From: a virus
Length of the DNA: 61,609 nucleotides
Strand: one strand, 5' to 3'
Virus record (IMG/VR): IMGVR_UViG_3300046616_000205
Location: 1-61,609 of that record
Positions 1 to 61,609 of the stretch are shown one piece after another; the first letter of the stretch is position 1; the number at the start of each line of letters is the position of its first letter. The notes beneath the pieces were generated by a model. That model made no database searches. It worked only from the letters and a program-made list of their open reading frames with translations, and was not told the origin of the DNA. Made by a program: the position numbers and the translations under genes.

Positions 1-4
1 ATAG

Positions 5-280
5 ATTCTCTCCGAGGTCGACCGTCAGGTAGACCAATGGGGCGAGCAGAACCATCCTGACGGTACAGGTATCGCGGAGGATGCCGCACGCGCGGAGCGG
101 GTCAAAGTAATGAATGACTACTTTGTCTCCACCAAGCAACTGACCTGGCGAGACATTCTGCTCGAAGAAGTCTACGAAGCGTTCGCCGAGACCGATTCTG
201 ATCGATTACGAGAAGAATTGATCCAAGTCGCTGCCGTGGCCTTGAGCTGGGTCGATGCCATTGACAGGCGAAAGAGCTAA
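5..280 (+). CDS. MazG-like nucleotide pyrophosphohydrolase, start uncertain
   Basis: The frame reads as an all-helical MazG-like NTP pyrophosphohydrolase, a family that cleaves (d)NTPs to monophosphate and pyrophosphate. The N-terminal stretch EVDRQVDQWGEQNHPDGTG is the usual family opening, followed by the acidic metal-binding helix ILLEEVYEAFAE and a last helix with REELIQVAAVALSWVDAIDRR. An in-frame TAG sits at 2-4 and the first ATG (110) lies inside conserved sequence, so translation either uses ATT at 5 or the true start involves bases beyond the window edge. The product would be about 91 residues, short but normal for phage MazG-like proteins. Confidence 0.75.
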   Translation: MLSEVDRQVDQWGEQNHPDGTGIAEDAARAERVKVMNDYFVSTKQLTWRDILLEEVYEAFAETDSDRLREELIQVAAVALSWVDAIDRRKS

Positions 281-316
281 CTGTACTCTTAGCGACAAGC
301 AATTCTAGGAGGACCA

Positions 317-511
317 ATGGAGATTCTGTGGTTCCGCTTGTCGCTCTACTTCACTCTCCTTGCCTGGCTGGCCGTTTGTGTAGGCGGATTTGCTGTCTAC
401 TACAACGGCCTGCCAGGTGGAGCTAACATCTTCGTGTCAGCCTTCCCATTGGCCATCGTCAGCTCTGTGTCTACGTTCATCCAGTGGAGGTGTTGTAATC
501 ATGCAGACTAA
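317..511 (+). CDS. Small membrane protein, two helices
   Basis: 64 residues. An AGGAGG-type ribosome site (308-313) precedes the ATG. Two hydrophobic segments (about residues 8-28 and 38-56) suggest a two-pass inner-membrane protein with a CC pair near the C-terminus. It overlaps the next gene by 11 bases. Function not recognised. Confidence 0.75.
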   Translation: MEILWFRLSLYFTLLAWLAVCVGGFAVYYNGLPGGANIFVSAFPLAIVSSVSTFIQWRCCNHAD

Positions 512-650
512 TCTGCCAGCCATGCTCTCGCCATACGTGATCATGGCCTGGGTAGAGTGGTTCAGCTTCTATTTCGCGTTGTTCTGGACCTACCTGACAT
601 TCGCCATCGCAGCTCTAGAGCTGCACCAACTGACCAGTAGGTACGTCTGA
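501..650 (+). CDS. Small membrane protein
   Basis: 49 residues from the ATG at 501, which has GGAGG about 10 bases upstream. An earlier in-frame ATG at 390 lies inside the previous gene and has no ribosome site. One long hydrophobic, aromatic-rich helix (VIMAWVEWFSFYFALFWTYL) spans most of the protein. Its stop overlaps the next start (TGATG). Function unknown. Confidence 0.7.
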   Translation: MQTNLPAMLSPYVIMAWVEWFSFYFALFWTYLTFAIAALELHQLTSRYV

Positions 651-901
651 TGGGCGTTTCTTGTTCCTACTGGTTGTTTTGCAACATCTGCGATGGAGAG
701 CTGGGTTCCAGTTCTCCGGATATCGTGGAACTCTTCCTCAGGGCAGAGGCCTCCGGCTGGACCGTCAGTCGATTCTTCAAGGCCGCTGTCTGTGAGGACT
801 GTCTGGCAGGCAACGAGGGACAGTTGCCTCACTTCCAGAACCCAGACGTATTCTGCGTCCTGTGCGTGAGTCGTGAACATCTCCAAGTCATCTGTCGTTG
901 A
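650..901 (+). CDS. Hypothetical Cys-rich protein
   Basis: 83 residues. Cys pairs CNIC, CEDC and CVLC are spaced like a small zinc-binding module, so it may be a zinc-ribbon protein. It is the last gene of the rightward block and ends just before a strong bidirectional hairpin terminator shared with the convergent GH16-like gene. Confidence 0.7.
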   Translation: MGVSCSYWLFCNICDGELGSSSPDIVELFLRAEASGWTVSRFFKAAVCEDCLAGNEGQLPHFQNPDVFCVLCVSREHLQVICR

Positions 902-903
902 GA

Positions 904-933
904 AAGGGGCCCCTCCGAATGGAGGAGCCCCTT
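904..933. terminator. Bidirectional hairpin terminator
   Basis: GC-rich hairpin (GGGGCCCCTCC / GGAGGAGCCCC, one bulge, GAAT loop) with A-tract on the left and T-rich right flank. It lies between convergent genes and can serve both strands. Confidence 0.8.
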
Positions 934-965
934 CTTGGGTGGTGCCCAGGGTCAGCCTACTTGCC

Positions 966-1871
966 TTACTTCTTCTTGGCAAGCGTGCTGTCGTACTTGT
1001 AGCACGTAAGGAAGGTGGTGTCGATGTTGACCGAGCTGTTCTTGGCCGCGTACCCGCCACCCAGCGCCGATTCATTCTGGAGGATCCAGTCGGCCTTGTC
1101 CGGGAAGTTGGCGTTGACCGTCTTGACCCGCTTGCCGTCCAGGTAGAACCTGAGCTGGCCGGGCACGATCTCGGTGCTGGCGGTGTGCCAACTGGTCCAT
1201 GCGCCGTTCGATGCGACGTCGGCACTGGCCTCAGAGAAACCGTGGGTGAAAACGGAGATCGGGTCGGTGGAGAAGTTGCCACCAGCCTCCGGGAAGTCGA
1301 CCTCGTTCGGCGTGTACCGCAGGTGCGCCATCTTGTAGCCGTTCGTACGCGTACGAACAATGAAGCGCTCAGTGAACTTGCCGTACTGCATGTTCATGCA
1401 CTTACGAGGGACAGGAGCAGAGCTGTGGATGTTACCTGTACCGCGCCACATGTGGACACGCATCATGCCGTCGCGGGACGAGTTGGTGTAGACCGAGGTG
1501 GTGTCTTCGGGGCGGTACTGCCCGCCCAGGGTACGTCCTCCGTTGCCGTCGTTGCCCGACGTTGCGGTGTCGTCCCAGCCGGACGGGTAGGCGCCCAACG
1601 TGTCGTAGTAACGAGTGCCGTACAGACCCTCGCAGCGGAAGTTACCGTCTCCGGCGCAGTTCTTGAACTTGCCGAGGGCGACGTTTGCACCGTTGAAGGT
1701 CTCCCTGTAGACCTGCTTGAAGGGTCCGCAGTCTCCTACCGGTGCGCTGTTGTTGACCGTCGCACAAGCGTCCTGCGACGGGAAGGTGTCGGCGGCATCG
1801 GCCGGACTGAGGGTGCTGAACATCGCAGCTCCCGTCAGTGCCGTGCACACCAGAAATCCCTTGATCTTCAC
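966..1871 (-). CDS. Secreted GH16-like glycoside hydrolase
   Basis: 301 residues from GTG at 1871, with GGAGG at 1880-1884 (minus-strand reading). A Sec signal peptide is clear: MKIKG, a hydrophobic core (FLVCTALTGAAMFSTL) and an ADA-AD cleavage site near residue 27. The sequence NEVDFPEAGG fits the GH16 active-site signature E-x-D-x-x-E (nucleophile and acid/base Glu), and the aromatic beta-strand-rich context (SGW, WHT, FYLDG) fits a concanavalin-type sandwich. Such enzymes cut beta-glucans, agar-like polymers or other exopolysaccharides. It is the only long minus-strand gene in the first 9 kb, divergent from the next gene, so it has its own promoter. It may clear matrix polysaccharide around the mycelium; the substrate cannot be told from sequence. 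Confidence 0.85.
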   Translation of the reverse strand: MKIKGFLVCTALTGAAMFSTLSPADAADTFPSQDACATVNNSAPVGDCGPFKQVYRETFNGANVALGKFKNCAGDGNFRCEGLYGTRYYDTLGAYPSGWDDTATSGNDGNGGRTLGGQYRPEDTTSVYTNSSRDGMMRVHMWRGTGNIHSSAPVPRKCMNMQYGKFTERFIVRTRTNGYKMAHLRYTPNEVDFPEAGGNFSTDPISVFTHGFSEASADVASNGAWTSWHTASTEIVPGQLRFYLDGKRVKTVNANFPDKADWILQNESALGGGYAAKNSSVNIDTTFLTCYKYDSTLAKKK

Positions 1872-1937
1872 GAGTGTTGACCTCCACTGGTAGTGTCGGT
1901 ACCATAATAACGTAGTTAGAAGCGATAGGGGAACCCC
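1872..1937. promoter_or_regulatory. Divergent intergenic region
   Basis: 66 bp between the leftward GH16-like gene and the rightward small-gene operon. It must hold promoters for both strands. An AT-rich CATAATAA (1903-1910) with TTGACC upstream (1877-1882) is a weak rightward candidate; spacing (20) is not ideal. Confidence 0.35.
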
Positions 1938-2123
1938 ATGGCGCACACCCACGAAGACTGTCCTCAGTACAACTGCATGGATGGGATGCTCTTTGGCCCC
2001 TGTGGCGAAGAGTGCCCCGTGGACGACTGCATCATCATTGGTCACTGTGACTGCAACTGTCACTCGAACAAGACCTGTGATTGTGGTTACCACTGGGACC
2101 GGATGGAGAAGAAAAGTGCTTAA
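1938..2123 (+). CDS. Cys/His-rich small protein
   Basis: 61 residues with 10 Cys and several His (CPQYNC, CGEEC, DDC, HCDCNCH, CDCGYH), dense enough to bind one or two zinc ions. First gene of the rightward operon after the divergent region; AGGGG ribosome site. Function unknown. Confidence 0.75.
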   Translation: MAHTHEDCPQYNCMDGMLFGPCGEECPVDDCIIIGHCDCNCHSNKTCDCGYHWDRMEKKSA

Positions 2124-2298
2124 CCCCGAGAGCGTAGACAAGGCCCTTCGAGAGGTTATTGCCTATCTGGACTATGACCTTCACAAGGCTCTAGAGTACG
2201 ACGAATCCACGGGTGAAGACACCTATCACGAAGAAGTCGTCCGTTTCATCGAAGCATACGAAGAGGCCGAAGGAAATGGCTCCTCGCGCGTGTCCTAA
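2116..2298 (+). CDS. Hypothetical acidic helical protein
   Basis: 60 residues from GTG at 2116, overlapping the previous stop, with a GGATGGAGAA ribosome site. A start at 1981 in the same frame would overlap the previous gene almost fully and is less likely. Acidic and mostly helical (LREVIAYLDYDLHKALEYDE). Function unknown. Confidence 0.65.
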   Translation: MLNPESVDKALREVIAYLDYDLHKALEYDESTGEDTYHEEVVRFIEAYEEAEGNGSSRVS

Positions 2299-2458
2299 TT
2301 GCGGTAAGAAGTTCGTACTTCGTCCGGAAAAGCGGTACTGTGATCTTGCGTGTTGCGAAGCCTTCTGGATGGAAGAGGCAAGTAAAGCAAATCATTTTCT
2401 AATGGAAAAAGGTTTGTGGCGAGAATTCAATGAATGGATAAGGGAAGGTAACGCATAA
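2276..2458 (+). CDS. Small zinc-finger-like protein
   Basis: 60 residues. CPNCGKKF and CDLACC form a Cys4-type knuckle near the N-terminus, resembling FCS/MYM-like zinc fingers (CxxC..YCxxxC). The start overlaps the previous gene by 23 bases; the ribosome site AAGGAA fits. Function unknown. Confidence 0.7.
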   Translation: MAPRACPNCGKKFVLRPEKRYCDLACCEAFWMEEASKANHFLMEKGLWREFNEWIREGNA

Positions 2459-2787
2459 TGGTCTTCTACCACTCCACCACGGTTCTATACGGTTCGCTGA
2501 TCGTGACGGACAATCCCTACGCATATCTCTCTCGTATGGAGACAGAAGCCGTAGAGAACACGCTGAACAAATGGAAGGTGTGGTGGTCCCTCAACGGGGC
2601 GGCGGACTCACAGGAACTCTATCTTAGCAGCGTCTACAAGAGCCTGGATATTGGAGAGACCTTTACCAGTGCGGATTATGAAGAAATCGCTCTGTACACC
2701 TACCGCCATAACTTGAGGGGTTGTGCAATCGAATTGGGTGTCGAAATCGGCGAACCCGGATGGATCACCATCCACAACTACGCATGA
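2458..2787 (+). CDS. Hypothetical protein
   Basis: 109 residues, TAATG overlap with the previous stop. No recognised family; the C-terminal half (CAIELGVEIGEPGWITIHNY) is strand-rich. Translational coupling puts it in the same operon. Confidence 0.7.
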   Translation: MVFYHSTTVLYGSLIVTDNPYAYLSRMETEAVENTLNKWKVWWSLNGAADSQELYLSSVYKSLDIGETFTSADYEEIALYTYRHNLRGCAIELGVEIGEPGWITIHNYA

Positions 2788-3008
2788 GTGAGTCCGTAGA
2801 ACTCATCCACTGTCCTCACTGCTTCTGTCTCTGGGCTGAGAACTGGCCTTACGACAAGTGCACCAAAGACCAGTGCTGGTGTGAGCTTCAGCCAAACGTC
2901 TGGTGGCATGATGCGGATCTCGTCATCCACGAATCCAATGAGGCCGAGGCACTCAGTGGTTCTGAGGATCCGACAGAAATTCTGCCACTAATCAAGGAAA
3001 TCAAATGA
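2784..3008 (+). CDS. Hypothetical zinc-ribbon-like protein
   Basis: 74 residues from ATG 2784 overlapping the previous stop. Contains HCPHCFC and CTKDQCWC, a likely metal-binding Cys/His cluster, then an acidic tail. Function unknown. Confidence 0.7.
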   Translation: MSESVELIHCPHCFCLWAENWPYDKCTKDQCWCELQPNVWWHDADLVIHESNEAEALSGSEDPTEILPLIKEIK

Positions 3009-3223
3009 AGATCAATCGAGTAGCCTGCGATTTATGTCCCTACAATGCTCCACGAGAAGCCAACACCACTCTCAAGTTCTACCTTCTGACCAACTCCAGG
3101 ATGCCAGGTACTGGACGGGGTAGGGGTGCACCTAAGCCTTCCCACATCTTAGACCTCTGTATAAACCATTACGACGCGTTGATGAGCTGGACCAACAAGA
3201 TCATCTCCGATCCTGATGAGTGA
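3005..3223 (+). CDS. Hypothetical protein
   Basis: 72 residues, ATGA overlap. CDLCPYNAPREA at the N-terminus plus a later CINHYDALM may form a zinc site; the central GTGRGRGAPKPSH is basic and flexible. A possible small nucleic-acid-binding protein, but this is inference only. Confidence 0.65.
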   Translation: MKINRVACDLCPYNAPREANTTLKFYLLTNSRMPGTGRGRGAPKPSHILDLCINHYDALMSWTNKIISDPDE

Positions 3224-3419
3224 CTGGGACGGCTGTGGACCTTTCTGTCCGGTCTGTGCACCGCCGGATGAACCCGAGCCAGACTGGGCTTTGTACGACA
3301 CGCAAGGATGGTTGACAGAAGGATGCGATTGCGGGCATGCCTCTATGGGGCCAAAATGGCACTCAAGCGCTTGCGGATGGAAAAGGACGACTCCATGGAC
3401 TACCTCAACTTCCAGCTAG
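3216..3419 (+). CDS. Hypothetical Cys-rich protein
   Basis: 67 residues. CGPFCPVC and CDCGH suggest metal binding. It overlaps the following gene by 25 bases, so its C-terminus (TTPWTTSTSS) is read from sequence that also encodes the next N-terminus. Confidence 0.6.
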   Translation: MSDWDGCGPFCPVCAPPDEPEPDWALYDTQGWLTEGCDCGHASMGPKWHSSACGWKRTTPWTTSTSS

Positions 3420-3655
3420 TGTTCCGGACGTGGACACCAATTGGTAAGCACGGCTTCAAGTACTACTGGGACCCGCAGTGGATCGAGCCTTTAACCGGCT
3501 GCAAGGAAGTCCACTTCATGAATGCTGAGGCAGGCTTTTCTCGGCAGTTCACAGTGAACCCAGACCAAGCCGACTCAGCCGAGTACATTTCGTGGCTTGT
3601 ACGTAACGCCTACACGGAGACAGTGAACCAATGGCTTCGGACTACAAAGAACTAG
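3395..3655 (+). CDS. Hypothetical protein, WTPIG family
   Basis: 86 residues from ATG 3395, chosen for the AAAAGGA site 8 bases upstream; in-frame ATGs further upstream lie deep in the previous gene. The motif WTPIGKHGFKYYWDP is matched by WTPIGSEGFEYFWDP in the gene at 6617-6865, so the two are paralogs; a third gene at 7148 may be a distant member. Function unknown. Confidence 0.7.
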   Translation: MDYLNFQLVFRTWTPIGKHGFKYYWDPQWIEPLTGCKEVHFMNAEAGFSRQFTVNPDQADSAEYISWLVRNAYTETVNQWLRTTKN

Positions 3656-3810
3656 CCGGTGATCCAGACTTCATCTCAGTAGAAGACATAATCCCTGTCT
3701 GTCCGAACTGTGGGCCTCACCCTATTGATTCCCATCCGTACTACCAAGTCGTACGCTGTGCCAACTGCAAAGAATGGCTGGGAGAATATGGGCTGGGCAA
3801 GCGCGGGTAA
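3631..3810 (+). CDS. Small zinc-ribbon protein
   Basis: 59 residues, overlapping the previous gene by 25 bases. CPNCGPHPIDSHPYY...RCANCKEWLG is a CxxC-CxxC zinc ribbon of the kind common in phage accessory proteins. Function unknown. Confidence 0.65.
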   Translation: MASDYKELAGDPDFISVEDIIPVCPNCGPHPIDSHPYYQVVRCANCKEWLGEYGLGKRG

Positions 3811-4099
3811 CTATTTCGAACCGGTAGCAGACGCACTGATCGAAACCGGAGCAGATGATGACACGAAGTACAAGGTCTGCAAAGCCCTCATTTCTGCTTT
3901 GCAGGACGGAGACTGGGACACGGCCAGCGAATCTCTCGGGCTCTATTCCAAAGATGAAGCCATCGTCAAAGCCTTCCGCGAGTGCAACGTCGTAATTGCA
4001 TGTGGCGCCGAAGATATAGTCGGTGATCACTGGAAGTACTGTGAAGAAGAACGTAATCATAGTGGTAAACATCGCGACTGGGATGGAACTGAGTTCTAA
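3788..4099 (+). CDS. Hypothetical protein
   Basis: 103 residues from ATG 3788 (GGGAG just upstream); an earlier in-frame start at 3710 would overlap the previous gene fully. Helical N-terminal half (FEPVADALIETGADDDTKYKV), C-terminal CGAEDIVGDHWKYCEEERNHSG could hold a metal site. Last gene before a terminator. Confidence 0.65.
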   Translation: MGWASAGNYFEPVADALIETGADDDTKYKVCKALISALQDGDWDTASESLGLYSKDEAIVKAFRECNVVIACGAEDIVGDHWKYCEEERNHSGKHRDWDGTEF

Positions 4100-4118
4100 G
4101 CCGCACAGCTAACACTGA

Positions 4119-4147
4119 TTGCACTAACTGCGGGGCCTCTGTACACT
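4119..4147 (+). promoter_or_regulatory. Promoter overlapping a terminator hairpin
   Basis: TTGCAC (4119-4124), 17-base spacer, TACACT (4142-4147). The -10 hexamer sits in the loop of the terminator hairpin at 4132-4160, so one element could end upstream transcription and start the next unit. Confidence 0.5.
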
Positions 4148-4160
4148 AGACAGAGGCCCC
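4132..4160 (+). terminator. Hairpin terminator
   Basis: Perfect GGGGCCTCTG / CAGAGGCCCC stem with a 9-base loop, followed by TAGTT. Separates two small-gene blocks. Confidence 0.7.
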
Positions 4161-4176
4161 TAGTTATGGAGGAACC

Positions 4177-4338
4177 GTGGCCCTCGAAGACTGCGATCAC
4201 TTACTTCTCTACATCAGTGGGATTTCCGGTGAACCTCCTGGTCTTTACTGGCGTTGTCGAGACTGCTTAGTCTACTGGCCTATGGATTCAGGGCAGACCG
4301 AGGAAACTCCGGATGAGAATGTGGTGGACCTGCAATGA
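4177..4338 (+). CDS. Hypothetical small protein
   Basis: 53 residues from GTG 4177 with a GGAGGA site. CDHLLLYISG...WRCRDCLVYW resembles a small His/Cys knuckle seen in several actinophage proteins. Overlaps the next start (ATGA). Confidence 0.65.
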   Translation: MALEDCDHLLLYISGISGEPPGLYWRCRDCLVYWPMDSGQTEETPDENVVDLQ

Positions 4339-4529
4339 GCATTGACATTAAGCATAGTACCGAGCGTCAATTCAAGAAGCCAAAAGGTGGTGTTACTTAC
4401 TTTTCTGGTGTAGCTCTTTCGGACCTGCTCGATTATCTCACCGAGTTACAGGCCAATGGAGTACCAGACAACGCCTGCATTAGTGCGCATGATCTATATG
4501 CCAAGGTTAGTTGGGTGGAAAAGCGATGA
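4335..4529 (+). CDS. Hypothetical protein
   Basis: 64 residues, ATGA overlap with both neighbours. Basic N-terminus, central helix LSDLLDYLTELQANGV. No family recognised. Confidence 0.65.
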   Translation: MSIDIKHSTERQFKKPKGGVTYFSGVALSDLLDYLTELQANGVPDNACISAHDLYAKVSWVEKR

Positions 4530-4708
4530 ACGCGGAAGATTGCCCAGTACATCGAGACCTCATTGACAGGGCGGAGGCTAGGGGTATCTTCTACCCCTGG
4601 ATCTGTGAATGCCCTTATCCAGAATCCGTCGAGGACTTCCACAACGTCGATGGCGTTCTTTATTTCTGCTACAGCGATGATCACTACTGTCTCTACGGAG
4701 GTAAGTAA
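4526..4708 (+). CDS. Hypothetical Cys/His protein
   Basis: 60 residues from ATG 4526; an in-frame TTG at 4511 has no better ribosome site. CPVH, CECPYP and CYSDDHYC are possible metal ligands. Function unknown. Confidence 0.65.
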   Translation: MNAEDCPVHRDLIDRAEARGIFYPWICECPYPESVEDFHNVDGVLYFCYSDDHYCLYGGK

Positions 4709-4893
4709 TGGCTCAGCACGAAATCGACGATCCTTGTCACTACGTAGCCATATCCGGTATCGACCACCTCACCGAAGTGTCGGGCGGTCGTTGGGAGTGC
4801 TGGTGTATAAACCCTTGCTGTAACCGGCCACATGCTCTGGGTGGACCCCCTGTCTGTGTCTGTGAGTTCTGCTCGTGCGTGGACCCCGAATGA
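4708..4893 (+). CDS. Cys-rich small protein
   Basis: 61 residues; TAATG overlap. Nine Cys (CHY, CWCINPCC, CVCEFCSC) suggest one or two structural zinc sites. Function unknown. Confidence 0.65.
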   Translation: MAQHEIDDPCHYVAISGIDHLTEVSGGRWECWCINPCCNRPHALGGPPVCVCEFCSCVDPE

Positions 4894-5081
4894 ACAAGGC
4901 CACACTGCGCATCTGGCGCTGCCGGTGGGACGGTCAGGGCCCTCAGGAAGGCCAGCGGGTCTCCTCCTCCGTCGGCTACACCCGGGAGGGCGCAGAAGAG
5001 CGTAAGTGGCTCCTGAAGGCGGCAGGCTGGCAGAACGTAGAGGTCTACGAATCCAAGGTAGGTTCCGATGAGCCAGTTTAG
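4890..5081 (+). CDS. Hypothetical basic protein
   Basis: 63 residues from ATG 4890, ATGA overlap. Basic and Arg/Trp-rich (LRIWRCRWDGQG...GYTREGAEERKWLLKAAGW), with the look of a small beta-alpha domain. No family recognised. Confidence 0.65.
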   Translation: MNKATLRIWRCRWDGQGPQEGQRVSSSVGYTREGAEERKWLLKAAGWQNVEVYESKVGSDEPV

Positions 5082-5247
5082 GGATCTAGTGCCGGACTGC
5101 CGGTGCCACATATGCGGCGGCTGCAAGCACGACCATGAGGGCTGGCTGCACAACTGGACTCCGAAACCTACAACGGAAGAGCTGGCCGAGCAGATATGGA
5201 ATGAGCCTTTCTTCCCACGAACCGTACAAGGTAAAGAAGAGGACTGA
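5068..5247 (+). CDS. Hypothetical Cys/His protein
   Basis: 59 residues, overlapping the previous gene by 14 bases with GGTTCCG upstream. CRCHICGGCKHDHEG is a compact Cys/His cluster, followed by a helical tail. Function unknown. Confidence 0.65.
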   Translation: MSQFRDLVPDCRCHICGGCKHDHEGWLHNWTPKPTTEELAEQIWNEPFFPRTVQGKEED

Positions 5248-5250
5248 GTA

Positions 5251-5421
5251 ATGGGACTGCCTACGAACGACCAGTACATCCGGGGAATGGCTCTGGAATC
5301 GGCTGTACAGGCTATTCAGAAACTGTCCAATACGGAATCGACCTGGGGTATCTGGGACAAAGACTCTCTTCTGGATCTGGCCGATGAATTCGCTGACTAC
5401 ATCAAGATGGGTCGAGACTAA
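5251..5421 (+). CDS. Hypothetical protein
   Basis: 56 residues; starts 4 bases after the previous stop and its own stop overlaps the next ATG (TAATG). Helical (YIRGMALESAVQAIQKL...LLDLADEFADYIKMG). No family recognised. Confidence 0.65.
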   Translation: MGLPTNDQYIRGMALESAVQAIQKLSNTESTWGIWDKDSLLDLADEFADYIKMGRD

Positions 5422-5585
5422 TGACAACTGACGAACTTCGTGAACTTCTGATACTAGTAATCAATCGAAATACCAGCACTCTGGATGCTTCGTCTGTAGA
5501 AGATACAGCTATCGACGGCAAGTTGATCGGTATCGAAGTAATCGGTACTGATGACATGTTCTTCCTGGAAATCACGGAGGTCTAA
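5421..5585 (+). CDS. Hypothetical protein
   Basis: 54 residues, TAATG overlap. N-terminal helix MTTDELRELLILVINRN then acidic strands ending FFLEITEV. No family recognised. Confidence 0.65.
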   Translation: MTTDELRELLILVINRNTSTLDASSVEDTAIDGKLIGIEVIGTDDMFFLEITEV

Positions 5586-5589
5586 CCTA

Positions 5590-5748
5590 ATGGTTTATCA
5601 AGTAGAAGACAACGACGACCTGGAAGTATCCGGCCGCATTCTAGATGTGCTCCACGATGCCCGCAATATGTATGCAAACGGAGATCGCAGTGAAGGTTGG
5701 TGGGATGGCGCTATCGAGTACATCCTGACCGGAGAGGGACGAGACTGA
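5590..5748 (+). CDS. Hypothetical acidic protein
   Basis: 52 residues from ATG 5590, with GGAGGT 11 bases upstream. Acidic, helical (ILDVLHDARNMYANGDRSEGW). Stop overlaps the next start (TGATG). Confidence 0.65.
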   Translation: MVYQVEDNDDLEVSGRILDVLHDARNMYANGDRSEGWWDGAIEYILTGEGRD

Positions 5749-6233
5749 TGTGTATCCGCAAGGACAACCTGACTTCAGAATTTCTGACAGCAGAAGTCGC
5801 GGTCGTAATGCTGCCGGAGATCTGGACCGTGCTGATGTCCCGTCATGGGGCTTGCAACCCGTCCGAGGCTTGTGTCATCGACGCCGCTCTCAGGTCCACA
5901 AAGTCTGTCACTCGGGAAGAGATCGATGCGAACTACGCTCGTAATCTTACCGAGAAGATCGCCGTAAAGAAGGCTGAGATCCTCAAGAACCAGCCGGGGG
6001 TATTCGGCACAGATCTCACCGAAACAGACATCGACCGGATGATGGACGAGGGCGGACCCGTTTCAGACAAGGATCTTTCGTTTCATGAGCCGTTGAACTC
6101 GGAACTGCGAGACAAGCTGTTCGAGAGGTACGCACCTGTACCCGCTCCCGGCGAGGTCCACGTACACAACTTCGACCGCCTGCACGGCTTCTGCCGGTGC
6201 GGACACTTGGAGAGCACCGCTAATGAGCTGTAA
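5748..6233 (+). CDS. Hypothetical protein, 161 aa
   Basis: 161 residues from ATG 5748 (TGATG overlap). Mostly helical; the C-terminus HVHNFDRLHGFCRCGHLE carries a His/Cys cluster that may bind zinc. One of the longer genes of this block; function not recognised. Confidence 0.7.
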   Translation: MCIRKDNLTSEFLTAEVAVVMLPEIWTVLMSRHGACNPSEACVIDAALRSTKSVTREEIDANYARNLTEKIAVKKAEILKNQPGVFGTDLTETDIDRMMDEGGPVSDKDLSFHEPLNSELRDKLFERYAPVPAPGEVHVHNFDRLHGFCRCGHLESTANEL

Positions 6234-6468
6234 CAACTGCCAGTGCACCTGCCCGCTGGAGGCAGGGGACCGGGTCCGCTACAAGTCGATGGCCCGGGTC
6301 GGAATGCACGACCTGCGCGTCGGCAACGCTGAGCCCAAGTTCCTTACCTACATCTCTTTGGAGTGGGCAGGTTTCAGCATCTATGACGACAAGGGTAACT
6401 ACCTGCGGGAGATCATGATCCCGCGCAGCCGGTTCAATGACACGCTGGAAAGGGACACGGAGCAGTGA
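6223..6468 (+). CDS. Hypothetical protein with N-terminal Cys cluster
   Basis: 81 residues. CNNCQCTCPLEAGDRVRY opens with a Cys cluster, followed by SH3-like strands (AGDRVRYKSM...FSIYDDKGNYLREIMIPRSRF). May be a small nucleic-acid-binding beta-barrel; this is inference. Confidence 0.65.
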   Translation: MSCNNCQCTCPLEAGDRVRYKSMARVGMHDLRVGNAEPKFLTYISLEWAGFSIYDDKGNYLREIMIPRSRFNDTLERDTEQ

Positions 6469-6620
6469 GCGACAAGCGTACTTACGAGATCTCTACCGAG
6501 GAATACGAATCGCTGCTGGCCGACTCGGTGAAACTCCAAGTGCTTGAGGCCTATGGGGTCGACAACTGGGAAGGTTACGACAGGGCTATGCAAGAGTACT
6601 GGAAGAAGGCTGGAGAATGA
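6465..6620 (+). CDS. Hypothetical helical protein
   Basis: 51 residues from GTG 6465 (GTGA overlap). Helical, charged (EEYESLLADSVKLQVLEAYG). Stop overlaps the next ATG. Confidence 0.6.
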   Translation: MSDKRTYEISTEEYESLLADSVKLQVLEAYGVDNWEGYDRAMQEYWKKAGE

Positions 6621-6865
6621 GCGAAATCGTAGAACGTGAATGGACCCCAATCGGCAGCGAAGGGTTCGAGTACTTCTGGGACCCGGACGACACGGAATTC
6701 GGCGGTCCTTACATCTACTGGTTGAAGGGTAGCCACACCGCGAGGTGCGCAGTGGACACGGCCACGCTGGTCCATCCGGACTCTCTGGCGTATCTGATCC
6801 AACGCCGTACGTGGGACGTAGAAGCCTCGTACCGCCGGATGCTGAGGGAAGGTGAGATTTCGTGA
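6617..6865 (+). CDS. Hypothetical protein, WTPIG family
   Basis: 82 residues, ATGA overlap. Shares WTPIG-x2-GF-x-Y-x-WDP with the product of 3395-3655, so the two genes are paralogs inside one operon region. The C-terminal half (LAYLIQRRTWDVEASYRRML) is helical in both. Function unknown. Confidence 0.7.
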   Translation: MSEIVEREWTPIGSEGFEYFWDPDDTEFGGPYIYWLKGSHTARCAVDTATLVHPDSLAYLIQRRTWDVEASYRRMLREGEIS

Positions 6866-7005
6866 AGAAACCACAACTACTGTACGGCGGGTGCAGCCCG
6901 GAATTCAATTCGTTCTTCGCCCTTGCCTGGGTCAAGAGTGGCTCTAAGCGATACGGCTTCGGCGGCTCGATCGGCCGTTTCTACTGCTATCTGCTGTGGA
7001 GGTAA
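6862..7005 (+). CDS. Hypothetical small protein
   Basis: 47 residues from GTG 6862 (GTGA overlap; AAGGTGAG site). Gly/aromatic-rich (YGGCSPEFNSFFALAWV). No family recognised. Confidence 0.55.
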   Translation: MKKPQLLYGGCSPEFNSFFALAWVKSGSKRYGFGGSIGRFYCYLLWR

Positions 7006-7007
7006 GC

Positions 7008-7148
7008 ATGAGCGACAATATGGGTGTCACAGACGAGGATGCTGAATCCATGATCGATTGCACTTGCAAGAAGTGGCCGGATTACCGTAAGGGCGAGGAT
7101 CACGAGTACACCTGCCCTTATCACTTCCTAGAGGAAAGGCAGGGCTGA
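7008..7148 (+). CDS. Hypothetical Cys/His protein
   Basis: 46 residues, GGAGG 8 bases upstream. CTCKKWPDYRKGEDHEYTCPYH could form a zinc knuckle. Stop overlaps the next start. Confidence 0.6.
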   Translation: MSDNMGVTDEDAESMIDCTCKKWPDYRKGEDHEYTCPYHFLEERQG

Positions 7149-7447
7149 TGCCGAACGTTGAACGTCCCCGGTCTGCTATTCCGGACGACCAGTGGGTCAC
7201 CATGCCGCAGTACGGCGGTATGCAGTACATGTTCTCTCCGCCCAACGCCTGGAATGAGCACGATGACGGCGTATTGAAAATGCGTAAGGGTGATTTCAAA
7301 ATCCGCTTTCGCATCGAAGAGTCAATTATCTACTCCGAGACGCCCGAAGCTCTTGCTCGTCTTGTCTGGGCCTTCTGCCGGAACTTCTACGAAAAGTGGC
7401 TGGAACATCCGGATATAGTGCGGGACTACAGCACAGGAGGTTTCTGA
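7148..7447 (+). CDS. Hypothetical protein, possible distant WTPIG relative
   Basis: 99 residues, TGATG overlap. The segment QWVTMPQYGGMQYMFSPPN has the same order of aromatic and Pro residues as the WTPIG proteins, so a distant relation is possible but unproven. The C-terminal helix ALARLVWAFCRNFYEKWLEH is amphipathic. Confidence 0.65.
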   Translation: MPNVERPRSAIPDDQWVTMPQYGGMQYMFSPPNAWNEHDDGVLKMRKGDFKIRFRIEESIIYSETPEALARLVWAFCRNFYEKWLEHPDIVRDYSTGGF

Positions 7448-7623
7448 TGCGCTACGACGAATGCACTTGGTTCGAGATCTCGGACGAACCTTGTGTCGGA
7501 GCTAGGGCCTATCACTACGTAGGACTGATAACGGGTAAGCAGTACACCTACTGCGAGGGCCACCGACCTGGACAAATGAAGCCTCTCACGCTCCTCAAGA
7601 AGATCACGCATCGGACGGACTGA
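7447..7623 (+). CDS. Hypothetical protein
   Basis: 58 residues, TGATG overlap on both sides. CTWFEISDEPCVGARAYHYVG...YCEGHRP looks like a small C/H zinc fold (C-x9-C ... C-x2-H). Function unknown. Confidence 0.6.
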   Translation: MRYDECTWFEISDEPCVGARAYHYVGLITGKQYTYCEGHRPGQMKPLTLLKKITHRTD

Positions 7624-7973
7624 TGGACAAATACCAGATCGAAACAACCGGGCCTGACGGTAAGCCGCTCATCGTCCCGATTCCGGACGGTTTCCTGGAT
7701 ATGATCCGCGACGAACACGCCCACATGCTGGCCGAGAAGATCCGGGGACTGAAAGACTTGCAGCCCGCGCATTGGGCGGGTGTCCGAATCGACGTAGCCG
7801 CTGACCGGATCGATCCGAAGGCAGACGACGAGCCCGGGATGTGCCCGATATGCGATCACGGCGTGCACCTTCCGCATGCCTGCGACCCAGGGTGCTTCTG
7901 CCACCTGAGCGCCGAGGCGCTCGACCCCGAAAGTGAACTGACCTGCTATGCATCGGACGGATTGATGACATGA
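7623..7973 (+). CDS. Hypothetical protein with zinc knuckle
   Basis: 116 residues. N-terminal half helical (GFLDMIRDEHAHMLAEKI), C-terminal half CPICDHGVHLPHACDPGCFC is a probable zinc knuckle. TGATG overlap upstream, ATGA downstream. Function unknown. Confidence 0.65.
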   Translation: MDKYQIETTGPDGKPLIVPIPDGFLDMIRDEHAHMLAEKIRGLKDLQPAHWAGVRIDVAADRIDPKADDEPGMCPICDHGVHLPHACDPGCFCHLSAEALDPESELTCYASDGLMT

Positions 7974-8095
7974 AGATCGACTGGTGGACGATCCGGGACT
8001 GGGCGGTACGCATCCTGATCTTGACTACCGGCGCTGTCATCCTGGGCTTCAGTATTTGGTCCGTGGTCACGGATCCGGGGTGTTGCTGCCGATGA
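7970..8095 (+). CDS. Single-pass membrane protein
   Basis: 41 residues. One hydrophobic helix (VRILILTTGAVILGFSIWSVV) and a Cys-rich tail (GCCCR). ATGA overlap with the previous gene. Function unknown. Confidence 0.6.
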   Translation: MKIDWWTIRDWAVRILILTTGAVILGFSIWSVVTDPGCCCR

Positions 8096-8110
8096 CGGAC
8101 GACGACCTTG

Positions 8111-8239
8111 ATGCATAGGCAGCCGGGTAGTCCTAAGAAGCCGTGTGCCGTCACTTATGACGGTCGGCATCAATGGATTACCTGGCGCCGTAAGGTGATG
8201 TGCTGGATATGTGGAGCACGAAAACAAATGAAGGAGTAA
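8111..8239 (+). CDS. Small basic CxxC protein
   Basis: 42 residues, very basic, with CWIC and an upstream Cys. No strong ribosome site, but the frame is open and continues the operon. An 8-codon frame at 8092-8118 overlaps both neighbours and could serve translational coupling. Function unknown. Confidence 0.45.
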   Translation: MHRQPGSPKKPCAVTYDGRHQWITWRRKVMCWICGARKQMKE

Positions 8240-8242
8240 GTA

Positions 8243-8314
8243 ATGCCAGAACCTACATACAATGAAATGTTCTGGGCAGGCGCTGTTCTCTATTCGATTA
8301 GCACGAAGAGGTAA
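8243..8314 (+). CDS. Microprotein, 23 aa
   Basis: 23 residues (MPEPTYNEMFWAGAVLYSIS, then TKR) with a good AAGGAG site 7 bases upstream. Partly hydrophobic. Listed because of its ribosome site and its fit between neighbours. Confidence 0.4.
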   Translation: MPEPTYNEMFWAGAVLYSISTKR

Positions 8315-8317
8315 ACA

Positions 8318-8524
8318 ATGCAGGTACGGTTTGAAGCTCTTATGGGTCTAGCTGTCGTTACTATTCTGGATACAACACTCGATATGATTCCGGTGAAGGG
8401 GGACATTGTCACTCTAGGACCCCCGAACGAACAGAAGGACTATCGAGTGGACAGTGTAAATTGGAGGCTCGACCCTAGTGGAAAGCTTTGGCGAGTAAAT
8501 ATCGTCCTAACCTCTCCTTACTAG
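8318..8524 (+). CDS. Hypothetical protein
   Basis: 68 residues. Strand-rich with a likely small beta-barrel (VKGDIVTLGPPNEQKDYRV...KLWRVNIVL). Resembles short phage proteins of unknown role. Followed by a terminator. Confidence 0.65.
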   Translation: MQVRFEALMGLAVVTILDTTLDMIPVKGDIVTLGPPNEQKDYRVDSVNWRLDPSGKLWRVNIVLTSPY

Positions 8525-8528
8525 AATC

Positions 8529-8567
8529 TTTGGGGGATAGTCTGTGTTAGGCTGGCTATCCCCCAAA
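8529..8567 (+). terminator. Hairpin terminator
   Basis: TTTGGGGGATAG / CTATCCCCCAAA, a perfect 12-bp stem with a 15-base loop. The loop holds TGTTAGGCT, an extended -10-like sequence, so a promoter may overlap here too. Confidence 0.75.
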
Positions 8568-8591
8568 TAGCTTTCTTAGGAAATTTTTGAA

Positions 8592-9080
8592 ATGGATATG
8601 AAGCCTATCCCCGGTTGCCCAGGGTATTTCGCCACTGTCGATGGACACGTGTACTCGGAGAAGTCCGACCGAGTCTTAGCCGAACGCGTTAGCAGGCTCG
8701 GCTACAAGCGCGTAAACCTCTCTCTAAGCGGTGCCCATTGCACCCGGGAAGTACATCAGCTCGTCATGGAGGCCTGGAAGGGCGAAGCAGAGTCGGGTTA
8801 CCGCATTCTGCACGGTCCTGGGGGTATCCACGACAACCGGCCAGAGAATCTGCGGTACGGAACGCAGTACGACAACATGCAGGATAAGAGGCGGGACGGC
8901 ACAGACCCTACGGGTAGTCGTAACCCTTTCGCGAAGATGGACGAAGAGAAAGTTCTGGAGCTGCGTAAGGACTGGGCTGAAGGCGCCTGGTCTTCTCAAC
9001 GGGAAGCAGCGGAATACTTCGGGGTATCCCGGAGGACTATCGGCTCTATCTTGCGGGGCGAACTCTGGACGCACGTGTAG
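8592..9080 (+). CDS. NUMOD4-HNH homing-type endonuclease with C-terminal HTH
   Basis: 162 residues. An N-terminal NUMOD4-like segment (IPGCPGYFATVDGHVYS) is followed by an HNH_3-like core (VHQLVMEAW, ILHGPGGIHDNRPENLRYG) and a C-terminal helix-turn-helix (REAAEYFGVSRRTIGSILRG, ending LWTHV). Free-standing phage HNH nucleases of this plan nick or cut DNA and often spread as homing genes. The last about 50 residues match the stand-alone protein at 35131-35313. The gene is flanked by a terminator on the left and by the long non-coding tract on the right. Confidence 0.85.
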   Translation: MDMKPIPGCPGYFATVDGHVYSEKSDRVLAERVSRLGYKRVNLSLSGAHCTREVHQLVMEAWKGEAESGYRILHGPGGIHDNRPENLRYGTQYDNMQDKRRDGTDPTGSRNPFAKMDEEKVLELRKDWAEGAWSSQREAAEYFGVSRRTIGSILRGELWTHV

Positions 9081-9977
9081 ATAACGATTTGGTAACGAAG
9101 GTTTCCAGATTTCACAAAAACTGTGAGGCCTATCAGTCCCGTAGGGCCAGGGGAGGCAGAACCCCCCATAGGGGGTCAAATCGGACATAAGGCACAGAGC
9201 GGACCGTATACATGCAGGTCAGAGGCATGATCAACATGACGGTACATCAGATGTGATCTGACGATGCGTCAGTACTGACCGGTGACACAGTATCAGATGA
9301 TCTTGCAAACATGCAGGCCAGAGGCTTACACACGTCCCCTACCTGATGGATCGTCAGATCTGAGTGTGCGTCAGAAACTGAGGGTGTGTCAGATCTGATG
9401 GTGTGTCAGATGACAGTACATCAGATGATCATGTGTGGTGTAGACCAGTTGGATGAGTGGACTAGACCTCAGTGGCATAGACCAGTGAGGCACAGTGGCA
9501 TAGACCACACGGGCACATAGGCATATGGTCTAGTCCACTAGGGGTATGTGGTATAGACCTCTATTCATGAATGCATAATGTGAATACATGTGTACATGCG
9601 TGTGCATACATGTGTAGGTATGGTGGTATAGACCACTGGTATGCATGTGTGCATGATCCACATGACACACCATCACATGATCATGGTACGTAGTAGGTAC
9701 ATGTACGTGCATATACTACATGTGTGTGTATACATATGGGTATGTGTGCATAGGTATAGTGTGTACATACCGGACATGTGGTACTACACCCATGCATATA
9801 CCCATATATCCACCCACATTACATGATCATGGTCACTGTGTGTAGTGCATAGGTAACTGGTGTGTGTACGGAGCGCCGCTCCCTGAGCCTGAGGGGGCAG
9901 GTTCAACCACCGAACCCACCTCCCAAGATCCAACCCTCTGTACGCCCACCTAACAAGATCCATACCCGCCCATGCAC
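9081..9977. other. Non-coding tract with operator-like repeats and alternating Pu-Py DNA
   Basis: No convincing gene in about 0.9 kb. At 9200-9430 there are many TCAGAT/ATCTGA repeats, some joined as TCAGATCTGA. At 9430-9640 at least six versions of TGGYATAGACCA (an imperfect palindrome) occur. At 9570-9830 the sequence is mostly alternating purine-pyrimidine (CATGTGTACATG, GTGTGTGTATACAT). At 9870 a GC-rich hairpin begins. It may be a replication origin, a packaging or terminal-repeat boundary, or a regulator-binding array. Confidence 0.6.
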
Positions 9978-10262
9978 CTACACCTCAGTCACCCTCCTAC
10001 AGTTCGAGCAGCCCGCGTACTTCCGCCCTACAGCGGCATCCGTCAACAGCCTGCGGTACAGCTCCAACGACATGGCAACGTCCGTATCCGGGTCATCACC
10101 ATCTACCGCCACCCACTCGATATCGGGGTCCGGCTCCACCTGAGACGCAGCCCATGATCCACCTGCCAACCCGGACACCACCTGATCCGAATAGCGGTAC
10201 GCCTCGCTCCCGTCCACATCAGAGATCAGTTCCTCTAATCCATACGTCCCGGGATCACGCAT
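9978..10262 (-). CDS. Hypothetical acidic protein downstream of terminase-like gene
   Basis: 94 residues on the minus strand; its ATG overlaps the stop of the upstream terminase-small-like gene, so the two are co-translated. Strongly acidic in the middle (EPDPDIEWVAVDGDDPDTD), with CSNC near the C-terminus. Function unknown. Confidence 0.6.
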   Translation of the reverse strand: MRDPGTYGLEELISDVDGSEAYRYSDQVVSGLAGGSWAASQVEPDPDIEWVAVDGDDPDTDVAMSLELYRRLLTDAAVGRKYAGCSNCRRVTEV

Positions 10263-10722
10263 CTAATTCACCTTCCACAATCGAATCCGCAATACCCTTT
10301 CGTGCAGCCAGTTCCTTGGCCACCGAATTCAGCTTGCCCTGCTCCTCAATGAGCTTCCGAATATCGAGATCCATCTCGGATACCACACTGTGCTCCGTCA
10401 CAGAGACAGTCGGCATATCAACGCCGAGCATCTTCGTTAAGCGCTCAGAGATCTTCAGCGCAGTACCGATCGCCTGAACGTCTCCACCATCCTCAATGCG
10501 CTCATCCAACCTATCGAGGTAGCGCAGTAGCCGGTCCACTTCCTGCTTACGGATCTCTTGCACGTTGGGCAGCACCACCAAATCACATACTTCAATGACC
10601 CATCGGTGTGCCGTTCCGACCGAAATACCTAACTCCGATGCAATCTGCCGGTAAGAGCGACCGCGTAATCGAAGCTCATAGGCCTCATTCTTCCGAGCGA
10701 GGAACTGTTCCTTGTTCTCCAC
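10255..10722 (-). CDS. Terminase small subunit-like HTH protein
   Basis: 155 residues from GTG at 10722, chosen for AAGGAGTG 6 bases upstream; a longer TTG start (10773) lacks a ribosome site. The N-terminus has a helix-turn-helix (YELRLRGRSYRQIASELGI, SVGTAHRWV), followed by a coiled middle (EVDRLLRYLDRLDERI) and GTALKISERLTKMLGVDMP, the arrangement of small terminase subunits, which bind the packaging site and recruit the motor. Leftward orientation and the adjacent non-coding repeats fit a role at a packaging site. It could instead be a regulatory HTH protein; no large terminase is in the window. Confidence 0.55.
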   Translation of the reverse strand: MENKEQFLARKNEAYELRLRGRSYRQIASELGISVGTAHRWVIEVCDLVVLPNVQEIRKQEVDRLLRYLDRLDERIEDGGDVQAIGTALKISERLTKMLGVDMPTVSVTEHSVVSEMDLDIRKLIEEQGKLNSVAKELAARKGIADSIVEGELDA

Positions 10723-11243
10723 CGTTTCACTCCTTACGTGTTCAAGTGACCCCGAGTGATCATGATACGTCAAACAGTGCTAATAACAGGTGGCATGATT
10801 GAACAGTGAGATATCACATTGTCGGAAAGTGCGGGACTCCCGACACGATTCGCGACACTATCCGCGCCGTTCCTGACACACGCTATTTCCCCTGATCAAT
10901 CCCTGTTTTCTTAGGCCTACTCCTCTCTTTTGTCATGTTGTCAGGAAGGGTGCCCCAGAGCTGTCTATATATTTCAAATAACTACATAGGGGGAGGTTGT
11001 TTTTCTAGGACTACTACTCCCTATGGTGAAACCTTTCTGACAACTCGACAAACACGGTAGATGTGCAGCTCAGCGGCTGTCGGGATGCAATTCGTTTCTG
11101 ACACGAGAGAGTGTCGGATTCTGTCGGGAAGGATATCGATCAGTGAGATATCACAGCTTTCTAACCTCTATCCCTAAGCGAATCGCTCTTAGACGTATCT
11201 CTTAGACAACGGGGCACCCCGTACGCTCCGGTATACTGAGATC
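10723..11243. promoter_or_regulatory. Divergent control region with repeated operators
   Basis: About 0.5 kb between the leftward terminase-like gene and the rightward HTH genes. GTGAGATATCAC occurs identically at 10806-10817 and 11143-11154, and ATATCTCAC recurs inverted at 12170-12178. Short TGTCGG/CCGACA and CTGACA/TGTCAG motifs recur roughly ten times. These are probably operator sites, with the downstream HTH proteins as candidate binders. Confidence 0.55.
11232..11237 (+). promoter_or_regulatory. -10 hexamer, possible leaderless start
   Basis: TATACT ends 6 bases before the ATG at 11244 and no ribosome site is present, so transcription may start at or next to the start codon, as in leaderless phage repressor mRNAs. 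No convincing -35 is seen. Confidence 0.4.
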
Positions 11244-11750
11244 ATGACTCTTTACCGCAACCCGATTCCATCGGGCACGAACACGTCTGAGTTCACAGAC
11301 GTTGAGAAACTTCAATTCATGCGCGACCTCATCGAGCATCGTCGAGACAAGGGAATAGCGATCCCACGTTTTGTACGCTCTCTCTCTAAGGCCGGATATT
11401 CCATCTCTCTCGCGGACTACAAAGAGGCGGAGCAACTTCCCGGAAAAGGGATCGATCACATTACGGCAGGCATGCTCGAATATGCCTACCGTGTATTGAA
11501 CTCCACTCGTGTACAGAATTCAGTACAGGGTCCGAATACTGCACGCGCCATGACTCGTATTGCTCAGGCACGGATCAATAAGGGGTACGAGTATTACGAT
11601 CTAGCCGAGTTGCTGAATGCGAAAGGAGTAATCATCACAGAAGCTGAATACCGTACAGCCGAACAGGGTATGACCAAACACGTTTCCTACGAAGTGATCG
11701 CGGAATGCGCGAGTATCCTCGGGCTTTCTCCTAGGGAGTTGTTTGTTTAA
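11244..11750 (+). CDS. Tandem HTH regulator
   Basis: 168 residues. Two similar helical repeats (about 25-85 and 100-168), each like an XRE-type helix-turn-helix: LIEHRRDKGIAIPRFVRSLS...SLADYKEAEQ and AQARINKGYEYYDLAELLN...TEAEYRTAEQG. Probably a DNA-binding regulator with two HTH units, in the position of a repressor or early regulator between repeated operator-like sites. Stop overlaps the next ATG. Confidence 0.6.
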   Translation: MTLYRNPIPSGTNTSEFTDVEKLQFMRDLIEHRRDKGIAIPRFVRSLSKAGYSISLADYKEAEQLPGKGIDHITAGMLEYAYRVLNSTRVQNSVQGPNTARAMTRIAQARINKGYEYYDLAELLNAKGVIITEAEYRTAEQGMTKHVSYEVIAECASILGLSPRELFV

Positions 11751-12064
11751 TGAGTGCGAAAGACTATTCACGACACCGTGACCGGCTAGCCGTAATGAAA
11801 GCTAAATATGCTCCCGACCACACCTCACGGGACATGGATGACCTACTAGCGTCTTACGGGTATCCCGCAACACCAGGGACATGGGCCCGTCTGATGTACA
11901 ACACTATTCCGACGCGCCATCTAGTGATCAGTCTCGCAGACGCGTTCAAGATCGACCCATACGTGATCATACCTAAAGTGTGGTTTCTCGATCTTGAAGA
12001 CTGTCGCGTCCCGACATGTCCTGAACATGACCAGCGGATTCCGGAACGGCCTGCCTATACGTGA
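11750..12064 (+). CDS. HTH-like regulator
   Basis: 104 residues, TAATG overlap with the tandem HTH gene. TSRDMDDLLASYGYPATPGTW...ISLADAFKIDPYVI has the spacing of an XRE helix-turn-helix like those of its neighbour. Likely a partner regulator; unproven. Confidence 0.5.
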   Translation: MSAKDYSRHRDRLAVMKAKYAPDHTSRDMDDLLASYGYPATPGTWARLMYNTIPTRHLVISLADAFKIDPYVIIPKVWFLDLEDCRVPTCPEHDQRIPERPAYT

Positions 12065-12139
12065 TCATGACCAGGATCCCGTCTAACAAGATCCAATGAC
12101 CTAGGCGATAGCCTGAGTCCAAACACATGATCAAAAGCT

Positions 12140-12166
12140 CTCAGGGGCCGACACACGGTCCCTGAG
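12140..12166 (+). terminator. Hairpin terminator
   Basis: CTCAGGGGCC / GGTCCCTGAG stem, 7-base loop, after the two regulator genes and just before the half-operator at 12170-12178. Confidence 0.6.
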
Positions 12167-12192
12167 GGCATATCTCACAGAAGAGAGCGCAC

Positions 12193-12399
12193 GTGTCAGT
12201 CATCAGGGCAGGGGACAGTGTCCACGTCTACTACTACGGGGAGGCCAACTCCGTACGCAGTCTCCGGGGCACAGTCCAGGAACGAGACCAGTGGGGCGTG
12301 ACCGTGGTCAGCCTCACGGGTGATCTTCAAGAATTCCCGATCACCAGCATTCAGCGTTTGATCTTGATCGAAGCAAAGGAAGATCGTTTCCCCGAATGA
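12193..12399 (+). CDS. Hypothetical SH3-like protein
   Basis: 68 residues from GTG 12193. All-beta pattern (AGDSVHVYYYGEANSVRSLRG, then VTVVSLTG) resembles a small Sm/SH3-like barrel. Its start lies 14 bases after the inverted half-operator, so it may be controlled with the regulators. Confidence 0.6.
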   Translation: MSVIRAGDSVHVYYYGEANSVRSLRGTVQERDQWGVTVVSLTGDLQEFPITSIQRLILIEAKEDRFPE

Positions 12400-13127
12400 T
12401 CTAGGGCCCATGATCAATGATCATGGGCTTGATCATTTCTCGGATATATGTAGTGCCCATGCACAAACCAGTGTCTGCAACAGTTTCCTTTACCTTGAAT
12501 GTACGTGCATAGGTTCAACCTAAAAGCCTTTTAGCTTGAATGATCAAACCAAGCGCTTGCTCAGGGCGACTCTTAGGCAAACTAACACTTTGCCAAATCG
12601 CCGCCCAATGTTACTGTCCGGTAATCGGAATCCGCAGGCATGGGGACATGCGGACTGTCAACCTACTGTTTCAACTACTTTCTGTGTAAAGAACGTCGTT
12701 CCTACTTCACAGTATGTAGTGATCTTGTTTGAACGGCTCTGTGAGACCTGTTGATCACCCCTCCCGCATCCCAGTGTCACTACCTCCCTGAAAATCGTGC
12801 ACGCGACATAAGCGCAGGTCAGAACCCTGTTGATCTTGACAGGTATAGTAACACTTCGATAACCCCTCTTGACAAACCCAATATGATCTAGCACGTGTAC
12901 GATCGCGTGACGCCCGCATGACGCCCGCACGCCCGGTTCCTCAACCCAAGAGGGTGCCTAGATGATCTTGAGCAGCGCAAGAGAGCGCACAAACCCCGCC
13001 GCAATAACCCATACCGGACAGCTTCAAATTAATCGAAGATCCCAACAGGCCTCTGACCTGCGCAAACGAGAGCTTTGCAAACTCTTTACTATTTAGTACG
13101 GGCAGATCTCACTTTTCGGGATCACGG

Positions 13128-13164
13128 TCTGACCTGCGACGATGTCCTATAACCGCAGGTCAGA
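13128..13164. repeat. Long perfect inverted repeat
   Basis: TCTGACCTGCG (13128-13138) and CGCAGGTCAGA (13154-13164) around a 15-base loop. The same decamer occurs alone at 13052 and, inverted, at 12815, so it is probably a protein-binding site. Confidence 0.65.
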
Positions 13165-13634
13165 TGTTGTGCTAACTTCGTACTTGCAAGGCAACGCAGT
13201 GATCGGCCCCCCGGTTCCGCAAGATCAACGAAAAACCGGGAACGTCGCAAGATCCGCAAGGATCCGTGATCACTCCCCAGGATCCGGCCCCTCGCGTTTC
13301 GCGAACCGGTCCACGGGGTGAGAGGTATTGATGGCTTCGCCTCCCTCTTAGCCGAACGGGCCCGAATAGGGTACAGGGCGTGATCAAGGTCCAGACAGCA
13401 GTATTGCACCCGGTGAATTTGACCCGGATATGATCCGACGCGGCACCGACCGCTCATAAGTCTGCAACGACTGACCACAAACGGCAGTTACGGGTAGTAG
13501 GGGACCAACTCACGTCGGTAAACCCCAAGGGTCGTAACCTGGCAGTGGATCACGCGGCACTGCCCAAACAAACCCGGTTGACACACTCTCATGTAGTGCA
13601 CTCCTTACGGGGTGATTGAGAGTCACCCACCAAA

Positions 13635-13681
13635 GCCCCTGTGCGGTCATCACGGACGTACGCAGCAAAGCACACAGGGGC
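13635..13681 (+). terminator. Large-loop hairpin
   Basis: GCCCCTGTG / CACAGGGGC, 9 bp with a 29-base loop, upstream of the next operon. May be a terminator or a leader structure. Confidence 0.45.
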
Positions 13682-13802
13682 ACTGAGACAGACACAGCAA
13701 CCGCCGCGTGCTTCCTAACAGGGAGCGGTACCCAATCCAGCGGTAGACCTGAAACAGTGTCTCGCCTTCACACACTCAACCTAGATCCTTAAGGGGCTAG
13801 CA

Positions 13803-14162
13803 ATGAGCGCTACCTTCATGATCCCGTCCCGCATCGTCGACACGATGTACGACAAGATCGCCAACGGTGAAACCGGCGGCACCTTCTCGGTGGACGGTCA
13901 CGCCGTGCCCGACACCGGTTACTTCGTGGGTGGGGCCGTCCCCTCCCTGATCAACCCGACCCGTGAGCAGGTTCTGGAGTTCGTGGAAACCGCCGGAGCG
14001 GACTACGTGGGCTACTGGGAGGACTCCGAGACCCTCGCCCTGTACGTGGACGCGGTCGACTGGACCCCGTCTGAGGCGTACGCCCGACGCTTGACCGAAC
14101 TGCACGGTGAAATCGCGTATTGGGACGCCGTAAACGCACGTGAGATCCGAGTGGGAGTCTGA
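13803..14162 (+). CDS. Hypothetical protein
   Basis: 119 residues, first gene of a new operon after 1.4 kb of non-coding DNA. Contains PSRIVDTMYDKIANGETGG and WEDSETLALYVDAVDWTPSEA; the style matches conserved actinophage proteins of unknown role. GC-rich codons with C/G third bases suggest strong host adaptation. Confidence 0.7.
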   Translation: MSATFMIPSRIVDTMYDKIANGETGGTFSVDGHAVPDTGYFVGGAVPSLINPTREQVLEFVETAGADYVGYWEDSETLALYVDAVDWTPSEAYARRLTELHGEIAYWDAVNAREIRVGV

Positions 14163-14164
14163 CC

Positions 14165-14338
14165 ATGCCCAACACTCGTACTTACTACGTCAAGATCGCA
14201 CACAACGACACCGAGACTGTCAAGGTCTACCAGGCTCGCAACATGACTCACGCCCATACCTTGGCTCTCAAGGAATTCCAACCCCAAGACGAGAACGCCA
14301 AGGTCGTCTACTGCCTCGCCGCACGGAATGGAATGTGA
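14165..14338 (+). CDS. Hypothetical protein
   Basis: 57 residues; starts 2 bases after the previous stop. Beta-alpha pattern (TYYVKIAHNDTETVKVYQAR, NMTHAHTLALKEF). Function unknown. Confidence 0.65.
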   Translation: MPNTRTYYVKIAHNDTETVKVYQARNMTHAHTLALKEFQPQDENAKVVYCLAARNGM

Positions 14339-14340
14339 CC

Positions 14341-14604
14341 ATGAACGCCACGCACTACACCATCACCAGTGACCAGGGCAGCAACGTCTTCCATGCCTAC
14401 GGCAGGGACAGTGCCGACACCTACATCCGTCACCTCATGAACGAGGGTGTCAGCTACTCGGTCGAGGTCAACAAGCCGGTCGAACGTCCGGACGAGTACT
14501 ACCGCGAGGACGGCAAGATCGTCGGCTTGTACGACGCGCAAGGCAAGATCCACCTGTACGACGACGTCCAGAATGAGATCAACGTGAACCGTGGGGCGTG
14601 GTGA
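14341..14604 (+). CDS. Hypothetical protein
   Basis: 87 residues from ATG 14341. Acidic and Tyr-rich (TITSDQGSNVFHAYGRDSAD, then GLYDAQGKIHLYDDV). Same operon spacing as its neighbours. Function unknown. Confidence 0.65.
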   Translation: MNATHYTITSDQGSNVFHAYGRDSADTYIRHLMNEGVSYSVEVNKPVERPDEYYREDGKIVGLYDAQGKIHLYDDVQNEINVNRGAW

Positions 14605-14606
14605 CC

Positions 14607-14687
14607 ATGAACGGTTGGGACATCCTGGGAATCGCTTGTCTCCTGTTCCTGTTTTGGGCCGTTTACCAGGCTGCGGAGGACTTCTGA
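14607..14687 (+). CDS. Membrane microprotein, 26 aa
   Basis: One hydrophobic helix (ILGIACLLFLFWAVYQ) with a short acidic tail. Two bases separate it from each neighbour, the operon's usual spacing. Confidence 0.5.
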   Translation: MNGWDILGIACLLFLFWAVYQAAEDF

Positions 14688-14689
14688 TC

Positions 14690-14797
14690 ATGGTTGACAT
14701 CCTCGTACTCCTGGCCATTCTCGCGCTCATTGTCACGGTCACTGTAGGCCTACCTCAGGCTCTCCAGTGGTTCGCCGCACGTCACGACAACACCTGA
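14690..14797 (+). CDS. Membrane microprotein, 35 aa
   Basis: One helix (VDILVLLAILALIVTVTVGL) and a polar tail (FAARHDNT). Partner of the preceding microprotein by position. Confidence 0.5.
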   Translation: MVDILVLLAILALIVTVTVGLPQALQWFAARHDNT

Positions 14798-14863
14798 TCA
14801 TGGCTTAAGGATGAGTGCTGGACGGACCCCCACCCGTTCGGCAAGCGTCCCAGCACCATGATC
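14795..14863 (+). repeat. Leader cassette type 2, copy 1
   Basis: TGATCATGGCTTAAGG, a variable hairpin (GTGCTGG / CCAGCAC at 14815-14856), then CCCAGCACCATGATC. The same order recurs at 19775-19831. Confidence 0.6.
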
Positions 14864-14894
14864 CCCAATGCAAGATCACTGAGAGGAACATGCC

Positions 14895-15188
14895 ATGTCC
14901 GTAACCCTTGCCAAGTCGTCCGACAAGTCCCCTGCCTCCACGCTCACGTTCTACCGCGCATGGCTGGTCACCTACGGTTTGCACGACAGTCTGACGTCTA
15001 ACCACGGAGACGCGCGGGGAGACAGCCTGTACGAGGGGCTCGCCGACAACGACCTGACCGTTCTGCGCGACGTGTTCCCGCACGTCACCTACCCGACCCT
15101 GGTCAAGGGTCAGTCCCACGTGACCGAGCACGCGTCCCCGGTTGACTACAGCGACGGTTACGGCCACCAGTACTCCAAGGGCGAGTAA
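14895..15188 (+). CDS. Hypothetical protein
   Basis: 97 residues; GAGAGGAA site. Contains LTFYRAWLVTYGLHDSL and a Tyr/His-rich C-terminus. No family recognised. Confidence 0.65.
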   Translation: MSVTLAKSSDKSPASTLTFYRAWLVTYGLHDSLTSNHGDARGDSLYEGLADNDLTVLRDVFPHVTYPTLVKGQSHVTEHASPVDYSDGYGHQYSKGE

Positions 15189-15208
15189 CTCCCGAAAGGA
15201 CACAGCAC

Positions 15209-15388
15209 ATGGCACACCGGTTCAAGTTTGTCGTAGAGGTCGAACTAGAGCGCACAGAGGGCAAGTTCGTGAGCCGTGACGACATGGCGCAGGAACTCTT
15301 GGACGCAATCGAGAGTGCCGACCCCGGTTCGATCGATGTGGACGAGTCCAGCTACGAAGTCACGGACTTTTCCGTGAACGAACAGTAG
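15209..15388 (+). CDS. Hypothetical acidic protein
   Basis: 59 residues, GAAAGGA site. FKFVVEVELERTEGKFVS begins with strands, then an acidic helix and tail. Function unknown. Confidence 0.65.
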   Translation: MAHRFKFVVEVELERTEGKFVSRDDMAQELLDAIESADPGSIDVDESSYEVTDFSVNEQ

Positions 15389-15397
15389 GAGGAGATC

Positions 15398-15496
15398 ATG
15401 TCCCGTTGCATCCGGATCCAGAAACGCAAGTTAACCCGTCCGGAGCCCCGGGACATAGATACCCGTACCCCTTCCGGCAAGCCGTTGCCTTACTAG
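15398..15496 (+). CDS. Basic microprotein, 32 aa
   Basis: Arg-rich (MSRCIRIQKRKLTRPEPRD), with a strong AGGAGGAG site 7 bases upstream, which is the main reason to accept it. Confidence 0.5.
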   Translation: MSRCIRIQKRKLTRPEPRDIDTRTPSGKPLPY

Positions 15497-15600
15497 CCCC
15501 TGTGTGCGACTGAGGGGAGCGTCTACCCATTGGGTGGACGTTCCCTCCAATCTCGCAAAGGATCTACCCACACGCCCGTACAGCCATGATCACAGGAGGT
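15497..15600 (+). repeat. Leader cassette type 1, copy 1
   Basis: CCCCTGTGTGCGACTGAGGGGAG forms a first stem; a second stem (GTCTACCC/GGGTGGAC) follows; then TTCCCTCCAATCTCGCAAAG, GATCT and CATGATCACAGGAGG. Copies at 16643 and 17650 keep the outer blocks but change the second stem's bases. Confidence 0.65.
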
Positions 15601-15606
15601 CATGCC

Positions 15607-16023
15607 GTGAACCCCAACACGTCCGACGACGCCACCATGATCGAAAACTTCATGTCCGCCAACTTCAGTCCAGCCGAGTTGGGCAGGGACCCCCAACTCA
15701 ACCCGGTTGAGCCAGAGGTAGATCCGAAGCCCGTTCCGTCTCTGACCAACAAGATCAACAATTGGGTCAACAAGCACTTGGTGCTTGTCATCGTGGGCGT
15801 TGGCACGGCTGTTCTCGTCACCCTGGTGACTGCCGCCGCGTACAGCTCCCAAGACACCCAAGAGGGTTCCGCGCGTCCGGCCATCCCTGTGTGTGAGGTT
15901 GAGGACGGATCCACACAAGATGTGTGTCTGTTCCATGGGGACAAGGGTTGGATCCTGAACCTGAATCATGGCAAGTCGTCCTACGTGCCCCACTCGGGAC
16001 ACGTGGTGAACTACTCGCACTGA
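15607..16023 (+). CDS. Single-pass membrane protein
   Basis: 138 residues from GTG 15607, set by ACAGGAGG 8 bases upstream. A cytoplasmic N-terminus of about 57 residues, one helix (LVLVIVGVGTAVLVTLVTAA) and a small outer domain with two Cys (VCEVEDGSTQDVCLFHGDKG) that may form a disulfide. Possibly a cell-envelope protein; function unknown. Confidence 0.65.
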   Translation: MNPNTSDDATMIENFMSANFSPAELGRDPQLNPVEPEVDPKPVPSLTNKINNWVNKHLVLVIVGVGTAVLVTLVTAAAYSSQDTQEGSARPAIPVCEVEDGSTQDVCLFHGDKGWILNLNHGKSSYVPHSGHVVNYSH

Positions 16024-16039
16024 CACGCCGTGAACTTTG

Positions 16040-16062
16040 GGGACACGTCTCGCACGTGTCCC
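16040..16062 (+). terminator. Hairpin terminator
   Basis: GGGACACGT / ACGTGTCCC with a 5-base loop, downstream of the membrane protein gene. Confidence 0.6.
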
Positions 16063-16141
16063 TGACTGATCACTACGTGATCCGACGCGTAGCACATTGC
16101 AAGATCCATAACCAAACCACCTTGATCGCTGGAGGTCAAGC

Positions 16142-16570
16142 ATGGGTAAGCCGATCACCCCCGACATGATCACCTTGGTTAACGCTGAGGGCGTGATCAT
16201 CGAACACCTGTCCATGGTCCACATCTGCACCGGGCCGAACATCGGCAAGGCGTACCGGTACGAGAAGATCGTCATCGCCGGACACCGTACGTTCCGCGTC
16301 AAGATCACCCGGAAGTCCATCGCGGGCCACTTCCGCTCGGTCGAGTGGGTGCACCCCAGTGACATCGGATGTGATGTTCAAATCCCGCTCACCTTCTGTG
16401 AGCGCTTCAAGCTAGTGTGCGTCCACGCGTGGTCCAAGATCGACGATTGGTTCATGGCGGGAGTGATCGCGCTCATCCCGCTTGCTGTGTTCGAGCACTA
16501 CCACCTGGCAACCAAGATCACCGAGGTCGTCTCGCTCGGCATGCTGAGCACGGGTGGGGGAGGGCACTGA
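16142..16570 (+). CDS. Hypothetical membrane-associated protein
   Basis: 142 residues, GGAGG site. N-terminal strand-rich domain (KPITPDMITLVNAEGVIIEH) and a C-terminal hydrophobic helix (WFMAGVIALIPLAVF). Function unknown. Confidence 0.65.
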   Translation: MGKPITPDMITLVNAEGVIIEHLSMVHICTGPNIGKAYRYEKIVIAGHRTFRVKITRKSIAGHFRSVEWVHPSDIGCDVQIPLTFCERFKLVCVHAWSKIDDWFMAGVIALIPLAVFEHYHLATKITEVVSLGMLSTGGGGH

Positions 16571-16571
16571 C

Positions 16572-16649
16572 ATGGGTGCACTGCTGGTGATCATTCTGGT
16601 TCTGTGCTTCGCGCACTACATCCACACGCACTACCCGCGCCACCCCTGA
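16572..16649 (+). CDS. Membrane microprotein, 25 aa
   Basis: MGALLVIILVLCFAHYIHTH is one hydrophobic helix with a His-rich tail. Two bases after the previous stop; its last codons overlap leader cassette 2. Confidence 0.45.
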   Translation: MGALLVIILVLCFAHYIHTHYPRHP

Positions 16650-16757
16650 GAGCGACTGAGGGGAGTCACCAGGCCCGTTCATGCGGAGTCTGGTGGTTCC
16701 CTCCAATCTCTCGAAAGGATCTCACCACACAGCCGTACATCCATGATCGGAGGCTCT
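16643..16757 (+). repeat. Leader cassette type 1, copy 2
   Basis: Same block order as at 15497: CCCCTGAGAGCGACTGAGGG, a variable stem (CACCAG/CTGGTG), TTCCCTCCAATCTCTCGAAA, GGATCT, CATGATCGGAGG. Confidence 0.65.
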
Positions 16758-16759
16758 TA

Positions 16760-16972
16760 TTGATCACCGTTGTCTCGATCATCATCGCGCTAGTGATCTT
16801 GGCTGCGTGGCCAGTTGCTGTGATCATCGTCATGTCTCTCAACACTCCGTCATACCTTGATAAAGAGAGGTCAAGCTATGAGCGAAACGACCACGAACCG
16901 GTACGGGTGGACTTTCACAAAGGGCTTTGCTATCCCGCCCGTCATCGACGTACCGACCGACACACGCCATGA
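16760..16972 (+). CDS. Membrane protein, long overlap with next gene
   Basis: 70 residues from TTG 16760 with CGGAGG 6 bases upstream. Residues 1-27 are one hydrophobic helix (ITVVSIIIALVILAAWPVAV), then a basic tail. The frame stays open 95 bases into the next gene, so the true C-terminus deserves checking. Confidence 0.5.
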   Translation: MITVVSIIIALVILAAWPVAVIIVMSLNTPSYLDKERSSYERNDHEPVRVDFHKGLCYPARHRRTDRHTP

Positions 16973-17270
16973 GTTCGAGCCTGCCACGGATGAGCCTCAG
17001 CACGTGCGCGACCGTAAGCCGTTCCATGCGGACCGTGCAAAGGTCATGGAAACGCTGATTGAGCCGACGTCCCCCACGTTCGCCTATCAGCCGGGCATGT
17101 ACGTGTACGTTCACCAGGGTGCCTACAACACCAATCCGCTGGACGCGCAGGAGTGCCTGATTACCGACGTCGACAACGCCCCGCTCGCGATCGTGGTAGC
17201 ACCCTGCAACCATCCCGAGCAGGCGTTCGAGGTACGTCAGGACCAACTGTCTGCACCCATCTACGTCTGA
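16878..17270 (+). CDS. Hypothetical protein
   Basis: 130 residues from ATG 16878, with AGAGAGG upstream. Strand-rich, Pro-rich (GFAIPPVIDVPTD, YQPGMYVYVHQG). Function unknown. Confidence 0.65.
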   Translation: MSETTTNRYGWTFTKGFAIPPVIDVPTDTRHEFEPATDEPQHVRDRKPFHADRAKVMETLIEPTSPTFAYQPGMYVYVHQGAYNTNPLDAQECLITDVDNAPLAIVVAPCNHPEQAFEVRQDQLSAPIYV

Positions 17271-17277
17271 GGTACTC

Positions 17278-17475
17278 ATGCAGAAGTTCAAGATCGTCCG
17301 GTTCTACCAGGACAGTTCAAAGGACAGCAAGATCGTTCGCACGGGTCTGACTCAGGCTCAGGCGCAGGAACACTGTCAGAACCCGGAGACGTCTTACCGG
17401 ACGTGTACCAACCCGACGGGTCTGGCACGTACCGAGAAGTACGGTCCCTGGTTTGAGGGTTACACCGAGGAGTGA
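17278..17475 (+). CDS. Hypothetical protein, YxxT-type
   Basis: 65 residues. KFKIVRFYQDSSKDSKIVRTG then GLTQAQAQEHCQNPETSYRT: the pattern of a common actinophage small protein (beta strand, GLTLEEAQ-HC-PE-SS). Function unknown. Confidence 0.7.
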   Translation: MQKFKIVRFYQDSSKDSKIVRTGLTQAQAQEHCQNPETSYRTCTNPTGLARTEKYGPWFEGYTEE

Positions 17476-17477
17476 CC

Positions 17478-17648
17478 ATGAGCGACACCTACGCGGACTA
17501 CGAACTGTGCAAGATCGACAAGTCCGAGAACGTCCGAATTCAGTTTGTGGATCATCAGGATGCATCTACTAACTGGATCTCGATCACGCCTGAAACCATG
17601 GCGCGCATCGCAGCCATCCTCCGTACGGCCCCGGAAACCGGATTCTGA
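17478..17648 (+). CDS. Hypothetical protein
   Basis: 56 residues, starting 2 bases after the previous stop. Beta-hairpin then helix (ITPETMARIAAILRTAPE). Function unknown. Confidence 0.65.
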   Translation: MSDTYADYELCKIDKSENVRIQFVDHQDASTNWISITPETMARIAAILRTAPETGF

Positions 17649-17649
17649 C

Positions 17650-17752
17650 CCCCTGAGTGTGGCTTAGGGGAGCGTACGTGCCCTGGCACGCACGTTCCCT
17701 CAAACTCCACAAAGGATCTCTTTACAAGCCAATCTAGCCATGATCAGAGGTA
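17650..17752 (+). repeat. Leader cassette type 1, copy 3
   Basis: CCCCTGAGTGTGGCTTAGGG, a new second stem (ACGTGCC / GGCACGCACGT), TTCCCTCAAACTCCACAAAG, GATCT, CATGATCAGAGG. Sits between the previous stop and the ParB-like gene. Confidence 0.65.
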
Positions 17753-17755
17753 GTC

Positions 17756-18160
17756 ATGTTCTTTCAGCCTGAGCTACCGCTCAGCTTGCCCACGTCCCTG
17801 TCCGATCGTCCGTCCGTGGATAACATCACGGTTCCGTTCGAATGGGAACGCGTGGACTACCTCTTGGGCATCCCGTCCGTGGATTTTGGCAAACAAGGAT
17901 TGAAGACAGAATATAACCGGGATATCAAGCGGTCCGACTTGGGTTATCAGGGTCTTCTAGACGATCTGGTGACCAAGGGGTTTCTTGACCCAATATTTGT
18001 CCACATCCCAGGTAATCGAGTTGCGTTCTACAACGTGACGGAACATCTGGGCAATGGTCACCACCGATTGGTAGCGGCTCATGACTTGGGGTGGACGCAC
18101 GTCCCGGTGACCCGTAACCCCAATCACCAGTGGCGTGATTCGGGTAAGTCTGCTCAATGA
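17756..18160 (+). CDS. ParB/Srx-fold domain protein
   Basis: 134 residues. The C-terminal part (FLDPIFVHIPG ... LGNGHHRLVAAHDLGWTHVP) matches the ParB nuclease-fold core, in which GNGHHRL carries the nucleotide-binding G-x-HR motif. Phage versions without a partner ParA are usually stand-alone CTPase-like or nuclease-like proteins. It starts just after leader cassette copy 3. The catalytic role is unproven. Confidence 0.75.
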   Translation: MFFQPELPLSLPTSLSDRPSVDNITVPFEWERVDYLLGIPSVDFGKQGLKTEYNRDIKRSDLGYQGLLDDLVTKGFLDPIFVHIPGNRVAFYNVTEHLGNGHHRLVAAHDLGWTHVPVTRNPNHQWRDSGKSAQ

Positions 18161-18197
18161 ACTCACTACACGCCATGATCACAGAGAGGGTCATGCC

Positions 18198-18803
18198 ATG
18201 ATCCCGGTAAACCCGTCGGCAACGACACGTCGTCGGTACGCACACAACATCATCAATGCGTACGCCAACGCGACCGAAGAGCAAAAGCTTAAGGGTAAGC
18301 AGTGGTATCCGGTCGCGCACGATCTCGCAGAGATGATCTCGGGCGGTGACGTACGCAAGGGAGCGGGAGTGATAGCGGCTCTCAGTGCCAACAAGTCCTG
18401 GTCCGAGAATGTCAAACTGTCCACGCGTGCATTCGCATCGGGCAAGGCGACCGGTCACACTAAGGTCACGCTGACCAAAGCGACCCGGATCATGAACGGT
18501 GAGGACCCTACGGCGCTCCTCCCCATGGGTCTGAAGACCGGCAACTTCTATCGGTGCATTCTGGATCCGACCGACCCCGAACCCGTCTGCATTGACCGGC
18601 ACGCGCACGACGTTGCCGTAGGACGGACGTACGGTGAGGCGGACCGTGGACTGTCCAGCAAGGGGCGTTACGAAGCTCTAGCGGACGCGTACCGCTTCGC
18701 CGCCAAGCTCTTGGGCATGGTGCCCAGTGAGCTACAGGCCATTGTCTGGGTTGCTCAGGTCGAAAGCCTGCGCGGTAAGGGCACACGAGGTTACATTCAC
18801 TAA
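18198..18803 (+). CDS. Conserved actinophage protein, helical
   Basis: 201 residues from ATG 18198 (AGAGAGGG upstream); an out-of-frame ATG sits at 18193. Reads like a widespread actinophage family: NIINAYANATEEQKLKGKQW, GAGVIAALSANKSWSENVKL, TGNFYRCILDP, VCIDRHAHDVAVG. The central CIDRHAHDVA and helical content resemble helix-hairpin-helix DNA-lyase-like folds, but that is only suggestive. Confidence 0.65.
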   Translation: MIPVNPSATTRRRYAHNIINAYANATEEQKLKGKQWYPVAHDLAEMISGGDVRKGAGVIAALSANKSWSENVKLSTRAFASGKATGHTKVTLTKATRIMNGEDPTALLPMGLKTGNFYRCILDPTDPEPVCIDRHAHDVAVGRTYGEADRGLSSKGRYEALADAYRFAAKLLGMVPSELQAIVWVAQVESLRGKGTRGYIH

Positions 18804-18812
18804 GGGGGAGTC

Positions 18813-18893
18813 ATGAACTGGCACATCATAGAAGCTATCTTGTGGGCAATCGTGACCCTCCTGATCTACCGCATCTGGCGAAAGGGAATCTGA
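18813..18893 (+). CDS. Membrane microprotein, 26 aa
   Basis: MNWHIIEAILWAIVTLLIYR is one helix followed by a basic tail; GGGGGAG site 6 bases upstream. Confidence 0.5.
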   Translation: MNWHIIEAILWAIVTLLIYRIWRKGI

Positions 18894-18894
18894 C

Positions 18895-19095
18895 ATGGAC
18901 CTCACAGTGCTTGAATGCGTCTACTGGTCTGTCGTGATCGGCGTGATACTCGGTTGGCTGGTCTGGATCATCCGGGAGGACAGGCAGGACAAACGTAAGA
19001 TGGATCAGTTGTACGCGGACGCTCGCGAGGCTGACCGACGTTTTTACAACGCTCTCGGTAACTACTTGTCGGACAAGGGGAACGACCATGAGTGA
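18895..19095 (+). CDS. Membrane protein with coiled tail
   Basis: 66 residues. N-terminal helix (YWSVVIGVILGWLVWII) then a charged coiled coil (DRQDKRKMDQLYADAREADR). Spanin- or Rz-like in outline, but no second partner gene is obvious. Confidence 0.6.
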   Translation: MDLTVLECVYWSVVIGVILGWLVWIIREDRQDKRKMDQLYADAREADRRFYNALGNYLSDKGNDHE

Positions 19096-19216
19096 AACGG
19101 ACACACATCCCCTGTACGACCAGTGCGGGTGTATCTTCCCGTGCCCGGACCACAAGTCACCATCCCAGGATGGACAGAGGGATAGGGATTACTGGAATGC
19201 CCAGGAATCGGAGTGA
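19088..19216 (+). CDS. Hypothetical small protein
   Basis: 42 residues; overlaps both neighbours. CGCIFPCPDH gives a possible metal site. Function unknown. Confidence 0.55.
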   Translation: MSETDTHPLYDQCGCIFPCPDHKSPSQDGQRDRDYWNAQESE

Positions 19217-19334
19217 CTGGCAAAGGACAGTGAAGAGAAGGTGCAAGGCGAATGACCTCAATGCCCTGCGCCTTTACTTTGCCGTCAAGATCAACGACAA
19301 GTGGAATAACGACCTTCGAAAGGATCACGCGTGA
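19197..19334 (+). CDS. Hypothetical basic protein
   Basis: 45 residues from ATG 19197, overlapping the previous gene by 20 bases. Basic and helical (WQRTVKRRCKANDLNALRLY). Stop overlaps the next GTG. Confidence 0.5.
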   Translation: MPRNRSDWQRTVKRRCKANDLNALRLYFAVKINDKWNNDLRKDHA

Positions 19335-19774
19335 ATCCGGAAATCAAGGCTCAGTGGCTCACTGATCTGCGGTCGGGAGATTTCGAGAAGGGTACGGGTA
19401 AGTTGCACAAGGTGGCGAGTGTGTACGACTACTACAGTCCTTCTGGGCGTACTGTGAAGCACACGTTCTGTTGTCTCGGTGTGCTGGCCGAACAGGCAGT
19501 AGCGGCTGGTGTTGCCCGACGTGAACTGGTCGGTAGCGAAGAGAACGGGTCTTACCGCTACTTCCCCGTCGATTCCAACGACAAGAACGAGGCGAACAGT
19601 AACTACCTCCCTGCGTGCATTCAGGATTGGGCAGGTCTGACAACGGCCAATCCCAGGGTCGTCTCCCCAGAAGATCTCAATGTAGGGGAAGTGACTGTCA
19701 CACTCGGGTCGTTGAATGACGATTACCTTCTTTCGTTCGAGCCGATTGCGGCAATCGTCGAAACTGATCTCTGA
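19331..19774 (+). CDS. Conserved phage protein, FCCLGVL family
   Basis: 147 residues from GTG 19331 (GTGA overlap). Matches a widespread phage family by its layout: KAQWLTDLRSGDFEKGTGKL, then HTFCCLGVLAEQAV, then later acidic and hydrophobic blocks. Function of the family is unknown to me. Confidence 0.7.
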   Translation: MNPEIKAQWLTDLRSGDFEKGTGKLHKVASVYDYYSPSGRTVKHTFCCLGVLAEQAVAAGVARRELVGSEENGSYRYFPVDSNDKNEANSNYLPACIQDWAGLTTANPRVVSPEDLNVGEVTVTLGSLNDDYLLSFEPIAAIVETDL

Positions 19775-19831
19775 GATCATGGCTTAAGGTTCACGCACGG
19801 ATGTCCGTGCGTGTTCCCAGCACTCATGATC
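19775..19831 (+). repeat. Leader cassette type 2, copy 2
   Basis: GATCATGGCTTAAGG, a strong variable hairpin at 19792-19813 (CACGCACGGA / TCCGTGCGTG), then CCCAGCACTCATGATC. Same order as 14795-14863. Confidence 0.6.
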
Positions 19832-19842
19832 ACCTCTAAGTT

Positions 19843-19888
19843 CCGGCCCCCTGGTGTAGACGCTCTTACCGCTCTAACAGGGGGCCGG
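19843..19888 (+). terminator. Hairpin terminator
   Basis: CCGGCCCCCTG / CAGGGGGCCGG, 11-bp perfect stem with a 24-base loop, then TTTCACG. Confidence 0.65.
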
Positions 19889-19937
19889 TTTCACGTTACA
19901 ACCGTTAGTACAAAGACGTGCTGAAAGGGCCGTAGCC

Positions 19938-20096
19938 ATGATCGATTCACTTGCTGAGTATCTCCGCTCCGCCCGTACCCAGACACAAGCGGAGGTGGAC
20001 GCACAGACCTGTAAGAGGGCGCGTTTCGACCTGTCCCCCGCTGAGCGTATGGAGCGAATTACCAGCCGTACGTTTTTCGGGGAGGCAGAACACTGA
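19938..20096 (+). CDS. Hypothetical helical protein
   Basis: 52 residues. Charged helices (SLAEYLRSARTQTQAEVDAQ). Its stop overlaps the ATG of the SsgA-like gene, so the two are co-expressed. Confidence 0.6.
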   Translation: MIDSLAEYLRSARTQTQAEVDAQTCKRARFDLSPAERMERITSRTFFGEAEH

Positions 20097-20506
20097 TGAT
20101 CCATCAGCAACAGATCAACTTGCATCTAGTCACTTCAACCGGTATCAATCAACCGGTCCATGCGTCTTTCTCCTACGCAAGTGATGACCCTTACGCTATT
20201 CGGTTGGGCTGGAATCTGGATACTACTGAATCGGCATGGATACTCCCACGCAATCTCTTGTGGTACGCCATGCAGCTACCGGGCCCACTTCGGGGTGAGG
20301 GCGATGTCAAGGCGCAAGTAGACGGAGATTACTTTCGGATCTTTCTGGACTCCGAGCAAGGTACCGCGTCTATCCGTCTGATCAAGTACGACTTGATCGA
20401 ATTCATATGCAAGACACTGGAGATCGTCCCGCTGGGGGACGAACTACCCATCGTAGAGGCAGAGTTGGACGATGTGCTCGCGATGATTCTTTCGGAAGAG
20501 GTGTGA
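20096..20506 (+). CDS. SsgA-like sporulation/cell-division protein
   Basis: 136 residues. The order of features matches SsgA-like proteins, which occur only in sporulating actinobacteria and control where septa form: HASFSYASDDPYAIRLGW (host: DPYAVR), SAWILPRNLLWYAMQLPGPL (host: W-FARDLL--GL--P), GEGDVKAQ (host: GDV), FRIFLDSEQGTASIRL (host: L-S--G-A), IEFICKTLEIVPLGDE (host: FL--T---VP-G-E). Length is typical for the family. It is coupled to the preceding small gene. A phage copy could change septation during infection. Confidence 0.8.
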   Translation: MIHQQQINLHLVTSTGINQPVHASFSYASDDPYAIRLGWNLDTTESAWILPRNLLWYAMQLPGPLRGEGDVKAQVDGDYFRIFLDSEQGTASIRLIKYDLIEFICKTLEIVPLGDELPIVEAELDDVLAMILSEEV

Positions 20507-20508
20507 TC

Positions 20509-20727
20509 ATGGCTAGGTGGGTCAAGCTGCCCGACGATGCGCAGGTGACCATGTCACGCGAATCGTGGGAGTCCACACACAGCAATATCGGACTCAAAGG
20601 GTGGACCGTGATCGCGATCGCCGCCCTGGTGTTCTACCTCCTCGCAGGAGGCCACGATGCCAGCAAGAAGAATGATCATCCGTCGCCGACGCCCAGTGTC
20701 TCGGCACCTGCGAAGGTTCGCCACTAA
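20509..20727 (+). CDS. Single-pass membrane protein
   Basis: 72 residues from ATG 20509. Cytoplasmic N-terminus, one helix (WTVIAIAALVFYLLAGG), and a Pro/Ser/Thr tail (SPTPSVSAPAKV) typical of an outside linker. It lies 2 bases after the SsgA-like gene, which suggests a shared membrane or division role. Confidence 0.6.
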   Translation: MARWVKLPDDAQVTMSRESWESTHSNIGLKGWTVIAIAALVFYLLAGGHDASKKNDHPSPTPSVSAPAKVRH

Positions 20728-20740
20728 GGATCAAGTCTGT

Positions 20741-20771
20741 GCGCCCGTCTAACAAGATTGAAGGCGGGCGC
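20741..20771 (+). terminator. Hairpin terminator
   Basis: GCGCCCG / CGGGCGC with a 17-base loop containing TCTAACAAGATT, a short motif also seen at 9950 and 12083. Confidence 0.6.
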
Positions 20772-20893
20772 TGCTAGACAGACACGTAAGACATGCCGTA
20801 GCGTCTCCTGAGGACGCGGAGAGGCCATAACGGGCACGTTGTGACCTGTCCCCATCCCCCGGTCATGCATAACCAACATCAACAGAGAGGTCC

Positions 20894-21904
20894 ATGACCA
20901 TGTCACAGGAAACTCGGAAGTGGCTCAGCGAGAACACATTGATTGGGTACACGGACAAGAGGTCCACCGCTTGGCATTACCGCGAAGGTGACGACAATCA
21001 TTATGCGGATGCAATCCCGCTTGATGACGTCATACGTCGTCTATTTGCCTGGCACCCGGTCAAGGTTCCCACATTCTTCGAGTGGAACGGTAAGCAGATC
21101 CAGTCGAACAAGTTCTCCATTCTGCGTGACGACACCGGTAAGGAACTCGGTTCGTTCAAGGACGGGTATCAGCCACACGACTATCAGGAGTGGCTGATCC
21201 ACAACATCGGCACCCTGATGGACACGTCCACGGGTGACCTCGGTATCGGATCGGCTGGTCTGCTCAAGGGTGGCGCTGTCGCCTGGTGTGAGGTGACCGT
21301 GCCGGAGACTTTCCGTACCCCTGAGGGTGTGGAGTTCCGTCCCAACTTCCTGGCCGCATCGAGCTTCAACGGCTCTCTTGCGACCACGTACAAGCGTACC
21401 GTGACGGCTACTGTCTGTGACAACACACTCGGTGTCGCTCTGTCCGAGCCGGGTCAGCAGGTGAAGATCAAGTCGACCCGGAATTCCCTGACACGTGTGG
21501 CGGACGTGCGTGAAGCTCTCGCCCTCATCCATTCGGCCGAGGACGACTTCGCACGAGAGGTTGCCGAACTGTGCAAGGTCAAGGTCGACGACCACATGTT
21601 CGAGAACTACATCGATCTTGTGCAGCCCATGCCCAAGGCATCGGAAGCCAAGACGTCCCACGCGATCACGATCGCCGAGAAGAAGCGTGACACTCTGTGG
21701 CGTTTGTGGAGGAACGACGACCGTGTGGCACCGTGGCGCGGTACTGCGTTCGGTGTGCTTCAGGCTCAGAACACCTTCGCGCACCACGAGGTCAACTCGC
21801 GTGGCATGTCGAAGCCTGAGCGCAACATGCTGAATGCGGTCAACGGCCAGACGGAGAAGACCGACGCCGACACGCTCGAAAAGATCCTGTCGCTTGCCGC
21901 GTAA
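20894..21904 (+). CDS. DUF932 family protein
   Basis: 336 residues; GAGAGGTCC site (ATG ACC ATG, either usable). Matches the DUF932 phage/plasmid family (TIGR03299-like) in length and landmarks: SILRDDTGKELGSFKDGYQP, LKGGAVAWCEVTVPE, FNGSLATTYKRTVTATVCDN, RGTAFGVLQAQNTFAHHEV. The family's exact role is not known; it is common next to DNA-metabolism genes of phages and plasmids. Confidence 0.8.
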   Translation: MTMSQETRKWLSENTLIGYTDKRSTAWHYREGDDNHYADAIPLDDVIRRLFAWHPVKVPTFFEWNGKQIQSNKFSILRDDTGKELGSFKDGYQPHDYQEWLIHNIGTLMDTSTGDLGIGSAGLLKGGAVAWCEVTVPETFRTPEGVEFRPNFLAASSFNGSLATTYKRTVTATVCDNTLGVALSEPGQQVKIKSTRNSLTRVADVREALALIHSAEDDFAREVAELCKVKVDDHMFENYIDLVQPMPKASEAKTSHAITIAEKKRDTLWRLWRNDDRVAPWRGTAFGVLQAQNTFAHHEVNSRGMSKPERNMLNAVNGQTEKTDADTLEKILSLAA

Positions 21905-21917
21905 GGACCCCTAGTCT

Positions 21918-22012
21918 CCCCATTCCGGCACACGGTGTGCGTGCAAACCTCGCAGGAAACCGACAAGGAATCCCGGAACACAACAAGAGGGTATATCGCA
22001 GCCGGAATGGGG
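21918..22012 (+). repeat. Long inverted repeat in leader
   Basis: CCCCATTCCGGC (21918-21929) and GCCGGAATGGGG (22001-22012), a perfect 12-bp repeat enclosing 71 bases, in the 159-base gap between the DUF932 gene and the next gene. The loop ends with GGGTATATCGC, a -10-like sequence. Confidence 0.6.
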
Positions 22013-22063
22013 CCCCTTTGCTCCACCTCGTACTGTCTCTGTAGTCGAGAGAAAGAAGTTCCC

Positions 22064-22327
22064 ATGTCCAACGTTCGTACTTTCGCTGAGCATGCCGATT
22101 CGGGTGTGGATGCTCCGTTTTTCCACACCTTCCCTGTCTGGGTGATCGAGGCACTGGCTCAGAAGGGTCTCAAGGCCGCTCACGTCCGCGTAATCAAGGT
22201 GATGCCCAAGACTGCCGAGGTCTCGTTCTTTGACCCTCAGGCGGACTTGAGCGTCCCCGATCCTGCCACGGTGCTGGTTGCCAAGCTCCGCCGCAAGGAT
22301 GTCTTTCAGGGAGGCGTCACGGCATGA
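22064..22327 (+). CDS. Hypothetical protein
   Basis: 87 residues from ATG 22064 (AGAAAGAAG site). FPVWVIEALAQKGLKAAHVR then strands; no family recognised. ATGA overlap with the next gene. Confidence 0.65.
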   Translation: MSNVRTFAEHADSGVDAPFFHTFPVWVIEALAQKGLKAAHVRVIKVMPKTAEVSFFDPQADLSVPDPATVLVAKLRRKDVFQGGVTA

Positions 22328-22647
22328 GCGTCACCCGTATCCAGATGGCGCCGGTTATCGACAGCATCTCCGATGACGGAGAACACGTCGGTAGCCGGTT
22401 GCCCTACCCGTATTACGTGGACGACGAAGGTTTCGTCCAGATGCAAGATTTCTGGAATGGCGAAGTTTTCAAGGTCGTCGGATTCCAGAATCATCCAGCC
22501 GTACAGACCATCGATCTCTGGTGGTACAAGGTACAGGAGCCTGCCGAGATCATCGGTAAGTACCTTGTCACGATGGACAAGGGCGGTACGTGGAGTACCT
22601 GGCCAACGGCTGTCGTCGAAGCGGAGAAGCTGGAGGAGTGTCTATGA
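22324..22647 (+). CDS. Hypothetical protein
   Basis: 107 residues. Strand-rich with many aromatics (LPYPYYVDDEGFVQMQDFWN). Coupled to both neighbours. Function unknown. Confidence 0.65.
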   Translation: MSVTRIQMAPVIDSISDDGEHVGSRLPYPYYVDDEGFVQMQDFWNGEVFKVVGFQNHPAVQTIDLWWYKVQEPAEIIGKYLVTMDKGGTWSTWPTAVVEAEKLEECL

Positions 22648-22901
22648 CCGTAGTCTACATTCCAGCGTGGCGAGAGTCCGGAGCAGATGAGATTGTGGGT
22701 CTGATCAATTCAGACTTCGGTCTTGCCCGGATCATCGGCTCCTATCAGTACGTCTTTCGTACTCGGGAGGAAGCCGAGAAGCGCGCCCGAGAATTCCAGT
22801 CGCGTGATGAGGTCCAGTGGCCCATCTACGTGTACGAAAAGGAGGTCGAATGCGATCCCTTCGCTGTCGAATCGGAATCCACCGATTCCGAGGTTGGGTA
22901 A
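22644..22901 (+). CDS. Hypothetical protein
   Basis: 85 residues from ATG 22644 (GGAGGAG site). YVFRTREEAEKRAREFQSRD then WPIYVYEKEVE: a small beta-alpha-beta fold. Function unknown. Confidence 0.65.
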   Translation: MTVVYIPAWRESGADEIVGLINSDFGLARIIGSYQYVFRTREEAEKRAREFQSRDEVQWPIYVYEKEVECDPFAVESESTDSEVG

Positions 22902-23032
22902 CTCACACGAACGGGCCGTGTGTATTCGAGTCGGAGGCACATGTCTTCCGTCGGTGCGAACGCTGCCCGAAGATGGAACACGAGTTCGCCACGATCAACA
23001 ACGGAGAGCATGATGCCCCGTCCCCTGTATGA
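22850..23032 (+). CDS. Small Cys/His protein, DUF1660-like
   Basis: 60 residues from ATG 22850, preceded by a very strong AAAAGGAGG site inside the previous gene. LRCRIGIHRFRGWV ... CERCPKMEH resembles the phage DUF1660-type zinc knuckle (C-x4-H ... C-x2-C). Overlaps the previous gene by 52 bases in another frame. Confidence 0.6.
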   Translation: MRSLRCRIGIHRFRGWVTHTNGPCVFESEAHVFRRCERCPKMEHEFATINNGEHDAPSPV

Positions 23033-23249
23033 AATCGCTGCCGATATCCGCGAGGATTGGGGCAACAAGATGTATTTCGGCGCTGTCCCCTACGTCGACG
23101 CGCTGACAGATCTCAATCAAATCGACGATAAGTACGGTGTCGAACGTGGTCGAGACATCGTGAACTACTTTCTCTCTAACGCGAACACGTGGCGTGGGGA
23201 AAAGGCTCGGGCTGTCAAGGCCGAGTTGCGTAGCATGGTAGGAATGTAA
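23013..23249 (+). CDS. Conserved actinophage protein
   Basis: 78 residues from ATG 23013 (ATG 23010 also possible; GGAGA upstream). YEIAADIREDWGNKMYFGAV and PYVDALTDLNQIDDKYG form the core of a family common in actinophages. Function unknown. Confidence 0.7.
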   Translation: MPRPLYEIAADIREDWGNKMYFGAVPYVDALTDLNQIDDKYGVERGRDIVNYFLSNANTWRGEKARAVKAELRSMVGM

Positions 23250-23372
23250 GACAGTAGTATCGGGCGGCCTGAAACGCGTAGCGAAGTAGGGGTCAGGAGA
23301 GGGCGTATCAAACTGCACGCGCCCGAGTCGGATCCGAATTCCGACCCGCTCACTTAGCAGAGAGGAGTAAAG

Positions 23373-23603
23373 GTGAAAATCACCGCAGAGGATTTGCAAG
23401 CCTTGTACAGCGAGATCAACAAGACGATGGCGCAACCTGGTCAGCATGAGGCACGGGATTTGCGTGTCACCAACTTGTTGATCGATATCTACGATCGAGG
23501 TTTCGAATCGGGCTACGATCAAGGTCGGGAGGCCGGGCATGCAGGCGGTTTCGATGCTGGTTACGAACAGGGCATGAACATGGGTTACGGAGATAGGGCA
23601 TAA
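23373..23603 (+). CDS. Hypothetical protein with Gly-rich tail
   Basis: 76 residues from GTG 23373 (GAGAGGAG site). The C-terminus has GFESGYDQGREAGHAGGF, a repeating G-x3-G pattern that may form a tightly packed helix. TAATG overlap with the next gene. Confidence 0.65.
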   Translation: MKITAEDLQALYSEINKTMAQPGQHEARDLRVTNLLIDIYDRGFESGYDQGREAGHAGGFDAGYEQGMNMGYGDRA

Positions 23604-23785
23604 TGGCGCGCAACGGTTTCAACGACACGTACGTCACCAGTCGCTATAAGGCCTATGACCCGCAGGGAAACTACCGGGGCCCGGCCGTCATCACTCACGA
23701 CAAGAAACGAGAGATGGAAGCGAAGGGGTGGACGTTCACCCGTACAACCCTGACAGAGAGTGGAGGCGATCGCAGTGGCTCTTAA
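23603..23785 (+). CDS. Hypothetical protein
   Basis: 60 residues, TAATG overlap. Basic and strand-rich (TSRYKAYDPQGNYRGPAVIT). Function unknown. Confidence 0.6.
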   Translation: MARNGFNDTYVTSRYKAYDPQGNYRGPAVITHDKKREMEAKGWTFTRTTLTESGGDRSGS

Positions 23786-24011
23786 CATCAATGAGGGTGA
23801 AGCCGAGGTACTCACACGTCTTGGCAACGGCGAGAAGCGTAAGGAGATTGCCGACAGTCTCGGTATCGCTGTCTCGACCGTGCACAACCGGATCTATGAC
23901 GCTCAGAAGAAGGTTGGGTGTCGTACTTCCGAACACCTGCTGGCATGGTTCATCCGGGACCATGTCATCGCGCTGTACCAGGAGGCCGAGGAGCGCTCCG
24001 CAGACGTCTGA
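23775..24011 (+). CDS. LuxR-type HTH protein
   Basis: 78 residues from GTG 23775 (GGAGG 8 bases upstream, inside the previous gene). GEAEVLTRLGNGEKRKEIA, DSLGIAVSTVHNRIYDAQKK is a clear GerE/LuxR-type helix-turn-helix with the invariant Glu-Val-Leu, Ile-Ala and Val-x2-His positions. No receiver or sensor domain, so probably a small transcription factor. Confidence 0.75.
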   Translation: MALNINEGEAEVLTRLGNGEKRKEIADSLGIAVSTVHNRIYDAQKKVGCRTSEHLLAWFIRDHVIALYQEAEERSADV

Positions 24012-24084
24012 CGGCTGCGGAGTACCTACACCCCAAACGATCTCGTTAGAGAGACACACAGCCAAGATCACAAGAGAGGTCCAA

Positions 24085-24372
24085 ATGCAGACAGTCAAGA
24101 ATGCCCGTACCGCGAATGGCAAGACTGTGACCCGCGCAGTCAAGGCCAAGAATCGGAAGACTCCCACATGGGACGTCCGGCGGTACAACTTTCTAAAGCA
24201 GAAGTGGGAGCGCGAAGGTCTGCGACTCACTTATGACCAGGCTTACCAGCGTGCCTACGGACTGCGGAAGCGCAACCCGTACACCCTGCTTGATGTGTAT
24301 TTCATCCCCGGTCGACGTCCCAGCAACACCCACAAGACTCCGTCCGACAACAGCACAGAGATCAGTGCATGA
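24085..24372 (+). CDS. Hypothetical basic protein
   Basis: 95 residues from ATG 24085 (AGAGAGG site). Very basic (RAVKAKNRKTPTWDVRRYNF, QRAYGLRKRNPYTLLDV), so possibly nucleic-acid binding. Function unknown. Confidence 0.65.
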   Translation: MQTVKNARTANGKTVTRAVKAKNRKTPTWDVRRYNFLKQKWEREGLRLTYDQAYQRAYGLRKRNPYTLLDVYFIPGRRPSNTHKTPSDNSTEISA

Positions 24373-24455
24373 AAAGCGAAGACGTCCGCGCTGCTGTCTT
24401 CTACGTCTGTGTCACAGCTGTGATCATCGCGTCTATGCTCCTAGGTAGTAAGTGA
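24369..24455 (+). CDS. Membrane microprotein, 28 aa
   Basis: One helix (VRAAVFYVCVTAVIIASMLL); ATGA overlap with the previous gene. Confidence 0.5.
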   Translation: MKSEDVRAAVFYVCVTAVIIASMLLGSK

Positions 24456-24456
24456 C

Positions 24457-24729
24457 ATGGCACACGATCTGTACCTAGCGCAATTGCTGTTGGGCATAGC
24501 TGCACTAGCGGGTGTCGTGGCAGCAATATGCATCATCCTTGCCCTGCTATTTGAGCGAAGGGAAAGTAAGAATGACCAGCGAGTCAAATCCCCTGGACGA
24601 CGCCCTCAAGGAGAACGCTTTCACCAAGTCTGCATCCACAATCGACGATTGGACGCAGATGGAAAGCGATACTCCACCCATTCCCCTAGGGCTCGTCGAT
24701 TGCAGCGGCAGCGATCCGGACTCCGGTAA
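24457..24729 (+). CDS. Membrane protein, C-terminus uncertain
   Basis: The frame gives 90 residues: a strong helix in residues 4-32 (LYLAQLLLGIAALAGVVAAI), then a basic tail that runs 158 bases into the next gene. A small TM protein is likely, but the long overlap suggests either a read error, a frameshift or a genuine out-of-frame tail. Confidence 0.45.
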   Translation: MAHDLYLAQLLLGIAALAGVVAAICIILALLFERRESKNDQRVKSPGRRPQGERFHQVCIHNRRLDADGKRYSTHSPRARRLQRQRSGLR

Positions 24730-24907
24730 TTCCTGCTTCCTCAAGCCCTATTGGGTTATCGAGGCAGGAGTCTGTACTACTGGACGGCCCCGAGGTTTGG
24801 TGTTTGCCTGTCTTCCTCATGTAGGCAAAGTGGTGAACGCCATCATGGCAAAAGATCCAGACGCGGATACTCAAACACTCGTGTTCTACCAGTACAAGGG
24901 GAAGTAA
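24572..24907 (+). CDS. Hypothetical protein
   Basis: 111 residues from ATG 24572 (GAAGGGAAAG site). IPLGLVDCSGSDPDSGNSCF and RGLVFACLPHVGKVVNAIMA are notable; acidic overall. Function unknown. Confidence 0.6.
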   Translation: MTSESNPLDDALKENAFTKSASTIDDWTQMESDTPPIPLGLVDCSGSDPDSGNSCFLKPYWVIEAGVCTTGRPRGLVFACLPHVGKVVNAIMAKDPDADTQTLVFYQYKGK

Positions 24908-25158
24908 TGAGCCGACTCAACACTCACTCCAAGCGGATGCGCGCCCTTGCCGACCAGGGTGTGACCATTCGCTGCTCAGTCAAGCCGTACGAGGGCAGCG
25001 TGGTGAAGTTCGCCCCGCGCTACGCGACAGACCGTGACCCGTGGGTTCTGGCTCATCTGAATGTGCCGGAGCGGTACAGCGGTGCTCAGGTCCACCCGGA
25101 CCTGAAGGATCTCAAGACTCTGGAGGACAAGAAGAATGGCGACTCAGATTCCGCTTGA
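24907..25158 (+). CDS. Hypothetical protein
   Basis: 83 residues from ATG 24907 (TAATG overlap). Basic N-terminus, strand-rich middle (VTIRCSVKPYEGSVVKFAPR). Overlaps the next gene by 23 bases. Confidence 0.6.
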   Translation: MSRLNTHSKRMRALADQGVTIRCSVKPYEGSVVKFAPRYATDRDPWVLAHLNVPERYSGAQVHPDLKDLKTLEDKKNGDSDSA

Positions 25159-25435
25159 CCTTCTCAAAGAGGCTGCCTTTCAGGCAGGCATCGAAGAAGA
25201 AGACATCCGGGAGTTCGACTACAACGGTCGATACTACGCAGCGAATTGCTTCGGAGTTGTCGGTAGCATGCGTGACTTCGCGGGTTTCCTCCTGGAAGTA
25301 GAGCGCGCCGACGATGAGGGACTCGGATTCGCGGATGCTCTGGCGGATGCTCTGGCAACCGACAACATGGGAATGTCCATGATCTTCTACTTCCCCGGCA
25401 TTCAGCCGTACGAGGAGGACGATGATGGAGCCTGA
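25136..25435 (+). CDS. Hypothetical acidic protein
   Basis: 99 residues. FAGFLLEVERADDEGLGFAD and a DDDG tail; acidic, helical. Coupled to both neighbours. Function unknown. Confidence 0.65.
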   Translation: MATQIPLDLLKEAAFQAGIEEEDIREFDYNGRYYAANCFGVVGSMRDFAGFLLEVERADDEGLGFADALADALATDNMGMSMIFYFPGIQPYEEDDDGA

Positions 25436-25637
25436 GGATTTCGCCGACGCGGTAAAGGACACGCTATTGCATGCAGATGCATGGCAAGGCGGGTCCCTAG
25501 GTCTTATGCCGTCGGAGCATGAGGGTGAAATTCGAGCCTATCTAAAGGGTCTGGGTTACCTCGGACCAGGTGGATGTCTCACACGTAAGGGTGCCGAAAA
25601 GGCTCGACAAGTACAACGCAACGCAGGATGGCTCTAG
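25422..25637 (+). CDS. Hypothetical helical protein
   Basis: 71 residues (ATG 25422 or 25425; AGGAGGACG site). GEIRAYLKGLGYLGPGGCLT followed by RKGAEKARQVQRNAG looks like a small winged-helix or HTH-like end. Function unknown. Confidence 0.6.
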   Translation: MMEPEDFADAVKDTLLHADAWQGGSLGLMPSEHEGEIRAYLKGLGYLGPGGCLTRKGAEKARQVQRNAGWL

Positions 25638-25661
25638 TGTTATCGAAAGGCGGTAGGGCGC

Positions 25662-25838
25662 GTGTCTAACAAGATCCGGAAGCACCGAGACTACATCATC
25701 AATCAGTGGCCGGAGGATTTGTCGAGTAATTTCGACGGTCTGGCAACGCCCTACCCGTGCCTTACCTGTAAGAGGCCTTGCAGTTCAATTCGTACGCTCC
25801 GCACTCACAAGTGCCAGCCAAGGAGGTCCAATGGGTGA
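25662..25838 (+). CDS. Small zinc-finger protein
   Basis: 58 residues from GTG 25662. CLTCKRPCSS...RTLRTHKC is a C-x2-C...H-x-C arrangement close to a C2HC finger. Overlaps the next gene by 8 bases. Function unknown. Confidence 0.6.
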   Translation: MSNKIRKHRDYIINQWPEDLSSNFDGLATPYPCLTCKRPCSSIRTLRTHKCQPRRSNG

Positions 25839-26163
25839 CCGCAGGAATGTACAGGTGAAGGATAGTGCCTCAGAGGATGGGGTGTTCTTCTACACGCACT
25901 GGACAGGTTCGGATCTACCTCACACCGTAGCTAATGCGCTGCGACGGGGTGAGGGCCGTTGGGGTGATACGCCTTACCTGTCCCGCATCATCTTCTGTGA
26001 GATGGTGAAGGGTGAAGTCCTGGGTGAAACGGGTTACGGAATCAGCACACATGAATGTGACCCGGAAAACCCCACCATCGTCGTGAATGACTGGGACCAA
26101 ACGGTCTCTCTTCGCGAGGATGTCTGGTCCTACAACGAATTCATCGAAAGGTTCGCCACATGA
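25831..26163 (+). CDS. Conserved phage protein
   Basis: 110 residues, AAGGAGG site. VFFYTHWTGSDLPHTVANAL and LSRIIFCEMVKGEVLGETGY follow the layout of a conserved actinophage family of unknown role. Last gene before a terminator. Confidence 0.7.
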   Translation: MGDRRNVQVKDSASEDGVFFYTHWTGSDLPHTVANALRRGEGRWGDTPYLSRIIFCEMVKGEVLGETGYGISTHECDPENPTIVVNDWDQTVSLREDVWSYNEFIERFAT

Positions 26164-26199
26164 GCATGCACACCGAGCGTTCTATCTGATCTAGCCTCT

Positions 26200-26227
26200 C
26201 GACCACATGCCTTTATGGATGTGGTCG
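26200..26227 (+). terminator. Hairpin terminator
   Basis: CGACCACAT / ATGTGGTCG, 9 bp, 10-base loop, then GGGG. Confidence 0.6.
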
Positions 26228-26255
26228 GGGGAGATGGCCAGATGAAAGGAGAGAT

Positions 26256-26828
26256 GTGTACACGTACAACATCCCGGTCATTCCTCAAAGTGAATTCGAG
26301 AAAATGAGGGGTTACGTCGAAGAGGCCTACTGGCAAGTTACCCGAGATAAAGACGCCAAACCCATGACGATCGTAATGGCTACAGACACCATTACGGACG
26401 TCCCGGAAAAGAAACGGCACAAGGCTCTCCCCGATTCTCTCATGGGGTACGCCTGGGGTGGCGGGATAATGTGGGTACGCCCTTGTGGCCCGGGACGGTT
26501 TTACTACGACGTAGTTCGCACGGCCATTCATGAACTCGCGCACTTTCGAGTGCCAGATCAGTCTCATGGTCCGAAGTGGCGCAAGGTATTTTGTGTAGCG
26601 TGGTCCAAGTGGCTTCTGTCCAACGGATATAACGAGACGGAAGTACGTCGCGAGGTAGACCGTTGCCTGGATCAGTATCGACAGTATCGGCAGTTCACAC
26701 CACAGGGAAAGTTCAATCCCTACCCAAACTACCGAGACAAACTGCGTAAAGAAAAAGAGTCGATACTCAAGGTTATCAATCCGTCCATTCCGACTCCGGA
26801 TCCCAACAGGGTTCGGTGGCTCGGTTGA
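26256..26828 (+). CDS. SprT-like zinc metalloprotease domain protein
   Basis: 190 residues from GTG 26256 (AAAGGAGAG site). AIHELAHFRVPDQSHGPKWR holds HExxH (catalytic Glu, two His ligands) and a third His in the HGPKW context typical of SprT/Spartan-like proteases, which cleave proteins attached to DNA. A basic C-terminus (YPNYRDKLRKEKE) could bind DNA. A second HExxH protein lies at 45290-45853. Confidence 0.75.
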   Translation: MYTYNIPVIPQSEFEKMRGYVEEAYWQVTRDKDAKPMTIVMATDTITDVPEKKRHKALPDSLMGYAWGGGIMWVRPCGPGRFYYDVVRTAIHELAHFRVPDQSHGPKWRKVFCVAWSKWLLSNGYNETEVRREVDRCLDQYRQYRQFTPQGKFNPYPNYRDKLRKEKESILKVINPSIPTPDPNRVRWLG

Positions 26829-26944
26829 TTGAGTTCGCTTTAGACCAGACAGCACACGGAGACGGTCCGGCACGCATTCTCATTGCCGTGATCATAAGCA
26901 TTGCATTGTGGGGCGGCTCCTGGGGCCCTAAAGACAAGGGGTAA
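26825..26944 (+). CDS. Membrane microprotein, GPKDKG type
   Basis: 39 residues from TTG 26825, overlapping the previous stop. Short polar N-terminus, one helix (ARILIAVIISIALWGG) and a basic tail (WGPKDKG). The same plan recurs six times at 39140-40929, so this is a distant seventh member. Confidence 0.55.
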   Translation: MIEFALDQTAHGDGPARILIAVIISIALWGGSWGPKDKG

Positions 26945-26947
26945 ACA

Positions 26948-27358
26948 ATGACAGAACTTCTGCCCGCTCTCCCTGCCACGATGGAGATCGAGAATTCTCT
27001 GAAGGCAAAGATCGTACACCTCGAACTGCGCGATTGGTTGGGCGGTACTCGTCTGTTCGTGAAGTTCACGAATGGCTGGGGGCTGTCCATCATCCGGAAC
27101 TTCGGAAGTTACGGAGGTTCCGAGGGCTTGTTTGAGGCGGCAGTCTTCAACAATCAGGGTGAACTCGACTTCGACAACCCTGTGATCCCGGACGACCCCG
27201 AGGGCTGGTTGACCAACCGGGACGTGGTCCATCGGATGAACCTCCTTGCCTCGTACACGGCCGAGGAGCTGAGGGACTACCAGAACCACGACGACACTGC
27301 TCCGCCCGCCCTGGAGGAGGCTCCTAGGGCTCTGGAGACCCTTCCCGAGACGGAGTAA
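26948..27358 (+). CDS. Hypothetical protein
   Basis: 136 residues. Strand-rich first half (IVHLELRDWLGGTRLFVKFT) and an acidic Pro/Glu tail. Resembles phage proteins that track a beta-sandwich of unknown role. Confidence 0.65.
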   Translation: MTELLPALPATMEIENSLKAKIVHLELRDWLGGTRLFVKFTNGWGLSIIRNFGSYGGSEGLFEAAVFNNQGELDFDNPVIPDDPEGWLTNRDVVHRMNLLASYTAEELRDYQNHDDTAPPALEEAPRALETLPETE

Positions 27359-27368
27359 GGTAGACCAC

Positions 27369-27740
27369 ATGCCCACGTACGCACCAAGGCTCCAAAAGGA
27401 TCTTGATGTCCTGGAAGGTCACGTTGTCTGGTCCATTGACAACGAAGCTCCCATGACGATCACGTACCGGGAGTTTGCCAAGGATCCGGTATCGGGTAAG
27501 CGCATTGTTGCTCGCATTCCGGAACACCAGGAGTATGACGTTGTCGTGCGGACGGTTGAGCCGTACGATATCGACGTCAGCCAGAACGGCGACCTTTACA
27601 TGAGGACGCTGGACAGGACCCGCCGGGCACCCCGCAGTTACCGGCTCGATCGGGTCCTGATGTACACCACACACCCGGCCAATACGCGGGTGCTGCTCCA
27701 CAACACAGAAACAGAGGTCCAAAGTGACGTCACTGCCTAA
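27369..27740 (+). CDS. WYL-domain-like protein
   Basis: 123 residues. APMTITYREF ... VVVRTVEPYDIDVSQNGDLY ... PRSYRLDRVLMY follows the WYL pattern (R-V-EPY-I, a strand, then R-yRLDRI). WYL domains bind ligands or nucleic acid and often regulate defence genes. No HTH is attached. The match is by eye and moderate. Overlaps the next gene by 17 bases. Confidence 0.5.
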   Translation: MPTYAPRLQKDLDVLEGHVVWSIDNEAPMTITYREFAKDPVSGKRIVARIPEHQEYDVVVRTVEPYDIDVSQNGDLYMRTLDRTRRAPRSYRLDRVLMYTTHPANTRVLLHNTETEVQSDVTA

Positions 27741-28008
27741 GGGCGAGAAGCTGACTGCCATCGGATTCGGCAATCGAGGGTACAGCGAAGACCCCAAGGG
27801 AAAGGACTTCAACCCGGTGGAGGAAGTGCTGTTCGGTTTCGTGTACTTCAACGATGACCGACGTGTCACCTACGCTACCGGCCACGGAGTGACTGGAAGC
27901 ACGGGAGGCTGGGAGCCCATCACAGGAACTCACATCCGACTCGCCAAGGCGCTTCTTGACGAGAAGGTACCCGGTTGGGACATTGTCCCTGAGAAGGAAA
28001 AGGCGTAA
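27724..28008 (+). CDS. Hypothetical protein
   Basis: 94 residues from GTG 27724. Strand-rich (EEVLFGFVYFNDDRRVTYAT). Followed by a terminator. Function unknown. Confidence 0.6.
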   Translation: MTSLPKGEKLTAIGFGNRGYSEDPKGKDFNPVEEVLFGFVYFNDDRRVTYATGHGVTGSTGGWEPITGTHIRLAKALLDEKVPGWDIVPEKEKA

Positions 28009-28013
28009 CTCAT

Positions 28014-28040
28014 AAGGGGCGGGCTGATAGCCCGCCCCTT
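28014..28040 (+). terminator. Hairpin terminator
   Basis: AAGGGGCGGGCT / AGCCCGCCCCTT around a GAT loop. Confidence 0.75.
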
Positions 28041-28058
28041 CACTCATAGGAGAACACA

Positions 28059-28268
28059 ATGCAGACCACTCATCGTCCGAACACCGTGGGCGGTATCTTC
28101 GCCTTCTTGATCTTCCTGTTCCTGTTCGGCCTGTTTATTGGTCTGCCCGTGTTCGTATGGGTGATTCTCGTCGGAGCGTTCATCGGCCTCTGGGTTGCCA
28201 CGGGTGATCAGCGCAAGGCCGAGAAGGAGAACCTGCCTCCGCAGAATGATCGACCCTGGAGGAAGTAG
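28059..28268 (+). CDS. Membrane protein
   Basis: 69 residues, AGGAGA site. Two adjoining helices (GGIFAFLIFLFLFGLFIGLP and VFVWVILVGAFIGLWVA) and a charged tail. Function unknown. Confidence 0.65.
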   Translation: MQTTHRPNTVGGIFAFLIFLFLFGLFIGLPVFVWVILVGAFIGLWVATGDQRKAEKENLPPQNDRPWRK

Positions 28269-28271
28269 TAC

Positions 28272-28469
28272 ATGTCCCTCTACGAACTAATGCTCTGCCA
28301 CAAGGTCAGTGGTGGGTGTGGACATGCCCGCCACCGGCACTCTCGCAGGGTAGGAGAAACCGCTACACAGACCCGTACAGGCCCCTGTGCAGCCACTGGG
28401 TGCGATGGTCGATGCTCCTGTCCGAAGTTCCGTGAAACCCCCGCAGAGGAGTTGAAGCGAAATGGTTGA
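28272..28469 (+). CDS. Cys/His-rich basic protein
   Basis: 65 residues with HARHRHSRR and CAATGCDGRCSCPKF; likely zinc binding and possibly RNA/DNA binding. A GAGGAAG site precedes it. Function unknown. Confidence 0.6.
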   Translation: MSLYELMLCHKVSGGCGHARHRHSRRVGETATQTRTGPCAATGCDGRCSCPKFRETPAEELKRNG

Positions 28470-28614
28470 AGTACCTGACACGGGTGAATTCCTTGTTCGT
28501 AACGGTGAGGTGTACCCCGTAATCGAAGTAGACAGCAAGGATCACACCGATGAATACTGGGAGTACGCGGTGTACACCGAAGTCGATGACAACGGGGATG
28601 AGGTGACTCTGTGA
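28462..28614 (+). CDS. Hypothetical acidic protein
   Basis: 50 residues, all-beta and acidic (VYPVIEVDSKDHTDEYWEYA). Overlaps both neighbours. Function unknown. Confidence 0.6.
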   Translation: MVEVPDTGEFLVRNGEVYPVIEVDSKDHTDEYWEYAVYTEVDDNGDEVTL

Positions 28615-28811
28615 AGGTTCCATTCAAATACTACCTGCACGACGATGCCAACACAGCCGAGCGGCAGTACGAATTCAGTCAGAAAATGCCGGACGTAGAA
28701 TTCACGGACGAACTGATGGAGAAGATCGGTCGTCCGTTCTACGAAATCGAATTGTCCTGTCTTCTCGACACTAAGACGGGCGAGGTAACTATCATCGGAG
28801 TGATGCCCTGA
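28611..28811 (+). CDS. Hypothetical protein
   Basis: 66 residues from GTG 28611 (GTGA overlap). Contains FTDELMEKIGRPFYEIELSC then strands (GEVTIIGVMP). Function unknown. Confidence 0.6.
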   Translation: MKVPFKYYLHDDANTAERQYEFSQKMPDVEFTDELMEKIGRPFYEIELSCLLDTKTGEVTIIGVMP

Positions 28812-29029
28812 TGTGGTGTGTCGACGCGTGGTCGGAGTGCGGCTCAGGGGTGTACACGTACCTTGTGGACGCCCCTAAGGACGCCGACGAAGAGTCCGTG
28901 GCGGTAAGTGCCTACGCCAAGCACGGACAACTTTTGAGAGACCACATGGTGGAATACCCACTGGGGGAAGTGTGGGCAGCTTTCTGGAGGGACACAGTCA
29001 CATGGAATGGCTCGCCTACACAGGACTGA
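28811..29029 (+). CDS. Hypothetical protein
   Basis: 72 residues; TGATG overlap. Opens MWCVDAWSECGSGVYTYLVD. Overlaps the next gene by 28 bases. Function unknown. Confidence 0.6.
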   Translation: MWCVDAWSECGSGVYTYLVDAPKDADEESVAVSAYAKHGQLLRDHMVEYPLGEVWAAFWRDTVTWNGSPTQD

Positions 29030-29436
29030 GTGTCGGTGGTTACCTGGCCATTGCCATGGCCGGTTACCGTATTCAGTACATCAAGACCTATCGACGTTAT
29101 CTGCTCTGGAAGAAGGAAGCCCCAAAGACAAAGGCGTCGATATGGGAGGAACGCGGACCCCACCGACGGCAGACCTATTACTGTCGAGAAAATGTCTCGT
29201 ATAAGGGCTATTTTTGGCGCATCGGGAAGTCGGAGCGAGACGAGCTTGAGCCCAAGTACCTTTGGGTATGGCCCGTAGTAGGTGCGGCTTTCTGTGTTCG
29301 TCGTATCCGGGATTTTCTGGAGCCGGAGATAACTCTTCCTGTGTCTGAAGCGGAGAGGCTTGAGACCCTGCAAAAGGAAGTAGACTCTCTGGACCCGTTG
29401 AATCAAATAGAGCCGGAGGAACAGCATGAGATCTGA
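29002..29436 (+). CDS. Membrane protein
   Basis: 144 residues from ATG 29002. N-terminal helix (AYTGLSVGGYLAIAMAGY), basic middle, second hydrophobic patch (YLWVWPVVGAAFCV), acidic coiled C-terminus (AERLETLQKEVDSLDPL). Function unknown. Confidence 0.6.
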   Translation: MEWLAYTGLSVGGYLAIAMAGYRIQYIKTYRRYLLWKKEAPKTKASIWEERGPHRRQTYYCRENVSYKGYFWRIGKSERDELEPKYLWVWPVVGAAFCVRRIRDFLEPEITLPVSEAERLETLQKEVDSLDPLNQIEPEEQHEI

Positions 29437-29704
29437 GGGTAGTCAGCACTGCCCAAAGTGTGGTAGAGATCTCCGGTACTTTCTTAGAGGTGCCTGTTAC
29501 AGTTACGCCACACTCGTTGAAATTTTCGGGGTGTATGACGGAGGCCTGTTTTTCGCGGATACCCGGGAGAGCGGTGGTTGTGGCTTCGCATGGCACCGCT
29601 GGCCGAAGGGTTCACATCTTCGGCAAAAGGCAGAACGATATGTACAGGAATGGAACAAGCGAAGCGGGGAACTCGTATGGGAGGGTGACGAAACAACTCT
29701 GTAA
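29426..29704 (+). CDS. Hypothetical zinc-ribbon protein
   Basis: 92 residues; GGAGGAA site. Opens HCPKCGRDLRYFL, a CxxC knuckle, then an aromatic-rich body. Function unknown. Confidence 0.6.
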   Translation: MRSEGSQHCPKCGRDLRYFLRGACYSYATLVEIFGVYDGGLFFADTRESGGCGFAWHRWPKGSHLRQKAERYVQEWNKRSGELVWEGDETTL

Positions 29705-29731
29705 CAACCCCTGAAACTTCAGCCAGACCGT

Positions 29732-29760
29732 TTGACACGGGAAGTGTCTAGGGGCACAGT
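29732..29760 (+). promoter_or_regulatory. Candidate promoter
   Basis: TTGACA (29732-29737), 17-base spacer, CACAGT (29755-29760), in the 105-base gap upstream of the next operon. Confidence 0.4.
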
Positions 29761-29809
29761 AGACGCAGCTACTGCACACGTGGTAACTGCGTAGGTGAGG
29801 AGCAGAGTA

Positions 29810-30379
29810 GTGGACTCAGCTTTGTTCGACTTCGCTGAGGCTGCCATGGGGAAGAACACAGAGATGCGATGGAGTCTGAGCCCAGACGTTCTGAGGCGTC
29901 AGATTTCACCCGTGTTCTCTTTGTGTGCTGCTCAGGAACTGACAGCGGACGAGGCTCTGGATGTGGCAGTTGAATTTGTCACGGCTAGGGTCAGCAATAT
30001 GTTGGAAGTCTTCACCAAGCTCTTCCATACCCTCAGTGCACGTATAGACGTGCAAATGCACGGGGTTGACTTCCCTGCGCTAGTGGATATCGAAGAGTTT
30101 TTGCTGGGACTCAATCCGGAGTCCCAGTGGGCCACCGATGGTGGCATCACGCGAAGGGAACTGCACCGACTGTTTGAGAAGGTCTACATTCAGGAGTATT
30201 CCCAGAAGACTGGTATGGCCGTGTTCTGCGACACGATTACGTCAAAGACTACGTACATTCTCGAACTGGTGCAGCAGATGTGTCTAGCACTAACTCAACA
30301 GATCGTGGAAGCTAAGCAAGTCCAAGAGCCGTCCACTGGTTCTGAAGACCCCGAACGAATGGCCAACGGAGATGAATAA
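29810..30379 (+). CDS. Hypothetical helical protein, 189 aa
   Basis: 189 residues from GTG 29810 (GAGGAG site). Almost entirely helical (LTADEALDVAVEFVTARVSN, VFCDTITSKTTYILELVQQM). Function not recognised. First gene after the candidate promoter at 29732. Confidence 0.6.
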   Translation: MDSALFDFAEAAMGKNTEMRWSLSPDVLRRQISPVFSLCAAQELTADEALDVAVEFVTARVSNMLEVFTKLFHTLSARIDVQMHGVDFPALVDIEEFLLGLNPESQWATDGGITRRELHRLFEKVYIQEYSQKTGMAVFCDTITSKTTYILELVQQMCLALTQQIVEAKQVQEPSTGSEDPERMANGDE

Positions 30380-30656
30380 CACTCGTCGTCCCCGCGTCCC
30401 TACCTGGTTCGATCGCTTCAACCGCTATCGTATCGCTGCGGCGTTCCTGTACGCGTTGTTCATCTTGACCATGATCGGGATGTTTAGTGGACATCCTGTG
30501 AAGGAATGGATGCCGGTGTGGGGGACTCGTGCACTTTTCTGGACTGGCTTGCTGGTTTTGACTGTGGCACTTGCGATGGATGCTTATGAGGTCTACGCTG
30601 GTAAGCGAAGGGTGAAGCACTTGATCGACAAGAAAAAGAGTCAGCGCAAGCCCTAG
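30372..30656 (+). CDS. Two-pass membrane protein
   Basis: 94 residues. Basic N-terminus, helices YRIAAAFLYALFILTMIGMF and ALFWTGLLVLTVALAMDAY, then a strongly basic tail (KHLIDKKKSQRKP). Function unknown. Confidence 0.65.
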   Translation: MNNTRRPRVPTWFDRFNRYRIAAAFLYALFILTMIGMFSGHPVKEWMPVWGTRALFWTGLLVLTVALAMDAYEVYAGKRRVKHLIDKKKSQRKP

Positions 30657-30665
30657 GAGTAGAAC

Positions 30666-30737
30666 ATGATCCAGTTTTACCCAGTCTGGCGGACATGCTT
30701 ATTACGTGTATGCGTAAGAAGCCACCCAGGGCCCTAG
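30666..30737 (+). CDS. Possible 23-aa reading frame
   Basis: ATG with CTAGGAGTAG upstream; MIQFYPVWRTCLLRVCVRSH. Its ribosome site is good, but nothing else supports it. It lies in a 192-base gap that otherwise holds hairpins. Confidence 0.25.
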   Translation: MIQFYPVWRTCLLRVCVRSHPGP

Positions 30738-30778
30738 GCCACTGAGTAGGGGAGAGCCCCACGATCTCTCCCACGGGG

Positions 30779-30817
30779 CACCCGCCGGGCTTCGAATGGA
30801 CCTCAGTCCGGCGGGTG
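30779..30817 (+). terminator. Hairpin terminator
   Basis: CACCCGCCGG / CCGGCGGGTG, 10-bp stem, 19-base loop, before the next gene. Confidence 0.6.
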
Positions 30818-30848
30818 TCTGCCCCCATAAAAGAAAGTGAACCTCCAA

Positions 30849-31358
30849 ATGAGCACCGCAATTACGCCCCAGGTAAGTGACTGGCACGAATTGCTGACTG
30901 CTGTGGAGAGCGACGAGGGTGTTTTTCGTGTAACGATGGAGACCCTCCGTCAGCTCGAAGGACGTCAGCGAGTCGGTAAGCATATCCTCTCTTCCATCGA
31001 GGACAAGCTTAGGACACTAGGTATCGGGCATCTCCCCAAGGAACTGCCCAATCGTCAGCAGCAAACGGTACTTCTGTACCGGGTCGGTACGCCTGCCAGC
31101 GTACTGGTTCAGGCCGTGCAGGAAGGCCTGACTGAATCCCCCTCGCCTGAGGCGTATCAAATCCTGCGCCGCCTCAACACTCTTCCGAATCCGGACGATG
31201 TTGTCTCCAAGGAAGAAATCGCCACAACCACCAATGAAGATCTGCTCCCCGCAGTTCTCAAGTTGCTTGCTTCCGTCGGCATGGCAACACCCAATCCAGT
31301 ACCCATCAAGTCGAGTGACGGTAAGGTGGTGGACATCACCGACTTGTTGGCAAAGTGA
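30849..31358 (+). CDS. Hypothetical helical protein, 169 aa
   Basis: 169 residues from ATG 30849 (GTG 30837 is an alternative). Helical, soluble: VFRVTMETLRQLEGRQRVGK, LLYRVGTPASVLVQAVQEGL. Ends before two terminators. Function unknown. Confidence 0.6.
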   Translation: MSTAITPQVSDWHELLTAVESDEGVFRVTMETLRQLEGRQRVGKHILSSIEDKLRTLGIGHLPKELPNRQQQTVLLYRVGTPASVLVQAVQEGLTESPSPEAYQILRRLNTLPNPDDVVSKEEIATTTNEDLLPAVLKLLASVGMATPNPVPIKSSDGKVVDITDLLAK

Positions 31359-31383
31359 ATGGCAGACTCACTGTGTAAAGCAG

Positions 31384-31416
31384 CCCCTCCGGAACGTAGC
31401 GGTCGTTCCGGAGGGG
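31384..31416 (+). terminator. Strong hairpin terminator
   Basis: CCCCTCCGGAACG / CGTTCCGGAGGGG, 13-bp perfect stem followed by TTT. A second GC-rich hairpin (GCCCCGGAC / GTTCGGGGC) follows at 31428-31449. Confidence 0.8.
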
Positions 31417-31460
31417 TTTGGTTGAGGCCCCGGACAGATGGATGGTTCGGGGCTTTTGCC

Positions 31461-31490
31461 TGCGACATTGGCATGCTTCTTAGGTACACT
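31461..31490 (+). promoter_or_regulatory. Candidate promoter
   Basis: TGCGAC (31461-31466), 18-base spacer, TACACT (31485-31490), just after two terminators and 37 bases before the next gene. Confidence 0.35.
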
Positions 31491-31527
31491 TCTTACAACT
31501 CAAACCGACAGTGCAAAGGAGCACGAA

Positions 31528-31719
31528 GTGAATGCCGTCGAGCTGGAAATCGAGTGCATGGACCCGGCTGATTACTGGCGAATGCACAGTAAGGGCTGGC
31601 ACCAGGCTGGCGATGTAGCGGGTTACTGTCATTACCCAAACCTCGCCAATTTCTACTACGACCTAGAAGAAGACGCCGACTGGATTTTGTCCCAGGTTTT
31701 CGGTATCAGCGCTAACTAA
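31528..31719 (+). CDS. Hypothetical acidic protein
   Basis: 63 residues from GTG 31528 (AAAGGAG site). Rich in Tyr, Trp and acid (YCHYPNLANFYYDLEEDADW). Function unknown. Confidence 0.6.
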   Translation: MNAVELEIECMDPADYWRMHSKGWHQAGDVAGYCHYPNLANFYYDLEEDADWILSQVFGISAN

Positions 31720-31739
31720 CACCTGTCAGGGGATCACGG

Positions 31740-32021
31740 GTGTATGCTCGACTTAGCCCCGGCTTCGGCTGGACCTATCAGGACGAGACGGGCGTTCACC
31801 CGATCGTCTTGAGTAATGTTCAGAGGTATGCTGGAATGGTAAGTGGTAAAGCGGTGCATGATGGCCGCCTCTGGGCCCGACCTCTTCCGGAGTTCGAGGC
31901 TCTGTCCGTGAACGGTATAGAGTGGAAGCCGTTCTACCAACTACGAGCGTTAATCCCTTGGGAGACGCATGTGCAACAAGTGGAATTGCCTGTGCAAGGC
32001 ACCGACGAACGTGCTGCTTGA
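31740..32021 (+). CDS. Hypothetical protein
   Basis: 93 residues from GTG 31740. Strand-rich and aromatic (PGFGWTYQDETGVHPIVLSN). Overlaps the next gene by 53 bases. Function unknown. Confidence 0.55.
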   Translation: MYARLSPGFGWTYQDETGVHPIVLSNVQRYAGMVSGKAVHDGRLWARPLPEFEALSVNGIEWKPFYQLRALIPWETHVQQVELPVQGTDERAA

Positions 32022-32175
32022 GGCTTTCATGGAAGTCTGGAATGCCAACTGGACTTCCAAGGAAGAAGCGTACATCCTCACGGAGCCAGATATCGCAGGT
32101 CCGTTGACTGAGCTTGATCGGCGTCAGCGGGCAGAGAAGAACCTCCGTCGCCGTAAGCAGTGGGGCGATTACTAA
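31969..32175 (+). CDS. Hypothetical protein
   Basis: 68 residues; GGGAGACG site. CNKWNCLCK at the N-terminus, basic helical C-terminus (ELDRRQRAEKNLRRRKQWG). Followed by a terminator. Confidence 0.55.
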   Translation: MCNKWNCLCKAPTNVLLEAFMEVWNANWTSKEEAYILTEPDIAGPLTELDRRQRAEKNLRRRKQWGDY

Positions 32176-32203
32176 GGGTACTGAGCTTGCGTTCGGTACC
32201 CTT
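32174..32203 (+). terminator. Hairpin terminator
   Basis: AAGGGTAC / GTACCCTT with a 14-base loop; overlaps the stop codon of the preceding gene and a promoter candidate. Confidence 0.55.
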
Positions 32204-32215
32204 GCTGCTTAGAGT
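32187..32215 (+). promoter_or_regulatory. Promoter overlapping a terminator
   Basis: TTGCGT (32187-32192), 17-base spacer, TAGAGT (32210-32215). The -35 lies in the loop of the terminator at 32174-32203, repeating the arrangement at 4119-4160. Confidence 0.45.
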
Positions 32216-32241
32216 GGTTCCCACAACAGATAGGACAAAGC

Positions 32242-32556
32242 ATGAGTGACGACCAGTTTGACGACATCATCAAGAACTTACCTGAGGGCCCGAGCGAAGG
32301 CAGCAAACTGGAGAACATCTGGCAGGCCTTAGAGGCACTCTGGCCAGAGTTCTACGAAGGCATGTTGGTCAAGGGCTTACTTGTGGCTGAGTACGTTGAC
32401 AATGACGGTGAACGGATTCTGAGGTACATTTCCTCTCCCAACACCGCTCCCTGGGACGCCCTGGGCATGATTGAGTCCGCACGTGGGGACGCATCTGACT
32501 TAGCCCGAGGTGCCACCTTCCTGTACGACGATGGGGAAGACGACGATGACGAATGA
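32242..32556 (+). CDS. Hypothetical acidic protein
   Basis: 104 residues, very acidic C-terminus (DDGEDDDDE). Contains LENIWQALEALWPEFYEGML. Function unknown. Confidence 0.65.
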   Translation: MSDDQFDDIIKNLPEGPSEGSKLENIWQALEALWPEFYEGMLVKGLLVAEYVDNDGERILRYISSPNTAPWDALGMIESARGDASDLARGATFLYDDGEDDDDE

Positions 32557-32668
32557 TGAATGTGTCCTAGGACATGCGTGGGAAGTTTACTCCGGGGACT
32601 GCGTGAATTGCATCAATTGTGATGCCGTAGGTGAAGTAACAGTCACTTATGAGCCTGAGGACGATTGA
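32546..32668 (+). CDS. Small Cys protein
   Basis: 40 residues. GHAWEVYSGDCVNCINCDAV is a His/Cys knuckle (C-x2-C-x2-C). Overlaps both neighbours (TGATG downstream). Function unknown. Confidence 0.55.
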   Translation: MTNDECVLGHAWEVYSGDCVNCINCDAVGEVTVTYEPEDD

Positions 32669-32823
32669 TGTTCTACTGCAACCCGTGTGCGGAGGAACAG
32701 GATTGGCCGTTGAGTTTCTCCAAGAGTTTCGGCGCATGTGAAATGTGCGGGAAGGTCAAGGCTTGCAACGATGTACCCAGTCGTTGTCTCCCTCCCTCCA
32801 AGAAACAGGATCCCACGAAGTAA
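32668..32823 (+). CDS. Small zinc-ribbon protein
   Basis: 51 residues, TGATG overlap. YCNPCAEEQDWPLSFSKSFG then CEMCGKVKACND form a CxxC-CxxC ribbon. Function unknown. Confidence 0.6.
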   Translation: MFYCNPCAEEQDWPLSFSKSFGACEMCGKVKACNDVPSRCLPPSKKQDPTK

Positions 32824-32883
32824 TCCAACCTCGACAGGTATACTGAAGCCAATCAAAGTTGAGGGCACCCCGCTGAAAGGTGA

Positions 32884-33066
32884 GTGAGTGCAATGGTTCG
32901 CAAGTTCTTATCTCTCGAAGGAGAAATCGTGGCAGAGGAAGAGTGGAAGCCTAAGCCAACGGACTTATGCTTCTATTGCGATTGGCCGCTCGTCGCGGCT
33001 GATACCCACCCTTGCACATTGTTCGGCGGTAGCCATGAATTCGTGACACTCGTCACGGTTGCATAG
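32884..33066 (+). CDS. Small Cys protein
   Basis: 60 residues from GTG 32884 (AAAGG site). DLCFYCDWPLVAADTHPCTL holds a CxxC and a distal His/Cys pair; zinc binding likely. A TATACT hexamer (32839-32844) lies upstream. Confidence 0.55.
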   Translation: MSAMVRKFLSLEGEIVAEEEWKPKPTDLCFYCDWPLVAADTHPCTLFGGSHEFVTLVTVA

Positions 33067-33072
33067 AAACCC

Positions 33073-33273
33073 GTGGACGCAATGGAAAAACAATCCTTGC
33101 GTTTAGGTGATCCGCTCCCCCGCCCGCAAAACGAACGGTCAGAGCTAGATGCCTTAACGCACACTTTGTTCTGGCAGATGGCTCTTCGAGAATTCGATGA
33201 GTACGGTTCCCGATTACAAGCAAGGCTGCTCTATCACAATAACTCGGCCTCACGTAAAGGATCGACGACATGA
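33073..33273 (+). CDS. Hypothetical protein
   Basis: 66 residues from GTG 33073. Helical centre (LDALTHTLFWQMALREFDEY). ATGA overlap with the next gene. Function unknown. Confidence 0.55.
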   Translation: MDAMEKQSLRLGDPLPRPQNERSELDALTHTLFWQMALREFDEYGSRLQARLLYHNNSASRKGSTT

Positions 33274-33515
33274 CTACAGCACTTCAGACCACTGAGCAGG
33301 TTACCTTCCCGCCTCTGACAACGGCAGATCGTTCGGACGCATACGAGTCCACCGCAGTACAGGCGCTTGTTCGTGTAGTTAAGAACAGTAGGGATCTGCT
33401 GTTCGACAGCCACTCCTTCAATAAGCATGAGCCTGCGCTCATCGCGAACGGGTGGCAGGTCGTTGAGGACGTCCGTGAGGCCGTTCTGAATCCTCCGAGG
33501 GACACCGAGAACTGA
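33270..33515 (+). CDS. Hypothetical helical protein
   Basis: 81 residues, GGATCG site. Helical (AVQALVRVVKNSRDLLFDSH). Function unknown. Confidence 0.6.
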   Translation: MTTALQTTEQVTFPPLTTADRSDAYESTAVQALVRVVKNSRDLLFDSHSFNKHEPALIANGWQVVEDVREAVLNPPRDTEN

Positions 33516-33516
33516 G

Positions 33517-33726
33517 TTGGCTACGCCGACCGTAGAGAAGGCACCCCCAAAGGTTATTTACACCTGCTGTGAAGTTTGGCAGAGTGCTGAAGTCCTGGTT
33601 GAACCTTGCTGGGTGTGCGGCGTTACAGGTACTGCTGTGCGGCTTACAGAGTTACCTGACTTCCATCCCTGGACAAAGATCCAGTACATGTCACACAATC
33701 AAACAGCTACACGACCCTACCTCTGA
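33517..33726 (+). CDS. Hypothetical Cys protein
   Basis: 69 residues from TTG 33517, starting 1 base after the previous stop. TCCEVWQSAEVLVEPCWVCG is a probable zinc ribbon. The TTG start is the weakest point. Confidence 0.5.
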   Translation: MATPTVEKAPPKVIYTCCEVWQSAEVLVEPCWVCGVTGTAVRLTELPDFHPWTKIQYMSHNQTATRPYL

Positions 33727-33731
33727 CGTTT

Positions 33732-33755
33732 AAGGCCCTGCTTCTGCAGGGCCTT
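33732..33755 (+). terminator. Hairpin terminator
   Basis: AAGGCCCTGC / GCAGGGCCTT with a 4-base loop and following T. Confidence 0.75.
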
Positions 33756-33784
33756 TGACGTGGAACCCCCATAGCTAGTACAGT
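33755..33784 (+). promoter_or_regulatory. Promoter for the sigma-factor operon
   Basis: TTGACG (33755-33760), 18-base spacer, TACAGT (33779-33784). It abuts the terminator and lies 31 bases before the first gene of the operon containing the sigma factor. Confidence 0.45.
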
Positions 33785-33814
33785 TAGTGAAGCCGAACCC
33801 CTGGAGAGGACAGC

Positions 33815-34003
33815 ATGAGCAAGCCTAAAATCAAGGTGGGTACCAAGCCCTTCACTCTGCGGAATCCTGTTCCTCCGGAGTACCGGCGTGAGAACTACAT
33901 GACTGCGATCGCTCGCATGTACGGTGAGGGTATCTGCTCCAAGGAGACGGCCCTGTCCATGGCAGAGCGCGTCGAAGTGATGGTAGGAGAGGGAAGTGAA
34001 TGA
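33815..34003 (+). CDS. Hypothetical basic protein
   Basis: 62 residues, GAGAGGA site. Basic first half (KPKIKVGTKPFTLRNPVPP), helical second half. ATGA overlap with the sigma-factor gene, so the two are co-translated. Confidence 0.6.
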   Translation: MSKPKIKVGTKPFTLRNPVPPEYRRENYMTAIARMYGEGICSKETALSMAERVEVMVGEGSE

Positions 34004-34719
34004 GCGACGATTTCGACAGCCTGGTGGAAGCGGTCCGGCAGAAGGTTTACCGGAAATACCACACCTCTCCTATTGTGGAGGATCTGGTACAGGAGGCAAG
34101 TCTCCAAGCTTGGAGGATGCATGTCGATAACAAAGAAGACCCCTACATTCTCTTCTGGGTACCTAAGCAGGTTGTGAAGTTTCTCGGACCGAAGCCTGCC
34201 CCTTTTACTGGCAGTGCCAGTGGGCACGGAGGTAATCGTCAGACGGTTACCACTACCAATGGGGACGCTAACCGAGAGAAGATCAAGCAAGCCCAACAGA
34301 CATATTTCAGTCTGCATGGAAAGCAGCCGTCCAATGCCGAGATCGGTCGAATGATCGGCATGGAGCCTCGCCGTGTCAGTAAGTACGTCAATCGAGCGAA
34401 CTTCCATCTGGCTGATGCTCCGGAAAACCCGACGATCACTCACATCGACGAATGGTCTGAGGAATTCTCTGGCGGAGACATGTCCTACAATCGTGCGGTG
34501 TCTATTGAGGGTTTTGAAGACACCACGGTTGACCGGCTTCTGGTAGAGGATCTGCTTCCGGAGCTGAAAGAGCGGGCCCGAGAGGTTATCTACCTGCGGT
34601 ATTGGGCAGATATGCCACAAGCAGATATCGCCCGAGAACTGGATATCAGCCCGGCGTACACTCACCGAGTGCATAAAGAAGCCCTGGACGAGTTGCGTGT
34701 ATTGTTGGGAGTGTCTTGA
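34000..34719 (+). CDS. Sigma-70 family RNA polymerase sigma factor
   Basis: 239 residues. Region 2 near residues 20-40 (PIVEDLVQEASLQAW), region 3-like helix-turn-helix near 105-135 (YFSLHGKQPSNAEIGRMIG), and region 4 at about 185-235 (REVIYLRYWADMPQADIARE, then LDISPAYTHRVHKEALDEL). The plan fits FliA/SigB-like alternative sigma factors. It would redirect host RNA polymerase to phage promoters; the TTGAC-17/18-TANANT boxes found across the window are candidate targets. It lies in an operon with small Cys proteins. Confidence 0.85.
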   Translation: MSDDFDSLVEAVRQKVYRKYHTSPIVEDLVQEASLQAWRMHVDNKEDPYILFWVPKQVVKFLGPKPAPFTGSASGHGGNRQTVTTTNGDANREKIKQAQQTYFSLHGKQPSNAEIGRMIGMEPRRVSKYVNRANFHLADAPENPTITHIDEWSEEFSGGDMSYNRAVSIEGFEDTTVDRLLVEDLLPELKERAREVIYLRYWADMPQADIARELDISPAYTHRVHKEALDELRVLLGVS

Positions 34720-34916
34720 TGAATCTCAACTGTATGTTATGCGGGGAGTTATTCACCCAGGGCGACCACGACGTATGTGCGGGTTGCTCAAGGCCTTCTC
34801 ACTTAGAGACCTGCGGGCAATTAGAGCCCGTGATGCGTGAAGGGGAAGTGTACTTTTACTTCTTCTGTACGCGATGCAATGAAGATATTCCCGAGTATGA
34901 ATGGAACGAACAGTGA
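34719..34916 (+). CDS. Small zinc-ribbon protein
   Basis: 65 residues from ATG 34719 (TGATG overlap with the sigma gene). CMLCGELFTQGDHDVCAGCS and CTRCNEDIPEYEW suggest two zinc sites, RING-like in outline. Function unknown. Confidence 0.6.
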   Translation: MNLNCMLCGELFTQGDHDVCAGCSRPSHLETCGQLEPVMREGEVYFYFFCTRCNEDIPEYEWNEQ

Positions 34917-35131
34917 GCCACTACGACGAGCCGGTACGCTTATCCGTTAGCTTTACCGCACCCGACCCGACGAGTATTGTCTTACAGGGCGAGGCTCTGG
35001 ATGCTTTCTACGTCTGGTTAGAATCCGGCAGCGACGAGGACCACGACGATTTTATCGATAAGCTGACTGACCAGTGCGAGGACCACATCGCGCAGTGGAC
35101 CATGATTGAGGAATGGAATCACGACTGCTGA
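34913..35131 (+). CDS. Hypothetical acidic protein
   Basis: 72 residues from GTG 34913 (GTGA overlap; ATG 34901 also possible). Very acidic second half (VWLESGSDEDHDDFIDKLTD). Function unknown. Confidence 0.6.
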   Translation: MSHYDEPVRLSVSFTAPDPTSIVLQGEALDAFYVWLESGSDEDHDDFIDKLTDQCEDHIAQWTMIEEWNHDC

Positions 35132-35313
35132 TGGCCCGACGAGGTTCACTCCATCATAAGGCAAAGCTTGATGACGACAAGGTTCGCGCTATACGCGAGG
35201 AATATGCACAAGGCGGCACTTCGTACTTCAAGCTGGCTATGAAATACGACATCGAATCTACCGACACCATCGGTAAGATCATACGACGAAAGGCCTGGAC
35301 ACACGTATGCTGA
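35131..35313 (+). CDS. Stand-alone HTH domain related to the phage HNH nuclease
   Basis: 60 residues from ATG 35131 (TGATG overlap). AKLDDDKVRAIREEYAQGGT ... DTIGKIIRRKAWTHV aligns with the C-terminus of the HNH nuclease at 8592-9080 (AKMDEEKVLELRKDWAEGAW ... RTIGSILRGELWTHV). This looks like the DNA-recognition domain without its nuclease, either a remnant or a free regulator. Confidence 0.65.
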   Translation: MARRGSLHHKAKLDDDKVRAIREEYAQGGTSYFKLAMKYDIESTDTIGKIIRRKAWTHVC

Positions 35314-35897
35314 CTCTCAAGAAGGAAGACGGCCCCGCTGACCTCGCGGGTGTCACCAAGATGGCTGTCGGTGTCTCCTGGGACCCGACAAGCGGTGCGT
35401 CCGGAGGTGCGATGGGCTTCCTCAAGCGCAAGCGCGGTACGGACCTCGACCTGATCGCCGTTCTGATGGTTGGAAACGAACCGGCGAGGCTTGCGGGTCT
35501 TGACTCGCTGGACCCGCTTCAGAACGGCTCTGTGACCCACTCAGGCGACAACCAGACTGGGCACGGTGCTGGAGACGACGAGACCGTCACAATCGATTTC
35601 GCAGCCGCTAACAGCTCTCCGGTCACCTCGGTCGTGTTCGTGGCTACCGCCTTCAAGAAGGGTTCCGATTTCGGCAAGGCGCGCAACGTCAGCTTCAAGG
35701 TCTACGATGCGAGTGGCGGAAGTTCCGAGCAGGTAGCGGACATCTGGCCTTCGCTGATGGGAAATGCCAATGCCAATGCCGTCGCCAAGGCGACCAAGGG
35801 CGCTGATGGTACGTGGCAGCTCGAAGTCCTGAATGTCCCCGGCAAGATCAGGCAGGGTGACGAGCAGTCGCTTCTGCGCTTCGCCGTCGACAAGTAA
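35307..35897 (+). CDS. TerD-family protein
   Basis: 196 residues. Nearly every TerD landmark is present: MAVGVSWDPTSGASGG, LDLIAVLM, DPLQNGSVTHSGDNQTGHGA, GDDETVTIDF, VVFVATAFKKGSDFGKARNV, QVADIWPSLMGNANANAVAK and DEQSLLRFAVDK. TerD proteins bind calcium through Asp-rich loops and occur in Ter operons linked to tellurite resistance, phage inhibition and stress. Phage copies may counter a host Ter system or act in a related signalling role. Confidence 0.9.
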   Translation: MLTLKKEDGPADLAGVTKMAVGVSWDPTSGASGGAMGFLKRKRGTDLDLIAVLMVGNEPARLAGLDSLDPLQNGSVTHSGDNQTGHGAGDDETVTIDFAAANSSPVTSVVFVATAFKKGSDFGKARNVSFKVYDASGGSSEQVADIWPSLMGNANANAVAKATKGADGTWQLEVLNVPGKIRQGDEQSLLRFAVDK

Positions 35898-35898
35898 A

Positions 35899-35943
35899 AG
35901 CCGGTCGTCCCTGCCTCACTGGATGGGGGCAGGGGCGGCCTTT
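35899..35943 (+). terminator. Hairpin terminator
   Basis: CCCTGCC / GGCAGGG core with imperfect CCGG.CG / CGG.CC extensions and T-rich flank, downstream of the TerD gene. Confidence 0.6.
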
Positions 35944-35956
35944 ACTCGGAGGAACA

Positions 35957-36478
35957 ATGTCTTTCAATTTGACTGCACTTATTCGGGCCGCTCGTGAAGA
36001 GATCGGCGAACCTGATGTATCTCTAATCGCTAAGCATGTACTTCCACAGATCCCAGAAGATGAACGCGATAGGTTGCTAGAGGCCGCGCTACGGCATCAT
36101 GCCCGTATGTATCTGAGCAGTGAACGTCGTGGTATCTTCGAGGGTGAAGATGAAAACGAGTTCGAAGGTACTGTCATAGAGAGTTCCCCTGTTAAGGGTG
36201 CTCGTAAGCCTCATCTCGGCACGTCGGTGAAAACCGTGCGAGAAGCGTGGAAGGCACGTCTCGATTACGCGTATCACACTGAAGGTGGATACAAGAAGTT
36301 GCGGGACATGACGTACGCAGACTTCATGTTCGCAGTGGACGAGCGAAAGACGATCGCACAGACGAATCTCGCAGAGGCCAAGGTTCTCGAATCGCGTGCT
36401 AAGCTCCTGGAGAAGCACGGAGTAGCTGTCTTTGGAGAGCTTCCAGAGAACGTGCAGAAAACAGAACTGAGTAAGTAA
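35957..36478 (+). CDS. Hypothetical protein, 173 aa, beside the hairpin array
   Basis: 173 residues, CGGAGGA site. Helical: ALIRAAREEIGEPDVSLIAK, LLEAALRHHARMYLSSERRG, then an acidic segment and a basic C-terminal half (TSVKTVREAWKARLDYAYHT, AKVLESRAKLLEKHGVAVFG). Possibly nucleic-acid binding. It is followed directly by the first three hairpins and the Transposase_20-type gene, so a joint role is possible. Function not recognised. Confidence 0.6.
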   Translation: MSFNLTALIRAAREEIGEPDVSLIAKHVLPQIPEDERDRLLEAALRHHARMYLSSERRGIFEGEDENEFEGTVIESSPVKGARKPHLGTSVKTVREAWKARLDYAYHTEGGYKKLRDMTYADFMFAVDERKTIAQTNLAEAKVLESRAKLLEKHGVAVFGELPENVQKTELSK

Positions 36479-36487
36479 CACAAACCC

Positions 36488-36661
36488 CCTTGCAAAGCCA
36501 CTCTATCCGCGAAATCTAAGATCAGTACGCTTTGCAAGGTTCAAAACTTCTTGTTGAACTATTAATCAGACGAAACCCACTCACCGGTCGTTCAACAAGA
36601 TTAAACTCCTTAGCCCAGCTAAATATCTCTCGCAACCTAAGCGATCCACGTTGGGCTAAGG
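36488..36661 (+). repeat. Hairpin array 1: three hairpins with conserved 30-base loops
   Basis: Units at 36488-36539, 36549-36600 and 36608-36661. Each has an 11-12 bp stem (CCTTGCAAAGC/GCTTTGCAAGG; TCTTGTTGAAC/GTTCAACAAGA; CCTTAGCCCAGC/GTTGGGCTAAGG, one G-T) around exactly 30 loop bases. In every loop 11 bases precede and 9 follow the core CGAAATCTAA, CGAAACCCAC or CGCAACCTAA. Stem bases differ between units but stay complementary. The array fills the gap between two coding genes. Confidence 0.85.
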
Positions 36662-36682
36662 CTTCACAAAGGATTCAATCTA

Positions 36683-37399
36683 ATGCAACTCTTCGACCCC
36701 TTTCTAAAAATGAAGGCCGAAAGCGTTGACGATCTGGAACGCATTCGCATCGCCAGTGAAAATCGCCTACGGCAGTTGACCCGAGATACTGTCGACTCAG
36801 ACGGTGAAGAGCGCGGGTACGGTTTGACTCTAGACCACCCTGATGTAGCGATTCAGGCGGGTGTCGTTGAAGGTCTCGTCACACTGGAGAAGCAGGCTAT
36901 TCGAGGTCTGGAGCAGGCACTCAAGAAGCATGCTCTAGGTCCGTGGATTCAGCACCCGTCACAGAAGGGTATCGGTCTCAAAATGGCTGCCCGTCTGTTG
37001 TCGACTGTCGGAGACCCGTACTGGAACACTCTCTACGATCGTCCTCGTAAGTTGAGTGAGTTGTGGCAGTACTGTGGGCATGGGTCCGCTTCTGTTAAGC
37101 GGAAGGGTCAGCAGGTATTCTGGTCACCCGAAGCCAAGATGCGTGTGTATCTCATCGCAGTGAGCATCTTGAAGGTAGGCGCACCTGATCTACGTCAGGT
37201 GTATTACGACCGGAAGGCTGAAACAGAAGGGCGTCCACATGCGGTAGTATGTGTGCGCTGTGGTCCTTCAGGGAAGCCTGCGCAGATAGGTTCACCGTGG
37301 TCGGACGGACACCGTCACGCAGATGCCTTGCGGATCCTCGGTAGGGAATTCCTTCGAGACCTATGGCTTGAAGCCAAACGACTGCACGAAGAGGACTAA
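36683..37399 (+). CDS. IS110-type Transposase_20-domain protein lacking the RuvC-like domain
   Basis: 238 residues; ATG 36683 follows an AAAGGA site. Residues about 95-235 match the C-terminal Transposase_20 domain of IS110/IS1111 transposases: KGIGLKMAARLLSTVGDP (helix-hairpin-helix), RKLSELWQYCGHGSASVKRK, AKMRVYLIAVSILKVGAPDL, RQVYYDRKAE and ALRILGREFLRDLWLEAKRL. The N-terminal DEDD RuvC-like catalytic domain of true IS110 enzymes is missing; instead there is a charged coiled region. No IS ends were found. The gene is bracketed by seven structured hairpins, so an RNA- or DNA-hairpin-binding role is the leading idea. Ser residues in GHGSASVKRKG lie where IS110 carries its catalytic Ser, but activity is unproven. 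Confidence 0.7.
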   Translation: MQLFDPFLKMKAESVDDLERIRIASENRLRQLTRDTVDSDGEERGYGLTLDHPDVAIQAGVVEGLVTLEKQAIRGLEQALKKHALGPWIQHPSQKGIGLKMAARLLSTVGDPYWNTLYDRPRKLSELWQYCGHGSASVKRKGQQVFWSPEAKMRVYLIAVSILKVGAPDLRQVYYDRKAETEGRPHAVVCVRCGPSGKPAQIGSPWSDGHRHADALRILGREFLRDLWLEAKRLHEED

Positions 37400-37405
37400 A
37401 AGTTT

Positions 37406-37646
37406 CCGACTGGAGTTAAGTCCGTTTCGAAACCTAACATCAAGGCGCTCTAGTCGGGATTATCCTGCCTCTCAGACCCCAATGGTCGACCGAAACCTAT
37501 GTTAGGGGCGGTCTGAGAGGCTTACAAATTTCCGGGTAAGACTATTAGTACATCGAAACCTAACCTCGCAGCGTCTTGTCCGGATTTAACTACCCCGCAG
37601 GTCTACCTAACCCGCGAAATCTAGGTTGACTCCGACCTGCGGGGTA
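37406..37646 (+). repeat. Hairpin array 2: four hairpins with conserved 30-base loops
   Basis: Units at 37406-37457, 37467-37521, 37531-37584 and 37591-37646. Stems of 11-13 bp (CCGACTGGAGT/GCTCTAGTCGG with G-T pairs; GCCTCTCAGACC/GGTCTGAGAGGC; TCCGGGTAAGAC/GTCTTGTCCGGA with two G-T; TACCCCGCAGGTC/GACCTGCGGGGTA). Loops are 30, 31, 30 and 30 bases with cores CGAAACCTAA, CGAAACCTAT, CGAAACCTAA and CGAAATCTAG, each followed by 9 bases ending in C. Unit spacing is about 61 bases, as in array 1. Confidence 0.85.
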
Positions 37647-37667
37647 TCCTTCTACTGAAAGTACATC

Positions 37668-39143
37668 ATGCCGTTACCGTTATCGGATTACCAAGAAATC
37701 TCTCGGGACTTTCTTTTAGAAGCCAAGGGTGTAGCCGGGTTATTCGATTCTCCCGGAGTAGGAAAGACAGCCCCGACAATCGTGGCTGCTTGGAAGAAAC
37801 ATGTAGAGACCGGATTACCTGTACTCATTACGTGCCCAGCATACCTAGTGGAAAACTGGGAATGGGAGATCAGTCGGTTTGCGCCCCTTGGAGCTACGGT
37901 CACCCTTGCCAATGGGAGTGGGCCAACTGCCCGACGTGAGGCCTTACAGGCTGGCACAGACTTCGTCATTCAAAGCTACGCCAACTGGTCAGCTAAAGTC
38001 CCTAAGCCGAAAGTCAAGGACGTTGCTTACACGGTTGAAGACCTGGAATCCTTGGCGACTTATGATGCGGCTCAGTCAAAGCCGTCCAAAGCACCAAGGC
38101 CAGGAGACTTCCAATACCCTGATCTCCACACGCGACAGTGGGCCGTCGCGGTATTCGACGAAGGTCATCGCTTACGGGGACGGTCCTCGCAGTGTACTCG
38201 CCATGTGTTTGAGTTGCGGCGCGCACGAAGTGCTAATGTTGCGACCCCGTTATGGATCCTCACCGGCACACCTATCCTCAACAACCCTGGTGACCTCTAT
38301 CCGCTGCTCCACCTGTGGGATAAGAAGCGATTTTCGTCCTACTGGAATTTTGTCGGAGATTTCTGCCGTGTTGTTAAAACGCCGTGGGCGACGGAGGTCG
38401 GGCAGCTTCGTAAGGGAGTGGAGGACGAGTTCCAGGAGCTTGTCGCGTCGTTCGCATTAAGGCGCACGCTTGAGGATATCCCCTCTTTAGCAGGTCTCGA
38501 ACACGTTGAGAAAGATTACTATGTTCGGCTTCCTCCAAGCGTCATCAAATCGATCAATCGCGCACGGGAAGAATATGTCCTTGAACACGAGGACTTGGAC
38601 CGTGCGGAGTTTGTATCTGGTGGTGGAGCGCTCTACGCAAGGCTCCGTCAGCTTGGAACTCTACCTCCCACTGTGGAAAAACCGAAGGTGGAGTTTGTCC
38701 TTGACTTCCTGGAAGACCGCCCCGGACCGGTAGTGGTCTATACCTGGTACAAGGATTCAGCCAAGGGCGTAGCCGACGGCTTGCATAAAAGCAAGCGTCC
38801 CATTACTCTAGTTACTGGCGAAGTACCAACTGCTCGCCGCTCAGCGTTAGTTGACGAGTGGAAGTCCCAGAAGGACGGCATTCTCGTCGCTACGATCTCT
38901 TCTCTCAAGGAAGGGATTTCCCTGATCCAAGCTCAGGATGTGATCTTCCTTGAGCATTCGGAGTTACCTGCCGATCAGGATCAGTGCATTGCAAGGCTCA
39001 AGAGGCGTGGCCAAACCGAGTTAGTCAGGGTCCACCACGTGTGGGCCAGGAATACCCCGGACATGGCCATTCGACGTCACTTGGGTGAGAGGTCCAGTGG
39101 GCTCAAAGTAGCCCTCCGTAGCTGGCTTAAGGAGCCAGAGTGA
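37668..39143 (+). CDS. SNF2-type DNA helicase/translocase
   Basis: 491 residues. Motif I FDSPGVGKTAPTIVAAW (Lys near residue 33), motif II FDEGHRLRGR (DEGH near 164), motif III WILTGTPILNNPGDLY, and in the second RecA lobe a motif V region ILVATISSLKEGISLIQAQ and motif VI QDQCIARLKRRGQ. These place it in the SNF2/DEAD-like superfamily 2 that moves along double-stranded DNA using ATP. It starts 21 bases after hairpin array 2, so the array may lie in its leader. Probably works in phage replication or recombination. Confidence 0.85.
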   Translation: MPLPLSDYQEISRDFLLEAKGVAGLFDSPGVGKTAPTIVAAWKKHVETGLPVLITCPAYLVENWEWEISRFAPLGATVTLANGSGPTARREALQAGTDFVIQSYANWSAKVPKPKVKDVAYTVEDLESLATYDAAQSKPSKAPRPGDFQYPDLHTRQWAVAVFDEGHRLRGRSSQCTRHVFELRRARSANVATPLWILTGTPILNNPGDLYPLLHLWDKKRFSSYWNFVGDFCRVVKTPWATEVGQLRKGVEDEFQELVASFALRRTLEDIPSLAGLEHVEKDYYVRLPPSVIKSINRAREEYVLEHEDLDRAEFVSGGGALYARLRQLGTLPPTVEKPKVEFVLDFLEDRPGPVVVYTWYKDSAKGVADGLHKSKRPITLVTGEVPTARRSALVDEWKSQKDGILVATISSLKEGISLIQAQDVIFLEHSELPADQDQCIARLKRRGQTELVRVHHVWARNTPDMAIRRHLGERSSGLKVALRSWLKEPE

Positions 39144-39265
39144 ATTTCGCAATGTCGGTCCTGGCGGACCAGAAGACGTACGACCACGCCGGAGGAATGG
39201 GTGGCGGTCTGCTTGTCGCCCTCGTCGTCTGCCTGATCCTGTTCGGTGGCGGTAAGAAGAAGTAA
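39140..39265 (+). CDS. Membrane microprotein, family member 1
   Basis: 41 residues from GTG 39140 (GTGA overlap; AAGGAG site). Polar N-terminus (MNFAMSVLADQKTYDHAGG), helix (GLLVALVVCLILFGG), basic end GKKK. First of six similar genes. Confidence 0.65.
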   Translation: MNFAMSVLADQKTYDHAGGMGGGLLVALVVCLILFGGGKKK

Positions 39266-39384
39266 TGAATACGCTAGCCACGGTTACAACAGCGGCAAGC
39301 GATTCCGATGGCAGTGGAAGGGTCCTTCTACTTTTCATTGTCATCTCCATCTTCTGGAGTATGTTCCGAGGTCCGGGCAGGTAG
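39265..39384 (+). CDS. Membrane microprotein, family member 2
   Basis: 39 residues, TAATG overlap. MNTLATVTTAASDSDGSGRV, helix (LLLFIVISIFWSMF), end RGPGR. Same plan as member 1. Confidence 0.65.
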   Translation: MNTLATVTTAASDSDGSGRVLLLFIVISIFWSMFRGPGR

Positions 39385-39392
39385 GGGAAATA

Positions 39393-39512
39393 GTGAACAC
39401 AGTAGCTGTGGTTCTCGCTCAAGGTGACAACCACAACGCGGGTGGGGGAGTTCTGTTGGCGATCGCTATAGGCCTCATCCTGCTCTTCTCTAAGGGTAGC
39501 TCCCAAAAGTAA
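39393..39512 (+). CDS. Membrane microprotein, family member 3
   Basis: 39 residues from GTG 39393 (AGGGGAAA site). MNTVAVVLAQGDNHNAGGGV, helix (LLAIAIGLILLFS), end KGSSQK. The N-terminus resembles member 2 (MNT-AVV). Confidence 0.65.
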   Translation: MNTVAVVLAQGDNHNAGGGVLLAIAIGLILLFSKGSSQK

Positions 39513-39521
39513 GGTGCAACT

Positions 39522-39656
39522 ATGTACTACCTATTGCTGGCGGCTGGAACAGAACAAACAGGTAGTCCGGCCGTCGGCGTAGGTGGCATGGTATTCATCT
39601 GTTTCATCCTCTACCTTCTACTAGGTGGCGGCGGCCCCAAGAACAAAGGAAAATGA
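39522..39656 (+). CDS. Membrane microprotein, family member 4
   Basis: 44 residues (AAGGTG site). MYYLLLAAGTEQTGSPAVGV, helix (MVFICFILYLLLGGGG), end PKNKGK. Its last codons overlap the next start (ATGATG). Confidence 0.65.
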   Translation: MYYLLLAAGTEQTGSPAVGVGGMVFICFILYLLLGGGGPKNKGK

Positions 39657-40099
39657 TGAAGGAATTTCTCAAGGGCGGAGCAGGTATCGTCCTCGTCGTT
39701 GTAACGGCTCTAGCTCTGGTTACCGGTCTCGGTATCTTCGCAGCCAACTACGACAACTGGTTCAGCAAGCAAACTGCTGAGCCCCGAGGACAGCGTGCCG
39801 TACGAGAGAACACCCAGGCCAATGGCGCATTCCGTCAGGCAGCCTATGAGGAGTTCTTCGCCCTCTGTTCTTCTGCCCAGACAAAGCAGGAGAGTATCGA
39901 GAACCTGAACGAAGAGGCCAAGACTGCTTCGGATTCTCGTAAGGAAACCATCAACGTTTCCATCTCGGCTCTGAAGAACAGCCTCTCGGGTGTTGTGAAC
40001 GAATACAACACCAAGGCAAATGAGTACACCCGGACGGCGTTCCTGGACAAGGCTCTCCCTTACCCGCTCAACGCAAAGGACACCATCAAGTGCGTCTGA
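39656..40099 (+). CDS. Membrane protein with coiled-coil domain
   Basis: 147 residues from ATG 39656 (ATG 39653 also possible). N-terminal helix (GIVLVVVTALALVTGLGIFA), then a long charged helix (QESIENLNEEAKTASDSRKE) likely forming a coiled coil outside the membrane, and one Cys at the end. Sits among the microproteins and before the lipoprotein, so it may form part of an envelope complex. Confidence 0.65.
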   Translation: MKEFLKGGAGIVLVVVTALALVTGLGIFAANYDNWFSKQTAEPRGQRAVRENTQANGAFRQAAYEEFFALCSSAQTKQESIENLNEEAKTASDSRKETINVSISALKNSLSGVVNEYNTKANEYTRTAFLDKALPYPLNAKDTIKCV

Positions 40100-40692
40100 A
40101 CAAGAAGTTCGTCCGTGGCGGCGTGGCCGCAGTTCTGACGGCCGGTCTCGCTTTCGGTGCGACGGGTTGTTTCGATGAAGGAAAGGCCGAAAAGCCTTCT
40201 CGCGCGAAGGAAGACTCTTCACGCAACAGCAACTATGACAAGCTGGTAGCCAATCAGCCTGCTCACACCGGGCCATACTCTCCGACCCGCACCACGAAGA
40301 ACTTCTGGATCGACACGTGGATGAAGGACCCGAAGAAGCTTTCCTACGTGTATATCACGCAGGGAGAGAAGACCGGTTACTTCGTGCTCGAAGGCCTCCC
40401 GGTAAGCTACTGCACGTCGTTGCTGCCTCCTCAGCAGAAGGCACCCATCGACATGGGTGAGTACGGCGGCCAGACGTACGTACAGGCTCCCTCCATGGAC
40501 GGTACATTCTCGTCTGGGGGCGATTGCGTCACCAAGTACGGCAAGGACGCCACAACTGGTGCCTATGTCGAATTCACGGTCGGCCAGAACCAGTCGTACT
40601 TCCTGTACGACCAGCCCATGAACAGCATCTACCCGAACGCCGAGCCCAAGGGTCCGACCAAGGTAGTGGACGGCAAGGCCGTCAAGCGGTAA
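40090..40692 (+). CDS. Exported lipoprotein
   Basis: 200 residues from GTG 40090, overlapping the previous gene. A lipoprotein signal (NKKFVRGGVAAVLTAGLAF, lipobox GATGC) puts the mature protein on the outer face of the membrane. The body is strand-rich and aromatic (DTWMKDPKKLSYVYITQGEK, GYFVLEGLPVSYCTS, YVEFTVGQNQSYFLYDQPM). Two Cys may form a disulfide. It may shield the infected cell from superinfection, as phage lipoproteins do in other systems; this is inference. Confidence 0.75.
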   Translation: MRLNKKFVRGGVAAVLTAGLAFGATGCFDEGKAEKPSRAKEDSSRNSNYDKLVANQPAHTGPYSPTRTTKNFWIDTWMKDPKKLSYVYITQGEKTGYFVLEGLPVSYCTSLLPPQQKAPIDMGEYGGQTYVQAPSMDGTFSSGGDCVTKYGKDATTGAYVEFTVGQNQSYFLYDQPMNSIYPNAEPKGPTKVVDGKAVKR

Positions 40693-40796
40693 TGCTGCAA
40701 CTCGCACTGGATACCAGTAGCAACAAGGTAGGCGGCGGTATCGGTTTTCTGATACTGATACTGGCTGTCTTGTTCTTCCTGGACCGAAGGGATTGA
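40692..40796 (+). CDS. Membrane microprotein, family member 5
   Basis: 34 residues, TAATG overlap with the lipoprotein gene. MLQLALDTSSNKVGGGIGF, helix (LILILAVLFFL), end DRRD. The short polar lead before GGGIG matches members 3 and 6. Confidence 0.6.
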   Translation: MLQLALDTSSNKVGGGIGFLILILAVLFFLDRRD

Positions 40797-40797
40797 C

Positions 40798-40929
40798 ATG
40801 GACCACTTAGCCTTATTAGCCTCGTCTGATACCTCTACCAGCATGTCTGGATCGGGTATCGGACTGGTAATTGTCGTTGCTATCGTGCTCGTGTTGTTCA
40901 GCGGGGGTGGCGGCAAGAAGGGCAAGTGA
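40798..40929 (+). CDS. Membrane microprotein, family member 6
   Basis: 43 residues. MDHLALLASSDTSTSMSGSG, helix (IGLVIVVAIVLVLFSGGGG), end KKGK. Last of the series. Confidence 0.65.
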   Translation: MDHLALLASSDTSTSMSGSGIGLVIVVAIVLVLFSGGGGKKGK

Positions 40930-40954
40930 CACTGTCACTGTTAGCTGATACAGT
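40926..40954 (+). promoter_or_regulatory. Promoter before the replication block
   Basis: GTGACA (40926-40931), 17-base spacer, TACAGT (40949-40954). A terminator-like hairpin begins 3 bases after the -10, so the transcript would open with a strong hairpin. Confidence 0.45.
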
Positions 40955-40956
40955 GG

Positions 40957-40982
40957 AGGCCGCCGGGTAAAACCGGCGGCCT
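40957..40982 (+). terminator. GC hairpin, terminator or 5' leader
   Basis: AGGCCGCCGG / CCGGCGGCCT with a 6-base loop and TTC following. Ends the microprotein operon. Confidence 0.6.
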
Positions 40983-41005
40983 TCATTGCACTAAATGAGG
41001 TGACC

Positions 41006-41329
41006 ATGGGTAGGGGAAGGTACCGACCAAAGAAGCCTTTACCATTTCGCATGCGTAAGTGGATCGAGCAGGGTTACCGCTGCCCCATCTGCAAGCGTCA
41101 GATCCGAGGCCGAGAACTTTTCAAGGACTGGATCAACATGGACCACATTGTGGCCAAGTCGAAGGGTGGCACTCGCGACCCAGACAACATGGCCGTGGTT
41201 CACATCTGGTGTAACCAGGCTAAGGCTGACAACTGTCCGTGTGACTTTTATGGATCGCAGTACTGTACAACCGATATCCATGGGGGTACCGGGGACAAGA
41301 GGAAGTATGGAAAGGCCAACGAAGGATGA
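41006..41329 (+). CDS. HNH endonuclease
   Basis: 107 residues from ATG 41006 (GTG 41000 is an alternative). CPICKRQIRG with a distant HIWCNQAKADNC gives the two zinc knuckles, and NMDHIVAKSKGGTRDPDNM is the classic HNH core with catalytic His. Probably a free-standing nuclease for packaging, replication or homing. Confidence 0.85.
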   Translation: MGRGRYRPKKPLPFRMRKWIEQGYRCPICKRQIRGRELFKDWINMDHIVAKSKGGTRDPDNMAVVHIWCNQAKADNCPCDFYGSQYCTTDIHGGTGDKRKYGKANEG

Positions 41330-41723
41330 ATACGGGCTTATTATCGCCAAAGCAGTGGCCTCGCGCGCTGACTGCTCTCGCCGACAAGTGGGGGCAGTCA
41401 TCTTCGATGGCGAAGGCCGAATTTCCGGTAGTGGGTATAACGGCTCCTATCCTGGTGGTCCTAGTTGCCTGGATGGCGCTTGCCCACGGGGCTCCTCTCG
41501 GGTGGAGCCTGGTTCTAGCTACGACACTGGGCCTGGCGCATGTATCTCCATTCATGCTGAGGGGAATGCTCTCCTCTACACTGATCGAGACCGCAGGCAC
41601 ACGCTTTACTGCACAGATCGTCCGTGTGACGGATGTTTCAAGTTACTCCGGGGATCCGGATTACGAAGGGTTGTCTGGCCAGATGGAGAATTTCACTTCC
41701 GACGAACTGGACTTCTTAGCTGA
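41307..41723 (+). CDS. dCMP deaminase-like protein
   Basis: 138 residues from ATG 41307. Zinc deaminase signature: HAEGNAL (His ligand and catalytic Glu) and PCDGCFKLL (two Cys ligands). The fold start RADCSRRQVGAVIFDGEGRI is typical of deoxycytidylate deaminases, which turn dCMP into dUMP, the ThyX substrate. Overlaps the HNH gene by 23 bases and continues out of frame into the next gene. Confidence 0.85.
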   Translation: MERPTKDEYGLIIAKAVASRADCSRRQVGAVIFDGEGRISGSGYNGSYPGGPSCLDGACPRGSSRVEPGSSYDTGPGACISIHAEGNALLYTDRDRRHTLYCTDRPCDGCFKLLRGSGLRRVVWPDGEFHFRRTGLLS

Positions 41724-41829
41724 CTTAGTTGAGAAGTACTTTGAGGATCACGACGACCTGAGCCAGCCCGAATGGGGCTTTGCCAAGGGTATTCAGGACA
41801 AGATTGATGAGGCGATTCTGAATGGCTGA
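41683..41829 (+). CDS. Hypothetical acidic protein
   Basis: 48 residues from ATG 41683 (GAAGGG site). Acidic, helical (SDELDFLADLVEKYFEDHDD). Overlaps the deaminase gene and then the exonuclease gene (8 bases). Confidence 0.55.
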   Translation: MENFTSDELDFLADLVEKYFEDHDDLSQPEWGFAKGIQDKIDEAILNG

Positions 41830-42967
41830 AAAGTACTTCAGCGTCTCGGACATGCAGACCTTCTTGGCCTGTCGCGAGAAATGGGATCTGTCGTCCCCTA
41901 ACCGGCAGAGTCTTAGGCATACCGCTAGCCCGCGTATGTATCTGACGCAGGGCTCGGCCATGCATGAGGCTATCGACAAGCAGGCCAAGCAGCCCGGCGA
42001 CCGTGCCGTGCCCCTGGAAGCCTCAGAAGCCTTCCTGGCGGCCGAACGTGAGCTGAAGGTGGAGGACATCCGGAAGCGCACTGGCTTCGCTCCCTGGCCC
42101 GCTGAGATGGCTGATTGGGATGAAGCAGCCGACTTCACCCAGAAGCTCATCGCTCAGTATTTCGATCACTACGGTGTGGACAACCCCCTGGCCGATCAGG
42201 GGATGGAATACCTCGCAACCGAGGTACCCTTCAAGATCGACATCTCAGAGATTACGGGTATCCCGGACGCCTATTTCGTGGGTACCTTTGACGGAATTGC
42301 AGTAGACGGGCACGGAAATCTATGGCTGGTGGAGAACAAGACCTATGGCCAGAAGCCGGATCTAACGGATCTGGTAGTGCACTTCCAGACAACGGGCTAC
42401 GCTGTCGCGTGGGAAATGTTGACTGGAATGGAGCTTACTGGTGCCCTCTACAATGGTGTGGCAAAGAAGCTGATCTCGGAACCGCGTCGGTTAAAGGATG
42501 GGACACTGTCCTCCGACAAGCGTCAGCAGACGACATACGAGCGTTTTGCGAAAGCGCTCAAGCGGGACGGCGTACCTATCGGGCACCCAAAGTACACGGA
42601 CATTCTGAAGAAGCTGAGTGACATTGAGAAGCAGGGAGACGACCGGTTCTTCTATCGGGAGTCCTTCTACTTCAATGAGACCCAGATCTACAACTGGACC
42701 CGTGAGTTCATCACCATCGTCCAAGAGATGAACAACAATCCTCGGATCTACCGGACCGTGTCTTTCAAGGGTTGCGGATCGCAGGGTGCGGATTGCTGGT
42801 GGCGAGATGTGTGCTTCGCCAAGCACACCGGTCAGGACGTACAGATGCTGCTTGACCAGCGGTATCAGGTAGGTTCCTACGGCACCTTTGAAGCAGTTGA
42901 CGGGATCCAGGCAGTTAGCGTAAACTCGATTGAAGAGCTACGAGAGGTACTGAAGACACATGTCTGA
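41822..42967 (+). CDS. Cas4/RecB-type PD-(D/E)XK exonuclease
   Basis: 381 residues. GTFDGIAVDGHGNLWLVENKT carries the D ... ExK metal and catalytic residues of the PDDEXK_1/Cas4-like group. An early Cys (FLACREKW) and a late cluster (CGSQGADCWWRDVC) match the four-Cys iron-sulfur site of Cas4 and AddB-type exonucleases. It starts the recombination block with the Sak4-like ATPase two genes later, so it probably resects DNA ends for annealing. Confidence 0.85.
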   Translation: MAEKYFSVSDMQTFLACREKWDLSSPNRQSLRHTASPRMYLTQGSAMHEAIDKQAKQPGDRAVPLEASEAFLAAERELKVEDIRKRTGFAPWPAEMADWDEAADFTQKLIAQYFDHYGVDNPLADQGMEYLATEVPFKIDISEITGIPDAYFVGTFDGIAVDGHGNLWLVENKTYGQKPDLTDLVVHFQTTGYAVAWEMLTGMELTGALYNGVAKKLISEPRRLKDGTLSSDKRQQTTYERFAKALKRDGVPIGHPKYTDILKKLSDIEKQGDDRFFYRESFYFNETQIYNWTREFITIVQEMNNNPRIYRTVSFKGCGSQGADCWWRDVCFAKHTGQDVQMLLDQRYQVGSYGTFEAVDGIQAVSVNSIEELREVLKTHV

Positions 42968-43202
42968 GGAAAACGACTTACCAGAGGATCTGGACAACTT
43001 TGTCCAGAAGATCTTCGGTAACAAAGATTTAGCTGAAGAATTCACTAAGTCCGTAGAAGCCAACGAGATGGTAGAGGCCTGGAAGGGTCTGTACGAGATC
43101 TACCAGGGACTTCGTAGCGGCGGTTTTACCGTCTCGCAGGCGAACGGTGTCATGGGTGCGTATATCTTCCACCTGATCGCTGCGATTGAAGGTGGTCTGT
43201 GA
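42960..43202 (+). CDS. Hypothetical protein
   Basis: 80 residues. Helical and acidic (EFTKSVEANEMVEAWKGLYE). Coupled on both sides (overlap upstream, TGATG downstream). Possibly an accessory subunit of the recombination block. Confidence 0.6.
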   Translation: MSEENDLPEDLDNFVQKIFGNKDLAEEFTKSVEANEMVEAWKGLYEIYQGLRSGGFTVSQANGVMGAYIFHLIAAIEGGL

Positions 43203-43987
43203 TGGCCGTAATCGCCGGATTACCTACCTTCAAGAAGGCCGGGGACTTTGCCGGTGCTACAGGAATGGATGCCGTTATCTTCGGCCCTCCTGGCATCGGG
43301 AAGACAACTCTCCTTGCTACCGCTCAGGACTCTGAGCTGGGTAAAGATCTCCTCTGGTTCGATATCGACAGTTCCGTAGTCACTCTTGAGGACCGCGACG
43401 ACATCGCTATCTGGCCAAACAGGGATGAGTTACCCGAGCCTAGCTGGAATGATTTCCGTAAGGTCATCGATCAGCTCATCAAGGCTGTCAAAGCTGATCC
43501 CAAGACCTTCCCTTACAAGACCTGGGGCTTCGATTCGATCACGGCCATTTTCTATGACCTGATCATGCCCAAGGTAACCGGTTCAAAGGAAGCTCAGCCC
43601 CGTATTCAGGACTGGGGCGAAGCGAACCGTATTCTCCTCAAGTTTATGTCCGATGTGATGACCCTGAATGCTTACGGCATCAACACCATTTTCCTCGGTC
43701 ACGTACAGGAGGAGAAGGAGATCATTGACGAGGACAAGGGTACCTACGTCATTCACATTAAGCTGGCTGGCAGTCCGCAGGGACGCAACGAGATCCTTCG
43801 CACGGTCGGTACAGTAGGCTATTACGACTGGGATCGACGCTTCCAGAACCGGGAGTTACGATTCAAGCCTGAGCGTAAGATCGACGCTCCTAAGTTCCGT
43901 CAGCCCAAGACAGGACCGCAGGTTCCTGATAAGCTGATTAACCCAACCATGGGTGACCTTTTCCAGTACGCACGTCGCGGTAAGTAA
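43202..43987 (+). CDS. Sak4-like RecA-fold ATPase
   Basis: 261 residues from ATG 43202. Walker A GPPGIGKTTLL, Walker B WGFDSITAIF, and the rest of the Sak4 layout (LNAYGINTIFLGHVQEEKEI, GRNEILRTVGTVGYYDW). Sak4 proteins are phage ATPases that promote single-strand annealing with help from an SSB; the Cas4-like exonuclease and possible SSB next to it fit. Confidence 0.8.
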   Translation: MAVIAGLPTFKKAGDFAGATGMDAVIFGPPGIGKTTLLATAQDSELGKDLLWFDIDSSVVTLEDRDDIAIWPNRDELPEPSWNDFRKVIDQLIKAVKADPKTFPYKTWGFDSITAIFYDLIMPKVTGSKEAQPRIQDWGEANRILLKFMSDVMTLNAYGINTIFLGHVQEEKEIIDEDKGTYVIHIKLAGSPQGRNEILRTVGTVGYYDWDRRFQNRELRFKPERKIDAPKFRQPKTGPQVPDKLINPTMGDLFQYARRGK

Positions 43988-43997
43988 GGACTTTTAA

Positions 43998-44492
43998 ATG
44001 GGTATCAAGCGCGTAGACTTCGGCCAGGATGTCGAGGTCGCAAAGGGCGGCAAGGTCAAGGCGTTAGCCTCTTCCCCTTCAAAGGGCTGGTTAGCCGAGG
44101 TTCTTGACGTCAAGTACACCACTTCAAAGAGCAGTGACAATGTCGGTATCGAGGTCACCTACAAGGTGACTGACGAAGACGCTGTAGACATCGAAGACAA
44201 TTCTTTCACTGGTAAGAAGCAGTGGGACACCATCTGGTTCGGTGGCAAGTCCCTCAAGATGACCAAGATCAAGTTAGATGGCCTGGGTGTTGATGTAGAG
44301 AACCTGATCATCGAGGACGAATCCGATGTGCAGGATCTCGCCGAGCAGCTTCGAGATGAAGCCCGAGGTCTTGAAGTATCTCTCGTAACCGAGGCCATCG
44401 AAGATAACTACGGTGGCGGCACTTACGACGACGGCACTCAGAAGTACAAGTCCAACGTGAAGTTCGTCAACTCCGTAAGCTGGGGACTCTAA
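43998..44492 (+). CDS. Possible single-strand DNA-binding protein
   Basis: 164 residues. All-beta core (KGWLAEVLDVKYTTSKSSDN, then VGIEVTYKV) and an acidic tail region, right after the Sak4-like gene where phages usually carry SSB or a DUF669-type OB-fold protein. Fold assignment is by position and pattern only. Confidence 0.5.
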   Translation: MGIKRVDFGQDVEVAKGGKVKALASSPSKGWLAEVLDVKYTTSKSSDNVGIEVTYKVTDEDAVDIEDNSFTGKKQWDTIWFGGKSLKMTKIKLDGLGVDVENLIIEDESDVQDLAEQLRDEARGLEVSLVTEAIEDNYGGGTYDDGTQKYKSNVKFVNSVSWGL

Positions 44493-44686
44493 TGGCTGAT
44501 CTAAATAAGACCAGGCCTCGGCCTAAGTCTCAGAAACCGACACCTGTCAGTGATCCCTGGGGTACAGCCGGAGCCGTAACCGGTTGTGGCTGTATCGGGT
44601 TCCTAGTACTATTCAAGTTGAGCCTCGTCGCTGCCGTCATCTACGGTCTGGTCGAACTGGGTCTCTACCTCTCCTCTCTGCACTAA
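44492..44686 (+). CDS. Membrane protein
   Basis: 64 residues; TAATG overlap. Basic N-terminus, then one helix (IGFLVLFKLSLVAAVIYGLV). Function unknown. Confidence 0.6.
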   Translation: MADLNKTRPRPKSQKPTPVSDPWGTAGAVTGCGCIGFLVLFKLSLVAAVIYGLVELGLYLSSLH

Positions 44687-44697
44687 TCAATCGCTCT

Positions 44698-44721
44698 GGG
44701 GCCGCCTCCGGGCGGCCCCTT
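44698..44721 (+). terminator. Hairpin terminator
   Basis: GGGGCCGCC / GGCGGCCCC with a 6-base loop, followed by TTAG. Confidence 0.75.
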
Positions 44722-44737
44722 AGTCGTAGGAGCAACG

Positions 44738-45190
44738 ATGCGCATCTTTGCTTTCGATCCTGGATCGAGTGCTACAGGTCTGGCTTGCCTGAAGGATTAC
44801 GGTCAACCCGTGCTGAGTGAACTAGATCTCGACTGGTGGCAGTACACCGATGAGGTAGAACTGTACAACGAATTCATGAAGCTGAAGCCGACGGCTAATG
44901 CTGTGGTGTTGGTGGAGGACTACAGCCATGGGGGTGCCTTCACTCTGGAGGCCAAGAGGACGCTTGAGGTAGTAGGCTTCCTGGTCCGTCAAGCCACGCG
45001 TGACGGCCTACGAGTGGAGCGACGGCACAAGGACAAGCGACTGTCCAGCCAGAGCGAGGCAGCTCGACTTCTTGGCGATACAGTTGCCAATTTGAAGAAG
45101 GATCCAGCCCGCAAGGACGCATTCAGCGCTCTTGCTCACACCATTGCTTACAAGCGGGAGCAGGACAGTGTACGTAATTCAGGTGCGTAA
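44738..45190 (+). CDS. RuvC-like Holliday junction resolvase
   Basis: 150 residues, GGAGCA site. RNase H fold with acidic residues in FAFDPGSSATGLACL (first Asp), NAVVLVEDYSHGG (Glu) and KDAFSALAHTIAY (final Asp). Shorter than bacterial RuvC, as usual for phage resolvases. It would cut branched DNA before packaging. Confidence 0.8.
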   Translation: MRIFAFDPGSSATGLACLKDYGQPVLSELDLDWWQYTDEVELYNEFMKLKPTANAVVLVEDYSHGGAFTLEAKRTLEVVGFLVRQATRDGLRVERRHKDKRLSSQSEAARLLGDTVANLKKDPARKDAFSALAHTIAYKREQDSVRNSGA

Positions 45191-45305
45191 AGACGGTGAA
45201 TGGGTGAACTGGACATCCATCGCCAATCCAGACCGATTAAAAGCACTTGTAGCGCTGGCTCGTATTTCACGGAAGGGTTCGGACGTCCGATGGATGCAGC
45301 GCTAG
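45168..45305 (+). CDS. Hypothetical small protein
   Basis: 45 residues from GTG 45168, overlapping the resolvase gene. VIQVRKDGEWVNWTSIANPD reads as strands and then a helix (RLKALVALARIS). This compact pattern and the operon fit support it. Confidence 0.55.
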   Translation: MYVIQVRKDGEWVNWTSIANPDRLKALVALARISRKGSDVRWMQR

Positions 45306-45853
45306 ACTTCGATTTACCCATGCCACGCGAGGAATTTCACCTCATGGATTGCGTGGTGCGGGCTACTCGTCGAGGGAACTACAACTTACCCAGCCTGAGT
45401 ATCATCACCAACGGGACTGAGAAGTTAACCGTCGATCAATACATGTACGTCTACGATGATCCAACGAACCTGGGTGTCACCTTCGGTAACTCTGAGACAG
45501 AAGACTTTGTCATCTGGATCACATCTACCCTCAAGCGTTTCGATACTGATTTCGCTCGGGACACGCTCTTACACGAGTTATGCCACGGGTATTTTCATTG
45601 CTACAAGCATGGCCAGCAGTTTCGCCGGTATTTAGCGAGGGTCATGTGCCATTACAAGTGGTTAGTCTGTCCTGAATTCGACACAGAAACAATGCTCAGG
45701 ACGATGGTGACTCGATACAGTCGAGACACCGAAGACTACATAGAGATGGAAATCGAGTCGTTCCTAAAAGCGGCTCAGGATGAGCGGACGTATGTCACCG
45801 GACGATTCGAGGAGTTACGCCATGCCGAAGGTATGGTTAGGCTTCCAGCCTGA
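45290..45853 (+). CDS. HExxH metalloprotease-like protein
   Basis: 187 residues from ATG 45290; a start at 45200 would overlap the preceding gene. DTLLHELCHGYFHCYKHGQQ holds HExxH with a later His (KHGQQFRRY), the SprT/WLM-like layout of the protein at 26256. Another SprT-like helper of DNA repair or host protein breakdown is plausible. Confidence 0.65.
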   Translation: MDAALDFDLPMPREEFHLMDCVVRATRRGNYNLPSLSIITNGTEKLTVDQYMYVYDDPTNLGVTFGNSETEDFVIWITSTLKRFDTDFARDTLLHELCHGYFHCYKHGQQFRRYLARVMCHYKWLVCPEFDTETMLRTMVTRYSRDTEDYIEMEIESFLKAAQDERTYVTGRFEELRHAEGMVRLPA

Positions 45854-46043
45854 CGGAACAATGGTGTGCCAGATCCCAGAACCTATGTGGATTGAACGTC
45901 GTGTACAGGTCGAAATGAACCACTCCCTGTACCGGCAGATCAAATCCGCAGAGACTAAGTACCACAAGTTTCAGGACGCTATGATGTTCTGGCTTCAAGA
46001 GAACGAAGAGGGTCGAATGCGGAGGATCAGCGATGGACGATAG
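45822..46043 (+). CDS. Hypothetical protein
   Basis: 73 residues from ATG 45822 (GAGGAG site), overlapping both neighbours. Strands then a helix (NHSLYRQIKSAETKYHKFQD). Function unknown. Confidence 0.6.
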   Translation: MPKVWLGFQPDGTMVCQIPEPMWIERRVQVEMNHSLYRQIKSAETKYHKFQDAMMFWLQENEEGRMRRISDGR

Positions 46044-46209
46044 TAATCACACGATCATCGAGAATGCCCTCAAGGATTTCCCCTGGGGTAACTATGGACT
46101 CGACGAAGTGGATATCGGTCTAGCCGATGATCCCGAAGCCCAGGAATGGGTCAAGGATCTAGCAGCAGACATCTGGCACGACCTGTTCAGGGCGGAGCGA
46201 CTGAAGTGA
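46033..46209 (+). CDS. Hypothetical acidic protein
   Basis: 58 residues, GGAGGAT site. Acidic, helical (VKDLAADIWHDLFRAERLK). GTGA overlap with thyX. Confidence 0.6.
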   Translation: MDDSNHTIIENALKDFPWGNYGLDEVDIGLADDPEAQEWVKDLAADIWHDLFRAERLK

Positions 46210-46916
46210 GCAAAATCCAATTCAAGTCCGATATGGACGTAGAGTTAGTCAAGTCTGTAGGAGGCGATGTAGATATCGCTGAAGCAGCTTGGGTATCCAA
46301 CTACGGCGGGGACATTCCTACAGACCGATACGAGCGCATTCCTGGGCTCATCAACTTCCTCATGAGGGACCGCCATGGTTCACCATTTGAACACACCAGC
46401 TTCACTTTTCTCATCAGTGCCCCTTTGTTCGTGTTCTACGAATTCCACCGTCACCGTGCCGGATGGTCTTATAGCGAAGAATCTGGGCGTTACCGTGAGC
46501 TGGAGCCGGTGTTCTACGTGCCAGGGGTGGATCGTGCACTCCGTCAAACCGGATCTCCCGGTAAGTATGCGTTCGAACCAGGCTCCTACCAGGAAGTCAT
46601 CCTGACTCAGGCTGCGCATAAGAGGGCAGCTACAGACGCATGGAATGAGTACCAGAGCCTCTTAGAGAAGGGGATTGCCCGTGAAGTCGCGCGGAATGTT
46701 CTCCCAGTGTCCTTATATAAAACTATGTACGCGACGTGTAATCTCCGATCCTTACTCCACTTCCTTTCGCTGCGCCGGACCCATCCGCTGTCATCGGTCC
46801 CAACTTTCCCGCTTCGGGAAATTGACATGGTGGCTGAGCAACTGGAAGAGCTGGCCCGTGAAAAGTTCCCGCTAGCTTTCGAGGCCTTCGACAAGCAAGG
46901 TAGGGTAGCCCCATGA
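46206..46916 (+). CDS. thyX: FAD-dependent thymidylate synthase
   Basis: 236 residues from GTG 46206. The ThyX motif RHR-x2-WSYSEESGRY (consensus RHRxxSxNEESxRY, with small changes) and later NVLPVSLYKTMYATCNLRSL, FLSLRRTHP are clear. ThyX makes dTMP from dUMP using flavin and methylene-tetrahydrofolate; with the dCMP deaminases it forms a complete dCMP-to-dTMP route. The motif reads W-S-Y where S-x-N is usual, a detail worth checking. Confidence 0.9.
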   Translation: MSKIQFKSDMDVELVKSVGGDVDIAEAAWVSNYGGDIPTDRYERIPGLINFLMRDRHGSPFEHTSFTFLISAPLFVFYEFHRHRAGWSYSEESGRYRELEPVFYVPGVDRALRQTGSPGKYAFEPGSYQEVILTQAAHKRAATDAWNEYQSLLEKGIAREVARNVLPVSLYKTMYATCNLRSLLHFLSLRRTHPLSSVPTFPLREIDMVAEQLEELAREKFPLAFEAFDKQGRVAP

Positions 46917-47095
46917 AGTATCTGAGCTATTCAAGTTGCCGTGTACGACCCTGGACAGAACACAAGAATTTCCCTGTCAAGGCCGTGGAATGGGAACGAG
47001 ACAGTTACAAAAAGCGTGATCTGCACATTTATGCGTGGGACGAAGAAAACGGAACCCTCACGTTGATCCCGAAAGAAGAGTGGCCTACCAAATGA
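46913..47095 (+). CDS. Hypothetical protein
   Basis: 60 residues, ATGA overlap with thyX. Basic N-terminal half, acidic middle (HIYAWDEENGTLTLIPKEEW). Function unknown. Confidence 0.6.
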   Translation: MKYLSYSSCRVRPWTEHKNFPVKAVEWERDSYKKRDLHIYAWDEENGTLTLIPKEEWPTK

Positions 47096-47559
47096 ACGAC
47101 TTCAGCGCATTACCCGCCGATAGTCTCAAGCAATTCGTCCTGGACAAGACACGGGTAGGGTCTCGATTAACTGTCGATTCCTACGTACTGCAATCCTCGA
47201 AATTCAGTGTAGAAGAGGGCCTGAATCTCTTTGCGGATGAACTGGTCGTCGGGCTCGAAGCGTTTGTATTGCAGGATAAATTACCCCCGAAGACTGTGGA
47301 AAAGGACTATGTCTGCACCACACCTCCGGTTCCAACTACGTGGTGGGACCACTTCAAACACACGTACAGGGACCGGACCTGGCTCAAGCATCTGATAGTG
47401 CACCTTAAGCCGCCCATGTACACAGCAGAAACAAAGAACGTCACACTCCGAGTCGATCTAGAGCGATGGATCTCTTATCCAGAAGCTCAGAATATTCCGG
47501 AGACATTCGGTCGACAGTACCGGGGTTACAACGTCAAGTCATCCTTGTGGGATTCGTGA
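47092..47559 (+). CDS. Hypothetical protein, 155 aa
   Basis: 155 residues from ATG 47092 (ATGA overlap). Contains TTWWDHFKHTYRDRTWLKHL and LIVHLKPPMYTAETKNVTLR, a layout seen in minor phage proteins of unknown role. GTGA overlap with the next gene. Confidence 0.65.
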   Translation: MNDFSALPADSLKQFVLDKTRVGSRLTVDSYVLQSSKFSVEEGLNLFADELVVGLEAFVLQDKLPPKTVEKDYVCTTPPVPTTWWDHFKHTYRDRTWLKHLIVHLKPPMYTAETKNVTLRVDLERWISYPEAQNIPETFGRQYRGYNVKSSLWDS

Positions 47560-47714
47560 TCGGTCTGTATAGTAACGGGATGCACGGCTTTATCTTGGAT
47601 GAGATAGAGCTGGGCACCCGTGTAGCAATGGCAATAGAGAACGAGGCCTTGGGTTTCGGGCCACTGTTCGACCTCTCGTACGAGTTGTACATGAAGGAGC
47701 ACGGCGATGAGTGA
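47556..47714 (+). CDS. Hypothetical protein
   Basis: 52 residues from GTG 47556. Helical, acidic end (FDLSYELYMKEHGDE). Function unknown. Confidence 0.55.
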   Translation: MIGLYSNGMHGFILDEIELGTRVAMAIENEALGFGPLFDLSYELYMKEHGDE

Positions 47715-47961
47715 AGAAGAAGACTACGAGCCCACTCGGGAAGACGCTTTATTCGTGATGCAGAACCGGGAGTTATTAGCCGAGGAAGGTGTGCGCATCA
47801 CACCTAAGGGGCACATGGCTACGGTTCTCATGCAGATGGGTGTGGACATCGAAAGCGCGGAGAAGGTGTCTGAAGAGATGTCTCGACGCATCTTCGACGA
47901 CGGCTGGACCTATATTCCGAACGAGAGCTTACGGCCTCTGGATGTGCCGGATGAGCTTTGA
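47707..47961 (+). CDS. Hypothetical acidic protein
   Basis: 84 residues. Helical (ATVLMQMGVDIESAEKVSEE). Overlaps both neighbours. Function unknown. Confidence 0.6.
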   Translation: MSEEEDYEPTREDALFVMQNRELLAEEGVRITPKGHMATVLMQMGVDIESAEKVSEEMSRRIFDDGWTYIPNESLRPLDVPDEL

Positions 47962-48529
47962 GACCGAATGCTTTCATGAATCGTGGGAATGTGTAGGGGG
48001 AGCGCATACCTGTACTGATTGCAGGGCTTATCTCGGTACAAAGGAGGCTCGGGACGAGTTGTTCGGGGGATTCTTCCAGTCTTGTGATATTTGTTCACAA
48101 GTCGAAGTGTGTACCCATGGCCCAGAAGTGATGTGCGGGAGTTGTGCGCCTCCACATTCCTGGCTAGCCGATATAGCAGAACAGTGGGTCACCAAGGATT
48201 CCGGACTACGAGAACAGTTCGAGTCTGGAATGCAGCGGGACACACAGGCGGGAAAGGCTCGTTACGACTTGCTGTTTCCCAAGGATGTGCCGTACTCTGC
48301 ACAGTTCCTTACCCGTGTAGCTGAGTTACTGGCTCGTGGGGCGGAGAAGTATTCTGAGAGGAACTGGGAACAGGCTGCGGGCGAAGTCGAGATGGAGCGA
48401 TTCAAGTCGTCAGCCTTACGGCATCTTGCTCAGTGGATGGCCGGAGAGACTGACGAAGACCATGCGGCAGCCGTAGCTTTCAATCTTCTCGGAGCCGAAA
48501 CTCTGAAATGGAAGATGGAGAATGGGTGA
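47951..48529 (+). CDS. dATP/dGTP diphosphohydrolase-like protein with zinc ribbon
   Basis: 192 residues from ATG 47951. The N-terminus carries Cys pairs (HTCTDCRAYLG, SCDICSQ, VMCGSC). The second half matches the N-terminal-type dATP/dGTP diphosphohydrolase (former DUF5664) layout: GKARYDLLFPKDVPYSAQF, LTRVAELLARGAEKYSERNW, RFKSSALRHLAQWMAGETDE, DHAAAVAFNLL. Relatives (MazZ) serve nucleotide pools in 2-aminoadenine phages, but no PurZ is in this window. It probably adjusts dNTP pools together with the MazG-like protein at 5-280. Confidence 0.75.
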   Translation: MSFETECFHESWECVGGAHTCTDCRAYLGTKEARDELFGGFFQSCDICSQVEVCTHGPEVMCGSCAPPHSWLADIAEQWVTKDSGLREQFESGMQRDTQAGKARYDLLFPKDVPYSAQFLTRVAELLARGAEKYSERNWEQAAGEVEMERFKSSALRHLAQWMAGETDEDHAAAVAFNLLGAETLKWKMENG

Positions 48530-48641
48530 GCGATTCTTTCTGTGGCGGCATAGGAAGTGCTATCCACACGTAGTTCGCATGTCTGACTTCTATACATCAG
48601 GTTGGATGTGCCTGATGCATTGGAAAACCTGGAGCCCGTAA
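48522..48641 (+). CDS. Hypothetical small protein
   Basis: 39 residues, GGAGAATG start overlapping the previous gene. Basic and aromatic (GERFFLWRHRKCYPHVVRMS, SGWMCLMHWKTW). Its stop abuts the DNA polymerase ATG. Confidence 0.5.
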   Translation: MGERFFLWRHRKCYPHVVRMSDFYTSGWMCLMHWKTWSP

Positions 48642-51152
48642 ATGAAAATCCTGCTCTTTGACGCTGTCGACACAGAATTGACAACGGAAACGCTGTCGAT
48701 CTGTGAGGACATCTGCACTGAGTATGGGTGGGCACACGATGACGTTGACTATGCGCACATGCGGAAGAAGGACGAACTTCCCCGTATGCCGCAGGCCGAC
48801 GTCATCGTGTGTATGGGAGCAGACGCTTTGAAGCTTCTGTTCCCGGATGCGCCTGTGCTCAAGAAGTGCGCGGGTGCCCTGATGTACCACGAAGATTTAG
48901 GTACCTGGGTCCTGCCTACCAATCACCCGAACGTCATCTACATGCCCGACGGCGCGGGTTACAACCAGTTCGATATCTTCTACGATCACATGCGTCGTGC
49001 CATCGACCTGTGCCAAGGCACGCTCTCTTTCCCGGATCCGGAAGGCCGGGTCATGAACTGGGAGTGGATGGGCCACAACGGCACACAAGGGTACGACGGA
49101 GACCCTAAGGTCTGGTCAGGGTACTTCGAGGCCACCCCGTCCGAGGTAAGCCGTCAGAAGGCGATTCTGCGAGCCTGGCTACAGGATCTCGACGCCGGAC
49201 AGAAGCTCAAGTTCGCTATCGACACCGAGTCGTACACCGTCGACTACTTCAAGCCGATGACCATGATCCAGATCTACGATCCCCGAGTGGATAAGGCGTA
49301 CGCCTTCAACTGGGGTGTCGTGGAGAAGGCCATGTACCTATGGCGTCGTCTGCTGACCCATGAGAATGTCATGTGGATCTTGCAGAACGGCAAGCATGAC
49401 TACAAGATGTTCAAGCACTGGATGAAAGTCACGCTGACGAACTGGCGTGACACGATGATCATGGCATTAGGTCTGACCGAGAAGGGTAATCAGACCGGAC
49501 TGAAGTATCTGTCCCGGCAGTACTGTAACGCTCCCTTCTATGAGGAGGCGCTGGAAGAATGGCTCGATTCAGATAAGGCCAAGATCAACTACGGGCATAT
49601 CCGGCCGGACGTTCTGGCCAAGTACGGTTGTTACGACGTTGTGTGGACAGACGCACTCGACGACATTCTTCCCCCTCTGATCGAACGTGAAGGCACTACT
49701 TGGCTGGTGGAGAACATTCTTCTCCCTGCACAGAAGACCTTTGCGGAAGTCGAGTACGTAGGCATTCTGATCGATCAGCCGTACATGGCGGAACTCAAAG
49801 AGGAATGGGTGCCGCTTATCGATGCGGCCATTCTTGAGGTACAGGACTACGCAATGCGGGCCGGATTCCCGTATGACGATGATCTGGTCAAGAGTCAGAT
49901 CGTCCGACGTATTTGTGACTGTGTTCCGTACGAATTCCACGAGAAGCTGAAGCGCTGGGTCGAGGACAAGAAGATTGCCTGGGCGTCCATCCGGAAGTAC
50001 CTGCGGGAGGACATCGGTCTGGACTCTCCGTGCGAGGTGTGCGCTAAGCGCCGCTACGTACGAGACCTCGACCGGACCCTGAACGTGTCCAGTCCAAAGC
50101 AGATGCAGCACCTCTGCTTTGATATTCTCGGAATGGAGGAGACGTATGAAGGACGCAAAACCAACAAGTACTTCTGGAAGCTCAACCCCGCCCATGAATT
50201 CACCCAACTGGTCGAAGCTTACCGACAGCTCCAGTATCTTAACCGAAACATCATTTCGGGATTTGCTAAACACATCCGAGCTGACGGCCGAATCCATCCG
50301 AGTTTTTGGCTTTCTGGTACTGTCACTGGACGTCTATCAGCCTCTGAACCCGCCGTTCATGGGATCCCCAAGCATGGGCCCAACCCCAAAAAGCTGAGGA
50401 AAGGCTTCAAGCCTGATCCCGGTTGTCTGCTTCTGGACTGTGACTATGCCAACCTGGAATTGTTCATGGCCCATCACCTCACAGGTGATGCAGCGCTCCT
50501 CGAAGGTCTTCAAGGGGACCTGCACAGGACCACCGCAGCGGCCATGTACATGAAGGACATCCAGGAAGTCAGTGATGCAGAAAGGCAGTCGGCCAAGCCG
50601 GTTAACTTCGGTGCCGGATACAACATCGGCCCGGGTAAGCTGAGTCGGGATATCAACCTGATCAAAATCACCAACGGTGAGAAGGCGAAGGCTCAGGAAT
50701 TCCTCGCGGCTTTCTGGTCCAATTATCACGTCTGGAATCAGGCCCGGCTAAGCTGGGTGGAAGACGCGATGGAGAACTGTGAACTCCGCACCGAAACAGG
50801 TCGAGTACGTCGTTGGAATCTGATCACCAAGGACAACATGTGGAAGGTAGAGAACCAGGCCTGTAACTTCAAGGGCCAATCTCTCGCTTCCGATCTCTGT
50901 CTCACCTCGGTTATCCAGCTTCAGAAAGAGTTGACCGAACGCGGTTGGGGACGGGTTCTCCTCACCGTTCATGACAGTATTGTCTACAGCATCAAACGAG
51001 AACACATCCATGAGGCCGTGACTTTGATCCGGCAGATTATGACGACTCCTATCTTCGAAACTCGGACTCCGTTCCGGATCGATGTGCAGGTCGGACACAA
51101 CTACGGAGACACTACGGACTACGACGAATCAACCGATTACACAGTCTGGTAA
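48642..51152 (+). CDS. polA: Family-A DNA polymerase with 3'-5' exonuclease
   Basis: 836 residues. An N-terminal domain (about 1-160) is followed by the proofreading exonuclease (FAIDTESYTVD, acidic pair D194/E196; later NGKHDYKMF), then the polymerase. Motif A is LLLDCDYANLELFMAHH (D600), motif B RQSAKPVNFGAGYN (R648, K652), motif C LTVHDSIV (H777, D778). The second acid of motif C, normally Glu (HDE), is Ser here. The Phe in NFGAGY favours selection against dideoxynucleotides. It lies in the rightward replication block and ends in a strong terminator. Confidence 0.9.
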   Translation: MKILLFDAVDTELTTETLSICEDICTEYGWAHDDVDYAHMRKKDELPRMPQADVIVCMGADALKLLFPDAPVLKKCAGALMYHEDLGTWVLPTNHPNVIYMPDGAGYNQFDIFYDHMRRAIDLCQGTLSFPDPEGRVMNWEWMGHNGTQGYDGDPKVWSGYFEATPSEVSRQKAILRAWLQDLDAGQKLKFAIDTESYTVDYFKPMTMIQIYDPRVDKAYAFNWGVVEKAMYLWRRLLTHENVMWILQNGKHDYKMFKHWMKVTLTNWRDTMIMALGLTEKGNQTGLKYLSRQYCNAPFYEEALEEWLDSDKAKINYGHIRPDVLAKYGCYDVVWTDALDDILPPLIEREGTTWLVENILLPAQKTFAEVEYVGILIDQPYMAELKEEWVPLIDAAILEVQDYAMRAGFPYDDDLVKSQIVRRICDCVPYEFHEKLKRWVEDKKIAWASIRKYLREDIGLDSPCEVCAKRRYVRDLDRTLNVSSPKQMQHLCFDILGMEETYEGRKTNKYFWKLNPAHEFTQLVEAYRQLQYLNRNIISGFAKHIRADGRIHPSFWLSGTVTGRLSASEPAVHGIPKHGPNPKKLRKGFKPDPGCLLLDCDYANLELFMAHHLTGDAALLEGLQGDLHRTTAAAMYMKDIQEVSDAERQSAKPVNFGAGYNIGPGKLSRDINLIKITNGEKAKAQEFLAAFWSNYHVWNQARLSWVEDAMENCELRTETGRVRRWNLITKDNMWKVENQACNFKGQSLASDLCLTSVIQLQKELTERGWGRVLLTVHDSIVYSIKREHIHEAVTLIRQIMTTPIFETRTPFRIDVQVGHNYGDTTDYDESTDYTVW

Positions 51153-51159
51153 ACTGTTT

Positions 51160-51186
51160 GAGAGGCGCGCGCTTTGCGCGCCTCTC
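51160..51186 (+). terminator. Hairpin terminator
   Basis: GAGAGGCGCGC / GCGCGCCTCTC, 11-bp stem, 5-base loop, just after the DNA polymerase gene. Confidence 0.8.
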
Positions 51187-51206
51187 TAGTGCTAAGTGAG
51201 GGTAGA

Positions 51207-51371
51207 ATGATCTGCCAGCAGTGTGCTGATGCCGTCGCTAAGAACGGTGAAATTTTTACCAAGGCAGAGAAAACTGGTGTCAAGCCCGAAGTCATGGCGG
51301 GACACCCACAGAACTGCGGATGCCCGTGTCAACACAAGTGGCCCGGTTCCTGGAAGGGTGTAAAGCATTGA
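51207..51371 (+). CDS. Small Cys/His protein
   Basis: 54 residues from ATG 51207. CQQCADAVAKNGEIFTKAEK with NCGCPCQHKW, a motif found in small actinophage proteins beside replication genes. GTTG-type overlap with the next gene. Confidence 0.6.
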   Translation: MICQQCADAVAKNGEIFTKAEKTGVKPEVMAGHPQNCGCPCQHKWPGSWKGVKH

Positions 51372-52123
51372 AAATCTTAACCTTGGACATCGAGACCTCC
51401 CCGTCATTAGCCTACGTCTGGCGTCTCTTCAAAGAGAATATTCCGCTTCAGCGATTAGTCGACACAGGTGAGGTCATCTGTGTAGCCGCTAAGTGGTACG
51501 GTGAGGATGAAGTCAAGTTCTTTTCGGTCTACCACGACGGCAAGCAGGAGATGCTTAACGGCATCTACAATCTGCTGTCCCAGGCGGACGCTGTTGTTAC
51601 CTATAACGGTAAGAAGTTCGACATCCCGCACCTCAACCGTGAGTTCATTCTTGCGGGTATGACTCCGCCTTCTCCCTACGCGCACATCGACCTGTACTGG
51701 ACTGCGCGGCAGAAGTTCAACTTCATCTCCAACAAACTTGACAACATCGCCAAGGAGTTAGGTCTAGGCGGTAAGTTCACGCATGCAGGCTTCCAGCTTT
51801 GGATCGATTGTATGAACAACGATCCTGACGCTTGGGAGCAGATGAAGATCTACAATATGAAGGACGTCGCTCTAACTGAGCAGGTTTATACGCGACTTCT
51901 CCCCTGGATCACATCCCACCCCACCGTTAGTCTGTACGACGAGTCTGACCCTCTTGCGGCGTCTCCGTCGACCTGTCCTAACTGTGGGAGCACCGCTCTC
52001 AAGCCACGCGGGCGTGCGTACACCTCTGTGACGGTCTATCAGCGCTTCCGCTGTGACGACTGTGGCAAGTGGTCACGCAGTAACAAACGTCTCGAAGGTG
52101 TATCAGTGCGAGGTTTGTCTTGA
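51368..52123 (+). CDS. DEDD 3'-5' exonuclease with zinc ribbon
   Basis: 251 residues from TTG 51368, overlapping the previous stop. RNase H-like exonuclease motifs: LTLDIETSPSLAYVW (DxE), VVTYNGKKFDIPHLNREF, and YNMKDVALTEQVYT, followed by a C-terminal zinc ribbon (CPNCGSTALK ... CDDCGKWSR). This plan is that of YprB-like or Pol-epsilon-like free exonucleases of phages. Confidence 0.75.
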   Translation: MKILTLDIETSPSLAYVWRLFKENIPLQRLVDTGEVICVAAKWYGEDEVKFFSVYHDGKQEMLNGIYNLLSQADAVVTYNGKKFDIPHLNREFILAGMTPPSPYAHIDLYWTARQKFNFISNKLDNIAKELGLGGKFTHAGFQLWIDCMNNDPDAWEQMKIYNMKDVALTEQVYTRLLPWITSHPTVSLYDESDPLAASPSTCPNCGSTALKPRGRAYTSVTVYQRFRCDDCGKWSRSNKRLEGVSVRGLS

Positions 52124-52148
52124 CCTAGTGCGTGTAGACGCCTAGTAT
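52120..52148 (+). promoter_or_regulatory. Promoter for the peptidase gene
   Basis: TTGACC (52120-52125), 17-base spacer, TAGTAT (52143-52148). The leader that follows folds as a large GC hairpin (52161-52200). Confidence 0.55.
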
Positions 52149-52222
52149 TTAAGACAGTTAGTAGCGCTCCAGGGAGCCTCTGGCCCCTTGGGGCGCTTAC
52201 TAATTACCGAAAGGAACTTCGC

Positions 52223-52741
52223 ATGTCTCAGATGAAGCCAGGTGATTTCTACCTGACACGTATCGGTGGCCTGACAGGCGCCGGGATCACCCTCGCTCAG
52301 TGGGCCATCGGTGATCTCTCTCGCTACTCCCACGCAGGTATTTTCTTGGGTGACTGCTTCGACGACGGCATTGAGTACGTAGCCGAAGCGATGCCGGGTG
52401 GTCTACAGATCAACCCTATTAGTAAGTATCACGGCAAGGAACTGATCCACTCTCGCTTCGATCTCACGGATGATGAGCGGAACACCATTGTCGCCTTCGC
52501 TGTCAGCAAGCTGGGTACCCCTTATAGCTACTTAGGCTACTTATACGTCGGTCTAACGGCGTTCAAGCACTGCCCTGAGTGGGTTAAGGACAAGGTTTCC
52601 AGCTCAGACGCTCTCTTCTGTAGCCAGTTTGTGGACTGGGCTTACAGCAACGCAGGCGTAAAGCTGTTCGACGACGGCCGGGTGTATCTCGACTGTACCC
52701 CTGGAGACTTGGCGAGGTTGCTAGATGATTACTACGAGTAG
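52223..52741 (+). CDS. Permuted papain-fold cysteine peptidase-like protein
   Basis: 172 residues, AAAGGAA site. KPGDFYLTRIGGLTGAGITL ... YSHAGIFLGDCFDDGIEYVA gives the His (SHAG), and SSSDALFCSQFVDWAYSNAG gives the Cys (FCSQ), the reversed order of YiiX/NlpC-P60-like circularly permuted peptidases. Such proteins cut peptide or amide bonds, in some cases in peptidoglycan. It has its own promoter, so it may act in lysis or in host-wall handling; unproven. Confidence 0.65.
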   Translation: MSQMKPGDFYLTRIGGLTGAGITLAQWAIGDLSRYSHAGIFLGDCFDDGIEYVAEAMPGGLQINPISKYHGKELIHSRFDLTDDERNTIVAFAVSKLGTPYSYLGYLYVGLTAFKHCPEWVKDKVSSSDALFCSQFVDWAYSNAGVKLFDDGRVYLDCTPGDLARLLDDYYE

Positions 52742-52752
52742 TCTTTATTGGG

Positions 52753-53211
52753 GTGGTACATTCTGTCAGCCGTGGTCCTGAAGTGGGACGGCACGACAGG
52801 CTTGTAGAAATGGCTATGAACGTGGCCAGGACAAGCAAGCATGAAAAGTGGCAGTTGGGGGCAGTGCTAACCCGAGGCTCAACCTTCCTTAGCAGTGCTC
52901 CTAACAAGTTTCGTAACCCGCCGTGGATCAACCACTTGCAAGCAACGAGGCATGCCGAGATGGAAGCAGTACGCAAGAGCCTCAACGGTACGCGAGGCAC
53001 TACTATCTATGTGGCACGAGTAGACAAGGACGGCAAGTCCCGTATGGCCAAGCCCTGTCACCGCTGTATGAAGGGTTTGTACCTGGCAGGAGTGCGTGAG
53101 GTCGTGTACACTACTAACGATGGCTCCTACAGCGTAGAGCGCGTCAAGGATCTTCCTCAAAATTACTCAGATTACGGGGTTGACACCGAGGCGGAGCACC
53201 TACTAAAGTAG
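52753..53211 (+). CDS. Second dCMP/cytidine deaminase-like protein
   Basis: 152 residues from GTG 52753; an ATG at 52810 would cut into the first helix. Zinc deaminase motifs RHAEMEAVRKSLNG (HAE) and PCHRCMKGLYLAG (PCxxC), with QLGAVLTRGSTFLSSAPNKF as the substrate-side strand. Differs clearly from the copy at 41307, so the two may use different substrates. Confidence 0.8.
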   Translation: MVHSVSRGPEVGRHDRLVEMAMNVARTSKHEKWQLGAVLTRGSTFLSSAPNKFRNPPWINHLQATRHAEMEAVRKSLNGTRGTTIYVARVDKDGKSRMAKPCHRCMKGLYLAGVREVVYTTNDGSYSVERVKDLPQNYSDYGVDTEAEHLLK

Positions 53212-53270
53212 TTATCAGAAGGGCACGGAGGAACCAGCCGAGAGGCAAGGCCAAAGGAAGCCCAGGTAAC

Positions 53271-53330
53271 TTGAGAACTGAACAGTGTGACATGATATAC
53301 TTATGGGTCCGTCATATTGCGGGCGGACCC
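53271..53330 (+). promoter_or_regulatory. tRNA-operon promoter and leader hairpin
   Basis: TTGAGA (53271-53276), a 19-base spacer and TATACT (53296-53301) preceded by TGA, an extended -10. A GGGTCCG / CGGACCC hairpin (53305-53330) follows directly, just before the first tRNA. Confidence 0.5.
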
Positions 53331-53335
53331 AACAT

Positions 53336-53409
53336 GGCTGCGTGCGCTAAATGGCAAAGCGGTGGGCCTCAAAATCCCATGAATGTCGGTTCAAATCCGA
53401 CCGTAGCTA
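53336..53409 (+). tRNA. tRNA-Leu(CAA)
   Basis: Acceptor GGCTGCG/CGTAGCT, D stem CGCT/AGCG, anticodon loop CTCAAAA, T arm GTCGG TTCAAAT CCGAC. The variable loop has only 5 bases, unlike the long arm usual for Leu tRNAs. The top anticodon-stem pair is C-T. Confidence 0.75.
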
Positions 53410-53410
53410 C

Positions 53411-53842
53411 GTGACATACACAAACTGGAAGTCTCCAGATAACGAAGAGCGTTTACGCAACGCTGTAGCGGAGGCTGCTAGTATTGCAGGTGTCGCTCGA
53501 CTCTTAGGCATTGCACCTAAAGGTGGGAACTACAAGACCCTCAAGCATCACATAACTCGCTTAGGGTTAGACACAGACCATCACACAGGTCAAGCTTGGA
53601 ATCGAGAGAACTACTCAGCACCTAGTAGCTCTCGAAACAAGAACACAATCCGTGCTGCATTAATCCGTAAGCACGGGCATAAGTGCTGGCAGTGTGATCT
53701 ATCCGAGTGGATGGGCCAACCCATTCCTCTGGAGATGGACCACATTGACGGGAACAATTCAAACAACGAGCTGGACAACCTACGGATTCTATGCTGTAAT
53801 TGTCACGCTCAAACTCCGACGTTTCGTAATAAGCGTCGGTGA
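53411..53842 (+). CDS. HNH endonuclease inside the tRNA array
   Basis: 143 residues if GTG 53411 is used; the frame also has ATG 53351, which would read through tRNA-Leu. The start region YTNWKSPDNEERLRNAVAEA and VARLLGIAPKGGNYKTLKHH match HNH proteins of the LAGG-type phage family, and CWQCDLSEW, LEMDHIDGNNSNNELDNLR, CCNCHAQTPTFRN complete the HNH core with zinc Cys. Its stop codon touches the next tRNA. Probably a homing nuclease that moves tRNA genes. Confidence 0.85.
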   Translation: MTYTNWKSPDNEERLRNAVAEAASIAGVARLLGIAPKGGNYKTLKHHITRLGLDTDHHTGQAWNRENYSAPSSSRNKNTIRAALIRKHGHKCWQCDLSEWMGQPIPLEMDHIDGNNSNNELDNLRILCCNCHAQTPTFRNKRR

Positions 53843-53915
53843 GCACACGTAGCCCAATGGCAGAGGCACATCGTTGAGGACGATGTTGTTGGAGGTTCGA
53901 CTCCTCTCGTGTGCA
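53843..53915 (+). tRNA. tRNA-Leu(GAG)
   Basis: Acceptor GCACACG/CGTGTGC, anticodon stem CATCG/CGATG with loop TTGAGGA, T arm GGAGG TTCGACT CCTCT. Variable loop 5 bases. Confidence 0.85.
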
Positions 53916-53917
53916 CT

Positions 53918-53952
53918 GAGACCAGCCTGTCACCCCCCGTCGGGCTGGTCTC
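53918..53952 (+). terminator. Hairpin between tRNAs
   Basis: GAGACCAGCC / GGCTGGTCTC, 10-bp stem with a 15-base loop. First of many inverted repeats between tRNA genes. Confidence 0.55.
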
Positions 53953-53957
53953 TTCAA

Positions 53958-54030
53958 GCGCCTGTGGGCAAAGGGCAAAGCCGTCGGTCTCAGGAACCGA
54001 AGTTTGTGGGTTCGAATCCCACCAGGCGTA
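53958..54030 (+). tRNA. tRNA-Leu(CAG)
   Basis: Acceptor GCGCCTG/CAGGCGT, anticodon stem TCGGT/ACCGA, loop CTCAGGA, T arm GTGGG TTCGAAT CCCAC. Short variable loop. Confidence 0.85.
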
Positions 54031-54126
54031 CGCCGTTTGTGGGTATCGGCATAAACCCTCACTAGTTATAATGGATTCGTTTTCTAGAGACGAGTCTGGT
54101 ACGCCCGGCCGATCACTGGGTGAAAA

Positions 54127-54188
54127 AGCGTGTGTGCTGGGCACATGGCGGTGATGCCGCCGTAGAGGTTCGATCCCTTTACACGTAC
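54127..54188 (+). tRNA. tRNA-like, possible Ile(GAT), very short
   Basis: Acceptor AGCGTGT/ACACGTA (one mismatch), anticodon stem TGGCG/CGCCG with loop GTGATGC, T arm AGAGG TTCGATC CCTTT. Only 62 bases and one variable-loop base, so it may not be a working tRNA. Confidence 0.3.
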
Positions 54189-54412
54189 GAGGGCGAAGGG
54201 TAGCTCCCCAAGCCTTATGGAGGAACTGAAACGCGATGATTTTCGGGTTCATAGCCCGGCTTAGCTAACGGTTCTAAAGCCCCGGATGCATACGGTGGTT
54301 TGTAGCAAGCACAGATGTGCGCCAGCGGCAGGATGAACGTAGTAGGCCCCAAGGGGTTCGAAAGGGATTCTGAGCCAAGGAAGGGTCGGAGCATAACCGA
54401 CTGCTACACGAA

Positions 54413-54490
54413 GGGTCTGATAGGTATCGTCAGAGGTGAAAGCCGCATGCGGAACGCCTTTGCACTCCGGTTCGATCCCGGACAGATCCA
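54413..54490 (+). tRNA. tRNA-like, anticodon not assigned
   Basis: Acceptor GGGTCTG/CAGATCC and T arm TCCGG TTCGATC CCGGA are regular, but the D and anticodon arms between them do not fold normally (it holds the palindrome CCGCATGCGG). 78 bases. Confidence 0.35.
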
Positions 54491-54663
54491 CGAGTTGATA
54501 ATGCTGTGCCACCCAGGAGACTTACTCCACCCCGGCGAGAGCCAGGCCAAATTGGGCAATTGCGTCCAAGCTGGTAGGTATTCCAAGTTCCGGCAAAAGA
54601 CAACAGAAGTGTGGTCGCTTTCAATAGTCGTTCCGGTTTGGCGAGACAAACCGGTCGACTCCC

Positions 54664-54734
54664 GGCCTTTTAGCTCAAAGGTAGAGCACTGGATTGAAGC
54701 CCCAGGGACGGCGGATCGATACCGTCATTGGCCA
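54664..54734 (+). tRNA. tRNA-Phe(GAA)
   Basis: Anticodon stem CTGGA/CCCAG, loop TTGAAGC; T arm GGCGG ATCGATA CCGTC; acceptor GGCCTTT/ATTGGCC with two T-T mismatches in the middle. Confidence 0.65.
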
Positions 54735-54736
54735 CG

Positions 54737-54776
54737 TTGGAGTAGGAACGCATACCTGGCGAGGTACCTACTCCAA
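54737..54776 (+). repeat. Inverted repeat between tRNAs
   Basis: TTGGAGTAGG / CCTACTCCAA, perfect 10-bp arms with a 20-base loop. Confidence 0.6.
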
Positions 54777-54781
54777 TGCCT

Positions 54782-54855
54782 GCTCCGGTGTACGCTGGGT
54801 TGCAACTAGGGTTTTCACCCCTGGCTGGTCGCGGGTTCGATTCCCGTCCGGAGTA
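54782..54855 (+). tRNA. tRNA-Glu(TTC)
   Basis: Acceptor GCTCCGG/CCGGAGT, anticodon stem TAGGG/CCCTG, loop TTTTCAC, T arm GCGGG TTCGATT CCCGT. Confidence 0.8.
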
Positions 54856-54978
54856 CGTGACAACTTAGGAAGTCATGACCTGAGTTAGCAAAGACAGGGC
54901 ATTGGGATTAGGCTCTAGTCACAAAAGTCTCCCATGGGCGGCCCTAGCGATACCTAGGCTCTAGTTAGGGCACCCCAT

Positions 54979-55049
54979 TCCGTAGTGGTGTAATGGCAAC
55001 ACGCCTGCTTGCCAAGCAGGGTACGCGAGTTCGATTCTCGTCTACGGGA
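54979..55049 (+). tRNA. tRNA-Gly(GCC)
   Basis: Acceptor TCCGTAG/CTACGGG, D stem GTGT/ACAC, anticodon stem CCTGC/GCAGG, loop TTGCCAA, T arm GCGAG TTCGATT CTCGT. Confidence 0.9.
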
Positions 55050-55050
55050 C

Positions 55051-55135
55051 TGATTCAGGAAGTACAAGACCGAGCTAGCATCTCGTGAGTGCAGCATCAT
55101 CGGGTTTGCTACCCTACATACGCTGTCCTGAATCA
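55051..55135 (+). repeat. Inverted repeat between tRNAs
   Basis: TGATTCAGGA / TCCTGAATCA enclosing 65 bases. A second pair, ATTCCAGG (55229-55236) / CCTGGAAT (55273-55280), follows. Confidence 0.6.
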
Positions 55136-55284
55136 CCTTAGTCGGCATGTAGATGCCGCTTCGGTTGCTGGCGGAGTACTACGTCAAACACATCGAGAAA
55201 GGGCGGATAGGCCGTCCGCTTTCGAACGATTCCAGGTGGGGCACAACTCAGTAATGGGTCCCGCAAGGGACGCCTGGAATTCAT

Positions 55285-55360
55285 GCCCCTGCGGTAGCAG
55301 TCTGGAGTGCTCGCCTCCCTCTCAAGGAGGAGATCGTCGGTTCAAATCCGATCAGGGGTA
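55285..55360 (+). tRNA. tRNA-Glu(CTC)
   Basis: Acceptor GCCCCTG/CAGGGGT, anticodon stem CCTCC/GGAGG, loop CTCTCAA, T arm GTCGG TTCAAAT CCGAT. Confidence 0.85.
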
Positions 55361-55453
55361 CTGGCCTCACTTTCCCCCGGCTGGGGAGTTGCGGGAGGGT
55401 GAGGCCTCCAAAAGATCATCGTCAGAATCATCTTCATAGTGAGGGCAAATCAC

Positions 55454-56191
55454 ATGACTGTTCTTCTGCACAAGGTCTTGGCTCTGGAGCCGGGTGTTCG
55501 CTCCCGTTCTGCCAAGGCTCTGACTGACCTACACCGCAAGCTCGGTAAGGACCAGCTTCTTTCCGGTCTTGCTCGTGAATACTCTCCGCGTGATGCGGAG
55601 GGTGAAAAGCTTCCGGGTGAAAGCACCCGAGTTCAGGTGAAGGCCGACGAGGCTCTCACGCTCGCCGCTCAGGCTTTCACCGACATGTTCGACACCACTG
55701 CCACCAAGGACTACGGCAATCTCGAAGCCGTGGCAAACGTAGTGGTAGACGGTGAGGTTCTGGTGGAAGGCGCACCGGCCACCTACCTTCTCTGGCTGGA
55801 GAAGCAGCTTGTAGACGTCCACACCTTCGTGGCCAATCTCCCGACGCTGGACCCGGCCAAGAACTGGACCTACGACTCCAACGCGGGTTCGTTCAAGACC
55901 GACACCCTGGTTTCTACCAGGACCAAGAAGGTTCCGCGTAACCACGTCAAGGCCGAGGCGACCGAGCGTCACCCGGCACAGGTCGAGCTGTACTACGAGG
56001 ACGTCATCGTCGGCGACTGGAAGACCGTGCAGTTCAGCGGTGCCCTCCCGGCCGACCGTGTTCGTGCGTTGCTCAGCCGTGTGGAGAAGGTCCAGGACGC
56101 TGTCAAGGCAGCGCGCCAGGAGGCCAACACCGTAGAGGTGGCACAGCAGAAGGTCGGGGACAAGCTCTTCGACTACGTATTCGGCGCGTAA
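55454..56191 (+). CDS. Conserved phage protein inside the tRNA array
   Basis: 245 residues from ATG 55454 (GAGGG site). MTVLLHKVLALEPGVRSRSA, KLGKDQLLSGLAREY, then a long helix-strand body ending VAQQKVGDKLFDYVFGA. C/G-rich third codon positions suggest high expression. The family seems widespread in actinophages but its role is unknown to me. It splits the tRNA array into two parts and follows a GGCCTCAC / GTGAGGCC hairpin. Confidence 0.7.
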   Translation: MTVLLHKVLALEPGVRSRSAKALTDLHRKLGKDQLLSGLAREYSPRDAEGEKLPGESTRVQVKADEALTLAAQAFTDMFDTTATKDYGNLEAVANVVVDGEVLVEGAPATYLLWLEKQLVDVHTFVANLPTLDPAKNWTYDSNAGSFKTDTLVSTRTKKVPRNHVKAEATERHPAQVELYYEDVIVGDWKTVQFSGALPADRVRALLSRVEKVQDAVKAARQEANTVEVAQQKVGDKLFDYVFGA

Positions 56192-56315
56192 AGCCGACGT
56201 CGGACCCGGCAGTGCGATCGGCTTAGGCTGTACCAATCTGGGTGTACGTAACCGGGATTTGAGGGTGGGCCCCTCCCTAAATTCTCCGTAAGTCAGAGCA
56301 CTTACGGAGCGCAAT
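56192..56315. other. Leader upstream of permuted tRNA
   Basis: 124 bases with no gene. TCCGTAAGT / ACTTACGGA forms a hairpin at 56284-56307. Nothing else recognised. Confidence 0.4.
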
Positions 56316-56442
56316 GAGCGCAAGATCGTTTTGAGACTCATCTTCAATGTGGTGACAGTGGTGGTTCGAATCCATCCCCAGGCACAACGAGCCTGGGTAG
56401 CCCAAATGGTAGAGGCAGCCTGTTAAGATCCTCTTTTCGCTC
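56316..56442 (+). tRNA. Permuted tRNA 1 (3' half before 5' half)
   Basis: T arm GGTGG TTCGAAT CCATC (56360-56376) and 3' acceptor CCCAGGC (56377-56383) plus A come first; after a 6-base linker comes the perfectly complementary 5' acceptor GCCTGGG (56391-56397), U8-A9 and D arm. No partner halves exist elsewhere nearby. The flanks pair too: TTAAGAT (56423-56429) with ATCTTCAA (56340-56347), CTC with GAG, CGCTC (56438-56442) with GAGCG (56316-56320). Anticodon not assignable with confidence. Confidence 0.6.
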
Positions 56443-56478
56443 TAAGCTCATCTAGTACGGTGGACGCTGAGTCTAATC

Positions 56479-56578
56479 GTATGAGCTAAAACTGGAAGCC
56501 GCAGGTTCAAATCCTGCTCGGAGCACTCGCGTTCCGATGGTGTAGTGGAAACACGTCCGTTCTTAAGATCGCTCATGC
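56479..56578 (+). tRNA. Permuted tRNA 2 (3' half before 5' half)
   Basis: T arm GCAGG TTCAAAT CCTGC (56501-56517) and 3' acceptor TCGGAGC (56518-56524) plus A precede, after a 5-base linker, the 5' acceptor GTTCCGA (56531-56537; 7 pairs, one T-G) and D arm GTGT/ACAC. The tail GCTCATGC (56571-56578) pairs with the head GTATGAGC (56479-56486). The loop side reads TTCTTAAGATC, close to a Lys(CTT) or Leu(TAA) loop, but the anticodon stem is imperfect. Confidence 0.6.
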
Positions 56579-56671
56579 AACCTGCATCTGTTGTCCGTAT
56601 GCTGTACAATTGCCTGAAAAGCAATCAATTACCTAGCACCCGTCCGCACGGTTAGGTGGGCGGGTGCGCCA

Positions 56672-56742
56672 ATCCCGGAAGTGTTACGGAAGCACGGCAG
56701 TCTCCAAAACTGCGAGCCCAGGTTCGACTCCTGGTCGGGGTG
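56672..56742 (+). tRNA. tRNA-Trp(CCA)
   Basis: Acceptor ATCCCGG/TCGGGGT, anticodon stem GCAGT/ACTGC, loop CTCCAAA, T arm CCAGG TTCGACT CCTGG. Confidence 0.9.
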
Positions 56743-56875
56743 CAAACCAGCGGAAGGGCTTAAGACCTTCTGACTTCTTCGTAGTGTGGCCACCTAAACG
56801 GAGACACGTCTGACCCGGACGTGGGCGGAGTGAAGGCTACTATAGGGACGAGTGCCCGACAGTGCCAGGGTTTAT

Positions 56876-56949
56876 GCTCCGGTAGTTCAGTTGGTTAGAA
56901 CAGCACACTCTTAATGTGCGTGTCGCCGGTTCGAGTCCGGCTCGGAGTA
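56876..56949 (+). tRNA. tRNA-Lys(CTT)
   Basis: Acceptor GCTCCGG/TCGGAGT, anticodon stem GCACA/TGTGC, loop CTCTTAA, T arm GCCGG TTCGAGT CCGGC. Confidence 0.9.
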
Positions 56950-56992
56950 CGCAACACCCCTGGGACGCTTCGGCCTCTTTCTCCCAGGATAT

Positions 56993-57065
56993 GATCCGGT
57001 AGCTCAGTCTGGTCGAGCAGGGGATTCTTAATCCTTGGACGTGGGTTCAAATCCCACCCGGACCA
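56993..57065 (+). tRNA. tRNA-Lys(CTT), second copy
   Basis: Anticodon stem GGGGA/TCCTT, loop TTCTTAA, T arm GTGGG TTCAAAT CCCAC, acceptor GATCCGG/CCGGACC with an A-C mismatch at the second pair. Confidence 0.75.
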
Positions 57066-57167
57066 CTCATTGCCTCTCGCGGGTGATGGTCAGTAGAACA
57101 GCTAGGGAAAAGGCCCGTAGGAGCCTGCCAGCAGCGGCGCAAGGTGACCGCAAGGGCCTTTTCCTGA

Positions 57168-57239
57168 CTCGGCGTAGTTCAAAGGATAGAGCGTCAACCT
57201 CCTAAGTTGAGAATGTGGGTTCGACTCCCGCCGCCGAGA
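57168..57239 (+). tRNA. tRNA-Arg(CCT)
   Basis: Acceptor CTCGGCG/CGCCGAG, anticodon stem TCAAC/GTTGA, loop CTCCTAA, T arm GTGGG TTCGACT CCCGC. Confidence 0.9.
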
Positions 57240-57257
57240 CGTGCTACAATTACACAT

Positions 57258-57332
57258 GCCTCCGTCGCTCACGTTGGTTTGAGCACCATCCTTGTAAGAT
57301 GGCGTACGCGGGTTCGATTCCTGTCGGAGGCT
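57258..57332 (+). tRNA. tRNA-Thr(TGT)
   Basis: Acceptor GCCTCCG/CGGAGGC, anticodon stem CCATC/GATGG, loop CTTGTAA, T arm GCGGG TTCGATT CCTGT. Confidence 0.9.
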
Positions 57333-57410
57333 CGGAGTAAGGGACGTAAGTGGGGCATGCACTCCCCGGCCTTGTCGACGCGTGCGAGATGAGGTTCCCT
57401 TACAAACTTT

Positions 57411-57484
57411 GCCTGATTAGCTCCAGAGGTTAGAGCGCATCCTTGGTAAGGATGAGGCCATGGGTTCGAATCCCATATCAGGCT
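57411..57484 (+). tRNA. tRNA-Thr(GGT)
   Basis: Acceptor GCCTGAT/ATCAGGC, anticodon stem CATCC/GGATG, loop TTGGTAA, T arm ATGGG TTCGAAT CCCAT. Confidence 0.9.
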
Positions 57485-57616
57485 CGGAGAGACTTACCCC
57501 GTAGCCAATCGGGACTGTCATCTCAAGGGAACTACCCTTCCCGCCCGGCACAGTAATGGCTTGCCTTTATACTTGGGTATGAGGTATTCTGGCAACGGTG
57601 ATTAGTGTCGGTCCAA

Positions 57617-57689
57617 GCGCGCGTCGTCTAGCGGCTAAGGCGGCTGCCTTACAAGCAGCTTATCGTAGGTTCGAGTCCTACCGCGCGTA
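57617..57689 (+). tRNA. tRNA-Val(TAC)
   Basis: Acceptor GCGCGCG/CGCGCGT, anticodon stem GCTGC/GCAGC, loop CTTACAA, T arm GTAGG TTCGAGT CCTAC. Confidence 0.9.
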
Positions 57690-57764
57690 CGTTGAGGACG
57701 AGCAGAGAAGTCAAGCGGTGTGTGACGCGGCGGCTAACGTGATAAGCCTTGACCAGCCCCTCAT

Positions 57765-57835
57765 GCAGGTGTAGTTTAATGGTAGAACAACTGACTTCCA
57801 ATCAGTTAACGCCGGTTCGATTCCGGTCACCTGCT
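57765..57835 (+). tRNA. tRNA-Gly(TCC)
   Basis: Acceptor GCAGGTG/CACCTGC, anticodon stem ACTGA/TCAGT, loop CTTCCAA, T arm GCCGG TTCGATT CCGGT. Confidence 0.9.
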
Positions 57836-57900
57836 CTGGTCCCAGTTTCACTTTAATTCAATTAGCCCTGAAATGAGTGTTTGTCGGCTGGGACTTTCAA

Positions 57901-57971
57901 TCTCCTATAGCACAATGGCAGTGCGACCGGTTGTTACCCGGTTTATCTTGGTTCGATCCCAGGTGGGAGAG
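57901..57971 (+). tRNA. tRNA-Asn(GTT)
   Basis: Acceptor TCTCCTA/TGGGAGA, anticodon stem ACCGG/CCGGT, loop TTGTTAC, T arm CTTGG TTCGATC CCAGG. The HNH gene starts 5 bases later. Confidence 0.85.
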
Positions 57972-57976
57972 CGCAA

Positions 57977-58267
57977 ATGGCAATACCAAATGCAGGTGCA
58001 GTAGCTGCTTGGCGGCGACGTACTAAAGCTCGATTAGTCGCACATCATGGTGGCAAATGCTTAGACTGTGGTTATGAAGGCCCACCCTTCATGTTTGACT
58101 TCGATCACCGGAATCCGGAAGAGAAGTTATTTGGAATTGGGGCCAATGGCTTTAGTCGCAAGTATGAGGTACAATTAGCCGAGTCGCTAAAATGCGACTT
58201 ACTGTGTGCCAACTGCCATCGATTTCGAACACACAAGCAACGCTGCAAAGGTTGCGAGTATTGTTGA
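57977..58267 (+). CDS. HNH endonuclease-like protein inside the tRNA array
   Basis: 96 residues. KCLDCGYEGPPFMFDFDHRN carries a CxxC and the HNH-type DFDHRNP; LLCANCHRFRTHKQ gives the second zinc knuckle (CxxCHR). Lies between tRNA-Asn and tRNA-Gln with almost no spacer, as expected for a homing nuclease gene inserted beside tRNAs. Confidence 0.75.
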   Translation: MAIPNAGAVAAWRRRTKARLVAHHGGKCLDCGYEGPPFMFDFDHRNPEEKLFGIGANGFSRKYEVQLAESLKCDLLCANCHRFRTHKQRCKGCEYC

Positions 58268-58271
58268 TCAA

Positions 58272-58342
58272 TCTCCCATAGTGTATTGGAAGCACGCGAG
58301 CGTCTGGTGCTCGAAGGCTAGGATCGTTACCTGGTGGGAGAG
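58272..58342 (+). tRNA. tRNA-Gln(CTG)
   Basis: Acceptor TCTCCCA/TGGGAGA, nearly the same as tRNA-Asn; anticodon stem CGAGC/GCTCG, loop GTCTGGT; T arm CTAGG ATCGTTA CCTGG. Confidence 0.8.
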
Positions 58343-58403
58343 CGTTGTGATCACAAAAGTCGAATAGAGCCTATACTATGATTTAGGTAGTCGTTCGGCG
58401 CCT

Positions 58404-58475
58404 CTGGTACGAGGAAGATGGTAATCCGCCTGGTTTGGGACCAGGATTAACCGAGTTCGATTCTCGGGTACCAGA
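58404..58475 (+). tRNA. tRNA-Pro(TGG)
   Basis: Acceptor CTGGTAC/GTACCAG, anticodon stem CCTGG/CCAGG, loop TTTGGGA, T arm CCGAG TTCGATT CTCGG. Confidence 0.9.
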
Positions 58476-58537
58476 CGGCCACCTAAGCAGGGTTACCCCG
58501 TGCCTGCGATGTCTACGGAATAAGACAGTGGCGTTTT

Positions 58538-58611
58538 GCCCTAGTAGCACAACGGATTGGTGCGCCTGACTACGGATCAGGAGGTTGCAGGTTCGAATCC
58601 TGTCTGGGGTA
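58538..58611 (+). tRNA. tRNA-Arg(ACG)
   Basis: Acceptor GCCCTAG/CTGGGGT, anticodon stem CCTGA/TCAGG, loop CTACGGA, T arm GCAGG TTCGAAT CCTGT. Confidence 0.9.
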
Positions 58612-58687
58612 CGAGACCGGAGGTCGGAGGTTCGAGTCCTTCTAGCTCGCAAGGCTATAGCTCAGTTGGTAGAGCGCCGGTCGTATT
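58610..58687 (+). tRNA. Permuted tRNA 3 (3' half before 5' half), Ala-like acceptor
   Basis: Fills the gap between tRNA-Arg(ACG) and tRNA-Tyr. Order: ACCGG (58616-58620), variable AGGTC, T arm GGAGG TTCGAGT CCTTC, 3' acceptor TAGCT, 5-base linker, 5' acceptor GGCTA, D arm GCTC/GAGC, then CCGGT (58677-58681), which pairs exactly with ACCGG. The tail CGTA also pairs with the head TACG. One acceptor pair is G-T where G3-U70, the Ala identity pair, would lie. Its ends lie in the anticodon loop. Confidence 0.6.
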
Positions 58688-58772
58688 GGGTGATCGCCGG
58701 AGTTGGAGAGCCGGAGCGGGCTGTAACCCCGTGATCTTGAATGGTTAGGCGGTTCGAATCCGTCATCACCCA
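58688..58772 (+). tRNA. tRNA-Tyr(GTA)
   Basis: Acceptor GGGTGAT/ATCACCC, anticodon stem GCGGG/CCCGT, loop CTGTAAC, long variable arm, T arm GGCGG TTCGAAT CCGTC. Confidence 0.85.
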
Positions 58773-58873
58773 CGAGGCAACTATCTAATCCGGGAATTGC
58801 TCCACGCGTGGAGCCAGCCGGTAAGGCCGTCAGCCATAAGAGGCGCGTCTCTTGATGCTGTAAAGGTAGTTAC

Positions 58874-58947
58874 TCGCCCGTAGCTTAGTCGGTGAAAGCG
58901 CGTCCCTGATAAGGATGAGATCGCTGGTTCAAATCCAGTCGGGCGGA
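58874..58947 (+). tRNA. tRNA-Ile(GAT)
   Basis: Acceptor TCGCCCG/CGGGCGG, anticodon stem CGTCC/GGATG, loop CTGATAA, T arm GCTGG TTCAAAT CCAGT. Confidence 0.9.
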
Positions 58948-58951
58948 CTTT

Positions 58952-59034
58952 GGAAAGTATGGTCGCAGGTCGACCACCTTGGTTGCTAGCCAGGGACAGG
59001 GTAATGCCTGGGGGTTCGAGTCCTCTGCTTTCCG
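58952..59034 (+). tRNA. tRNA-Ser(GCT)
   Basis: Acceptor GGAAAGT/GCTTTCC, anticodon stem CTTGG/CCAGG, loop TTGCTAG, long variable arm, T arm GGGGG TTCGAGT CCTCT. Confidence 0.85.
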
Positions 59035-59232
59035 CTTGTGGGTCCATATGGAAGCTGATGATGGATGGCAGCGAGTGCGCGCTTAGCTGTGAACCTAGGT
59101 TAGTGATAGGAAAACCACCTATCCGCCCACATACCGTTTGCGGGTCCCTCTGGGATGCAATACTCTATATGGCATTCTAATCTGGCCAGATAGGAATGTA
59201 CGAGAAAGTAACGCGTCGCCCGCAATCCACTT

Positions 59233-59306
59233 GGCCATTGAGCTTGCTGTGTGTAAGCGACTGCCTGCAAAGCAGTTTTGGATGGGTTCGATTCCCATAA
59301 TGGCCT
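59233..59306 (+). tRNA. tRNA-Cys(GCA)
   Basis: Acceptor GGCCATT/AATGGCC, anticodon stem ACTGC/GCAGT, loop CTGCAAA, T arm ATGGG TTCGATT CCCAT. The 198 bases before it hold no recognisable gene, only a GATAGG/CTATC-type hairpin. Confidence 0.9.
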
Positions 59307-59376
59307 CTGTACCGAAGCCGGATATCTAGCGGTGACGGACTCAGGACTAGATACTACTGAGTTCACGGTACTTTGA

Positions 59377-59446
59377 GACTCCGTAGCCCAAGTGAGAGGC
59401 GCGGCGGATATGCTAAGAGTTGCTGGTGAAAACCCAGCCGGGGTCT
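59377..59446 (+). tRNA. Irregular tRNA-like sequence
   Basis: Acceptor GACTCCG/CGGGGTC, U8-A9, D-arm-like GCCCAAGTGAGAGGC and a GCTGG/CCAGC arm with the atypical loop TGAAAAC. The middle does not form an anticodon stem, so this is a tRNA remnant or another rearranged gene. Confidence 0.35.
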
Positions 59447-59450
59447 CTAT

Positions 59451-59535
59451 GGAGTCGCTGCCATTGGCGCGGTACACTGTCTAGAAAACAGCTGGGGTGT
59501 CAAAGCCCTTGGGGGTTCAACTCCCTCCGGCTCCG
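59451..59535 (+). tRNA. tRNA-Ser(AGA)
   Basis: Acceptor GGAGTCG/CGGCTCC, anticodon loop CTAGAAA on a 4-pair stem, long variable arm, T arm GGGGG TTCAACT CCCTC. Confidence 0.8.
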
Positions 59536-59557
59536 CTGGATAAACAAATCCATAGTT

Positions 59558-59632
59558 GTGACTGAAGCTGAAGTGGTCGAGGCGCCGCGTTGTGGTCGCG
59601 GTAATGAGCGGGTTCGAGTCCCGTCAGTCACC
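59558..59632 (+). tRNA. tRNA-His(GTG)
   Basis: Acceptor GTGACTG/CAGTCAC, anticodon stem CCGCG/CGCGG, loop TTGTGGT, T arm GCGGG TTCGAGT CCCGT, discriminator C. The base before position 1 is T, so the extra 5' G of His tRNAs is not encoded in the usual place. Confidence 0.85.
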
Positions 59633-59766
59633 CCAGTAGTGCCTAGGCTTCTTCAATTCCTAGGAAGAGTCGGCTAGCCCGTGCCTTTCGACGTAAACGG
59701 TACTCGCGGGAGAAATCCACCGAGGTACAACCCCATCGTGTCGTTAGTCTAAGCGAGGACTCGAAT

Positions 59767-59838
59767 GGGCGATTAGTGTTAATGGGAGCACGCGAGTATG
59801 GCATACTCGTAGAGCGGGTTCGAACCCCGCATTGTCCA
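59767..59838 (+). tRNA. tRNA-Ala(GGC)
   Basis: Acceptor GGGCGAT/ATTGTCC with G3-T70, anticodon stem CGAGT/ACTCG, loop ATGGCAT, T arm GCGGG TTCGAAC CCCGC. Confidence 0.85.
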
Positions 59839-59970
59839 CAAAAGCAAACCCTAAACCTCCGTAGGCAAACCCTGAGCCTGTGACGGAGTTAGGCGGGACT
59901 TCCCCTTCTAGACAGCGGAAGTCGCTTTAGATGGTTGCAGACTTAAAGGGCCTCTGCTATCATCGATCTT

Positions 59971-60041
59971 GGGCTGTGAGATGTACTGGTTGCATTCTTC
60001 CCTTGCAAGGAAGCTGAGGGGTTCGATTCCCACACGGTCCA
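59971..60041 (+). tRNA. tRNA-Ala(TGC)
   Basis: Acceptor GGGCTGT/ACGGTCC with G3-T70, anticodon stem CTTCC/GGAAG, loop CTTGCAA. The T stem is weaker than in its neighbours. Confidence 0.8.
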
Positions 60042-60075
60042 CGCGTTGCCGTCTGTTCGACGTAAAGAACACCAT

Positions 60076-60151
60076 GCATCTGTAGCTTAGTCTGGTCCAA
60101 AGCGCCACCCTGTCAAGGTGGAGAGCGAGGGTTCAAATCCCTTCAGGTGCG
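60076..60151 (+). tRNA. tRNA-Asp(GTC)
   Basis: Acceptor GCATCTG/CAGGTGC, anticodon stem CCACC/GGTGG, loop CTGTCAA, T arm GAGGG TTCAAAT CCCTT. Confidence 0.9.
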
Positions 60152-60153
60152 CC

Positions 60154-60227
60154 GGTCCTATAACTCAGTCGGTCAGAGTGCTTCCCTCATAAGGAAGAAG
60201 CCACCGGTTCGATTCCGGTTAGGACTA
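60154..60227 (+). tRNA. tRNA-Met(CAT), elongator-type
   Basis: Acceptor GGTCCTA/TAGGACT, anticodon stem CTTCC/GGAAG, loop CTCATAA, T arm ACCGG TTCGATT CCGGT. A CAT anticodon could also be modified for Ile. Confidence 0.85.
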
Positions 60228-60228
60228 C

Positions 60229-60301
60229 TGCGCGGTAGTGGAGTTCGGTTCCATGCGGGGCTCATAATCCCGAGACACCGGTTCGAATCCGGTCTGCGCC
60301 A
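60229..60301 (+). tRNA. tRNA-fMet(CAT), initiator-like
   Basis: First acceptor pair is a T-C mismatch (initiator hallmark), D arm TGGAG TTCGGTT CCA like actinobacterial initiators, anticodon stem CGGGG/TCCCG, loop CTCATAA. CCA follows directly (60302-60304), the only clear encoded CCA in the array. Confidence 0.75.
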
Positions 60302-60325
60302 CCACTCACAAAAGAGAGGTCCCAC

Positions 60326-60736
60326 ATGAAGGTCAAGCATCTACTCGCAACAGGCGGTGTAGTTGCCGCTCTGGCCCTTAGTGGGGCCTCTGCTGTGTCT
60401 GCTACTCCCGACCGGAATTGCTCCGACTTCGAGCACCCAGTCATCATCGTCAACCACTACGACCCGAGTCACCTCGACAAGGACGGCGACGGCATCGGTT
60501 GCCAGGATCTACCAGGTGAACCTTCCACCTCGGATCTGTATGCCGATCTGAGGGATGAGGGCGATAGTACCCCTCAGCCGACCGTAACAGCGCCTTCCAC
60601 GACCCCTTCTGAGTTGGCTCACACGGGACTCGGCCCAACGGAGCACCCCGTCCGCTACATCGTTGCTAGCGTAGTACTAGTAGGCGCAGGACTAGTAGTT
60701 CGCTTCGTACCCAAGCGTAGTCGTAACACCCTGTAA
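60326..60736 (+). CDS. Secreted Excalibur-domain protein with LAxTG wall anchor
   Basis: 136 residues, AGAGAGG site. Signal peptide (KHLLATGGVVAALALSGASA, cleavage near VSA-TP), an Excalibur calcium-binding module (RNCSDF ... YDPSHLDKDGDGIGCQ, with DxDxDG), a Pro/Thr linker, then SELAHTG, a hydrophobic helix (YIVASVVLVGAGLVVRF) and a basic tail (VPKRSRN). LAxTG is the sorting signal used by class E sortases of Streptomyces, so the mature protein would be fixed to the cell wall. Confidence 0.85.
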   Translation: MKVKHLLATGGVVAALALSGASAVSATPDRNCSDFEHPVIIVNHYDPSHLDKDGDGIGCQDLPGEPSTSDLYADLRDEGDSTPQPTVTAPSTTPSELAHTGLGPTEHPVRYIVASVVLVGAGLVVRFVPKRSRNTL

Positions 60737-60803
60737 GAAAGGCTAACTACATGAGGATTCGCCCCGGCTAATCACTCCTTCTGTCAAGAAGGAGGTGATG
60801 CAA

Positions 60804-60923
60804 ATGCCAGGACCAATGTCCCGCCCAGATGGGCACAAGGAGACTCCCGCAGAGCGTGTAGCTCGTGGACGGAAGCTCCTGCGAGGGGAAACCCCTCGTT
60901 CAGGAAAGACCGCAAGGAAGTAG
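60804..60923 (+). CDS. Small basic protein
   Basis: 39 residues from ATG 60804, set by AAGGAGG 9 bases upstream (ATG 60798 is too close). MPGPMSRPDGHKETPAERVA then basic (RGRKLLRGETPRSGKTARK). Function unknown; next to the bidirectional terminator. Confidence 0.6.
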   Translation: MPGPMSRPDGHKETPAERVARGRKLLRGETPRSGKTARK

Positions 60924-60927
60924 GAAA

Positions 60928-60963
60928 GAGCCCCATGCCTGGGAGTCGTCAGGCATGGGGCTC
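60928..60963. terminator. Bidirectional terminator
   Basis: GAGCCCCATGCCTG / CAGGCATGGGGCTC, 14-bp stem flanked by AAA on the left and TTTTG on the right, between convergent genes. Confidence 0.9.
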
Positions 60964-60971
60964 TTTTGTTT

Positions 60972-61609
60972 TTAGGCCGCATCCACAACCCGAAATGGCG
61001 GTGTGGTTGCATCTACGTAATGGCAGGACCAGGTGACGGTGTAGACCGTCTGGCCATTCTTACTGTACCCGAATTCGATGTTGTCGATACTCAGGCACTT
61101 ACGCACAATCACCCGGCGCCTCTTGTGCTGTCCCCCAGGCAGGTAGCCGGGCTTCCAACCGTCCACGATAAGAGCCATGTAGGAGAGCTGGCTGGCCTCT
61201 GTACGGACGGCCGGAGCGTAAGCCGACCAGTTGACGCCCGCGCTTCCAGAGGTCGTATCGTTAAGCACATAGCCAAGGTTCAAGAGCGTTGGCTCAGCCA
61301 TTGACGTCTTGATCATTAGTCGACGCTTTTTCACTCGACGCATAGGCTGATCCGGTAGCTGTTTCAGATCAACTGTGATCCAGTCCTGCTCTACGCTTAG
61401 CTCTACGCCTCCGAGTGTCCCACCGAGGTCTGTCCAGACCCCAGAGTCGGGTGCAGTAGCTACAGCGCCGTTAGACGGTTCTACAGCCCCAAAGGGTGCG
61501 ATGTAGAGCGTAGCGGGACCCAAGACCAGAGAGCGTTCTGGAACCGAAGCCCCGAAGATGACGATGGACCAAGATTCACTGACACTCGGGGTATCAGAAT
61601 CCGATGGAG
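60972..61609 (-). CDS. Tail/virion protein, 5' part beyond window
   Basis: The frame stays open from the stop at 60972 to the right edge, so at least 212 residues are visible and the start is missing; a TTG at 61523 is only an internal codon. Beta-rich: SWSIVIFGASV, YIAPFGAVEPSNGAVATAPD, DSGVWTDLGGTLGGVELSVE, ASQLSYMALIVDGWKPGYLP, YTVTWSCHYVD. The GVELSVEQD-type strands and size fit a major tail-tube or similar virion protein. Leftward orientation marks the start of the structural block. Confidence 0.65.
   Translation of the reverse strand, partial: PSDSDTPSVSESWSIVIFGASVPERSLVLGPATLYIAPFGAVEPSNGAVATAPDSGVWTDLGGTLGGVELSVEQDWITVDLKQLPDQPMRRVKKRRLMIKTSMAEPTLLNLGYVLNDTTSGSAGVNWSAYAPAVRTEASQLSYMALIVDGWKPGYLPGGQHKRRRVIVRKCLSIDNIEFGYSKNGQTVYTVTWSCHYVDATTPPFRVVDAA

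What the first reader, a model, noticed from the sequence alone, without database searches (positions are those of the whole stretch)
36488..36661. Array of three hairpins with covarying stems and a fixed 11-10-9 loop grammar
Seen directly: three units about 60 bases apart. Each has an 11-12 bp stem whose bases differ from unit to unit but stay complementary (including G-T pairs), and a loop of exactly 30 bases with 11 bases, then a core of type CGAAACCTAA, then 9 bases ending in C. Compensatory change in stems with an invariant loop core means the folded RNA or single-stranded DNA form is selected. It occupies a 200-base gap in a genome that otherwise overlaps its genes. Not a CRISPR array, attC site or terminator of known type.
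Basis: seen in the sequence. Interest (0 to 1): 0.95.

Follow-up and report, generated by a model that had tools for sequence, protein, structure and literature searches.

The report
Phage stem-loop guide RNA array (TIGR-TasA)
The hairpins are short two-part guide RNAs of a recently described RNA-guided DNA-targeting system, TIGR-Tas, carried by actinobacterial phages; the system is known, but here it has a constant, unreported partner gene and fast-changing guides in well-studied mycobacteriophages.

Summary
All 11 aligned stem pairs form in all seven units, and 10 of the 11 show changes on both sides. The loop is not 11-10-9. It reads box C (CYA), 9-nt spacer A, CG-NNNN-YA loop repeat (box D plus box C), 9-nt spacer B, box D (C|G). 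The enclosed gene is a Tas protein: NCBIfam TIGR_Tas_endo, 188.6 bits against a cut-off of 100. Its profile matches TasR, PDB 9MTY, at E=2e-28, and its predicted fold hits only TasR/TasH structures at the top. It has no nuclease domain, so it is TasA. This is a stem-loop TIGR-TasA system, a class described in 2025 (PMC12045711), so the category is known. New in what I could read: the same array lies at nearly every one of 72 related actinophage loci, always on the tasA strand by covariance model. An uncharacterised gene (phrog_4604) sits just upstream in 71 of 72. In near-identical cluster A mycobacteriophages the 9-mers differ by 53-66% while stems and boxes differ by 0-9%. I found no convincing target.

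The parts
36488..36539 (+). stem-loop TIGR unit 1; spacer A CTCTATCCG 36501-36509, loop repeat CGAAATCTA 36510-36518, spacer B AGATCAGTA 36519-36527
36549..36600 (+). unit 2; spacer A TTAATCAGA 36562-36570, loop repeat CGAAACCCA 36571-36579, spacer B CTCACCGGT 36580-36588
36608..36661 (+). unit 3; spacer A AATATCTCT 36622-36630, loop repeat CGCAACCTA 36631-36639, spacer B AGCGATCCA 36640-36648
36683..37399 (+). tasA: Nop-domain (IS110 Transposase_20-like) Tas protein without nuclease domain, 238 aa
   Evidence: NCBIfam NF052498 188.6 bits; PDB profile hits 9MTY TasR 2e-28 and TasH 1.5e-15; AF2 pLDDT 94, fold hits TasR/TasH; phrog_4285
37404..37459 (+). unit 4; spacer A AGTCCGTTT 37419-37427, loop repeat CGAAACCTA 37428-37436, spacer B ACATCAAGG 37437-37445
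37467..37521 (+). unit 5 (31-nt loop); spacer A ATGGTCGAC 37482-37490, loop repeat CGAAACCTA 37491-37499, spacer B TGTTAGGGG 37500-37508
37531..37584 (+). unit 6; spacer A TTAGTACAT 37545-37553, loop repeat CGAAACCTA 37554-37562, spacer B ACCTCGCAG 37563-37571
37591..37646 (+). unit 7; spacer A CCTAACCCG 37606-37614, loop repeat CGAAATCTA 37615-37623, spacer B GGTTGACTC 37624-37632
35957..36478 (+). conserved partner gene of unknown function (phrog_4604), 173 aa, predicted mostly helical
   Evidence: family found upstream of tasA, same strand, in 71 of 72 loci; AF2 pLDDT 88; no PDB fold match

Best explanation
This is a stem-loop TIGR-TasA system in an actinobacterial phage. Shown here: seven hairpins in the tig-unit format flank a nuclease-free Tas gene, and homologous arrays flank homologous Tas genes across actinophages. 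Inferred from the published family: the array is transcribed with the surrounding genes and cut in the linkers, so each hairpin becomes one guide RNA. A symmetric TasA dimer grips it, one protomer on the box C/box D pair at the top of the stem and the other on the same pair inside the loop repeat. Spacers A and B then pair with opposite strands of an 18-20 bp DNA site. Without a nuclease, binding and bending would block transcription or replication, or recruit something. The phrog_4604 protein is a candidate co-factor. The fast-changing guides suggest targets that themselves change, most plausibly competing phages. Target and function are not shown. The confidence given is for the identity (TIGR-TasA guide array); for the rival-phage role alone I would say about 0.4.
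For: Protein: NCBIfam TIGR_Tas_endo 188.6 bits against cut-off 100; profile to TasR 9MTY 2e-28 and TasH 1.5e-15 (9MTY confirmed as TasR); all 11 Foldseek hits at E<=0.001 are TasR or TasH, followed by IS110 recombinases. RNA: covarying stems with fixed loop; units found at relatives' tas loci, 427 on the tas strand against 24 on the other, 113 of 113 covariance-model hits on +; commonest format 9-9-9 with a 30-nt loop, 338 units. Box C changes in both positions together: CCA at the stem edge in 385 of 435 units, mostly relatives, and mostly CCA in their loop repeats, but mostly CTA at both in the window; the paper reports such covariation. Guides: near-identical phages differ by 53-66% in the 9-mers and 0-9% in stems and boxes. 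The published class has the same anatomy.
Against: No transcription, processing or binding data for this locus. No convincing target in the phage's own genome, in other related phage records, among isolate phages by BLAST of 12 candidate 18-mers, in IMG/VR or in 149 genomes of a mycobacterial genus. One arrangement outside the published pairing mode (B directly followed by A) was in slight excess in own genomes (8 against 1.4) but not across genomes. Box D is CG here, not the UG of TasR.
Confidence: 0.94

Rival explanations
1. Regulatory RNA hairpins or processing sites of an operon, with no guide role; the Nop-like protein is an RNA-binding regulator.
For: Units are co-directional with the genes and, in the window, sit in untranslated gaps; the protein lacks a nuclease domain.
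Against: Two 9-nt hypervariable stretches at fixed positions between conserved boxes and 9-9-9 regularity across loci have no reason in a pure regulatory hairpin; the protein is Tas by family and fold.
Confidence: 0.04
2. Remnant of an IS110-type element: the hairpins are bridge-RNA relics and the gene a decayed transposase.
For: PHROGs labels the family transposase; Transposase_20 matches 5 of 24 members weakly.
Against: Conserved in 72 loci; no DEDD domain; tandem one-loop units instead of a single two-loop bridge RNA; nearest folds are TasR/TasH, with IS110 recombinases weaker at E 0.025-0.056.
Confidence: 0.01
3. It is TIGR-TasA, but used to regulate the phage's own genes rather than to act on rival phages (a rival on function, not on identity).
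For: No nuclease; spacers show a small excess of same-strand B-A matches in their own genomes (8 against 1.4 expected).
Against: The excess is one of 26 arrangements tested, does not follow the two-strand pairing rule of the family, and BLAST of several such 18-mers found nothing relevant; guides change fast between near-identical phages, unlike a regulator of conserved own genes.
Confidence: 0.3

Closest known systems
Stem-loop TIGR array with TasA, Peromyscus gut contig (Faure et al. 2025, PMC12045711)
   Same: Nuclease-free Tas, several stem-loop sub-arrays around the gene, variable palindromic stems, two short spacers each between box C and box D
   Different: Here the loop repeat is short and near-constant (about 9 nt), spacers are 9/9, box D is CG, and a phrog_4604 gene lies upstream in 71 of 72 loci; I could not see the sequences of the published array, so box and loop differences from it are not measured
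Dual-repeat TIGR-TasR/TasH (9MTY; 21KL and related entries)
   Same: Nop-domain protein homologous over the whole domain; box C CCA/CYA; 9-nt spacers; loop repeat
   Different: No RuvC or HNH domain; stems replace the edge repeat; box D CG rather than UG
IS110 recombinase with bridge RNA
   Same: Shared Nop/Transposase_20 RNA-binding fold (ranks 12-13)
   Different: No DEDD catalytic domain, no single bridge RNA, no element ends seen
Box C/D snoRNP (Nop5)
   Same: Distant fold relation, two-guide RNA logic
   Different: K-turn, L7Ae and fibrillarin not seen; weak structural score (ranks 15, 22)

Membership tests
TIGR-Tas | Tas protein with Nop domain | tested here: met
   NCBIfam NF052498 above cut-off; TasR/TasH by profile and fold
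TIGR-Tas | Adjacent array of tandem units with two short spacers | tested here: met
   7 units flanking the gene, 9+9 nt spacers; units at relatives
TIGR-Tas | Box C and box D flank both spacers, same in edge and loop | tested here: met
   CG at both D positions in all 7; CYA-type box C at both, edge exceptions TTA (unit 4) and CCC or, with a bulge, CCA (unit 5) (sequence)
Stem-loop class of TIGR | Palindromic variable stems in place of edge repeats | tested here: met
   covariation
TasA subtype | No nuclease domain | tested here: met
   238 aa; the Tas/Nop match spans residues 9-231
TIGR-Tas | Array transcribed and processed into guide RNAs bound by Tas | not testable with these tools
   needs RNA sequencing
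TIGR-Tas | Spacers A and B direct binding to opposite DNA strands | tested here: inconclusive
   no target found
IS110 element | DEDD RuvC-like recombinase domain | tested here: not met
   absent; protein is Nop domain only
CRISPR array | Near-identical repeats with long spacers and cas genes | tested here: not met
   stems differ in every unit; no Cas family match for tasA or the partner gene

The most novel reading that the evidence does not exclude
Actinophage TIGR-TasA is a two-protein subtype: TasA plus a dedicated phrog_4604 partner that supplies the effect or helps renew guides. The guides turn over within preserved stems, giving phages an RNA-guided weapon against competing phages.
Probability: 0.3. 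Interest if true: 0.85.

Novelty: new member of a known kind. Interest (0 to 1): 0.6.

Why it matters
What nuclease-free TasA does, what it targets and how TIGR spacers are renewed are stated open questions (PMC12045711). The same system sits in about 80 sequenced phages, mostly of M. smegmatis, where phage knock-outs, RNA sequencing and co-infection are routine. Near-identical phages that differ mainly in their guides are a natural experiment on guide turnover. A near-constant neighbour gene gives a concrete second component to test.

Tried and rejected
Rfam: only tRNAs in the window. Pfam: nothing for the window's tasA or partner. Self targets in the window: at chance. Targets among 72 loci, in own genomes and across 48 records including the window: no excess for the published geometry. 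A same-strand B-A excess in own genomes (8 against 1.4) is kept as unexplained; it did not hold across genomes and BLAST of such 18-mers found only a chance Klebsiella phage hit. A start-codon idea (B followed by the reverse complement of A) gave no match. IMG/VR exact scans of five window units and two mycobacteriophage units gave 0-8 hits, those examined being unrelated genes or haloarchaeal viruses. Mycobacterial-genus genomes: 2 and 0 of 149. Partner as ParB: no sequence or fold support.

Full report
What is there. Seven hairpins lie on the + strand of the window: three at 36488-36661 and four at 37404-37646, on either side of one gene at 36683-37399. Stems are 11-13 bp and differ in every unit; loops are 30 nt, in one case 31. 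Dinucleotide shuffles of the whole window never place more than two such hairpins within 1.2 kb, against seven here. Aligned in register, all 77 stem cells pair, 10 of 11 positions show changes on both sides, and shuffled or slid partners lose this. Single-strand RNA folding recovers every stem.

Reading the loop. From the last base of the 5' stem the order is: C-Y-A (box C), nine variable bases (A), C-G-N-N-N-N-Y-A (box D, short linker, box C), nine variable bases (B), then C|G, where G opens the 3' stem (box D). The closing stem pair is therefore the box C/box D pair. In the 72 related loci and the window the commonest format is exactly 9-9-9 with a 30-nt loop, 338 of the strictly called units.

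The gene. P0001 (238 aa) matches the NCBI family 'TIGR-Tas system RNA-guided endonuclease' (NF052498) at 188.6 bits, cut-off 100. A profile of 24 relatives matches TasR (9MTY) at 2e-28 and TasH at 1.5e-15; the paper gives 9MTY as TasR. The AlphaFold model (pLDDT 94) has TasR and TasH as its eleven best solved relatives, then IS110 recombinases, with Nop5 far weaker. The match covers residues 9-231 of 238, so there is no room for RuvC or HNH: it is TasA, despite the family's 'endonuclease' name. PHROGs calls it 'transposase', which is misleading.

Published class. Faure et al. [quoted passage not shown] one stem-loop TasA array was shown to be expressed and processed. The window locus meets each sequence-level criterion. 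The supplement could not be read, so whether these phages are listed there is unknown. Literature searches found no paper on this system in actinophages, within an open-licence library only.

Relatives. tblastn finds the protein in 83 isolate phages: 76 Mycobacterium, 5 Gordonia, 1 Rhodococcus, 1 Arthrobacter. Scans of IMG/VR and GTDB genomes gave 64 more loci, some of them the same phages. Strict unit calls total 427 on the tas strand and 24 on the other; two of the 72 loci (L060, L063) had none by that caller. A covariance model from the seven window units has 113 hits at E<=0.05, seven of them the units it was built from, all on the tas strand. In that alignment, which leans towards the model, 98.2% of cells pair and the covariation score is 1.03 against 0.24 shuffled.

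Units inside tasA. In several loci (for example L006 and L007, 2903-3020) units lie in an in-frame insertion of the tasA gene itself. An automatic count put 57 units in 29 loci inside the tas match, but part of that count comes from fragmentary tas matches and should be treated as an upper bound.

Partner gene. The gene before the array (35957-36478, phrog_4604) has a relative on the same strand, upstream of tasA with usually only the array between, in 71 of 72 loci. In the phage collection the family occurs in 80 records, nearly the same genera and numbers as tasA; I did not compare the lists record by record. It has no Pfam, NCBIfam, PADLOC or PDB relative that I would credit; fold matches in viral models are uncharacterised phage proteins, at least one of them (Rich) of the same family. 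[quoted passage not shown] I read the partner as a likely second component; that is inference from co-occurrence.

Hypervariable guides. Among 13 distinct sequences from near-identical cluster A mycobacteriophages, spacers differ by 0.53-0.66 per site pairwise, while stems and boxes differ by 0-0.09 and flanking coding ends by 0-0.024. Units also re-assort: one phage (L027) shares unit 1 with L019 and unit 2 with L008. This is what guides under diversifying selection or exchange would show. The mechanism of renewal is not shown.

Targets. From the paper's cut rule I derived that one strand should read A, 0-2 bases, reverse complement of B. Tests in the window, in loci, in 48 whole or near-whole records including the window, in isolate phages, IMG/VR and mycobacterial-genus genomes gave nothing above controls. 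A same-strand B-A arrangement was over-represented in own genomes (8 against 1.4), the best of 26 arrangements tried; it is post hoc, contradicts the known pairing mode and did not extend across genomes. It remains unexplained.

Verdict. Identity as a stem-loop TIGR-TasA locus: very likely. Function: inferred RNA-guided DNA binding without cutting, target unknown. Novelty: new member of a known kind, with a possible two-protein subtype.

Noticed in passing
window 9343-9868: A roughly 500-bp GT-rich stretch with several GTGGYATAGACC-type direct repeats and CATGTGTGCAT-type near-palindromes; perhaps an origin or a regulatory region.
   Followed up: partly
window 53336-60304: Cluster of 30 tRNA genes covering most amino acids, two of them tRNA-Met.
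   Followed up: no
window 35307-35897: TerD-domain protein just upstream of the partner gene (Pfam 1.3e-13).
   Followed up: no
window 37668-39143: SNF2-type helicase directly after the last hairpin; partial similarity to helicases of defence systems, probably general.
   Followed up: no
window 34000-34719: Phage-encoded sigma-70-like factor.
   Followed up: no
L006 2904-3020, L007 2903-3020: Guide units lie inside an in-frame insertion of the tasA reading frame, so one RNA would be both message and guide precursor.
   Followed up: partly
own genomes of L021, L022, L023, L028, L043, L044, L049, L056 (records G013, G014, G015, G020, G031, G032, G035, G042): 18-mers of the form spacer B followed directly by spacer A occur on one strand of the own genome with 1-2 mismatches more often than mispaired controls; may be chance.
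   Followed up: partly
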